Part shown: in pieces, positions 1-28,263 of the stretch
Layout: every line of letters starts with the position of its first letter
Numbering within the stretch: the first letter of the stretch is position 1
Source of the DNA: a virus
IMG/VR virus record: IMGVR_UViG_3300020183_000363
Coordinates: 1 to 28,263 of that record
DNA: 28,263 nucleotides
Reading direction: 5' to 3' (one strand)
Position numbers and translations under genes: made by a program
Notes under the pieces: model-generated
The model's input: the letters and a program-made list of their open reading frames with translations, nothing else
Database searches by the model: none
What the model was told of the DNA's origin: nothing

Positions 1-1
1 T

Positions 2-148
2 GTATATCAAGGCAGTGATGTAGAAGTTTGTATATACAATTCTACTTTTATAAAATTAAAAATTGATAATATACCTTATGCTATTTGTGATAGTATAAAA
101 ACATTTCGTGGCGAAATGGATAAACTGTACACACTACGTTATCAATAA
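2..148 (+). CDS. 3' end of an unidentified gene (partial)
   Basis: A reading frame is open from the window edge to a TAA at 146-148, about 48 codons, and ends in DKLYTLRYQ. No start is seen, so this would be the C-terminal part of a gene beginning outside the window. It alternates hydrophobic and polar residues and has no recognisable motif. The next promoter lies just after its stop, which fits a gene end here. An open frame this short in AT-rich DNA could also be chance. Confidence 0.45.
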   Translation, partial: VYQGSDVEVCIYNSTFIKLKIDNIPYAICDSIKTFRGEMDKLYTLRYQ

Positions 149-162
149 TGGGCTAATAAAGT

Positions 163-191
163 TTGACACAATATATAGACCTTTGTACACT
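163..191 (+). promoter_or_regulatory. sigma70-type promoter of the small membrane protein gene
   Basis: A consensus -35 TTGACA (163-168) is followed after 17 bases by TACACT (186-191). Predicted transcription starts near 198, giving a leader of about 24 bases that contains AGGAGAGG (211-218) before the ATG at 222. It is the first of three similar host-type promoters in the first 1.1 kb, which suggests expression by unmodified host polymerase early in infection. Confidence 0.65.
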
Positions 192-221
192 ACATGTTGT
201 GATAAATTTAAGGAGAGGTTA

Positions 222-434
222 ATGAAAATTCGCACCAAAGCTTTTTTACAAATTACTGTGGCTATAGGTATAATGGCAGGTATAGCCTACGGACTTGAAT
301 ACCTTTCGCCTAAGTATGGATTCATAATCTATACTGGCATGGTAGCAGCCTATATCTTGTATTGTTTGTTTAATATTCGCGTAAGTCAATTGGAATACGA
401 ACAAAATCGAATAATTGATGAATTAAAGAAATAG
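222..434 (+). CDS. small membrane protein with two transmembrane segments
   Basis: This encodes 70 residues. The ATG at 222 is chosen because AGGAGAGG sits just upstream; an in-frame ATG at 108 would add 38 polar residues and overlap the partial upstream frame. Residues about 7-28 and 32-51 are hydrophobic and separated by a short loop (SPKYG), predicting a two-pass inner-membrane protein. A charged tail follows, ending in DELKK. No family is recognised. Small early membrane proteins of phages often act on the host envelope or exclude other phages, but nothing here shows a specific role. Confidence 0.65.
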   Translation: MKIRTKAFLQITVAIGIMAGIAYGLEYLSPKYGFIIYTGMVAAYILYCLFNIRVSQLEYEQNRIIDELKK

Positions 435-563
435 TATCGTTTTATAGCCCCAGGGCAGCTTATAGTGCTATATTGCTATACATTTAAGCAGAACCGCTTA
501 TATCCAGGCCTATTAGGTCCTAGACGGCTACTTAAGTTATTGATTTATAAAGGTTTATAGTTC

Positions 564-592
564 TTGACCTAGGCCTAGTGTGGGCGCATACT
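564..592 (+). promoter_or_regulatory. sigma70-type promoter with conserved leader
   Basis: TTGACC (564-569), a 17-base spacer and CATACT (587-592) precede a leader with GTTGATT and CGGAGT just before the ATG at 621. The block GTTCTTGA-C-CTAGG and the leader words recur at 1058-1121 before the AAA+ ATPase gene, which supports both as real promoters. The 130 bases between 435 and 563 hold no gene, tRNA or clear terminator. Confidence 0.6.
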
Positions 593-620
593 ATCTATAC
601 AGTTGATTTACGGAGTTTTT

Positions 621-824
621 ATGTCTATCAAGTATTATGGTATGTTTACAGACGCAGGTAATGCTCTTGTAATGGGCGTAGTTGAGACCGCAAAACGAGC
701 GGAACTTGACTGGGACCAAGTCATGGACTTACTCTATGATTTGGGCACACTTGATGGGTTTGAAGAGGCTACGGATACTGATGTCCGCGAGGCTGTTTAT
801 ATGGAGTTGTCAAATGGACAATAA
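621..824 (+). CDS. small acidic protein of unknown function
   Basis: This encodes 67 residues, beginning MSIKYYGMFTDAGN. The ATG at 621 follows CGGAGT at a good distance; an upstream ATG at 603 lies closer to the predicted transcription start and would overlap the Shine-Dalgarno site. The protein is acidic and probably helical (the AELDWDQVMDLLYDLG stretch), with no signal peptide or membrane segment. It has the character of small early phage proteins that bind host factors, but I do not recognise it. Its end overlaps the next gene by 11 bases, so the two are likely co-translated. Confidence 0.65.
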   Translation: MSIKYYGMFTDAGNALVMGVVETAKRAELDWDQVMDLLYDLGTLDGFEEATDTDVREAVYMELSNGQ

Positions 825-1068
825 TCGTCACGGTGGTCCCTATGATCGGGGCAGGGCTGATAGTTATTATCAGCGTGGTTTTCGTCCGCACTATTTTGTA
901 GGTGGTACTTACAATTCTGAGGAAATCGGTCAGGATCGCATGACCCTTCAGGAGTGTGAGGAATATACTAGGGGTTATAGAGACAATCAGGCATCTGGTA
1001 ACTTCAAGGATTGGGCTAACAGACATTCTAAGTCGTTGATTTTCTTGGAATTTAAGTTCTTGAACTAG
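814..1068 (+). CDS. conserved-type small phage protein (HGGPYDRGRADSYY motif)
   Basis: This encodes 84 residues, starting MDNNRHGGPYDRGRADSYYQ. The frame is open further upstream, but that part only shadows the preceding gene, and the ATG at 814 has GGAG about 7 bases ahead. From memory, the HGGPYDRG-ADSYY motif, the central EEY-RGYRDNQASG region and FKDW near the end recur in small uncharacterised proteins of many tailed phages and in some bacteria. I cannot verify that here. The C-terminal tail after KDW (SLIFLEFKFLN) may be lineage-specific, and its last codons overlap the -35 box of the next promoter. Function unknown. Confidence 0.7.
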   Translation: MDNNRHGGPYDRGRADSYYQRGFRPHYFVGGTYNSEEIGQDRMTLQECEEYTRGYRDNQASGNFKDWANRHSKSLIFLEFKFLN

Positions 1069-1088
1069 GATATGTTTTTTTGTATACT
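1060..1088 (+). promoter_or_regulatory. sigma70-type promoter of the AAA+ ATPase gene
   Basis: TTGAAC (1060-1065), a 17-base spacer and TATACT (1083-1088) predict a start near 1095. The leader is about 27 bases and contains GTTGATT and CGGAGT before the ATG at 1122. The -35 box lies inside the last codons of the preceding gene. The sequence around the -35 box and the leader matches the promoter at 564-592. Confidence 0.65.
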
Positions 1089-1121
1089 AGTATAGTTGAT
1101 TAATTATTAACGGAGTATTTT

Positions 1122-2150
1122 ATGTCAGTTGTTCTTGTTAAGAATGGGTCGTATCGCGGCATTCCCGTAATTAATACCCAGTTTACTTTAGTTAAGGGTT
1201 TTCAGACAGGCAAGAAGGGTAACTACATTACAGTACGTAATGAGGGTAACTTCCCGATTGCTATTGATGTAGTCAAGATTAAGGTTCAAGATCAGCACGA
1301 CTTTGAGTTTATAGGTGCAAATTTACCTGCAAATGTTAGTCAGTTTATCTCGGCCCCTGTTGTTCAAGAAACTGATGACGAGGCAATGAACCGCATTGCT
1401 ACACGCTTTTCGATTTTGGACGAAATGGCACGTGCTACTACTAATGGCGGCATTCGCGCAATGATCGTTAGTGGTCCCCCAGGTGTTGGTAAAAGTTTTG
1501 GAGTCGAGCAGCAACTTGAAAAGGCAAGTATGTTTGATCGTCTTGCTGGGCGAACACTTAAGTATGAGATTATAAAAGGTGCTATGACAGCACTGGGTCT
1601 CTATGCTACATTGTTCAAGCACAGTGATAAAAATCACGTACTGGTATTTGACGATTGTGACAGTATTCTTATGGACGATCTCTCATTGAATATTCTCAAG
1701 GCTGCGCTTGATAGCGGCAAGCGTCGGCGTATTTACTGGAACAGTGATAGCAGTATGTTACGTCGAGAGGGTATTCCCGACGCATTTGATTTCAATGGAT
1801 CGGTAATCTTTATTTCCAACATAAAGTTTGATCATCTTAAGTCTAAGAAGTTGCAGGATCACTTGGAAGCACTACAGTCGCGCTGTCACTTTTTAGACTT
1901 GACTATTGATACTGAGCGTGACAAGTTATTGCGTATAAAGCAGGTACATCGTGATACTGATGGTGGTCTGTTCCGTGATTATTACTTTGAAACGGACGAA
2001 GGTGATCAGGTCATGAAGTTCATGTGGGACAACAAATCTAAGTTGCGTGAGTTGAGTATGCGTATGGCTCTAAAAATTGCAGATTTGATAAAGATTAGTC
2101 CTACTAACTGGCGTGCGCTTGCTGAGAATACTGTAATGAAGCGGGTCTGA
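1122..2150 (+). CDS. AAA+ family ATPase
   Basis: A 342-residue protein. After a beta-rich N-terminal region (about 1-75) it has an AAA+ core: Walker A GPPGVGKS (118-125), Walker B VLVFDDCD (173-180), a sensor-1-like Asn in VIFISN (about 233) and a likely arginine finger in LQSRC (Arg254). The helical C-terminal part ends in a NWRALAENTVMKRV-type lid. AAA+ proteins couple ATP hydrolysis to remodelling of protein or DNA complexes. Similar stand-alone ATPases occur in many tailed phages, but their target is unknown. The gene has its own promoter and terminator, so it is a monocistronic unit. Its codon use (many CGT, CGC and GGC) looks less AT-biased than the genes that follow. Confidence 0.9.
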   Translation: MSVVLVKNGSYRGIPVINTQFTLVKGFQTGKKGNYITVRNEGNFPIAIDVVKIKVQDQHDFEFIGANLPANVSQFISAPVVQETDDEAMNRIATRFSILDEMARATTNGGIRAMIVSGPPGVGKSFGVEQQLEKASMFDRLAGRTLKYEIIKGAMTALGLYATLFKHSDKNHVLVFDDCDSILMDDLSLNILKAALDSGKRRRIYWNSDSSMLRREGIPDAFDFNGSVIFISNIKFDHLKSKKLQDHLEALQSRCHFLDLTIDTERDKLLRIKQVHRDTDGGLFRDYYFETDEGDQVMKFMWDNKSKLRELSMRMALKIADLIKISPTNWRALAENTVMKRV

Positions 2151-2173
2151 TACTCCGTTGCCCGCTCGGGGTC

Positions 2174-2203
2174 GAGGGTCGAAAGACCCTCTTTCCTTTA
2201 TTT
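2174..2203 (+). terminator. rho-independent terminator after the AAA+ ATPase gene
   Basis: GAGGGTC (2174-2180), a GAAA loop (2181-2184) and GACCCTC (2185-2191) form a perfect 7-bp stem closed by a stable GNRA tetraloop, followed by TTTCCTTTATTT. A second short hairpin, CCCG-CT-CGGG (2161-2170), lies just ahead. It closes the early-looking module at 150-2150. Confidence 0.8.
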
Positions 2204-2225
2204 GTAATACATTAAATTATATAAT
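2197..2225 (+). promoter_or_regulatory. putative leaderless promoter of the AT-rich unknown gene
   Basis: A perfect -10 TATAAT (2220-2225) ends exactly six bases before the ATG at 2232, so the first transcribed base should be the A of the start codon. The -35 at 17-base spacing is weak (TTTATT, 2197-2202). There is no Shine-Dalgarno sequence ahead of the gene. Confidence 0.5.
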
Positions 2226-2231
2226 AACAAT

Positions 2232-3242
2232 ATGCTAATTAAAGAAGAAGTGTTGTCATATCTTACTAAAGGATACATCCACGTAAGTAAAAAGGATTAC
2301 CTTTTTTTTCATAATTTACAAAAATTTATTGAACAAGGAAAAAATATTACAACAAGACAGAATGAATTGTTTGATAAACTATTGTCTAAGTATCAAAGAC
2401 AATTTAAAAAACAAAATCTTGATGGAACTTATTTAAAAAAACTAAATTGGAAAACTAAAGTAGTTCCTACTGATCCATTGCTTTTAATACCAACAATATC
2501 ATTAATAGAAAATTTTATAGTCATTAAGGCTCCCTATAATAAAAAGTTTGCATCATCCTTCTCTTATAAACGTCTTGTATTCAATAATTTTAAATGGGAT
2601 AAAATTAACAAAAAATATTTTGCTGAATTTAATACAGTTAATTTAAAATTAGCTTATTCTAAAGTTAAAGAATGTTTCAAAGAATTTAAACTATGTCCAA
2701 ACTTACAAGATATTGTTAATGAATTAAATGACTATAGTACAAAGGTATGGCAACCTACTCTTATGAAAAATTGCGACCATCTATACGTCAGTGCAATAAA
2801 TGAATACCTATATGATGCATTGACTGATGTTAATTTTGAATTTAATTTGGCATCCATATACGAAATTACAAAATTTGGTGTAAAGGTTGATAGTAAGATT
2901 TTAAACAATGAAATCTTGACTAAATTTCTAAATAACCACGAAGTTATTTTGAATTTTATAGAAGTAGAAACAATTATTGCAAATCTTAAAAGTTTTGGAA
3001 TAAACAAAGTGTACATACAAAGTAATTCGAATAGTTTTTTAAAAAACTCTAGTCACAAAATTTTGGAACTTTTAGACCAATACGAAATCAAATTCGAGTT
3101 GTTGAAAGTAAATTATGAACCAAAAGTTTATGTTCCCAATTCTCTTTCAATACGATTGAGTAAATCAATTATGACCCATAGTAACATTTTGAGTGATAAA
3201 GTAATAGTTGTTGCGAATGATATGCCGATAGATATAAAATGA
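2232..3242 (+). CDS. uncharacterised protein, possibly nucleic-acid binding
   Basis: This encodes 336 residues and is strikingly AT-rich, with many Lys, Asn, Ile and Phe residues. No enzymatic motif is visible. Residues about 94-145 (FIVIKAPYNKKFASSF, then FKWDKINKKYFAEF) have the pattern of a beta-rich module seen ahead of some superfamily-2 helicases: hydrophobic strands, an APYN turn and a W-x(n)-K-x-(Y/W) strand. That is a resemblance only. The C-terminal third alternates predicted strands and helices and ends VIVVANDMPIDIK. It overlaps the CWC gene by four bases (ATGA) and lies two genes ahead of uvsW, which would suit a recombination or repair accessory role. The reading frame is clearly real, but the function is unknown. 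Confidence 0.75.
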   Translation: MLIKEEVLSYLTKGYIHVSKKDYLFFHNLQKFIEQGKNITTRQNELFDKLLSKYQRQFKKQNLDGTYLKKLNWKTKVVPTDPLLLIPTISLIENFIVIKAPYNKKFASSFSYKRLVFNNFKWDKINKKYFAEFNTVNLKLAYSKVKECFKEFKLCPNLQDIVNELNDYSTKVWQPTLMKNCDHLYVSAINEYLYDALTDVNFEFNLASIYEITKFGVKVDSKILNNEILTKFLNNHEVILNFIEVETIIANLKSFGINKVYIQSNSNSFLKNSSHKILELLDQYEIKFELLKVNYEPKVYVPNSLSIRLSKSIMTHSNILSDKVIVVANDMPIDIK

Positions 3243-3424
3243 GAAAAATTACATGTGAAAAATGTAGTTCAGATTTTATATGTAATGGTTCAGGGTACGA
3301 TTGTTGGTGTTTTGACCAGCCTTATATTAGATTGGATAAAACTGAACAATATACTGATTGTTTATGTGAACAATGTTTGATAGAATTATATAATGAGAGA
3401 AGCAAAGATAATCATAAAGGATGA
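3239..3424 (+). CDS. cysteine-rich CWC-type zinc protein
   Basis: This encodes 61 residues with eight cysteines, spaced CxxC, a single Cys, CWC, and CLCxxC near the end. The order CEKCSSDFIC, then CWCFDQP, then CLCEQCL matches the cysteine-rich CWC family of small bacterial proteins, which probably bind zinc and whose role is not established. Such proteins are normally cellular; finding one inside a phage replication operon suggests acquisition from a host. It starts in an ATGA overlap with the upstream gene, and its last 32 bases overlap the uvsW start, so all three are likely translated together. Confidence 0.75.
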   Translation: MRKITCEKCSSDFICNGSGYDCWCFDQPYIRLDKTEQYTDCLCEQCLIELYNERSKDNHKG

Positions 3425-4850
3425 AGTCAACTGCAAGATAGAAGGTCTTGAGTTAGACTGCCGCAAGGCATTAGTGCGTAAATTTGAACATGAAGTTCCG
3501 GGCGCACGTTACTTACCTGCGGTACGTCTTGGCCGTTGGAACGGCAAGGTAAGTTATTGTAGTCTAGCAGGTAGTACATACATAAATCTTATACCTGATA
3601 TTGTACCCATATTACAAGAATATGATTATGATATTAATCTAGTAGACCTGCGCGAATATCAAACATCTTATACGTTTGAGAAAATCACTGAAAATAGTTT
3701 TAGTAATAAGGTATGGACAAAAGGTCATACACAAGAAGGTGAACCAATCATTCTGCGCGATTATCAGGTAGAGATCATCAATAATTTTTTAAGTAATACA
3801 CAATGCATTCAAGAAGTAGCGACCGGCGCTGGTAAAACAATTATGACTGCTGCTCTATCTAAAAGCGTAGAGTATTATGGGCGTAGTATTGTTATAGTCC
3901 CTAACAAGAGTTTGGTAGTACAAACTGAGGCAGACTATATAAATCTTGGATTAGATGTTGGTGTATACTTCGGTGATAGAAAAGAATACAACAAGAAACA
4001 TACAATCTGTACTTGGCAAAGTCTTAACAACTTATTAAAGAACACAAAAGCGGGCGAAGCAGAAGTAAGTATTAAAGAGTTTATTGAGGATGTAATTTGT
4101 ATCATGGTCGATGAAGTGCATATGGCAAAAGCAGACGCACTAAAGCAATTACTAACCGGCCCTTTCAGTCATATACCTATACGTTGGGGACTGACTGGAA
4201 CTGTGCCTAAAGCTACATATGAGCAAGTTAGTTTGTTAGTCAGTCTTGGATCTGTAATCGGCAAACTTAGTGCTGCGGAACTACAAGAGAAAGGAGTACT
4301 AGCACAATGTCATGTAAATGTGATACAGTTAAAAGATGGGGTAGAGTTTACAAACTATCAAAGCGAATTAAAGCATTTACTTGAAGATGAAAAACGTTTG
4401 GATACTATAGCTAAATTAGTTAGTAAAATTAAAGAGACTGGTAACACGCTTGTACTTGTTGATCGTGTAAATGCAGGGCGCGAATTACAATCACGTATAG
4501 TGGATAGTGTATTCATATCGGGCGAGACAAAACTAATGGAGCGTAAAGAAGAATATGACGAAATTAAGACTAGCAATACTAAAGTTATTGTTGCCACTTA
4601 TGGAGTCGCTGCTGTGGGTATTAATCTCCCTCGCATTTTCAATCTTGTTCTTATTGAGCCCGGTAAGTCATTTATCAGAGTTATCCAATCGATTGGACGC
4701 GGTATTAGAAAAGCGGAAGACAAGGATCACGTAGAAATTTGGGATATTACTAGCGATTGTAAGTTTGCCAAACGTCATCTTACACAACGTAAGGCATATT
4801 ACAAAGAAGCAAAGTATCCATTTAGTCTTGAAAAGCTTGATTACAGATAA
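3393..4850 (+). CDS. uvsW: UvsW-type superfamily 2 helicase
   Basis: A 485-residue protein, close to T4 UvsW (about 500). The N-terminal DNA-binding module shows EVPGARYLP and GRWNGK (35-52), typical of UvsW. The helicase core has Walker A ATGAGKT (143-149), a DEVH box (240-243), motif III LTGT (267-270) and motif VI QSIGRGIRK (432-440). UvsW unwinds R-loops and branched recombination intermediates, turning origin-dependent into recombination-dependent replication and rescuing stalled forks by branch migration. The ATG at 3393 gives the full N-terminal module although it overlaps the CWC gene by 32 bases. No strong Shine-Dalgarno site is seen, so translational coupling is likely. Confidence 0.95.
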   Translation: MREAKIIIKDEVNCKIEGLELDCRKALVRKFEHEVPGARYLPAVRLGRWNGKVSYCSLAGSTYINLIPDIVPILQEYDYDINLVDLREYQTSYTFEKITENSFSNKVWTKGHTQEGEPIILRDYQVEIINNFLSNTQCIQEVATGAGKTIMTAALSKSVEYYGRSIVIVPNKSLVVQTEADYINLGLDVGVYFGDRKEYNKKHTICTWQSLNNLLKNTKAGEAEVSIKEFIEDVICIMVDEVHMAKADALKQLLTGPFSHIPIRWGLTGTVPKATYEQVSLLVSLGSVIGKLSAAELQEKGVLAQCHVNVIQLKDGVEFTNYQSELKHLLEDEKRLDTIAKLVSKIKETGNTLVLVDRVNAGRELQSRIVDSVFISGETKLMERKEEYDEIKTSNTKVIVATYGVAAVGINLPRIFNLVLIEPGKSFIRVIQSIGRGIRKAEDKDHVEIWDITSDCKFAKRHLTQRKAYYKEAKYPFSLEKLDYR

Positions 4851-4865
4851 CTTTTATATTAAAAT
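4837..4865 (+). promoter_or_regulatory. putative leaderless promoter at the end of uvsW
   Basis: TTGATT (4837-4842), a 17-base spacer and TAAAAT (4860-4865) precede the ATG at 4872 by exactly six bases after the -10. Start-site geometry puts +1 on the A of the start codon. There is no Shine-Dalgarno site. The -35 box lies within the last codons of uvsW. Confidence 0.55.
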
Positions 4866-4871
4866 AATAAC

Positions 4872-5372
4872 ATGAGGATACTTACACTAGAAAATACAGC
4901 ATATAATTTAGAAACGTTGCCTGATGAAATTGACGACTTACGTTTTGCTATACTTGATAATAGCAATCCTCAAGCCGTAGATTATCATTATATTCCATTA
5001 ATATTTTTGGAGAGTTTTAATGCTCCCGCGTTAGTACTTCAAGTAGGAAAACAAAAGGTAAAGATGCCGTTAGACTGGCAAATCCTTATAGGAGAAAAGG
5101 ATCATGGGGATTTAGAAACATTACCACTAAGCAGTCTAAATGATAGAGGGTTTAGTGCATTTCAATTTAATCCGTTAACATCATTTAGTCCAACATTTAT
5201 TCCTATTGAAATTGCAGATATCTATCACGATGTAACATGGTATAGTCCTAGATTGCGTAATGGTCAATTTTTATGTGTTCCAATCGAAGAAGGGCCCAAA
5301 CCACAGTGTATATATTTTGTAAAAGAGATCAGCCGCAACTGTGAGATCGTTGATTATAATCAGGTGTTTTGA
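4872..5372 (+). CDS. uncharacterised beta-rich phage protein
   Basis: This encodes 166 residues with no catalytic motif that I recognise. It looks all-beta, with conserved-looking segments PLIFLESFNAPALVL, KMPLDWQILIG, FSAFQFNPL and DVTWYSPRLRNGQFLCVPI. The steady pattern of hydrophobic strands and the many Pro and Trp residues suggest a soluble, conserved domain rather than fast-evolving filler. Its place between uvsW and a clamp-loader-like gene suggests a role in replication or transcription control. It starts without a Shine-Dalgarno site, directly behind a predicted promoter. Function unknown. Confidence 0.75.
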   Translation: MRILTLENTAYNLETLPDEIDDLRFAILDNSNPQAVDYHYIPLIFLESFNAPALVLQVGKQKVKMPLDWQILIGEKDHGDLETLPLSSLNDRGFSAFQFNPLTSFSPTFIPIEIADIYHDVTWYSPRLRNGQFLCVPIEEGPKPQCIYFVKEISRNCEIVDYNQVF

Positions 5373-5572
5373 TGATGTACGGTATTAAAGTTCCATTATC
5401 CTTAGATAATCATGGTGAGTATAATGATTGGTTATGGGTCACAGAAGATAGCCAGTTTAAACTTAATCCATTATTATTTGCAGATAAGGAACTAGCTTTA
5501 GAATATGCCTTGAAAGTATGGGGGTATAGTGCTATAGTAGAAGAATATGTACAAAACAAAGAAATCAGTTGA
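5372..5572 (+). CDS. small conserved-type phage protein
   Basis: This encodes 66 residues from the ATG at 5372, which overlaps the previous stop by one base (TGATG); an ATG at 5375 is equally possible. The sequence starts MMYGIKVPL, followed by DWLWVTED and FADKELALEYAL, giving a likely beta-beta-alpha arrangement in which the last part decides which residues form a helix. I recall similar short proteins, with a start like MYGIKIP and a (D/W)LWVTED stretch, in marine T4-like phages, but with no known function. The next gene starts 26 bases before its end. Confidence 0.65.
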   Translation: MMYGIKVPLSLDNHGEYNDWLWVTEDSQFKLNPLLFADKELALEYALKVWGYSAIVEEYVQNKEIS

Positions 5573-6134
5573 TGAAAAGTTTGCGAATGTAGATTTTGAC
5601 CTCTTCGAGGCATTAGCCGCCATTGATCGAAAAGATTATGGTTATTATGATAACTTAACTACAGAACAAAAGAAAAAGTTTGTCCCATACATGCTTATGA
5701 TTTGGAATAGTTGTATTAAAGGTAGGGCAGACTTACAACGATATTACTTACAAAGTGTAGACTATCATAGTAACCAACACTTACTAAATGAAAATATTAA
5801 CGATCACCCTAAACTTCAGTGGTTGATGCTTTGCGCGGCAAGTCCTGGTTTAGGACAACAATTTCATCAGTGGATACCTCATATTCCTACTAGAGTAAGT
5901 TTACTCAAGGATCACGCAAAAGCTGCTGATATTAAAAATTACTATAAAAAGATTTATCCTAATTCAGATGAAGCTTTGATAGATGAGGCTGCATTGGTAT
6001 ATACATCCGAACATAAAAAGAAAATGTATTTATCTACACAATATCCTGAAATGAAGATATCGGACATTGAAATACTAACACAGTTTGTTTCACAAAATGA
6101 TATAGATGATTATGAAAAACAAAGCGGAAACTAA
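5547..6134 (+). CDS. probable clamp-loader small subunit (gp62-like)
   Basis: A 195-residue helical protein, about the length of T4 gp62 (187). The order of segments resembles gp62: a phenylalanine-led helix with LFEALAAIDRKDYG (19-32), a middle segment KKKFVPYMLMIWNSC, an LNENINDHPKLQWLMLCAASPG segment like the bihelical part before the gp62 RGKRYGKW motif, then FHQWIP. In T4, gp62 joins four gp44 subunits to load the gp45 sliding clamp, and the clamp also serves late transcription. Here the gene is not beside a gp44 gene, and the Arg/Lys-rich RGKR stretch is replaced by GLGQQ, so the call is tentative. It overlaps both neighbours by 26-29 bases. Confidence 0.5.
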   Translation: MYKTKKSVDEKFANVDFDLFEALAAIDRKDYGYYDNLTTEQKKKFVPYMLMIWNSCIKGRADLQRYYLQSVDYHSNQHLLNENINDHPKLQWLMLCAASPGLGQQFHQWIPHIPTRVSLLKDHAKAADIKNYYKKIYPNSDEALIDEAALVYTSEHKKKMYLSTQYPEMKISDIEILTQFVSQNDIDDYEKQSGN

Positions 6135-6807
6135 AACCTATCACTGTGAGTTTTGTGAAAGAGACTTTATACGTGAGGGTAGTTTTCTTAAACATATCTG
6201 TGAAACAAAGAGAAGATATTTGGACCAAGATTATCAAGGAAATCGCATTGGATTCCAAATATGGTTAGATTTCTTTAAAAAGAATAGTCATAGTAAAAAA
6301 CAAAAAACGTATATTGACTTTGCTAAAAATGCATACTATACAGCGTTTGTAAAGTTTGGGAATTACTGTGTAAATGCTAACGTATTAAATATAAAAAGAT
6401 TTTCGGATTATCTTCTTAAGAACAAAATAAGTGTAGATAATTGGGCAAGTGATAAACAGTATACAATTTTTTTAATACAGTATTTGCGTGATGAGGATCC
6501 ATTGGATGCTATAGCACGTAGTATTGAAACTACAATAACTTTAAGTAAAGAAGATAAGATACAAACAAAGGATTGTTTAAGATATGGGAATAAAAACAAA
6601 ATTTGTTATAATATTACAACAGGTAAAATAAGTCCTTGGATGTTGTATCATAGCGAAAGTGGATTAAGTTTTTTACAATCATTAGACCAAACACAACTAA
6701 AGATGGTTTTCGATTACATTGATCCGCAAAAATGGAATATAAAATTTAGACGAGATCAAGAAATATTAGATCAGGTTAAAGACCTATTAAGTGCAGCTGG
6801 GTATTAG
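6106..6807 (+). CDS. zinc-finger protein of unknown function
   Basis: This encodes 233 residues, starting at ATG 6106 or 6112 inside the end of the previous gene. The N-terminus carries one zinc finger of C2HC type: CEFC, then H and C in FLKHIC (residues about 14-32). The rest is helical (YIDFAKNAYYTAFVKFGNYC, then FSDYLLKNKISVDNWASD), with no nuclease or polymerase motif. A single finger on a helical body suggests DNA or RNA binding in replication or transcription. By position between a clamp-loader-like gene and metabolic accessory genes it could be a replication accessory factor. It is not similar to T4 gp59 or gp32 as far as I can see. Confidence 0.7.
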   Translation: MIMKNKAETKTYHCEFCERDFIREGSFLKHICETKRRYLDQDYQGNRIGFQIWLDFFKKNSHSKKQKTYIDFAKNAYYTAFVKFGNYCVNANVLNIKRFSDYLLKNKISVDNWASDKQYTIFLIQYLRDEDPLDAIARSIETTITLSKEDKIQTKDCLRYGNKNKICYNITTGKISPWMLYHSESGLSFLQSLDQTQLKMVFDYIDPQKWNIKFRRDQEILDQVKDLLSAAGY

Positions 6808-7516
6808 TGTGAAACCCAATAATTATAAAGCTATATTAACTGAAGGTGAAGGTTATAAAATACTTCCAGCTTTAATTCCACAAAAACTTGTTAGTAATTT
6901 TTTAAATAGAATTAAAGATTTATATCCTGTACGTGCAAGTAGTAGTAATAAAGTCTATGCAGAAGGAAAGAAGGTAAAAGAGTTAGAGGATATTAGTGTA
7001 TGGTGGAGCCAAATTGTATATGACTTTCCCGAAAGTAGGGCAATACTAAATATAATCCTTCCAATTATACAAAGTAACTTTACTGAATTACAGTATTATA
7101 CGAATGATGTTGTTTTTATTAAAAGCAAAAGCACTTGGGTAAGTCCGCATGTAGATAGCCCACATAGATTTCAAAAATATAATTACGACAAGCGATTATT
7201 AGGTATCCAATGCATAGTGTCTTTAGATGACCTCGACAAGAAAAGTGCTAGCACAGGTTTAGTGCCATATAGCCAAAAAAGAGATTTTGATATTAACAAG
7301 TGCTATACTGGATCGTATGACCGTTGGTTCTTAGAAAATTGTATACAACCTGATTTACCTAGAGGATCATTGTTGCTTTATAATTGCAGGTTATTACATA
7401 GTAGTATGCCTAATCCTAAAGATAAAGAAAGACCCGCGTTACTATACAACTTTATGGACAAAAGTGTAATAGATGAAGTTAAATCCATGGACAGTGTTTG
7501 GACAAGTAATGAGTAG
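6791..7516 (+). CDS. 2-oxoglutarate/Fe(II)-dependent dioxygenase
   Basis: A 241-residue protein with the double-stranded beta-helix iron site: HVD (H120, D122), distal H203 in LLHSSMPN and R214 in RPALLYNF, which would bind 2-oxoglutarate. The ALLYNF end and overall length fit the phytanoyl-CoA hydroxylase-like branch. Such enzymes hydroxylate a substrate using oxygen and 2-oxoglutarate. They are common in marine T4-like phages, where substrates are mostly unknown and may include proteins, nucleobases or nitrogen metabolites. The start is uncertain: GTG at 6791 (overlapping the previous gene) or GTG at 6809; neither has a good Shine-Dalgarno site. Confidence 0.85.
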   Translation: MQLGISVKPNNYKAILTEGEGYKILPALIPQKLVSNFLNRIKDLYPVRASSSNKVYAEGKKVKELEDISVWWSQIVYDFPESRAILNIILPIIQSNFTELQYYTNDVVFIKSKSTWVSPHVDSPHRFQKYNYDKRLLGIQCIVSLDDLDKKSASTGLVPYSQKRDFDINKCYTGSYDRWFLENCIQPDLPRGSLLLYNCRLLHSSMPNPKDKERPALLYNFMDKSVIDEVKSMDSVWTSNE

Positions 7517-7787
7517 ACTAGACAGTGAAAAATTTCAAGATTATGATGATGACGATCCTAAACTACAACGTAGATTGTCACGCTGGAAATATTGGAAAAA
7601 TCTAAAGAGATTAAAGCATGATTTTACTAAAGAAACTGGATCAAAGGATCATAAAGAGTTTAAAATATGGCTTGCAAACAAATATGGTTTTAAGCCAATC
7701 GAAACAAATGAGGGTATGATGACTGATGATTTAGATATAGTTGACGAAAAGAAATATGTAGTGTATATTCTAAAGTATGGCCAATGA
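7509..7787 (+). CDS. small charged protein of unknown function
   Basis: This encodes 92 residues from the ATG at 7509; the frame is open 36 bases further up, inside the dioxygenase gene. It begins MSRLDSEKFQDYDDDDP, then has a basic, tryptophan-containing helix region (RLSRWKYWKNLKRLKHDF) and an acidic tail. The charge split suggests binding to a partner protein or nucleic acid. The codons for its N-terminus contain a 23-base stretch found again, base for base, in the late gene at 13293-14399, where it also encodes RLDSEKF. No family is recognised. The next gene overlaps its end by 11 bases. Confidence 0.65.
   Translation: MSRLDSEKFQDYDDDDPKLQRRLSRWKYWKNLKRLKHDFTKETGSKDHKEFKIWLANKYGFKPIETNEGMMTDDLDIVDEKKYVVYILKYGQ
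7513..7535 (+). repeat. copy 1 of a 23-base exact repeat (encodes RLDSEKF)
   Basis: These 23 bases recur exactly at 14026-14048, 6.5 kb away, in the same reading phase, and both copies encode RLDSEKF. The flanking bases differ. In a 28-kb window a chance 23-base match is very unlikely. Confidence 0.85.
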
Positions 7788-8325
7788 TATAATGATTGAC
7801 CTTGAAACGTTAGACACAAGTCCTTATTGTGTTATCCTTACTATTGGCGTCGTTAGGTTTGATCCTTATGGAGAAGGCATTGCTGAAGGTTGGACATTGA
7901 AGCCTACATTAGAAGATCAAACTGAAAAATATAATCGTATTATAAACGACGATACGATACGCTGGTGGAGTACACAAAGTCCAGAAGCATTGGATGAAGC
8001 TATGAGTGATGACGATAGATTACCATTAAAAGATTGTATGGAAATATTATATAAACTAGGATGGAACCGTCGTGCAATATGGAGTCATGGAGCACCATTC
8101 GATGTTGTTGCTTGTGAGACTGCTATGCGTAGCGTATTAACTGATAAACCTAATCCTATACCTTGGCCATTCTATACTGTGCGTGATACACGTACATTGT
8201 TTGAGATTGCTGGAGTAAAATTGCGTGATGGTGGACATATCACAAGTCACAAGGCAGTAGAAGATGCTGAACGCCAGGCTATCGTCGTGCAAGAAGCATA
8301 TAGAAAATTAGGCATGAAGAAATAA
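7777..8325 (+). CDS. dexA: DexA-type 3'-5' exonuclease (DEDDh family)
   Basis: A 182-residue protein with DEDDh exonuclease motifs: Exo I DLET (D8, E10), Exo II FDVVACE (D109) and Exo III HKAVED (H158, D163). TIRWWSTQSPEA (60-71) closely matches the same region of T4 exonuclease A (DexA). T4 DexA degrades single-stranded DNA 3'-5' using two metal ions, and is thought to take part in host DNA breakdown or repair. The protein is somewhat shorter than T4 DexA (about 227). The ATG at 7777 overlaps the previous gene by 11 bases. Confidence 0.9.
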   Translation: MANDIMIDLETLDTSPYCVILTIGVVRFDPYGEGIAEGWTLKPTLEDQTEKYNRIINDDTIRWWSTQSPEALDEAMSDDDRLPLKDCMEILYKLGWNRRAIWSHGAPFDVVACETAMRSVLTDKPNPIPWPFYTVRDTRTLFEIAGVKLRDGGHITSHKAVEDAERQAIVVQEAYRKLGMKK

Positions 8326-8326
8326 T

Positions 8327-8902
8327 ATGATATCAACAGATATTGATATTGATCTGGGAGATAGAGATAAGTTATTGAGTATCATAAAAAATACTCCCGC
8401 TAGCATCATAAAAAATGATGTTTACAAAAAACATCCTACGGGTATATATGTTACAGACATACCATACGATCCACTAAATGAAAGTAGTAGTTTAGACTAT
8501 GAAGAAGCAGAGGCCAGAGGTTATTTCAAATTAGATATATTGAATGTTCATTTATATAATTATGTAAAGAACGAAAATCATTTGCATGACTTAATGCATG
8601 ATCCAGACTGGAATATGCTAAATGATATATCTGTTGTTGAAAAACTTATACACATGGGTAATCACTATAATACGCTTAAAAAGATGCCTGAGCCAGTAAA
8701 TAGCATTCCAAGATTAGCAATGTTTCTTGCAGTAATACGCCCAGGTAAAAAGCATTTAATAGGGTCATCTTGGGAAGAAATAAGTAAATCTATTTGGGAT
8801 AAAGAAGAAGGTACTTATACATTTAAAAAATCACACGCGGTAGCCTATGCTCATCTCGTTGTTGTTAACATGAACTTAATAAAAAATGGTACAATTAATT
8901 AA
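8327..8902 (+). CDS. miniature stand-alone DnaE-like (C-family polymerase) protein
   Basis: A 191-residue protein that condenses the palm and finger signatures of bacterial DNA polymerase III alpha in the right order. DIDIDLGDRDKLL (5-17) matches DnaE PDFDVDF-xxxRDxVI, including two catalytic aspartates. HPTGIYVTDIPYDPL (36-50) matches HAGGVVI...PL. EARGYFKLDILNV (62-74) matches YAGLVKFDFLGL with the third aspartate (D70). LAVIRPGK (134-141) matches LVALFRPGP, and FKKSHAVAYA (166-175) matches FNKSHSAAYA. The PHP, thumb and clamp-binding parts are absent. The motif reading is direct; whether it polymerises, binds primer-template or is a decoy is unknown. It starts one base after dexA and overlaps def by 17 bases. 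Confidence 0.75.
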   Translation: MISTDIDIDLGDRDKLLSIIKNTPASIIKNDVYKKHPTGIYVTDIPYDPLNESSSLDYEEAEARGYFKLDILNVHLYNYVKNENHLHDLMHDPDWNMLNDISVVEKLIHMGNHYNTLKKMPEPVNSIPRLAMFLAVIRPGKKHLIGSSWEEISKSIWDKEEGTYTFKKSHAVAYAHLVVVNMNLIKNGTIN

Positions 8903-9368
8903 AGAAACTGATACTCTGCTTAGGCAAGTTTGTGATCCATACGATTTTGAAGTCGATGGAGATCCTACAGACTTAGTTAAAGAAATGACAAAAATTATGT
9001 TTGAAAATAACGGGATAGGATTAGCAGCTCCACAGGTAGGCGTACTCAAAAGATTGTTCATTATGGGTAATAGTGACAAACTTTTTGTATGCATTAATCC
9101 TAAATTTATTGCAGACGGAGAGTTTTATCGTGATTTAGAAGGATGTTTGAGTTTTCCTAATCTATGGTTGCATGTTAAAAGATTTAAACAAATAGAAGCA
9201 CATTATCAAGACATTAATAGGCAAGTTGTCAAAGCTACTTACGAAGGATTAATTGCTAGAGTGTATCAACACGAATTAGACCATTTAGATGGTGTTTGTT
9301 TTGATACTAGAGTTGGACCAGTAAGTCTAGATTTTGCTAAACAAAAAAGAAAGAAGCAATTAAGATAG
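8886..9368 (+). CDS. def: peptide deformylase
   Basis: A 160-residue enzyme with all three deformylase motifs: GIGLAAPQVG (43-52), EGCLS (85-89, metal-ligand C87) and HELDH (129-133, two metal histidines and the catalytic glutamate). It removes the formyl group from the initiator methionine of new proteins. It lacks the long C-terminal extension of many bacterial enzymes, as is usual for marine phage versions. Phage deformylases are thought to keep processing of phage or host proteins going during infection. The gene starts inside the end of the DnaE-like gene, and its own end overlaps by nine bases a gene on the other strand. Confidence 0.95.
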   Translation: MVQLIKETDTLLRQVCDPYDFEVDGDPTDLVKEMTKIMFENNGIGLAAPQVGVLKRLFIMGNSDKLFVCINPKFIADGEFYRDLEGCLSFPNLWLHVKRFKQIEAHYQDINRQVVKATYEGLIARVYQHELDHLDGVCFDTRVGPVSLDFAKQKRKKQLR

Positions 9369-9740
9369 TCTTTTCACTAACGTAATTGATTTTCTTTTAG
9401 TCCTGCGTTTATTATATTCTGTCATACTGACTACAGGACCATGAACAATATTAAGACTTTTATTATTAAAAGTTCTTAAATATGGTCTAAATAGGGTCCA
9501 TTCTTCTTTAAGAAATATATTTATTGGAATTTGTCTATTACTTTGCCACCACCATATATCACCTAATTCTAAGAACTTTTCTTTTAGTGTAAGATTTACA
9601 ATAGCTCCGTAATCATAGATAGTTGTACAACTATCATCACGATTTTGTACTATTCCAACATAATCTTGGTTGGCGAAACTAAGGACCGTGATGAACGGGT
9701 GATTTTCGCTTAATTTTTTAAAAAACTCTTTGGATATCAT
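9360..9740 (-). CDS. uncharacterised phage protein on the minus strand
   Basis: This encodes 126 residues, starting MISKEFFKKLSENHPFITVLSF. It is beta-rich with an EFLELGDIWWWQSNRQIPINIFL-like core (starting near residue 55) and a basic end (YNKRRTKRKSITLVKRL). The triple Trp followed by a run of hydrophobic residues looks conserved, and I recall similar proteins in marine T4-like phages without a function. The basic tail would fit nucleic-acid binding. It is the only minus-strand gene in the left half of the window. No Shine-Dalgarno site is evident; a late-type promoter lies 16 bases upstream. Confidence 0.75.
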   Translation of the reverse strand: MISKEFFKKLSENHPFITVLSFANQDYVGIVQNRDDSCTTIYDYGAIVNLTLKEKFLELGDIWWWQSNRQIPINIFLKEEWTLFRPYLRTFNNKSLNIVHGPVVSMTEYNKRRTKRKSITLVKRLS

Positions 9741-9756
9741 CGTAATAAATCTGTAC

Positions 9757-9764
9757 TATTTACT
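9757..9764 (-). promoter_or_regulatory. putative late promoter for the minus-strand gene
   Basis: Read on the minus strand this is AGTAAATA, matching six of eight bases of the T4 late promoter TATAAATA. It lies 16 bases before the start codon at 9740. Alone it would be weak evidence in AT-rich DNA; the paired divergent element at 9796-9803 and the identical AGTAAATA before the minus gene at 28069 support it. Confidence 0.4.
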
Positions 9765-9795
9765 CATCAGCGCCCGTTTTTATTTAATTTTTTAC

Positions 9796-9803
9796 ACTAA
9801 ATA
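9796..9803 (+). promoter_or_regulatory. putative late promoter for the structural gene at 9822
   Basis: ACTAAATA matches six of eight bases of the T4 late consensus. The predicted start near 9809 leaves a leader of about 13 bases containing AGGAG (9810-9814) before the GTG at 9822. Confidence 0.4.
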
Positions 9804-9821
9804 TTATATAGGAGCGACATT

Positions 9822-10622
9822 GTGACGGTTACTAATGTAGGTTATTCAACAGCAGTATTTGTATATACACAACGTCAGATTGTCGTTTTACTATCAGGCA
9901 ACAGTCCGAGGGCCTATATGCCAAACTATGCTAAAACACTTAATCTACATAAAGGGGTAGATAATAAAATACAGTTTCAGTTCTTAAATCAAGAGCAGAA
10001 GCCAGTTGATATCACAGATAAGACAATAACTTGTCGTATTATTAACTATAATGGTACTGAAGTACTAATAACAAGAGCTTTAACACTAGAACTTCCATTA
10101 ACAGGCATAGCATACTTACATCTTAATGCTGCCGATTTAGAAGATATTGCAGCACAAAAATGTTATTACAGCTTAGAAATACCTGTAGGTGAATTTGATT
10201 ACCCTGTGTTTGTTGATCCAGCAGCTGGGGCAAGGGGAGACATTAATATATTAAACAGTGTGCTTCCAAGTTTTGTACCAAGCGAGATTGTAACTATACC
10301 TACTGGACAACCTTTCCCAAATCTAGATCCTACAAACAGTACAACTAATCCTTTATCAAACGCCAACACATACTATACAAGTATTATAAACACACAAGAC
10401 AATCCAATACTAACCTTACAAGCACACTACACTGATTTTAATGGTGATGTAGCAATTCAAGGCAGTACTACCCAATTAAATGCAGATTGGTATGAAATTT
10501 CTACATTTGAATATAGTAACGTTAATAATACAACGGGATATACAGTGAAAGGCTTTCATCCATTTGTTCGTATGTGCTTTACAAGTAATGCAGGTGCAGT
10601 AACAAACATTTTGGCAAGATAA
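9822..10622 (+). CDS. probable virion protein (baseplate/appendage type)
   Basis: A 266-residue protein starting at GTG 9822, chosen for the AGGAG seven bases upstream. After about 35 residues comes a beta-rich region (LNLHKGVDNKIQFQFLNQEQ, then PVDITDKTITCRII) with the pattern of the N-terminal domain of BppU-type baseplate proteins: a charged start, F-x-F, then (P)VDxTxxxIxxRI. Asn/Thr/Pro-rich linkers (about 160-190) and a C-terminal beta domain (SNVNNTTGYTVKGFHPFVRMCF) follow. This composition is typical of virion surface proteins. It is transcribed alone from a late-type promoter between replication genes, so it is set apart from the main late block. The exact virion position is unknown. 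Confidence 0.65.
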   Translation: MTVTNVGYSTAVFVYTQRQIVVLLSGNSPRAYMPNYAKTLNLHKGVDNKIQFQFLNQEQKPVDITDKTITCRIINYNGTEVLITRALTLELPLTGIAYLHLNAADLEDIAAQKCYYSLEIPVGEFDYPVFVDPAAGARGDINILNSVLPSFVPSEIVTIPTGQPFPNLDPTNSTTNPLSNANTYYTSIINTQDNPILTLQAHYTDFNGDVAIQGSTTQLNADWYEISTFEYSNVNNTTGYTVKGFHPFVRMCFTSNAGAVTNILAR

Positions 10623-10636
10623 GTTACCAATAGTCT

Positions 10637-10664
10637 TTGTTTTTTCGCAACACTTTGTTATAAT
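10637..10664 (+). promoter_or_regulatory. putative leaderless promoter of the primase gene
   Basis: A perfect TATAAT (10659-10664) with TTGTTT (10637-10642) 16 bases upstream. The GTG start codon at 10671 begins six bases after the -10, where transcription should start. No Shine-Dalgarno sequence is present. Confidence 0.55.
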
Positions 10665-10670
10665 TACTGA

Positions 10671-11648
10671 GTGTTTGATATTCTTCAAATAGTTCCAGGC
10701 AAAAAGAAATTAACGCAAAGCGGTTGGCATAGTTTTAACGCTGTGTGCTGCCATTACCGCGGACATAAGGCAGACCGTCGCAGTCGCGGCGGTATTAAAT
10801 TTGACGGAGATAATTGGAGTTATCATTGCTTTAATTGTGATTTTAAGTGTACATTTACGTTAGGAAGAAGCTTTACTAAAAATTTACGTACACTTTTAGA
10901 CTATTGTGGAATAGACAAAGATCAAGTTAATAAGTGGAGCTTTGAAAGTTTACAGCAAAAAGATTTATTATACTATATTAAAATTAAAAAAGAAAAAAAG
11001 AAAATAAAATTTAAAACAACAGTACTACCCGAAGATGCAGAAATAATTACTGATGATGCAACACATAAAATATATTATGAATATTTGAAAAAAAGAAAAA
11101 TGAACATAAATGATTATCCATTTATGTGTACTCCGAACGCTAAAGGACGACAAGCTAATCGGATCATCATACCCTACACTTATGAAAATAAAATAGTGGG
11201 ACACACTAGTAGGTACTTAGATGAACGCACTCCTAAATTCATCAACGACCAACAACAAGGATATGTGTTTGGCATCGACCTACAAAAGATTGATTATGAA
11301 GTCTGTATTGTAGTAGAAGGAATATTTGACGCACTTAGTATAAATGGTTGCGCATTGACGCATAATACAATTAGTTCTGAGCAAGCGGAAATCTTATCAC
11401 AACTTAATAAAAAAATCATTGTTGTACCTGATCAAGACAGCACTGGATTATCCATTTGTGACAAGGCATTAGAATATGGGTTTAATGTAAGTATCCCGAA
11501 TTGGGGAGAAGGTATAAAGGACGTAAATGATGCAGTAATTAAATATGGTAAGGTAGCTACGCTACTAAGTATTTTACAATCTGCAACTAACAGTAAAATT
11601 AAAATAGAAGTACAGAGGAACAAACTTGCTAAAAGACTACAATATTGA
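10671..11648 (+). CDS. DNA primase (gp61-type)
   Basis: A 325-residue DnaG-family primase, close to T4 gp61 (342). The N-terminal zinc-binding region has CCH (26-28), H32 and HCFNC (C53, C56). The TOPRIM core shows VVEGIFDALS (E216, D220) and VVPDQDSTG (D254, D256), followed by GEGIKDVNDAV, which matches the T4 SKDVNDMI segment. The enzyme lays down RNA primers for lagging-strand synthesis and works with the helicase encoded immediately downstream; their reading frames overlap by 23 bases. The start is a GTG with no Shine-Dalgarno site, placed right behind a -10 box. Confidence 0.92.
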   Translation: MFDILQIVPGKKKLTQSGWHSFNAVCCHYRGHKADRRSRGGIKFDGDNWSYHCFNCDFKCTFTLGRSFTKNLRTLLDYCGIDKDQVNKWSFESLQQKDLLYYIKIKKEKKKIKFKTTVLPEDAEIITDDATHKIYYEYLKKRKMNINDYPFMCTPNAKGRQANRIIIPYTYENKIVGHTSRYLDERTPKFINDQQQGYVFGIDLQKIDYEVCIVVEGIFDALSINGCALTHNTISSEQAEILSQLNKKIIVVPDQDSTGLSICDKALEYGFNVSIPNWGEGIKDVNDAVIKYGKVATLLSILQSATNSKIKIEVQRNKLAKRLQY

Positions 11649-13026
11649 TGTTCAAATAGTATTTTTAAGAATGATGGTAACTAACGCTGAGTTATTTACC
11701 CGTGTGCTTAATATTATAAGACCAGAAAATTTTGATAAAAAATTACGACCGGTCGTGTCGTTTTTACTTGATCATAGTAAAAATTATAACGTACTGCCGG
11801 AACCGGTACAAATTAAAGCTACTAGTGGATTAGACATAGATCCTATTGAAGAATTAGATGAGGGACATTATAATTGGTTCCTAGAAGAATTTGAGAGATT
11901 TACACAACGACAAGAACTTGAGAGGGCTATTCTTAAGAGTGCCGATCATCTTGAGAAAGGCGAATATGGTCCTGTAGAGAAACTAATAAAAGATGCTGTC
12001 CAAATTTCTCTACAGCGCGATATGGGTACTGATTATTTTGCTGATCCACGTGCTAGACTTATGCTATTAAAATCTAGCAATGGACAGAACAGCACAGGTT
12101 GGCCATCACTTGATAATAAACTATATGGTGGTTTCAACAGGGGTGAGTTACAAATATTTGCAGGTGGTAGTGGTAGCGGCAAAAGTTTGTTTATGCAGAA
12201 CCTAGCAGTCAACTGGACGCAAGCCGGACTTAATGGTATATACATCACGTTAGAACTTAGTGAAGGTCTATGTAGTATGCGTATCGATGGTATGATGACC
12301 GATACAAGTACCAAAGAAATTTTTAAAGATATTGATAATGTTGAAATGAAAGTCAAGATGATTGCTAAGAAAGCAGGTCAATTGCGTATTAAATATATGC
12401 CTGCACAAAGTACGGTAAATGACATACGTGCTTACTGTAAAGAATTGCAAGTACAGACAGGATTTAGCCTAGATTTCTTATGTGTTGATTACTTAGATTT
12501 GATTATGCCTGTAACAGCTAAAGTAAGCCCAAATGATTTGTTTATTAAAGACAAATATGTATCTGAAGAATTACGTAATCTTGCTAAAGAACTCAATGTA
12601 ATTTTTGTTACTGCAAGTCAGTTAAATCGTAGCGCAGTTGAAGAAATAGAGTTTGATCATAGTCATATCGCAGGTGGCATCAGTAAGATTAATACTGCTG
12701 ACAATGTGTTCGGTATTTTTACAAGTCGCAGTATGAAAGAACAGGGACGTTATCAAATACAGTTGATGAAAACACGTAGTAGTTCAGGAGTAGGTCAGAA
12801 AATTGAGCTTGCATTTGATAAAGACACGCTTAGAATAACCGATGACGGGGAGCAAAATAAGCCTGATAGACCTCAGCCCAGCGCATTGGATATAATGAGC
12901 CAAATTAAAAATACTGCTCAAACGTCCACAGTTCAGGATGGACAACAGGAAGTACGTAAAATAGTTGCAGATACGCAGGGTTCTAAGCTAAATCAGATGC
13001 TTAATCAAATGCGTAATAACCAATAA
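11626..13026 (+). CDS. replicative DNA helicase (gp41/DnaB-type)
   Basis: A 466-residue DnaB-family helicase (T4 gp41 is 475). It has a helical N-terminal domain (1-130), Walker A GGSGSGKS (180-187), Walker B FLCVDYLDL (284-292) and FVTASQLNRS (327-336), which carries the conserved motif III glutamine. The C-terminal tail (about 400-466) is Gln/Asn-rich and polar. It forms a hexamer that unwinds the fork 5'-3' and stimulates the primase. The start is a TTG at 11626 preceded by AGAGGAAC at good spacing; the later ATGs (residues 16-17) would remove the first helix. It overlaps the primase gene. Confidence 0.93.
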   Translation: MLKDYNIDVQIVFLRMMVTNAELFTRVLNIIRPENFDKKLRPVVSFLLDHSKNYNVLPEPVQIKATSGLDIDPIEELDEGHYNWFLEEFERFTQRQELERAILKSADHLEKGEYGPVEKLIKDAVQISLQRDMGTDYFADPRARLMLLKSSNGQNSTGWPSLDNKLYGGFNRGELQIFAGGSGSGKSLFMQNLAVNWTQAGLNGIYITLELSEGLCSMRIDGMMTDTSTKEIFKDIDNVEMKVKMIAKKAGQLRIKYMPAQSTVNDIRAYCKELQVQTGFSLDFLCVDYLDLIMPVTAKVSPNDLFIKDKYVSEELRNLAKELNVIFVTASQLNRSAVEEIEFDHSHIAGGISKINTADNVFGIFTSRSMKEQGRYQIQLMKTRSSSGVGQKIELAFDKDTLRITDDGEQNKPDRPQPSALDIMSQIKNTAQTSTVQDGQQEVRKIVADTQGSKLNQMLNQMRNNQ

Positions 13027-13031
13027 TCCTA

Positions 13032-13039
13032 GATAAATA
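13032..13039 (+). promoter_or_regulatory. late promoter opening the first late block
   Basis: GATAAATA matches seven of eight bases of TATAAATA. The predicted start near 13045 leaves a leader of about 13 bases with AGGA before the ATG at 13058. It lies in the only gap between the helicase gene and the next genes. Confidence 0.6.
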
Positions 13040-13057
13040 TATGATAGGAATATTACA

Positions 13058-13300
13058 ATGCAAAAGCGTACCCGAAGCCTATTAGAGGAACTGGAAGCTA
13101 TTGGTTCTACCCGTGATATAAATCATGTCATTGAAAGCAGAGCTAATAATATCATTACCAGTGCAATCAATTTACTTGAACTTATTAATAAAAAGTTTCC
13201 AAAAGACAGGGCTGAAGTCTTAGAGAAAAAATTACTTAGTTCTATCAAAGGCAGAGATCAGAGACGCTTTTCAAAGTCTTTGAGGACTAAGAATGACTGA
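13058..13300 (+). CDS. small helical late protein
   Basis: This encodes 80 residues, basic and helical, starting MQKRTRSLLEELEAIGSTRDINHVIESR. The central part (ANNIITSAINLLELINKKF) is an amphipathic helix, and the basic end GRDQRRFSKSLRTKND could contact DNA. It is driven by a late-type promoter and overlaps the next late gene by eight bases, so it is likely a virion, assembly or head-related factor. No family is recognised. Confidence 0.7.
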   Translation: MQKRTRSLLEELEAIGSTRDINHVIESRANNIITSAINLLELINKKFPKDRAEVLEKKLLSSIKGRDQRRFSKSLRTKND

Positions 13301-14399
13301 TTACGATAAACTTAATACAGTCTTTGAAAAAATACTAAACGAACAAGAACGCTTCAGTTTAGACCCTAGAGTATTAGGTGCTAGACTTATTGGTAAAAAT
13401 AGAGGTATTGGTGCAGCCGATACTGAAACACGTAATATTTTTGTAAATGAATTTATAAGTCAAGGACTAAATGCCCTGCAATCTGCTATTAGTTCTGGAA
13501 TAATAGGAACTACCGGAGCTGCATCAGCCGAAGATAATCCTGAACCAGTAACATTTGGCGGTATGAAATATACAAAAGGACCAAACGGCTGGATAGATAA
13601 AAGAGGTAAAAAGGCTGATCAAAACACAGCACAAATTTTAGATAAAGTATCAAAACAAGCAGCATCAAGCAAAGCCGTAGATCCATCAATACAAACAAGT
13701 AATTCAATTAGTAACTTTATGATAAATTGGTTTGATACCTATATGCGAGGTAGTAAAATAAATTCAAATATGGCTCCTCAACAAGTTAAAGATGTAGCGG
13801 ATAGAATTCAAAAAGCATATGAAAAAGAAAAAGGTGGTTCATTGTTTAGAAGAGAAGGACAACCTGGAAAAGAAACGCAAACAGAAATGGCTAGATTAGG
13901 ACACCTAGCTTGGAGCTTATACCATACAAGAATGGGCTATCCAAATAATAATAATGCAAATAGAGACGGATCAGGTACCGGCGGAGGCGCACCAGGTACC
14001 GGCGGAGGCGCACCAGGTACCGGCGGTAGACTAGACAGTGAAAAATTTGGAGACAATACTCCCACACTTACTAACTTAAGCAATATCACAAAAGCTGCTG
14101 TGGCGATGCTCAATAAATTTGATCAGGACACTAAGTTTAAAGCTATAAGTGCAATATTAAATGGTACAAATATGGTCGCTAACGTAGATCAAATCGTTAG
14201 TGCTATTGATGCGGACAAAATGAATAGGGCTGATTTGGAGGCTTTAATAAAAGCAGCAGAACGTAAACTAGGAAATCCTGACAACCCCCAAGACGATTTC
14301 TTTGACAAAGTAGCAGTAGGAAGTAATGTAGGTCCTAATGTAGAACCTAATGACCGAAAGAATGTAATAAATTTCCAAAGACCCCCCAAACCTAGATAA
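13293..14399 (+). CDS. late protein with Gly-rich repeat linker, probably structural
   Basis: A 368-residue protein. Residues 1-110 are helical and contain MKYTKGPNGWIDKRGKKA, a short beta motif I associate with phage virion proteins. Next comes a mostly helical segment (145-220). A Gly-rich linker (about 227-245) is encoded by tandem 21-base repeats and followed by RLDSEKF. The C-terminal helical part (260-335) precedes a Pro/Asn-rich tail. Multi-domain, linker-rich, late-transcribed proteins of this kind are often virion or internal head proteins; no enzyme motif is seen. The ATG at 13293 has GAGGA upstream and overlaps the previous gene. Confidence 0.65.
   Translation: MTDYDKLNTVFEKILNEQERFSLDPRVLGARLIGKNRGIGAADTETRNIFVNEFISQGLNALQSAISSGIIGTTGAASAEDNPEPVTFGGMKYTKGPNGWIDKRGKKADQNTAQILDKVSKQAASSKAVDPSIQTSNSISNFMINWFDTYMRGSKINSNMAPQQVKDVADRIQKAYEKEKGGSLFRREGQPGKETQTEMARLGHLAWSLYHTRMGYPNNNNANRDGSGTGGGAPGTGGGAPGTGGRLDSEKFGDNTPTLTNLSNITKAAVAMLNKFDQDTKFKAISAILNGTNMVANVDQIVSAIDADKMNRADLEALIKAAERKLGNPDNPQDDFFDKVAVGSNVGPNVEPNDRKNVINFQRPPKPR
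13974..14026 (+). repeat. tandem 21-base repeat encoding GTGGGAP
   Basis: Two perfect 21-base units (13974-13994 and 13995-14015) and a partial third (14016-14026) encode GTGGGAP-GTGGGAP-GTGG. The repeat is GC-rich in an AT-rich gene, contains GGTACC in each unit, and is prone to slippage, so linker length probably varies between relatives. Confidence 0.9.
14026..14048 (+). repeat. copy 2 of the 23-base exact repeat (encodes RLDSEKF)
   Basis: This is identical to 7513-7535. It directly abuts the end of the tandem linker repeat, as if the linker expanded next to, or was inserted before, the shared peptide. Confidence 0.85.
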
Positions 14400-14404
14400 T
14401 ATGT

Positions 14405-15529
14405 ATGAAGCTAAGAGCTATTTTATTAGAAGCTGCTGCCTTAGGAAGAGAACTTCAACACAGTGAAGATAATCTTATTGTAGGTGGCTCTGAGAAAGCT
14501 ATAGAAACTTTAAATGATTTTAAATCATTAATATCTAATCCGTCTTCTACTAGCCATAAGTGGGACGGAAAAGCTGCAATCTTTTGGGGCCATGATAAAC
14601 AAGGAAACTTCTATCTAGTACCGTTAGCACAATGGAATAAAGGTCTATTACTAGATAAAAAAGGCTTAAGCAGAGAAATACAAAGTACGGGCAAACGAAA
14701 AGAAAATCAAAATGACAATGCATTTAAAGCAGAAAGATTAAAATTATCTCAATCTTATGATAAACTTTGGGATGTGTTTGAAAAAGCCAGTGAAGGCACA
14801 AAGGGTTTTTTTAAGGGCGACATAATGTTTAGTGAACCGCAACGTCCTGATAAAAATGGATATTATAGGTTTACCCCTAATAAAGTTACATATACTGTAA
14901 ATCCTGACGGACTATATGGCAAGATGCTAACAGCACAGGCCTTTGTTACTGTACATGGAAAACCAACTCAGTTAGGAAGTAATGCATTAAACCCAGTAAC
15001 AGATAAAGAAGTTCAATTTATGAATAGAACTCCACAATTAATAGTATTGGGACCACAAACACCTGACGCAAGATTTAAAATAAATACGGATAACATTGAT
15101 AAAGCTATAAACGCTATAAAAACTGATAGTGAAGCTATTGATAGCATTATAAACTACGTAGGTCCTAGATTTACTACAATAAAGAAAGTGCTTTATGACT
15201 ATTCATTAGCAAGCGGAAAACAGAATGGCAACTTAAAATTTGATGATTGGTTTAAAACATCAAATGTAAGTAAGCAACAGCGAGAGCAAATAGATCAATT
15301 ACGTAACACTCCTGCTTGGAAGAAGTTTTGGAAGTCTTATGATATATTACGTAGTATAAAGTTTCAAATATGGCAGCAGTTATTACAAAATGATAAAATG
15401 GGTAAAAGTCTTGGAATAATTTCAAGTATAGGCACTCAGCCCGGGGGAGAAGGTTATGTAACCCCTACTGGAAAAATAATTAATCCTGCATTTAGATCAG
15501 CAGAGCCTAATCCTAGATTTCAGTCATAA
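14405..15529 (+). CDS. KxDG-motif protein resembling covalent nucleotidyltransferases
   Basis: A 374-residue protein. HKWDGKAAIFWG (51-62) resembles motif I (KxDG) of ATP-dependent DNA/RNA ligases and capping enzymes, where the lysine carries AMP or GMP. GFFKGDIMFS (134-143) fits motif III/IIIa, and VTYTVNPDGLYGK (161-173) could hold motif IV. A helical C-terminal region (about 265-350) follows. From memory, a conserved family in marine T4-like phages has this layout, with no proven activity. It is not a complete classical ligase, since a clear motif V (KxK) is not evident. The gene lies among late structural genes, so the target may be protein or packaged nucleic acid. Two late promoters overlap its end. 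Confidence 0.65.
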   Translation: MKLRAILLEAAALGRELQHSEDNLIVGGSEKAIETLNDFKSLISNPSSTSHKWDGKAAIFWGHDKQGNFYLVPLAQWNKGLLLDKKGLSREIQSTGKRKENQNDNAFKAERLKLSQSYDKLWDVFEKASEGTKGFFKGDIMFSEPQRPDKNGYYRFTPNKVTYTVNPDGLYGKMLTAQAFVTVHGKPTQLGSNALNPVTDKEVQFMNRTPQLIVLGPQTPDARFKINTDNIDKAINAIKTDSEAIDSIINYVGPRFTTIKKVLYDYSLASGKQNGNLKFDDWFKTSNVSKQQREQIDQLRNTPAWKKFWKSYDILRSIKFQIWQQLLQNDKMGKSLGIISSIGTQPGGEGYVTPTGKIINPAFRSAEPNPRFQS

Positions 15530-15532
15530 ATA
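15525..15532 (+). promoter_or_regulatory. upstream late promoter of the abundant small protein gene
   Basis: CATAAATA overlaps the stop codon of the upstream gene and lies 84 bases before the ATG at 15617. It is the first of two identical copies 38 bases apart. Confidence 0.5.
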
Positions 15533-15562
15533 GATATCCAAAACCAGTATATTTTTAAACAG

Positions 15563-15570
15563 GCATAAAT
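15563..15570 (+). promoter_or_regulatory. proximal late promoter of the abundant small protein gene
   Basis: CATAAATA matches seven of eight bases of the T4 late consensus. The predicted start near 15576 places the hairpin at 15578-15593 at the very 5' end of the transcript. The leader of about 41 bases carries AGAGGA before the ATG at 15617. Confidence 0.65.
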
Positions 15571-15577
15571 AATAGTA

Positions 15578-15593
15578 TGAGCCTTACGAGGTT
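15578..15593 (+). promoter_or_regulatory. 5'-terminal mRNA hairpin with UACG loop
   Basis: GAGCCT, loop TACG and AGGTTC form a six-base-pair stem (one G-U pair) with a UNCG-type tetraloop, starting about two bases after the predicted transcription start. A hairpin at the 5' end is a known way to protect mRNA from decay. Confidence 0.5.
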
Positions 15594-15616
15594 CAAACTA
15601 ACAAGAGGATATTAAA

Positions 15617-15985
15617 ATGGCACAATTTACAAGAGTTAATGGTGACCTCAAGCAGGTAATGTGGATTGACGCACCAGACTATACAAACACAGGCGTAAAC
15701 GCAGTCAGTTCAGCACTTACTGTACAGCCACAGGGCCCAAAGCTTGATTTCTTCACAATCACAGCAGCAGGTGCATTGACTGGTACAGAAGTAAATACAA
15801 TCATGCAGACTGTTCAACAGTTAGCAACAGTTATGATTTACGAATATACTGACGCAGCTGCCGATACAATTGCACTAGCATTGTACCCAACTGGAGCATA
15901 TACAGCAGCTACTCTAAAAACAGCAGTAGATGCAGTCGCACCAGCAGCAGTAACAGTAACAGCCTCAGCAACTTTCACTAACTAA
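15617..15985 (+). CDS. highly expressed small late protein, probably virion
   Basis: A 122-residue protein rich in Ala and Thr, with no charged clusters. It has a beta-like N-terminal half (FTRVNGDLKQVMWID, then KLDFFTITAAGALTG), a helix (EVNTIMQTVQQLATVMIYEY) and an Ala/Thr/Val-rich end. It has the best expression signals in the window: two late promoters, a 5' hairpin, a strong Shine-Dalgarno site (AGAGGA) and its own strong terminator, and it is monocistronic. That suggests an abundant virion component such as a decoration or tail protein. I recognise no family. The codon choice (GCA, ACA and CAG often) is more uniform than in its neighbours, fitting high expression. Confidence 0.7.
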   Translation: MAQFTRVNGDLKQVMWIDAPDYTNTGVNAVSSALTVQPQGPKLDFFTITAAGALTGTEVNTIMQTVQQLATVMIYEYTDAAADTIALALYPTGAYTAATLKTAVDAVAPAAVTVTASATFTN

Positions 15986-16012
15986 TAATTAGTTTAAGTC
16001 TAGCGACATAGG

Positions 16013-16042
16013 GCCCGGGAACTAAAATTCCCGGGCTTTTTT
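16013..16042 (+). terminator. strong rho-independent terminator
   Basis: GCCCGGGAA (16013-16021) pairs perfectly with TTCCCGGGC (16028-16036) around a six-base CTAAAA loop, followed by six T (16037-16042). It is the strongest terminator in the window and isolates the small late gene. Confidence 0.93.
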
Positions 16043-16047
16043 ATCAA

Positions 16048-16055
16048 TGTAAATA
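16048..16055 (+). promoter_or_regulatory. putative late promoter directly behind the terminator
   Basis: TGTAAATA matches seven of eight consensus bases and ends four bases before the ATG at 16060, so the transcript would start within the start codon, give or take one base. There is no Shine-Dalgarno site. It is needed by logic, since the terminator blocks read-through. Confidence 0.45.
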
Positions 16056-16059
16056 CGCT

Positions 16060-16515
16060 ATGCCTGTCAAACTAGCATGTTTTACACTATTTGATATTAC
16101 TAAAACAGATATACCTAATAGGGGAAAACCTAAAATAGATGAAATTGTTGACGACTGGATAGATAAAAGAAACACACAATGTAACTTTGATACTATTCTA
16201 CAAGCAATAAGCTTGCGTAGTCAGCCTGAAAATATCCAAAACCCTATTAAGTTACAATTAAAACTAGATGGTTCCAACAATTTTGGTTTTTTATATCAGG
16301 ACAATGATAGTTTTACAAATTGCTGGAGCTTTACATTTACAGTACAACATACAAGTGTATTTGAAAACGGATTAAAGGAGTTAGGAGCATTATACGAAGA
16401 TTGTGATAAAGTACCCATGATTTGTTGTACTAATCAAATTGATAATTTACCAAACTATCTTGATGTAACTCCAGAGCTAAAAAACATACATTTTATTAAA
16501 TATGATAATGAATAA
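16060..16515 (+). CDS. uncharacterised conserved-type phage protein
   Basis: This encodes 151 residues. MPVKLACFTLFDITKTDIPNR, RNTQCNFDTILQAISLRSQP and CWSFTFTVQHTSVFENGLKELGALYED are compact alternating strand and helix segments. I recall proteins with the LFDIT-T---NR and NFDTILQ-ISLR motifs in many marine T4-like phages, always without a function. The pattern of conserved polar residues (R, N, D, R, Q) suggests a binding site or an enzyme, possibly nucleic-acid related, but I cannot assign one. It starts without a Shine-Dalgarno site and shares 14 bases with the next gene. Confidence 0.75.
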   Translation: MPVKLACFTLFDITKTDIPNRGKPKIDEIVDDWIDKRNTQCNFDTILQAISLRSQPENIQNPIKLQLKLDGSNNFGFLYQDNDSFTNCWSFTFTVQHTSVFENGLKELGALYEDCDKVPMICCTNQIDNLPNYLDVTPELKNIHFIKYDNE

Positions 16516-16951
16516 TAAAGAATTCAGAAGTAAGATTAAAGAGTTACTTATTATGCGCAATGACGATGGCAGCTACCACCTGTTTGGTCAATACAGAATA
16601 GAAAAGACTAATAACGAATACAGCTTAAAACATGAGTTAGATGAAAGTTATCCTAAAAAGCTATTTGGTAGCTTGAAATATGCTGTAACTTATTGCGTTT
16701 TTGAACAGCATGAACGTAAGGAAGTAAAACGTATTGAGGAGCTAGATAGTCTTATTTCAAGTTATGATGTTGCTATATCGCAACATAAAAAAATGGCTGA
16801 AAAAAGCAGTTTTAATGAAGATAAAAGTATATATTTGGCGAAATTATATGAAGCTAAACTTAAAAAGTCTAAAGCCATGAAAGAGCTTACTGATCTTGTA
16901 GAAATAAGTAAGTATTGGCAAGTAAAGCGTTATAAGGAAAATCAAGTCTAA
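16502..16951 (+). CDS. uncharacterised protein with a C-terminal coiled coil
   Basis: This encodes 149 residues, starting at ATG 16502 or 16508 within the end of the previous gene. Residues 1-70 look like a small alpha/beta domain (YHLFGQYRIEKTNNEYSL, then FGSLKYAVTYCVFEQ). Residues about 70-135 form a charged helix likely to make a coiled coil (VKRIEELDSLISSYDVAIS, then AKLYEAKLKKSKAMKELTDL). It ends in a WQVKRYKEN segment. The coiled coil suggests self-association or a partner in virion assembly. It is cotranscribed with the preceding gene. Confidence 0.7.
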   Translation: MIMNNKEFRSKIKELLIMRNDDGSYHLFGQYRIEKTNNEYSLKHELDESYPKKLFGSLKYAVTYCVFEQHERKEVKRIEELDSLISSYDVAISQHKKMAEKSSFNEDKSIYLAKLYEAKLKKSKAMKELTDLVEISKYWQVKRYKENQV

Positions 16952-16965
16952 ATTCATTTTGTTGT

Positions 16966-16973
16966 GATAAATA
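16966..16973 (+). promoter_or_regulatory. late promoter of the coiled-coil structural gene
   Basis: GATAAATA, 25 bases before the ATG at 16999; the predicted start near 16979 leaves a leader of about 20 bases with a GGAA element. Confidence 0.55.
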
Positions 16974-16998
16974 CTTTATACAGATTGGAATACAAACT

Positions 16999-17688
16999 AT
17001 GAAACTTCAAGATTTTGACAAATTTGAAACAGCACGTTCTGCACTTAAGCAGACATTTGACCTAGACTTTGATCCAAGTAATTTAAACAAAATTGCTACC
17101 AGATCAATGCTTGTAAAAGTCAGAAACCTTATGTCAGAGACCAAACAAAGTAAGGAATTCTATTCCAATCCGCAAAGTCCTACATACTTAAAGCTATTGT
17201 TTATGGCCGAGTCACTAGTGAACCATTATAAAAAGTTTTCAGATGTAGAAATTGTTACTGAAAATAAACAAGTTGAACAAGCTGAAGTAACTTTGGCTGC
17301 ACAAGAAATGGTAGATAGTGTACAAAAGATGGTTGAACAAGTAAACGACATGCTAGTAAAAGAACTACCAGCACTAACTGATGCAATTCAAACACAGTTA
17401 GATGCTGCAAAAAGTCAATCATTTAACACCTCAGTAAGTCAATCATTAACAACATTAAATCAAACTTTAAGTCAAACACGCCAATCATTACAAGATGCAT
17501 TAAATCAATTAACTGGCGATGCAGGTAAGGCATTCAGTGGTGACGAACAGGCAGTAACTGATATTACAACAACATCAGCGCCACTTCCAGGTGGAGGCGA
17601 AATGCAAGACACTGAAATAGCTTCTAATATACCTGCTGTTGATGAACCAGAAGATACAGGCCCAGTAGGTCGCGCTAAGAGAGCCTAA
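16999..17688 (+). CDS. probable virion or head-assembly protein with coiled coil
   Basis: A 229-residue protein, mostly helical. Residues about 90-170 (VEQAEVTLAAQEMVDSVQKM, then ALTDAIQTQLDAAKSQS and QSLTTLNQTLSQTRQSLQDAL) form a long coiled coil, followed by a Gly/Pro/acidic tail ending in PVGRAKRA. From memory, proteins with a VEQAEV-LAAQ-MVDSVQKM segment and a terminal GRAKR motif are annotated as structural proteins in marine T4-like phages. The coiled coil, acidic linker and basic end resemble head-core or scaffold proteins, but no direct T4 counterpart is clear. The gene has its own late promoter and is followed one base later by the next gene. Confidence 0.65.
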   Translation: MKLQDFDKFETARSALKQTFDLDFDPSNLNKIATRSMLVKVRNLMSETKQSKEFYSNPQSPTYLKLLFMAESLVNHYKKFSDVEIVTENKQVEQAEVTLAAQEMVDSVQKMVEQVNDMLVKELPALTDAIQTQLDAAKSQSFNTSVSQSLTTLNQTLSQTRQSLQDALNQLTGDAGKAFSGDEQAVTDITTTSAPLPGGGEMQDTEIASNIPAVDEPEDTGPVGRAKRA

Positions 17689-17689
17689 A

Positions 17690-18022
17690 ATGCATCTCTA
17701 TGAATTGGTTGATGAAGAGCCAATCGTAGCAAGTATTGTTGCGGCTACAGATCAACTACGTAACGATTTGGAAAATAAAAAGATATCCTTTGATTGGGAT
17801 GTAGATACCTTATTACAATATTTTAGAAAATATGATATAGACCTAGATGTATCTGATCTATATTCAATGATAAACCAACCTCCTTTAAATAAAGTTATAA
17901 AAAATATTCAAGGTGATAAGGTTATATTTAAAGGTCAAGAACAAGAGAAAATTGAAAAGCCTAAAGGAACTAACGACGAAAAGGTAGTCAAACAAATGGC
18001 TAAAAAGGCTTTAAAAAAATAA
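17690..18022 (+). CDS. small late protein, unknown
   Basis: This encodes 110 residues, acidic in front and strongly lysine-rich at the end (KVVKQMAKKALKK). The front part (ELVDEEPIVASIVAATDQLRNDLE, then FDWDVDTLLQYFRKYDIDLDVSDLYSMI) is helical and ends in PPLNKVI-NI-GD-VIFKG, a short beta hairpin. It is cotranscribed with the preceding probable head-assembly gene, which suggests a role in the same structure. No family is recognised. Confidence 0.7.
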   Translation: MHLYELVDEEPIVASIVAATDQLRNDLENKKISFDWDVDTLLQYFRKYDIDLDVSDLYSMINQPPLNKVIKNIQGDKVIFKGQEQEKIEKPKGTNDEKVVKQMAKKALKK

Positions 18023-18031
18023 CCATAACTG

Positions 18032-18061
18032 TTGACTTTTTACAACAAATTCTTTTATAAT
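18032..18061 (+). promoter_or_regulatory. strong sigma70 promoter of the iscA-like gene, leaderless
   Basis: TTGACT (18032-18037), an 18-base spacer and a perfect TATAAT (18056-18061) make this the best host-type promoter in the right part of the window. The predicted start near 18068 is one base before the ATG at 18069, and there is no Shine-Dalgarno site. Confidence 0.7.
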
Positions 18062-18068
18062 TAGTTAG

Positions 18069-18389
18069 ATGATACATTTAACTGAAAAAGCCAAATCAAG
18101 ATTTAAAGAACAATTAAAAGATCGCGGCAAAGGATTAGGAATAAGATTGGGTATAACTAAAACAGGATGCAGTGGTTATGCATATAAAATTGAATTTGCT
18201 GATGAATGGAAATCAGAGGATTTTTTAAGCATACATGATGATGTTTATGTTTGGGTTACAAAAGATGCATATAAGCATCTTGAAGGTATGACTGTTGATT
18301 ATATTAAACAGGGAATTAATGAAAAATTTGATTTCATTAATCCCAATGAAAGTGGTCGCTGTGGTTGCGGAGAAAGTTTCACAGTATGA
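18069..18389 (+). CDS. A-type iron-sulphur carrier (IscA/HesB family)
   Basis: A 106-residue protein with the family's three cysteine ligands: C34 in KTGCSGY and C98/C100 in GRCGCGESF. Length and fold pattern are standard. A-type carriers bind Fe-S clusters or iron and deliver them to target enzymes. HesB-like genes are known in marine T4-like phages. A phage version may support Fe-S-dependent host metabolism or phage proteins; no phage Fe-S target is obvious in this window, and the dioxygenase uses mononuclear iron. The gene is set in the late region but has a host-type promoter, so it is probably expressed early. It overlaps the next gene by ATGA. Confidence 0.93.
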   Translation: MIHLTEKAKSRFKEQLKDRGKGLGIRLGITKTGCSGYAYKIEFADEWKSEDFLSIHDDVYVWVTKDAYKHLEGMTVDYIKQGINEKFDFINPNESGRCGCGESFTV

Positions 18390-19228
18390 GTTTAGAAATA
18401 TCTCATCTTGTAACTAATGGTTGTAGTTTCACATATGGTCAAGGACTTCGTAATCCACCTGAGGACGCATGGCCTGCTTTGCTTGCAAAAAAATTAGGAG
18501 TACCTGTAGTTAATTTAGCAGACCCAGGTTCTAGTAATGATGGCATTGTACGTAGGACTTATAATTATTTTTATAAAAACTTAAATAAAAACGCGAAACC
18601 TCTTTATATAATGGCAATGACATCAGCATTCCGTATGGAGCAGTATTATTCAGAATATATCAACTCCAAAGGTATGTCTGAACTAATACAAGATTATATG
18701 TTAGTAGCTGCTTATGACCAAGATGATCCAGTAGCAAAAGCACTTTACGCGCAGTTAGATGACAAAGGTTTGTTATTGTGTAACGAAAAAAAATATAGAT
18801 TATGGGCATCATTGATTAACTTATTTAGGTCACATAAGACTCCATATTTTATCGGCGATTATATGCCCGACGATTTAGAGACAGCACATAACTTTATGAC
18901 TACTAATTATAACGAACTTTATAATTATGTAAATTATGATCCTTTTCATTTAGGAAAATTATATTTTGTCACTAAGGATTATCCTAAAGCGAAAGATGGT
19001 AGTCACGATGGACCAGAAGCACAAGTTGTATTGGCAGATTATATCTATGAAAAGATTTTACAAAAATATGATAATATTAATGTGGTAAAGGATGCAGATT
19101 TTATCCCACTTAAAAATTTTCCAACTAGTTTGAAAAGACGTTTCCACCAAACTAACAAATGGTATTTATATGAAATGAATTTACCCTATGCTTTAGATTA
19201 TGATATGCCCGAAAAAAATGCCATATAA
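18386..19228 (+). CDS. SGNH/GDSL hydrolase-like protein
   Basis: A 280-residue protein. The start is the ATG at 18386 (ATGA overlap with the Fe-S carrier gene), not an upstream TTG. TNGCSFTYG (10-18) resembles block I, with S14 as the nucleophile; ADPGSSNDG (46-53) fits the block II glycine and block III asparagine; and DGSHDGP (204-210) fits block V, with D204 and H207 completing the triad. SGNH enzymes are esterases acting on lipids, acetylated sugars or polysaccharides. The target here is unknown; candidates are host surface glycans or sugars handled by the modification genes at 23-28 kb. No signal peptide is seen. The C-terminal 60 residues have no recognised role. Confidence 0.7.
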   Translation: MSLEISHLVTNGCSFTYGQGLRNPPEDAWPALLAKKLGVPVVNLADPGSSNDGIVRRTYNYFYKNLNKNAKPLYIMAMTSAFRMEQYYSEYINSKGMSELIQDYMLVAAYDQDDPVAKALYAQLDDKGLLLCNEKKYRLWASLINLFRSHKTPYFIGDYMPDDLETAHNFMTTNYNELYNYVNYDPFHLGKLYFVTKDYPKAKDGSHDGPEAQVVLADYIYEKILQKYDNINVVKDADFIPLKNFPTSLKRRFHQTNKWYLYEMNLPYALDYDMPEKNAI

Positions 19229-19231
19229 TTA

Positions 19232-19240
19232 TGATATACC
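19232..19240 (+). promoter_or_regulatory. putative extended -10 promoter of the nuclease gene
   Basis: TGATATACC has the extended -10 form (TG-n-TATACC; the -10 is 19235-19240) and ends six bases before the ATG at 19247, predicting a leaderless start. No -35 is evident, which is tolerated with an extended -10. Confidence 0.35.
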
Positions 19241-19246
19241 CTTTGT

Positions 19247-19936
19247 ATGAAATATATACCTACTAAGTTTAATTACCCTTTATTACAAAAAACAAATTTG
19301 AATGGTTCTAGAAAGTATATAACTCCTGATGGACATTTTTTACCTAGTGTGACAACAATTTTAGACGCAACAAAATCAGAAGAAAAAAAACAAGCATTAC
19401 GTGAATGGCGTAAAAGAGTAGGAGAAACTAAAGCTAAAGAAATTACCGCTGAGGCTGCAGGTCGCGGTACACGTATGCACAAATGGCTCGAAAATCACGT
19501 TAAGACCGGCCACACCGGGGAACCGGGTAAAAATCCATATAGTAAACAAAGTCATCAAATGGCGCAAACTATTATTGAAAAGGGTTTAATCAATTGTCAA
19601 GAATTTTGGGGTACGGAAATAAGTTTATATTTCCCTGAAGTTTATGCAGGGACTACAGACCTTGTGGGTGTACATGATAATAGCGAAGCTATCATGGATC
19701 ATAAGCAGACAAATAAGCCTAAAAAGCGTGAGTGGATTGATGATTACTTTATACAGCTTTGTGCATATGCAGCAGCCCATAATGAGTTGTTTAATACAAA
19801 TATACGTAAGGGCGTAATATTCATGTGTAGTGCAGATAATCAGTATCAAGAGTTTATCCTTGAAGGCACCGAATTTAACAAATATACTGATATTTGGTAT
19901 CAAAAATTGGAACAATATTACAAACAGTTCGTATGA
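19247..19936 (+). CDS. PD-(D/E)XK exonuclease (RecB/MGME1-like)
   Basis: A 229-residue protein with the RecB-type nuclease core: GTRMHKWLE (74-82, motif H), E124, GTTDLVG (135-141, D138), IMDHKQT (149-155, D151 and K153) and QLCAYAAAHN (170-179, the Q-x3-Y motif). This set typifies exonucleases of the RecB/MGME1 group, which act on single-stranded or end-frayed DNA with a metal ion. It could process recombination ends or degrade host DNA alongside DexA and UvsW. There is no Shine-Dalgarno site; 18 bases separate it from the hydrolase gene. Confidence 0.88.
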   Translation: MKYIPTKFNYPLLQKTNLNGSRKYITPDGHFLPSVTTILDATKSEEKKQALREWRKRVGETKAKEITAEAAGRGTRMHKWLENHVKTGHTGEPGKNPYSKQSHQMAQTIIEKGLINCQEFWGTEISLYFPEVYAGTTDLVGVHDNSEAIMDHKQTNKPKKREWIDDYFIQLCAYAAAHNELFNTNIRKGVIFMCSADNQYQEFILEGTEFNKYTDIWYQKLEQYYKQFV

Positions 19937-19944
19937 CCTAATAG

Positions 19945-19952
19945 TATAAATA
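19945..19952 (+). promoter_or_regulatory. perfect T4-type late promoter of the tail-fibre gene
   Basis: TATAAATA, an eight-of-eight match to the T4 late consensus, 24 bases before the ATG at 19977. The predicted start near 19958 gives a leader of about 19 bases. Confidence 0.8.
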
Positions 19953-19976
19953 GATATATACCGGTAAGTTATATCT

Positions 19977-22586
19977 ATGGCTATTGTACAAATATCTAAA
20001 ATCCAGCAGAGATCAGGTAATCTTGTAGATTTACCTCAATTAGACGAAGCCGAATTCGGGTTCGCTAGTGATGAAAAACTTCTATATGTTGGTGTTGAAG
20101 ATCCGCCTGAAAACGTAGAAGTATTAACTTCATACAGTAATATAAGCTTTAGCCAATTAGAAGGATCCTACGGAAATTTAGAAATTGAGCCGTCAACTGC
20201 TGAAGATGGCCAAGTACTTACATTTGACGGTAACAATTGGGTAAATCGCGGTGGAGACAGCGGTGGATTAATAAATTTAGGTGATGTAGGCAATCTTAAA
20301 ATATACGGTGGTGGTATAGACTATGTATTAACCACCGACGGCATAGGAAACTTAAGTTGGACAGCTAAGGGAACAATTGTAGCATTTATCGAAAATGTTT
20401 CTCAAGCTAATCCTGGTGTAGTAACAACAACGCAAGATAACTTTCTAACAGAAGGGGCGGAAATTACTATTACTGATCCTAAAGGCATGACTGACTTAGC
20501 CGGCGGGGTATATTATGCAAACATTCTTACATCAAATACTTTCGCTTTATACGCAGATACAGGTCTAACCACTCCAGTAGATACCTCTGGATTTAGTGAA
20601 TATTCTTACACCTCTGTAACTGCGACAACATCAGGCACAAATGATATTACAGTAGGTGACGCAACATTGTTCTCAGTGAATGATGCTGTTAGGTTTATTG
20701 GTACAACGTTTGGGGGGATAACAGCTAATGTGACTTATTATGTATTGACCGCTTCTGGTACTACATTAACAATTAGTGAAACATCAGGCGGCAGTGAATT
20801 ACCGTTGACTACAGCATCAGGCACTTGTAATGTTTATGCTACAGGTGGTAGAATAGTTAGTCAGTTGAGCGGCGGGGGGTCAGGTACAGCAGCAGAAGGC
20901 AGTAATTTAAGTGTTCAATTTAATCATAATAATTTGTTAGACGGCGATCCTGATTTTACTTGGAATTATATAACTAATACGTTAACTGTCACAGGTAATG
21001 CCAACGCTACTAATGTAAATGCAACAAATGTAATAGCATCAAATATAACTGGTACTCTTACAACTACAAGTAATGCACAACCTAACTTAACAAGTTTTGG
21101 TAATGCAACACAAGTTACTGTATCTGGTAATTTAAATCCTAATGCTAATATCACATATAGCTTAGGCAATTCGACCAACAGATGGACAGATGTCTATATA
21201 ACAAACTTAGTTATTGGCACTGGCAATATTACCTCAAACGCTTCAGGCATATTCATAAATTCACTGGGCGGGTTAATAAATGGTAATAGTAATATTTTAA
21301 TGGCTGCAAATGGTAATATTAATATGTCAGTTGCAGGAAACGCAAACATATTCAGTGTTACGGGAACTGGTGCCAACATTGCAGGTTATGCAAATATTTC
21401 TGGTAATGCCAACGTAGGTAATATTGGTGCTACAAATGGTGTGTTCACAGCGAACGTAACAGCAGGAAATGTGTTTGCGAATAGTGGTTTAGTTAGTGCA
21501 AATTTATTAGCTGGTACATTAATAACAGCAGCACAGCCAAATGTTACAAGTTTAGGAACTTTAACAGGATTAGATGTAAATGGAACTATAACTGCCGTTG
21601 ACATTACAGCTAATACAGGTGTAATTACTGGCAATGGTAGCGGTCTTAGCGCACTTAACGCTTCAAATATTACAACAGGAACACTAGCGCAAGCACGTTT
21701 AGCAAATTCAAGCTTAACAATTAACGGCATAACAATTGCATTAGGAGCTTCAGGCACTATTACGTCAACTGCTGCACAGTCGCATAGTAATGGTAGCTAT
21801 ATTACAGGTGGTAGTTATAATGGCGGTACTGCTATTACATGGGCTGTAGATGCAGTTTCTTCAAGCACTGCTGATAAGATAGTAGCTAGAGATAGTAATG
21901 GTAGTTTTAGCGCAAATGTTATTACAGCAGCCAATTTTGTCGGTAACGGTGCCGGACTTACAAGTATAACTGGGGCTAACGTTACTGGTCAAGTTGCTAA
22001 CGCATTAGTTGCAGGTACAGTATATACAGCAGCACAACCAAATATTACTAGTGTAGGTACATTAACAAGTTTAACTGTTAGTGGTCCAACATCCGTTACT
22101 GGTAATAGTGCATTAACAGCAACTAACATAACAACTGGGGCAAACACAACTTTAGGATACTTAACTGGTAACTGGACACTAACCACAGGCTCTAGATTAG
22201 CAGCAACTTATGCTGACTTAGCAGAATACTACGCAGCAGACAAAAATTATCCTGCAGGAACTGTGTTAGAATTTGGTGGTGATAAAGAAGTTACATTGGC
22301 AGGGATAGAAAGCAACAAACTAGCAGGTGTTGTAAGCAGCGAACCAGCATATGTAATGAATGGAAACATCCAAACAGAGCATCCTGTAATAATAGCATTA
22401 ATAGGACGTGTTCCTGTACGCGCTATAGGTTTCGTACATAAGGGTGACATGATGATTAGTGCTGGTAATGGTTTAGCAAAAGCAACAATATTAACTCCTA
22501 AGATCGGCACTGTAATTGGTAAGGCAATATCAAGTAAATCTAATGACGATGAGGGTATAGTTGAGGTCATGGTAGGACGTATATAA
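19977..22586 (+). CDS. tail-fibre-type protein with C-terminal chaperone-like domain
   Basis: An 869-residue protein. The N-terminus (VQISKIQQRSGNLVDLPQLD, then AEFGFASDEKLLYVG) has the pattern of phage fibre attachment domains that begin with xxIQxRxG and contain EIGFxxDxxxxxxG. Then come beta modules (about 130-290) and an Asn/Thr/Ala/Gly-rich shaft with three copies of an AQPN-(I/V/L)TS-G-(T/A)-x-L-V-G motif, near residues 366, 518 and 685, and a SLGNSTNRWTDVYI motif. The final 125 residues (DLAEYYAADKNYPAGTVLEF, then GRVPVRAIG and GDMMISAGNGLA) resemble a C-terminal domain common in marine phage fibres, of the intramolecular chaperone type. It should mediate host recognition. It is driven by a perfect late promoter. 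Confidence 0.85.
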   Translation: MAIVQISKIQQRSGNLVDLPQLDEAEFGFASDEKLLYVGVEDPPENVEVLTSYSNISFSQLEGSYGNLEIEPSTAEDGQVLTFDGNNWVNRGGDSGGLINLGDVGNLKIYGGGIDYVLTTDGIGNLSWTAKGTIVAFIENVSQANPGVVTTTQDNFLTEGAEITITDPKGMTDLAGGVYYANILTSNTFALYADTGLTTPVDTSGFSEYSYTSVTATTSGTNDITVGDATLFSVNDAVRFIGTTFGGITANVTYYVLTASGTTLTISETSGGSELPLTTASGTCNVYATGGRIVSQLSGGGSGTAAEGSNLSVQFNHNNLLDGDPDFTWNYITNTLTVTGNANATNVNATNVIASNITGTLTTTSNAQPNLTSFGNATQVTVSGNLNPNANITYSLGNSTNRWTDVYITNLVIGTGNITSNASGIFINSLGGLINGNSNILMAANGNINMSVAGNANIFSVTGTGANIAGYANISGNANVGNIGATNGVFTANVTAGNVFANSGLVSANLLAGTLITAAQPNVTSLGTLTGLDVNGTITAVDITANTGVITGNGSGLSALNASNITTGTLAQARLANSSLTINGITIALGASGTITSTAAQSHSNGSYITGGSYNGGTAITWAVDAVSSSTADKIVARDSNGSFSANVITAANFVGNGAGLTSITGANVTGQVANALVAGTVYTAAQPNITSVGTLTSLTVSGPTSVTGNSALTATNITTGANTTLGYLTGNWTLTTGSRLAATYADLAEYYAADKNYPAGTVLEFGGDKEVTLAGIESNKLAGVVSSEPAYVMNGNIQTEHPVIIALIGRVPVRAIGFVHKGDMMISAGNGLAKATILTPKIGTVIGKAISSKSNDDEGIVEVMVGRI

Positions 22587-22594
22587 GATAAATA
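22587..22594 (+). promoter_or_regulatory. putative late promoter, leaderless
   Basis: GATAAATA begins at the base after the tail-fibre stop codon and ends five bases before the ATG at 22600. T4-type geometry puts +1 on the A of that ATG. No Shine-Dalgarno site is present. Confidence 0.5.
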
Positions 22595-22599
22595 ATATT

Positions 22600-22869
22600 A
22601 TGGCAGCAGTAATTTACACACCCAGCGGATCAAGTCAACAAACATCAGCCTTAGGCACTGAAAAAGTCCGTATATCAACTACTAGCAGTGCGATTGCTGT
22701 GGTTGTAGGGAGTAATCCAACTGCTAATCTATCAGCTTGTGAGATTATTCCAGCAAATACTGTGAACAATAGTTTTATTGTAGGTGAAGGTAATAAAATT
22801 GCTTATATTAGCGTAAGCGGCACAGGTATATTTTCAGTCACAGAACTAGGTGCTCCAATCGGAGAATAG
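22600..22869 (+). CDS. small beta-rich protein, probably virion
   Basis: This encodes 89 residues, all-beta by pattern: KVRISTTSSAIAVVVGSNPT, CEIIPANTVNNSFIVGEGNK, then IAYISVSGTGIFSVTELG. It is rich in Ser, Thr, Ala and Gly with few charges, typical of compact virion domains. It follows the tail-fibre gene by 13 bases, so it may be a fibre-associated or tip protein. It has a late-type promoter right before its start. Its last 24 bases overlap a minus-strand gene. No family is recognised. Confidence 0.7.
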   Translation: MAAVIYTPSGSSQQTSALGTEKVRISTTSSAIAVVVGSNPTANLSACEIIPANTVNNSFIVGEGNKIAYISVSGTGIFSVTELGAPIGE

Positions 22870-23040
22870 TTTGTTTTCTACTTTTTGTTTTAATAAATTG
22901 TAGTTATATTCAACATTGTCCTGACATTTATTTAAGAAACTATTAAAATCAGAATTTGCCATATTATTAAGTTTTTTAACTTCATTAATAATCATATTCT
23001 TTCTTGTTTGAAAGTCTTCCACTAAATCATATTCTTCCAA
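22846..23040 (-). CDS. small helical protein on the minus strand
   Basis: This encodes 64 residues, acidic and helical (MEEYDLVEDFQTRKNMIINE, then FLNKCQDNVEYNYNLLKQKV). It fills the gap between the small virion gene and the epimerase gene, and a late-type element lies four bases ahead of its start. There is no Shine-Dalgarno site and no recognised family. It may be a chance frame in AT-rich DNA, but gaps of this size are otherwise absent in this genome and the divergent promoter layout repeats at two other places. Confidence 0.5.
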   Translation of the reverse strand: MEEYDLVEDFQTRKNMIINEVKKLNNMANSDFNSFLNKCQDNVEYNYNLLKQKVENKLFSDWST

Positions 23041-23044
23041 ATTT

Positions 23045-23052
23045 TATTTAGA
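23045..23052 (-). promoter_or_regulatory. putative late promoter, minus strand
   Basis: Read on the minus strand this is TCTAAATA, seven of eight consensus bases, ending four bases before the ATG at 23040. It is back to back with the element at 23065-23072 within a 37-base intergenic gap. Confidence 0.4.
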
Positions 23053-23064
23053 TACCAAACTATC

Positions 23065-23072
23065 GTTAAATA
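23065..23072 (+). promoter_or_regulatory. putative late promoter of the sugar-modification operon
   Basis: GTTAAATA (six of eight) ends five bases before the ATG at 23078, so +1 should fall on the A of the start codon. It is the only candidate promoter for the operon 23078-25542. Confidence 0.4.
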
Positions 23073-23077
23073 AATTT

Positions 23078-23983
23078 ATGGATAAAAGAGTGCTAGTAAT
23101 AGGTGGAAATGGGTATATTGGGTCAAGATTAATATACGACCTACATACAAAATATCAAATTACTAGCATAGATATCTGTTGGTTTACTAAGCCATACTCA
23201 ACAAACATATTAAAGGATTACAAAACTTTAACTACAGAAGAATTATCAAAATATGATGTGGTAATATTATTAGCAGGACATAGTTCCGTTAAAATGTGTA
23301 ATGGCCCACTTAATTCAAGTTGGAATAATAACGTTAACAACTTTGTAGATTTAATTAAAAAATTAGATAAAAAACAGATATTGATTTATGCAAGTAGCGG
23401 CAGTGTTTATGGTTTAAGTAATAAGTATAGTAGGGAAGATGATCCTATTATATTTAAACCTATTAACAATTACGATTTAACCAAATTTTCACTGGATACA
23501 CAAGCACAAAATTTTATAGAAAAAGGTTATAAAATAATTGGATTGCGTTTTGGAACAGTAAATGGTTGGAGTCCTAATACCCGCGAAGAATTAATGATTA
23601 ATAGTATGACAAAAAAATCGCTACTAGAGGGTGAAATGTTTGTAAATAATACCGATATCATGCGCCCTATTTTGGGCATACATGATATAAGTTTAGCTAT
23701 TGATGCCATTATAAATCATCCTGTAAGTGGTATATATAACTTAGCAAGTTTTGTTGATACGGTTGACAATATTAGTAAATGCATAAGCAAAAAGTTTAAG
23801 TGTGAAATAATTAAAACTCCAGACCTTAAGGGGATTTACGATTTTCATATGGATACTACTAAATTTACAGAAACTTTTAATTATAAGTTTACTGTAACGA
23901 TAGATAACATATTAGAAGAATTGTCAAGCAAAATTAGTGAAACAAGTTTTAGTGACAGGAATAAATTTATAGATTATGAATAA
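23078..23983 (+). CDS. NAD-dependent sugar epimerase/dehydratase
   Basis: A 301-residue extended short-chain dehydrogenase/reductase. The Rossmann motif GGNGYIGS (9-16) binds NAD(P); YASSGSVYG (104-112) supplies the catalytic serine, and YDLTK (132-136) is the YxxxK catalytic pair. GLRFGTVNGW (174-183) matches the substrate-side region of nucleotide-sugar epimerases. It should act on a nucleotide-activated sugar. Together with the C-methyltransferase immediately downstream it suggests synthesis of a branched or deoxy sugar. Eight bases overlap with the next gene show tight coupling. Confidence 0.9.
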   Translation: MDKRVLVIGGNGYIGSRLIYDLHTKYQITSIDICWFTKPYSTNILKDYKTLTTEELSKYDVVILLAGHSSVKMCNGPLNSSWNNNVNNFVDLIKKLDKKQILIYASSGSVYGLSNKYSREDDPIIFKPINNYDLTKFSLDTQAQNFIEKGYKIIGLRFGTVNGWSPNTREELMINSMTKKSLLEGEMFVNNTDIMRPILGIHDISLAIDAIINHPVSGIYNLASFVDTVDNISKCISKKFKCEIIKTPDLKGIYDFHMDTTKFTETFNYKFTVTIDNILEELSSKISETSFSDRNKFIDYE

Positions 23984-25184
23984 CATTACAGAAAATTATA
24001 GTTGTCTAGCTTGCGGTAGTAAAGATTTAGAATTGGCTATAGACTTAGGTGTTCAACCATTAGCGAATAATTTCTTAAAAGATAATGTACCCGAACCTAA
24101 ATTTCCTTTAGCACTTAATGTTTGTAAGAAATGCTTTCATTTACAATTAACACACACAGTAGATCCAAAAATCATTTATAATAATTATCTTTATGTAAGT
24201 GGTACAAGTAAAACACTTAAGGATTATAGTAATTGGTTTGCAGGTTATGTAGATCAAACTATAGATAGAGCTTCATACAATGTACTAGATATAGGATGCA
24301 ATGACGGAACACAGCTAGATAGTTTTAAAAGTTTAGGTTATAATACTTATGGAGTAGATCCAGCAAAAAATATATATCAGTATAGTAAAGTTAATCACAA
24401 TGTAATTTGTGACTTTTTTGATAAAAGCATTGTAAGTAAGAATTTACCAAACCTCGACGCGATTACAGCGCAAAATGTATTCGCACACAACCCTAATCCG
24501 TTAGAATTTTTAAGTACATGTAATCAATTAATGAGTAATCATACATTACTGTTTATACAAACCAGTCAAGCAGACATGATACTTAATAATGAATTTGACA
24601 CTATCTATCATGAACATGTTAATTTCTTTAATGTAAACAGCATGAATGAATTAAGTAAAAGAGCAAAACTTAATTTGATTGACGTTTTAAAGACACCAAT
24701 TCATGGTAATAGCTATGTGTTTGTGTTTAGCAAAACCATAGATAGAAGTTATTACATACAAAATTTAATTGCAATGGAAGCAAAGTTACTTAAATTAGAA
24801 ACTTATCGTCGTTGGCAAACGACTGTGTTAGCTAACTTGCAAATACTTAAGGATACTTTACTAAGTTATAGAGATAATAAATTTAAGCTTGTAGGGTATG
24901 GGGCGGCTGCTAAGGGTAATACCCTTTTAAATTTTTCCGATATAAAACTTGATTTTATAATTGACGACAACCCGTTAAAGCAAAATACTTTTACTCCTGG
25001 TACTAAAATCCCAGTTACTTCTATAGATGTTTTAAACAATATACATATAGATGACAAGGTTCTGTATATACCCCTAGCATGGAATTTCTTTAATGAAATT
25101 TCTAGTAAGATTAAGCAAAAAAGAAATAATAAAAATGATTTGTTTTTAAAGTACTTTCCAAAAGTAGAGATAATAAATGTATAA
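23976..25184 (+). CDS. SAM-dependent sugar C-methyltransferase (TylCIII/NovU-like)
   Basis: A 402-residue protein with the three-part layout of this family. An N-terminal zinc module has CxxC pairs C10/C13 and C50/C53, with VQPLANNF. A class I SAM domain follows, with VLDIGCNDGTQL (103-114), the signature DTIYHEHVNFF (208-218) and IHGNSY (242-247). The C-terminal domain has LVGYGAAAKGNTLLNF (305-320) and IDDNPLKQNTFTPGT. Members add a methyl group to a carbon of a nucleotide-linked keto-deoxysugar. The gene looks intact, with all catalytic motifs. It couples to the epimerase upstream and the small gene downstream (eight-base overlaps both sides). Confidence 0.93.
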   Translation: MNNITENYSCLACGSKDLELAIDLGVQPLANNFLKDNVPEPKFPLALNVCKKCFHLQLTHTVDPKIIYNNYLYVSGTSKTLKDYSNWFAGYVDQTIDRASYNVLDIGCNDGTQLDSFKSLGYNTYGVDPAKNIYQYSKVNHNVICDFFDKSIVSKNLPNLDAITAQNVFAHNPNPLEFLSTCNQLMSNHTLLFIQTSQADMILNNEFDTIYHEHVNFFNVNSMNELSKRAKLNLIDVLKTPIHGNSYVFVFSKTIDRSYYIQNLIAMEAKLLKLETYRRWQTTVLANLQILKDTLLSYRDNKFKLVGYGAAAKGNTLLNFSDIKLDFIIDDNPLKQNTFTPGTKIPVTSIDVLNNIHIDDKVLYIPLAWNFFNEISSKIKQKRNNKNDLFLKYFPKVEIINV

Positions 25185-25542
25185 ATTTCCTGTAATTGAA
25201 CTTGTAGATCGTTATTGTATTGCCAAATTAAAATACAATAAAATAGGAACTAATAAAGAAGAATTAGATTTTTATTTAGATCAAATTAAAGAATTACCTT
25301 TAGACTTGATAGCTATCCAACTTGAAAGACTGTATGAGGTCCATAGGCAAGTTTGGGAAGTTGAAGATGAATTTAAGAAAAAGAAAGTTGATACAAAATA
25401 CGAATTAGAAGAAATAGGTCGTAGAGCCTTATATGTTAGGGATATAATGGAAGAACGTTATCATCTTAAAAATGAAATGGCTGCAATACTTAATGACCCA
25501 GTAAAAGAAAGAAAAGATTATGGTGGAGCATTTAAGTTATAG
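25177..25542 (+). CDS. small helical protein of sugar-cluster type
   Basis: This encodes 121 residues, all-helical and highly charged (LVDRYCIAKLKYNKIGTNKE, then LERLYEVHRQVWEVEDEFKK and ALYVRDIMEERYHLKNEMA). The pattern of a leading DR-x-(T/I)-xxLK helix, VHRQ-WxxED and a final N/E-x-R helix resembles small uncharacterised proteins that accompany polysaccharide gene clusters in bacteria (of the DUF6165 type). I cannot confirm the match. It overlaps the upstream gene by eight bases and, in its last 25 bases, the end of the opposing glycosyltransferase-like gene. Confidence 0.7.
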   Translation: MYKFPVIELVDRYCIAKLKYNKIGTNKEELDFYLDQIKELPLDLIAIQLERLYEVHRQVWEVEDEFKKKKVDTKYELEEIGRRALYVRDIMEERYHLKNEMAAILNDPVKERKDYGGAFKL

Positions 25543-26828
25543 GGCAAATCAAATACAAACTGCTCTCTTTTTTTAAGATTTTCAAAATTATGATCACAAA
25601 TGCCTTTGGCAAAGTGTAGAAAGTTTTTTAATTCAACTTGATTTAAATTACAAAGTCTTTCAGCTTCATTTACTATTTTAAAAAGTCTAGTAGCATCATC
25701 CTCTTCATTATCATAACTTTCATCTATATATGGACTAAAAGTTTTGTAACCTAACGAGTGTAAAATTTTTAAAAAATGTTTAGGGGCTGTTACCAAAAAC
25801 GGATGTTTATATAAAAAACACCTAAATATTTTTTCACTAAATAAACGTCCAACTATATCATAAAATTCATTTTCATTATATGGAAATGCTTTTTCATATA
25901 TGAACGGAAAGTTTGTCTCTGTTACTAAGCTAAAGTACGTATCGTTGAACCAAATATTATGTTCTGGTAGTATTTGCGCGAGACACTTTTCACTTTGATT
26001 ATATGTAGTATCTAATAAAATATTATCAATTTTACTTAAAACTGTATAATTGTCTTGTAAGATTTTAATAATCTCTTCGTTTTTATTAAACCTTATTAAT
26101 AATTCACGTAAAACTGAAGCTCCGTCACTTGGTCCACCACTATCTTTAATATTATAACTTACGTATCCATCTTTTAATAAGTTTTTAGCTGCAAGTAAAA
26201 ATACAATAGCTGCTCTGTGTTGACGAAAAAAGCCATTTAAACACAAATACTTTTTATTATAAGATTTTAATTGAAAATCAAATTGTTGTATTTGGACAAA
26301 TTCTTTATGAGCTCCGTCCAAATAGTTTCTAAGATGAGTTGACTGATATTTAGCTCCTAATTCAAATTCTAAAGTAACTCTTGTTTTTATAGCTGGCAAA
26401 TTCAATTTTTTACTATACCAATCTACAGCTTTGTGTATGTCAAAACTTTCACTACTTAAGTAAATGTTTTTTGCAGGTACTCTATCCCTACCGATTAAAT
26501 TTACATATATGCTTTCAATAATTTGATGGTAACCATGCCCTGACATATGAAGGGCTAACTTGACATCGCCATTTCTTATTGGTTCTATCCATTTATCTTC
26601 AACAAACTCTTCTAAGGTAACCTGATCAAATGTTTCATGCCCTAAAAATTCAACGTAGTATAGTTTTTCATCGTTTATATCTAGATAATCACATAAGTTA
26701 GGCACATTTAATATTCCAATAGGATTTTTGGGTACATGATAATATTTTATTCCTATCTTTTTAAATCCGGGATACGTATGTATGTAATTAAATTTTTTAA
26801 TTTCTTGATTAAAAAGGTTAACGATCAT
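25518..26828 (-). CDS. glycosyltransferase-like protein, paralogue 1
   Basis: A 436-residue protein with no signal peptide. Conserved blocks shared with the next gene are SGHGYHQIIESIY, IYLSSESFD, KKYLCLNGFFRQHRAA (about 201-216), ILPEHNIWFNDTYFSLVTET and, near the end, SEKIFRCFLYKHPFLV, LGYKTF and IDESYDNE-DDATRL. The SEK-fR-----HPFl, LGYKTF and DESYD blocks resemble the C-terminal, nucleotide-binding half of fucosyltransferase- or exostosin-like proteins of marine phages and bacteria, where glutamate/lysine of SEK would contact the donor. The function is inferred, and the donor and acceptor are unknown. It starts in an ATGA overlap with the upstream paralogue, so the two form one minus-strand operon. 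Confidence 0.7.
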   Translation of the reverse strand: MIVNLFNQEIKKFNYIHTYPGFKKIGIKYYHVPKNPIGILNVPNLCDYLDINDEKLYYVEFLGHETFDQVTLEEFVEDKWIEPIRNGDVKLALHMSGHGYHQIIESIYVNLIGRDRVPAKNIYLSSESFDIHKAVDWYSKKLNLPAIKTRVTLEFELGAKYQSTHLRNYLDGAHKEFVQIQQFDFQLKSYNKKYLCLNGFFRQHRAAIVFLLAAKNLLKDGYVSYNIKDSGGPSDGASVLRELLIRFNKNEEIIKILQDNYTVLSKIDNILLDTTYNQSEKCLAQILPEHNIWFNDTYFSLVTETNFPFIYEKAFPYNENEFYDIVGRLFSEKIFRCFLYKHPFLVTAPKHFLKILHSLGYKTFSPYIDESYDNEEDDATRLFKIVNEAERLCNLNQVELKNFLHFAKGICDHNFENLKKREQFVFDLPYNLNAPP

Positions 26829-28069
26829 ATTTTTAATTCTCTACAAAAAAATTGATGTTTGGTCTTTAACATTTCAAAATTATGTTCACAAATATATTTT
26901 GCTTGATTTATAAAGTTGTAAACTTCTTCATCACTTAAATTACAAAGTCTTTCAATTTCTTTTGCTATTTTATAAATTCTAATACTATTATCAGTTTCAT
27001 CATCATAACTTTCATCTATCAAGCTATCAAAAGTTTTGTATCCTAATTCCTTTAATAATTTTAAACTATGTGGGTTGCACACAATTAAAAAAGGATGTTT
27101 AAAATAAATGGTTCTAAAAATTTTTTCACTAAGAAGTCGTCCTACTCTGTTAGGTAGTTCTGGTGTATGATGAATTGGGTTAAAGTCAGGGTAGTTTGTT
27201 TCAGTAACTACGCTAAAAAAGGTATCATTAAAATATGTATCATGTTCAGGCATAACAACTGCTAGGTTTTCTCCGTGGTTAAATGGTCTATCCAATAAAA
27301 TTGATTTAAGTTTTAGTAAATTATCTTTATTATTATCTAAAATACTGTTTACTTCAGGTATTTGACTAAAAAATTCTTTCATAAAATTATATGTGTCTTC
27401 AGGCTCAGCACCGCCTTCTTTAATATTAAAACTAATCAAACCTTTATCCAACAAGTTTAATCCTGATAACATAGTTATAAGTGCTGCTCTATGTCGTCTA
27501 TAATATCCATTTAAACATAAAAACTTTTTGTCATAATGCTTCAATTCAAAATTGTTAAATTTAACCGCTAGATTTTTAGCATAATGACTGTAGTAACCTT
27601 CAAATTCTGTTGTAAGATAATAGTTAACCATAGGAAGATTTAATTTTTTGCTTATAAAATATCCAGCGGTGTGCATGTCTGCACTTTCACTCGATATTAT
27701 TATATTATCAAATGGCAAATTAAATTTCAGTATAACTTCTTGGTATATATTTTCTATAGCTTCATGTTGTCCATGACCTGTATTGTGCAGAACTAAATTA
27801 CATTCATTTCGTTTTATTTTATCTAAAACATACTTAGGTATGAAATCACTTAAATTATAAGTAGTAAAACAGTACGGTCCAAAAAATTCTATGTACCATG
27901 CATCATTATTTGCTAAATTGCTTTGCATATTACTATTAGATAAAGTATATTCAAAATAGTCAGTAAAATTCCATGGAAATTCAGGCTTATAACTTTTTTC
28001 CCTTACAAACGATGTTGGACTTTGTCCCATGTCCCATAATGTATAATAGTAGCTTTTATTTAAAATCAT
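26825..28069 (-). CDS. glycosyltransferase-like protein, paralogue 2
   Basis: A 414-residue protein, clearly paralogous to its downstream neighbour over the full length. TGHGQHEAIENIY, IIISSESADMH, KKFLCLNGYYRRHRAA, VMPEHDTYFNDTFFSVVTET, SEKIFRTIYFKHPFLI, LGYKTF, IDESYDDE and ERLCNL align in order. The N-terminal 60 residues diverge most. The pair probably arose by tandem duplication and may now act on different acceptors or linkages. It is first in the minus-strand operon, with a late-type element four bases before its start and no Shine-Dalgarno site. Confidence 0.7.
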   Translation of the reverse strand: MILNKSYYYTLWDMGQSPTSFVREKSYKPEFPWNFTDYFEYTLSNSNMQSNLANNDAWYIEFFGPYCFTTYNLSDFIPKYVLDKIKRNECNLVLHNTGHGQHEAIENIYQEVILKFNLPFDNIIISSESADMHTAGYFISKKLNLPMVNYYLTTEFEGYYSHYAKNLAVKFNNFELKHYDKKFLCLNGYYRRHRAALITMLSGLNLLDKGLISFNIKEGGAEPEDTYNFMKEFFSQIPEVNSILDNNKDNLLKLKSILLDRPFNHGENLAVVMPEHDTYFNDTFFSVVTETNYPDFNPIHHTPELPNRVGRLLSEKIFRTIYFKHPFLIVCNPHSLKLLKELGYKTFDSLIDESYDDETDNSIRIYKIAKEIERLCNLSDEEVYNFINQAKYICEHNFEMLKTKHQFFCRELKI

Positions 28070-28073
28070 GTGT

Positions 28074-28081
28074 TATTTACT
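28074..28081 (-). promoter_or_regulatory. putative late promoter of the glycosyltransferase-like operon
   Basis: On the minus strand this is AGTAAATA (six of eight), ending four bases before the ATG at 28069, the same spacing as the elements ahead of 16060 and 23040. Confidence 0.4.
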
Positions 28082-28105
28082 AATTTGGATAATATATGTA
28101 AAAAA

Positions 28106-28113
28106 GATAAATA
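28106..28113 (+). promoter_or_regulatory. late promoter of the gene at 28195
   Basis: GATAAATA, seven of eight consensus bases, 81 bases before the ATG. The predicted start near 28119 puts a hairpin at the 5' end of the transcript. Confidence 0.6.
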
Positions 28114-28119
28114 CTTTGC

Positions 28120-28139
28120 TCACTAATAAGTTTTAGTGA
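28120..28139 (+). promoter_or_regulatory. 5'-terminal mRNA hairpin and structured leader
   Basis: TCACTAA pairs with TTAGTGA around a six-base loop, starting one base after the predicted transcription start. A second short GC hairpin (GCGG-TCC-CCGC) follows at about 28145-28155, then AAAGGAG before the ATG. It parallels the leader of the gene at 15617. Confidence 0.5.
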
Positions 28140-28194
28140 CTTATGCGGTCCCCGCCGCGTATCGGCTAGAACCCGAAATTAAAGGAGAAAAACA

Positions 28195-28263
28195 ATGGGT
28201 CGTCCACTAAAAATCGCAAAAGCCCAAGCTGTGGTTACATTAACAGCAACAGCAGCGGCAACA
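28195..28263 (+). CDS. start of a strongly expressed late virion-type protein (partial)
   Basis: The first 23 codons begin MGRPLKIAKAQAVVTLTA and run off the window. The ATG has an excellent Shine-Dalgarno site (AAAGGAG) seven to eight bases upstream and a late promoter with a structured leader. From memory, an MGRPLKIAK-type start occurs in structural proteins of marine T4-like phages, often followed by Ala/Thr-rich beta modules. The family call rests on few residues. Confidence 0.7.
   Translation, partial: MGRPLKIAKAQAVVTLTATAAAT

Follow-up and report, generated by a model that had tools for sequence, protein, structure and literature searches.

A probable metal-binding and fingers half of a split minimal C-family DNA polymerase in an uncultured phage

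Introduction

Among bacterial members of the C family of DNA polymerases, the PHP and (HhH)2 domains are nearly universal; the metal ligands of the active site (D401, D403 and D555 in Escherichia coli numbering) are conserved across the whole family, and D405 is absolutely conserved among the DnaE groups (PMC3919608). Another residue, H760, is invariant in Pol III alpha and has been proposed to act as a steric gate against ribonucleotides (PMC8485763).

In phages, a Pol III alpha subunit was listed in Atu_ph07 by Attai et al. 2018 (PMC6102473). Passages of the later study by Iyer et al. 2021 (PMC7824862) describe how the group 2.2 jumbo phages, Atu_ph07 among them, possess both a family B polymerase and a “phage-specific minimal version” of Pol III alpha, the latter consisting of an N-terminal NTP-binding protein and a C-terminal protein binding Mg2+ and the template. 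Both are encoded by distant genes and were suggested to reconstitute one enzyme, and the same passages propose that the split minimal form resembles ancestral Pol III. Experimental work on a split minimal Pol III was not found in a literature search that covered few subscription journals. As this family is described in those passages, the protein considered here is a further, uncultured member of it. What is new is the residue register, the steric gate, the exact fission point, the linkage between the N-terminal half and the clamp loader, and the spread of the system in environmental phages.

The locus and its neighbours

The window, i.e., the whole stretch of 28,263 nucleotides of viral DNA that was analysed, carries the following genes of relevance:

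3393..4850 (+): UvsW-like helicase, upstream part of a conserved replication block
7777..8325 (+): DexA-like 3'-5' exonuclease, directly upstream of the C-half
8327..8902 (+): predicted C-terminal half (C-half) of a split minimal Pol III alpha, 191 aa, ATG start
8886..9368 (+): peptide deformylase (Def), directly downstream of the C-half
9360..9740 (-): convergent small gene, phrog_11637, function unassigned, homologue in 95 of 98 loci
10671-11648 (+): primase, downstream part of the same replication block
11626-13026 (+): DnaB/gp41-like helicase, downstream part of the same replication block

The C-half starts one base past the stop of the DexA-like gene (8325) and its end overlaps the start of Def (8886), so that the position between dexA and def given in the initial annotation is borne out by the genes at 7777-8325 and 8886-9368; the five peptides quoted there are likewise all present at the residues assigned to them in the translation of 8327-8902. 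The window also holds an AAA+ ATPase (phrog_1250) weakly similar to a clamp loader at 1122-2150 (+), and two adjoining proteins of 436 and 414 aa, apparent paralogues by eye, at 25518-26828 and 26825-28069 (-).

When homologous loci are compared (98 of them, many truncated), the C-half is found within a block containing the UvsW-like helicase (62 loci), phrog_11637 (95), the primase (79), the DnaB/gp41-like helicase (72) and a few small genes. A DexA homologue occurs in 54 of the 98 loci and Def in 27; thus, neither is a fixed partner of the C-half. The phrog_11637 gene, which has no Pfam match, is its most constant neighbour, and a phrog_11058 protein with a zinc-finger-like CxxC...HxxC N-terminus, located at 6106-6807 (+) in the window, is present in 77 of these loci.

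Family identity and structure of the C-half

Neither Pfam nor NCBIfam recognises the protein, and phmmer and profile searches against PDB sequences gave no relevant match. Its best family match is phrog_11778, annotated “DNA polymerase” (E 2.3e-59, residues 3-188), and three full-length phage DnaE families also match it, weakly, at the SHAxAY end. DnaE is reached from the C-half only by profile-profile and fold comparison: the hhalign score of its profile against DnaE is 53, while 100 column shuffles give at most 26.

The AlphaFold2 model, built from a 60-sequence alignment, has a mean pLDDT of 92.2 and a pTM of 0.79, and places D7 and D9 on one strand (residues 6-10) with D5 just ahead of it, and D70 on another strand (68-73). 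In a Foldseek search with this model, the ten best PDB matches are all Pol III alpha (from Thermus aquaticus, Mycobacterium tuberculosis, E. coli and others), with probabilities up to 1.00, E-values of 0.002-0.5 and TM scores of 0.36-0.53 over the query, and the remaining matches are noise. Such modest E-values and TM scores count against a split polymerase. A chance likeness to DnaE is nevertheless ruled out by the column shuffles, the confident model and the Foldseek result taken together, and the initial proposal that C-family (Pol III alpha/DnaE) motifs occur here in DnaE order is backed by the same evidence and by phrog_11778.

Residue register and invariant motifs

Profile alignment places the conserved motifs of the C-half on E. 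coli DnaE as follows:

8339..8353 (+): DIDID, residues 5-9, equivalent to D401, D403 and D405, directly after the fission point
8432..8443 (+): HxxG, residues 36-39, equivalent to H511-G514 by conservation and profile alignment
8528..8542 (+): KLDIL, residues 68-72, equivalent to K553 and D555 (third catalytic aspartate)
8738..8749 (+): RPGK, residues 138-141, equivalent to R639-P642
8822..8848 (+): FKKSHAVAY, residues 166-174, equivalent to the F756-Y764 region, with H170 equivalent to H760

The segment TDIDID of the C-half aligns with E. coli PDFDVD (PDFDVDF being residues 400-406), hhalign concurs, and in Atu_ph07 the motif is spelled PDIDIDF; comparison of the latter with PDFDVDF fixes the register as D5 = D401, D7 = D403 and D9 = D405. 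The catalytic pair originally assigned to D7 and D9 is thus shifted by two residues, the metal-binding pair being D5 and D7. The assignment of D70 as the third catalytic aspartate holds, as K68-x-D70 corresponds to K553-x-D555.

Conservation is strict: all 90 homologues share D5, D7, D9, K68, D70, R138, K141, H170 and Y174, as well as I8, L72, P139 and F166. These residues bear out the earlier view of a reduced DnaE active-site protein under strong selection, and the loss of D7, D9 or D70, which had been named as a result that would speak against it, is seen in none of the 90.

A second protein carries the missing half of the palm

The C-half lacks the GRGS motif of the C-family palm, which is carried instead by a second phage protein of ~170 aa (N-half), in which it is invariant. 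Pfam PF07733 (DNA_pol3_alpha) detects this protein above cut-off in eight of eight complete relatives, over profile positions of about 16-98, and all 54 members of the N-half alignment match it; a representative belongs, by a near full-length match, to phrog_11127, which is again annotated “DNA polymerase”. When modelled alone, as was also done for the C-half, the N-half reaches a pLDDT of 90.9, falling locally to 75 at GRGSS, and its top Foldseek matches are Pol III alpha. Since the GRGS half is absent from the C-half and present in a second protein, the C-half is best regarded as half of a two-subunit enzyme and not as the stand-alone core initially described; the NTP-binding half of the palm sits in a separate, conserved protein in each of the eight complete relatives.

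Within the 28-kb fragment that constitutes the window, PF07733 gave no match. Of 19 environmental contigs, 10 carry the N-half, and the other nine are mostly short fragments. One contig whose C-half is 69% identical to that of the window (G001) carries both an N-half and a family B polymerase, and the phage from which the window derives therefore most likely has both. The family B polymerase is present in eight of eight complete relatives, which confirms for these relatives the earlier expectation of such an enzyme, and in 4 of 10 partial contigs, G001 included. The same contig encodes near 54.8-56.5 kb (L121:1504-3180) another C-family polymerase, unsplit, lacking a PHP and about 560 aa long, with a GS motif, PDIDLDF, KIDIL and an SHA-like motif, which coexists with the split form and the family B polymerase; a 37.6% identical relative of it occurs in the 484-kb uncultured phage LR756508.

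The two halves meet at a defined position. The N-half aligns with E. coli DnaE residues 319-393 and ends there: in most of 78 environmental frames the stop follows E-F-L-K or E-F-L-R, 35 residues past the start of the GS motif. The C-half begins a few residues ahead of DxDxD. These two ends, one at about residue 393 and the other just before DxDxD, indicate fission at one fixed point, which, judged from the alignments, separates the GS-motif segment from the catalytic strand. A joint profile of N-half and C-half is collinear with E. coli DnaE 231-780 (E 1.1e-13). A fused protein was sought in the open frames upstream of 79 C-halves, none of which exceeds 46 residues.

The genes of both halves lie tens to hundreds of kilobases apart in the eight complete relatives, and the fetched flanks of 80 N-half loci contain no C-half; neither in these relatives nor in the 10 environmental contigs with an N-half, which are long ones, do the two come within 10 kb of each other. 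This counts against a pair, as obligate partners are often linked. The N-half has a constant context of its own: in 67 of the 80 loci the gene for the sliding-clamp loader follows it on the same strand at a distance of 0.7-6.8 kb, the clamp loader having been named by PHROGs in one N-half locus. In one locus (L143:10366-12881), the N-half is followed by a phrog_14844 gene (found in 77 of the 80 loci), a GroES-like/head-morphogenesis gene (76 of 80) and then the clamp loader.

Parts lost relative to bacterial DnaE

Considered together, the two halves lack large parts of E. coli DnaE. The PHP domain is missing, none of 18 relatives' records giving a match to it. Ahead of HxxG, the stretch from D405 to H511 is about 100 residues shorter, the gap running from E. 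coli 406 to 507 and taking in most of the thumb, and about 90 residues of the fingers are missing after RPG, including the LRRAMGKK helix (near 709-710). The C-half ends ahead of the E. coli HhH region, everything past about residue 780 (HhH, OB) being absent. A candidate clamp motif at the C-terminus of some homologues, QLNLL, was discarded on the ground that it corresponds in the alignment to the DnaE helix following SHSAAYA. With the LRRAMGKK helix, the HhH and a recognised clamp motif all missing, processive synthesis is unlikely.

Spread

By tblastn, the C-half is encoded in 90 phage records at 38-48% identity, and the matches listed are all large phages or fragments (Atu_ph07, Phosso, SCTP-2, the PA5oct group and the RaK2/121Q/CBB/GAP32 group). 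An alignment-based scan found it in at least 455 IMG/VR stretches. Among 84,980 cellular genomes only eight contigs give a match; all belong to metagenome-assembled genomes, labelled as scattered taxa such as Rickettsiales, Elusimicrobia, Natrialbaceae and Pacearchaeota, among others (L213-L219); these are probably phage contigs binned with cells.

Proposed function and alternatives

The C-half is probably that half of a minimal, two-subunit C-family DNA polymerase which contains the metal-binding site and the fingers. It brings the three aspartates, the lysine equivalent to K553 and the steric-gate histidine, and the N-half brings GRGSS. The two proteins would assemble via a shared palm sheet, with the dNTP triphosphate held by the N-half and the two-metal site and deoxyribose selection being provided by the C-half, and the resulting dimer would add dNTPs to a primer or a gap. 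Such an enzyme, devoid of the PHP and the tandem HhH and of most of its thumb and fingers, should bind DNA weakly and be distributive unless helped by the phage replisome. Being distributive alone, it would most likely serve beside the family B replicase in gap filling, in repair, in the synthesis of one strand or, with assistance, in synthesis at the fork. Tentatively, one may go further and picture the pair as the smallest C-family enzyme, a functional DNA polymerase with ~360 residues in all, which draws the nucleotide-binding and metal-binding sides of its active site from two separately regulated replication operons and synthesises DNA at the fork alongside the family B replicase, perhaps together with the phage clamp loader.

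The same losses can be read differently. The Pol beta superfamily is functionally diverse, and a pair that has given up the DNA-binding thumb and HhH might be an active nucleotidyltransferase with a task other than DNA synthesis, e.g., the modification of an RNA, a nucleotide or a protein. This is unlikely, however, because the pair retains the equivalent of the H760 steric gate and the SHAxAY fingers motif, both used by Pol III to select dNTPs, and the genes of both halves reside in replication clusters.

It is quite improbable that the C-half acts by itself, whether as a small terminal transferase, as was initially suggested, or as a nucleotidyltransferase that needs no template. The model does fold confidently without a partner, and all three catalytic aspartates are in this chain. 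However, C-family and Pol beta-like enzymes carry their triphosphate-binding GS motif in the same fold, and here it sits in another protein in eight of eight complete relatives.

The further suggestion of a catalytically dead or regulatory decoy, directed at the clamp, clamp loader or exonuclease of the host Pol III, can draw on the resemblance of the pair to the host polymerase and on the phage owning a family B replicase, but it is very improbable. A decoy would need no invariant active site, yet all 90 homologues keep the metal ligands and the steric gate unchanged, and the phages retain a matching N-half; in addition, the PHP is missing and the clamp- and tau-binding parts of bacterial alpha fall outside the aligned region.

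Should the polymerase formed by the two halves prove active, it would show how little of the bacterial replicase catalysis needs, and that two chains can share one active site, split at a fixed point. Many giant phages would then use two polymerases side by side, one bacterial-type and one archaeal/eukaryotic-type, a point of relevance to the proposal of Iyer et al. regarding ancestral Pol III. As both proteins are small, the question is directly testable.

Comparison with known systems

When compared with bacterial DnaE and PolC, the split pair shows the palm motifs GRGS, DxDxD and KxD and the fingers motifs RPG and SHAxAY in the same order, and the active-site aspartates D401, D403 and D555 are kept (D5, D7 and D70). 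In contrast, the bacterial enzymes are single chains of about 1,100 aa, whereas the pair comprises about 360 aa in two chains, with GRGS not in the same chain as the aspartates; there is no PHP, the thumb is largely gone, the fingers are cut, and the HhH, OB and tau-binding domains are absent. The pair may be the smallest polymerase of its class.

A C-family polymerase in two open reading frames is also found in Cellulophaga phage phiST (gp044/gp045, L126:2304-5904), although that enzyme is full-size, its genes are adjacent and its breakpoint is elsewhere. The PHROGs families of the C-half and the N-half, phrog_11778 and phrog_11127, share one annotation, and the split is unnamed there. Finally, the split Pol III of Iyer et al. 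2021, likened here by its description in passages of the main text and not by family accessions, does not differ in kind from the protein of the window; those passages contain no residue register, fission point or gene context of the N-half, to which the present analysis adds all three.

What the first reader, a model, noticed from the sequence alone, without database searches (positions are those of the whole stretch)
14405..15529. KxDG nucleotidyltransferase-like protein in the late gene block
Seen: HKWDGKAAIFWG (51-62), GFFKGDIMFS (134-143) and VTYTVNPDGLYGK (161-173) resemble motifs I, III and IV of DNA/RNA ligases and capping enzymes, with plausible spacing. No clear motif V is seen. Known: the lysine of KxDG forms the covalent nucleotide intermediate. 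Inference: an unassigned phage family that may adenylate or ligate RNA, DNA or protein, perhaps in the virion since it is late-transcribed next to structural genes.
Basis: partly seen in the sequence, partly recalled or inferred. Interest (0 to 1): 0.62.

Follow-up and report, generated by a model that had tools for sequence, protein, structure and literature searches.

The report
Ligase-like enzyme family in marine phages
A protein of unknown function that hundreds of ocean T4-like phages carry (Pfam DUF6267) keeps, without exception, the catalytic residues of enzymes that seal broken nucleic acids, and in related phages its gene sits beside or is fused to other nucleotide-transferring enzymes, so it is probably a new kind of ligase-like enzyme; this still has to be shown at the bench.

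Summary
The ORF and the KWDG motif are real. The protein belongs to Pfam DUF6267, a family of unknown function found in 460 phage records, nearly all T4-like cyanophages. In 173 homologues (down to ~18% identity) K52, D54, G55, E349 and G350 never vary. A ~120-residue helical insert lies between IIIa and IV, and no OB domain follows. AlphaFold models are confident (pLDDT 91, 89). Foldseek finds no significant PDB match, yet RNA ligases rank first and third in two searches. Blind profile alignments place motif on motif against three ligase families. In the sister clade a Pol-beta-type nucleotidyltransferase gene overlaps DUF6267 or is fused to it; in cyanophages the partner is a HIGH-type 'cytidyltransferase', reported in S-SM1 virions. 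Phages with DUF6267 mostly lack recognisable ligases, but two have both. Best reading: a divergent covalent nucleotidyltransferase (~75%), more likely an RNA-end ligase/repair enzyme than the missing DNA ligase. Activity is untested.

The parts
14405..15529 (+). DUF6267 protein, 374 aa, proposed covalent nucleotidyltransferase
   Evidence: ORF; PF19782 E 1e-16; model pLDDT 91
14459..14470 (+). HSED (res. 19-22), family signature HxED; E21 172/173
14558..14569 (+). motif I, K52-W-D-G55, proposed nucleotide-accepting lysine
   Evidence: K, D, G 173/173; profile alignment to ATP-DNA ligases lands on their K-x-D-G
14804..14833 (+). motif III-like GFFKGDIMFS (res. 134-143)
   Evidence: G138 170/173, D139 172/173; beta strand in model
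   Evidence: P158 and Y163 173/173
15050..15409 (+). helical insert (about res. 216-335) between IIIa and IV
   Evidence: helices 229-335 in the model; shortened in S-CAM7, S-SM1 and S-SSM7 homologues
15449..15460 (+). motif IV, E349-G-Y-V352
   Evidence: E and G 173/173; profile alignment to Rnl1 and to small Rnl2-like ligases lands here in register
15473..15475 (+). motif V lysine K357
   Evidence: invariant in A2; pattern in 173/173
13033..13039 (+). late-promoter-like ATAAATA, 18 nt before ORF 13058, heading the cluster that contains DUF6267
   Evidence: 5 of 8 plus-strand copies lie within 70 nt upstream of ORFs, binomial p 1e-4; cyanophage late consensus NATAAATA (PMC2984593)
13058..13300 (+). 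80 aa, phrog_11854 'virion structural protein'
   Evidence: E 3e-18
13293..14399 (+). 368 aa upstream neighbour, fast-evolving, no assigned family
11626..13026 (+). DnaB-like replicative helicase; relative found near DUF6267 in 96 loci
   Evidence: PF03796 E 2.5e-21

Best explanation
DUF6267 is a very divergent covalent nucleotidyltransferase of the DNA/RNA ligase and capping-enzyme superfamily. K52 is expected to attack the alpha phosphate of ATP (or NAD+ or GTP) and form a lysyl-NMP. D139, F156/Y163, E349 and K357 would bind the nucleotide and metal. The NMP would then be passed to a nucleic-acid 5' phosphate, so that an end is sealed. The missing OB domain, the best match to Rnl1-type motif IV-V and the Pol-beta nucleotidyltransferase partner in the sister clade make RNA ends (for example tRNAs cut by host nucleases) the likeliest substrate. 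The helical insert between IIIa and IV would take the place of the extra domains that other ligases carry at their termini. Shown here: family, invariance, motif order, gene partners, absence of other recognisable ligases in most carriers. Inferred: chemistry, nucleotide, substrate.
For: Catalytic-type residues invariant in 173/173. Motif order I-III-IIIa-IV-V lies on beta strands of a pLDDT 91 model in the canonical sequence. First of 350,542 PDB chains is an archaeal ATP-dependent RNA ligase; the second family member's model brings T. brucei RNA editing ligase 1 at rank 3 and bacterial NAD+ ligase domains at 11 and 45. First non-family viral hits are a DNA ligase (prob 0.51) and RNA ligases. 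hhalign against Rnl1: score 25.1 at motif IV-V, not reached by any of 23 control families (max 23.0). Against ATP-DNA ligases the best local alignment is KWDG on KYDG, against small Rnl2-like ligases EGYV..KLV on EGLV..KLV. Pol-beta-type gene overlapping by 1 or 4 nt in 13 loci, directly adjacent in L020 and L036, and fused in four loci of two lineages. HIGH-type cytidyltransferase fused or adjacent in the other clade.
Against: No significant sequence or fold match to any solved nucleotidyltransferase: Foldseek E 0.69 and 0.48 with low TM-scores; hmmsearch against PDB finds no ligase even with the insert removed. hhalign P-values are only 0.02-0.07 one by one, and against T4 gp30 the score is no better than for the reversed profile. 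The Pol-beta partner is absent from the window and from its ~50%-identical relatives as far as their contigs reach. Motif III has D in place of the usual E.
Confidence: 0.55

Rival explanations
1. DUF6267 is the missing replicative DNA ligase of marine T4-like phages: it seals Okazaki fragments in place of T4 gp30.
For: A review notes that no g30 homologue is found in cyanomyoviruses and leaves open a distant unidentified one (PMC2984593). Of 12 DUF6267-bearing phage records searched, none has NAD-ligase, Rnl1 or Rnl2, and 11 lack ATP-ligase; T4 and KVP40 show the reverse. The gene lies beside gp41, gp43, uvsX and gp61.
Against: S-CRM01 and the 55-kb contig of L031 carry both a PF01068 ligase and DUF6267. 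There is no OB domain after motif V. The comparison is confounded by phylogeny: the carriers compared belong to one lineage. Host ligase can replace gp30, as the same review says.
Confidence: 0.18
2. DUF6267 is a virion-associated nucleotidyltransferase that modifies a protein or helps assembly, like T4 gp63, which is both RNA ligase 1 and tail-fibre attachment catalyst.
For: Late-promoter-like motif and virion-type neighbour upstream. The fused or adjacent partner T4-GC190 was detected in S-SM1 virions. T4 rnlA is annotated with both roles.
Against: No virion mass-spectrometry report of T4-GC71 itself was found in the text held. The gene also sits next to replication genes. Invariance of all catalytic-type residues argues for chemistry, not only for structure.
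Confidence: 0.1
3. DUF6267 is not a nucleotidyltransferase: KxDG and EGxV are conserved for another reason in a phage-specific fold.
For: No significant fold or sequence match to any known superfamily. A loose pattern of this kind arises by chance in about 0.8% of sequences.
Against: Six of the 13 invariant columns are exactly the catalytic positions of motifs I, IV and V. Unsupervised alignments land motif on motif in three ligase families. Ligases recur near the top of two separate fold searches.
Confidence: 0.17

Closest known systems
Pfam PF19782, DUF6267 (T4-GC 71 of cyanophages; first half of phrog_455)
   Same: Same family by curated cut-off; full set of invariant residues.
   Different: The window's branch is about 20% identical to the cyanophage branch, has no fused cytidyltransferase, and keeps a longer segment between motifs Ia and III.
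T4 RNA ligase 1 (RnlA, gp63; PF09511)
   Same: Motif IV-V EGYV...K aligns in register and is the best profile match; no OB domain; phage enzyme with a second, structural role.
   Different: No PF09511 match; large helical insert between IIIa and IV; no C-terminal domain after motif V.
Rnl2 / RNA editing ligases / archaeal RNA ligase (PF09414; 1xdn, 5d1o)
   Same: Highest-ranked enzymes in the fold searches; GD/GE-type motif III.
   Different: No significant E-value; no PF09414 match.
ATP-dependent DNA ligase (T4 gp30, PF01068)
   Same: KxDG motif I; gene beside replication genes; mostly complementary distribution.
   Different: No OB domain, no PF01068 match, and coexistence in two records.
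RNA-repair operons with RlaP (Pol-beta nucleotidyltransferase plus RNA ligase; described in PMC7824862)
   Same: Sister-clade DUF6267 genes overlap or are fused with a Pol-beta-type gene (GS..SGDLD..QVDIM).
   Different: That Pol-beta family matches no Pfam or PHROG family, so it is not shown to be RlaP; it is not present in the window.

Membership tests
Pfam DUF6267 | Score above the curated cut-off | tested here: met
   61.7 bits against 27
Covalent nucleotidyltransferase superfamily | Invariant motif I KxDG | tested here: met
   173/173
Covalent nucleotidyltransferase superfamily | Motifs III, IIIa, IV, V in order | tested here: met
   G-D at 138-139, F156/P158/Y163, E349-G350, K357, all near-invariant; assignment by resemblance and profile alignment
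Covalent nucleotidyltransferase superfamily | Nucleotidyltransferase fold | tested here: inconclusive
   Ligases at rank 1 and at ranks 3 and 11 but with E 0.69, 0.48 and 1.5
Covalent nucleotidyltransferase superfamily | Lysyl-NMP intermediate | not testable with these tools
   needs purified protein
ATP-dependent DNA ligase | OB-fold domain after motif V | tested here: not met
   17 residues follow K357; no OB-type strands in the model
ATP-dependent DNA ligase | PF01068 match | tested here: not met
   not among the listed families matched by 43 members at E up to 1; no PF01068 match in the window record
T4 Rnl1 / Rnl2 families | PF09511 or PF09414 match | tested here: not met
   twelve carrier records have no match anywhere
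RNA-repair operon with Pol-beta partner | Pol-beta nucleotidyltransferase adjacent or fused | tested here: not met
   met in the sister clade (13 overlapping loci, two adjacent, four fused) but not in the window record, which is a 28-kb fragment
T4 gp63-type virion role | Presence in virions or effect on assembly | not testable with these tools
   only the neighbour T4-GC190 is reported in virions

The most novel reading that the evidence does not exclude
DUF6267 founds a new branch of the ligase superfamily in which a helical domain is inserted inside the catalytic domain and no OB or C-terminal domain is needed. It works in a two- or three-enzyme end-repair module with a Pol-beta or a HIGH-type nucleotidyltransferase, and may be carried in the virion to repair nucleic acids from the first minutes of infection. 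It is a core gene of the ocean's T4-like phages, which were thought to have no ligase of their own.
Probability: 0.35. Interest if true: 0.82.

Novelty: new variant of a known kind. Interest (0 to 1): 0.6.

Why it matters
Cyanophages and other marine T4-like phages are among the most abundant viruses in the sea. DUF6267 is found in hundreds of their genomes, annotated 'hypothetical'. A catalytic hypothesis with named residues turns it into a simple labelling experiment, bears on the open question of how these phages do without gp30, and would add a ligase architecture with an internal helical domain.

Tried and rejected
phmmer and hmmsearch against PDB with the single sequence, the family profile and an insert-deleted profile: no ligase, only coiled-coil or chance hits. 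Papers mentioning DUF6267: none. Pfam, PHROGs, NCBIfam and PADLOC for the Pol-beta-like partner: nothing; PDB hmmsearch gives terminal uridylyltransferase Tailor at E 0.23, aligned on GS..DLDLFVD, while the better-scoring CFA/I fimbrial hits are an artefact of a repeated chain. Cellular origin: the genome-contig hits are nearly all metagenome-assembled contigs of many unrelated phyla at 22-34% identity, most likely co-binned phage. Strict one-for-one replacement of gp30: weakened by S-CRM01 and L031, which have both.

Full report
What is there. It is a member of Pfam DUF6267 (PF19782; 61.7 bits, cut-off 27). DUF6267 has no assigned function, and no paper in the library mentions it. tblastn with a Methylophilales-phage homologue finds 460 phage records, 446 of them named Synechococcus, Prochlorococcus or cyanophage, with the hits shown annotated as hypothetical. 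In cyanophages it is T4-GC 71.

Conservation. From IMG/VR scans and phage records I assembled 173 full-length homologues. K52, D54, G55, G62, F69, P158, Y163, E349 and G350 are identical in all 173; E21, D139 and H184 in 172. A lysine in the pattern EG[YF]x...K[hydrophobic][VI] follows in all 173. In the 43-sequence alignment (17-54% identity to the window protein) 13 columns are invariant, and six of them are K52, D54, G55, E349, G350 and K357. This is the residue set of motifs I, IV and V of covalent nucleotidyltransferases (general knowledge of ligases). One sequence with such a loose pattern would mean little (0.8% of shuffles); its invariance is what counts.

Fold. AlphaFold2 gives pLDDT 91.0 and pTM 0.86 for the window protein and 89.3 and 0.86 for a Methylophilales-phage-type member. 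Strands carry the motifs in the order known from ligases. A helical block (229-335) is inserted between IIIa and IV; only 17 residues follow K357, so there is no OB domain. Foldseek against PDB has no significant match, which I count as inconclusive. The first chain of 350,542 is an archaeal ATP-dependent RNA ligase, and the second model brings RNA editing ligase 1 at rank 3, an NAD+ ligase adenylation domain at rank 11 and another bacterial DNA ligase at 45, many of the rest being helix bundles that match the insert. The viral library gives the family first, then a DNA ligase (prob 0.51) and RNA ligases. Ligases are a small part of the PDB (3 and 14 distinct sequences related to T4 Rnl2 and gp30), so their recurrence is suggestive. 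The coordinates could not be trimmed and searched again without the insert.

Profile comparison. hhalign of DUF6267 against T4 Rnl1 homologues scores 25.1, with EGYV..K aligned on EGYV..K; none of 23 unrelated families from the same loci reaches this (best 23.0). Against a cluster of 47 proteins, mostly ATP-DNA ligases, the best local alignment is KWDG on KYDG; against small Rnl2-like ligases it is EGYV..KLV on EGLV..KLV. With the full profile, reversed controls score lower in five of six comparisons; against T4 gp30 there is no difference. P-values are weak (0.02-0.07), but so are those between Rnl1 and DNA ligases.

Partners. The family has two well-supported halves. In the half that includes the window, DUF6267 of relatives between L020 and L036 is preceded by a 246-283-residue protein with the signature of Pol-beta nucleotidyltransferases (PIGSGATPTPGKxSGDLDMIVD...QVDIMV; S67, G68, D69, D71, D138 invariant in 12). 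The two genes overlap by 4 or 1 nt in 13 loci, lie 8 nt apart in L020, and are fused in L011, L012, L019 (one lineage) and L037. L021 and L022 in the same clade lack it next door. L011, 41% identical to the window protein, is sister to the window's own clade. The window and its ~50% relatives lack this partner as far as their fragments reach. In the cyanophage half the downstream or fused partner is a HIGH-type cytidyltransferase (phrog_455 spans both); L039 has the same fusion in the other half. Pol-beta plus RNA ligase is the RlaP pairing of RNA repair (PMC7824862); whether this Pol-beta family is RlaP is not shown.

Distribution of other ligases. Twelve DUF6267-bearing phage records (one of them a 35-kb fragment) have no NAD-ligase, Rnl1 or Rnl2, and only S-CRM01 has an ATP-ligase; T4 and KVP40 have ATP-ligase, Rnl1 and Rnl2 but no DUF6267. 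A 2010 review states that g30 homologues are not found in cyanomyoviruses and that distant ones may exist (PMC2984593). One further contig (L031) has an ATP-ligase as well. So DUF6267 is not simply exchanged for gp30, and the carriers compared belong to one phage lineage.

Late expression and virion. ATAAATA, the core of the late promoter of cyanophages, occurs 18 nt before ORF 13058, which heads the run 13058, 13293, 14405; five of eight plus-strand copies in the window lie within 70 nt upstream of ORFs. ORF 13058 matches a PHROG named virion structural protein. T4-GC190, the partner cytidyltransferase, was found in S-SM1 virions (PMC3037559, section on experimentally identified structural proteins). 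Virion presence of DUF6267 itself is not shown.

Conclusion. That DUF6267 is a covalent nucleotidyltransferase I hold at about 75-80%; that it joins or repairs RNA ends is the best single account at about 55%; DNA ligase, virion modifier and no nucleotidyltransferase at all remain. It is a new variant of a known kind, with the fold and the chemistry still to be proved.

Noticed in passing
L024:3824-4675, L023:4192-4992, L029:1371-2210, L011:3155-3960: An apparently undescribed Pol-beta-type nucleotidyltransferase family, matching no Pfam, PHROG, NCBIfam or PADLOC model, translationally coupled or fused to DUF6267.
   Followed up: partly
window 13033, 15526, 15565, 16967, 19946, 22588 (+): ATAAATA late-promoter-like sites stand just before ORFs while the motif is rarer in the window than in shuffles (11 against 24 expected).
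   Followed up: partly
L013:10583-12535, L014:10203-10772, L039:2139-3035, S-PM2 A0A0M6VVW4: HIGH-type cytidyltransferase domain adjacent or fused to DUF6267, in Melnitz together with DUF5824; its substrate is unknown (a weak nicotinamide-nucleotide adenylyltransferase match).
   Followed up: partly
S-CRM01 NC_015569.1:142801-143331; contig of L031 (G288:C1:652-1212): ATP-dependent DNA ligase genes in two DUF6267 carriers, exceptions to the usual absence of ligases.
   Followed up: no
window 25518-26828 and 26825-28069 (-): Two adjacent minus-strand genes of 436 and 414 aa that look like tandem paralogues, by eye.
   Followed up: no
window 8886-9368: Peptide deformylase by motif (GIGLAAPQVG, EGCLSFP, HELDH), read by eye.
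   Followed up: no
window 1122-2150: AAA ATPase matching phrog_1250 over its whole length (E 6e-84), family of unknown function.
   Followed up: no
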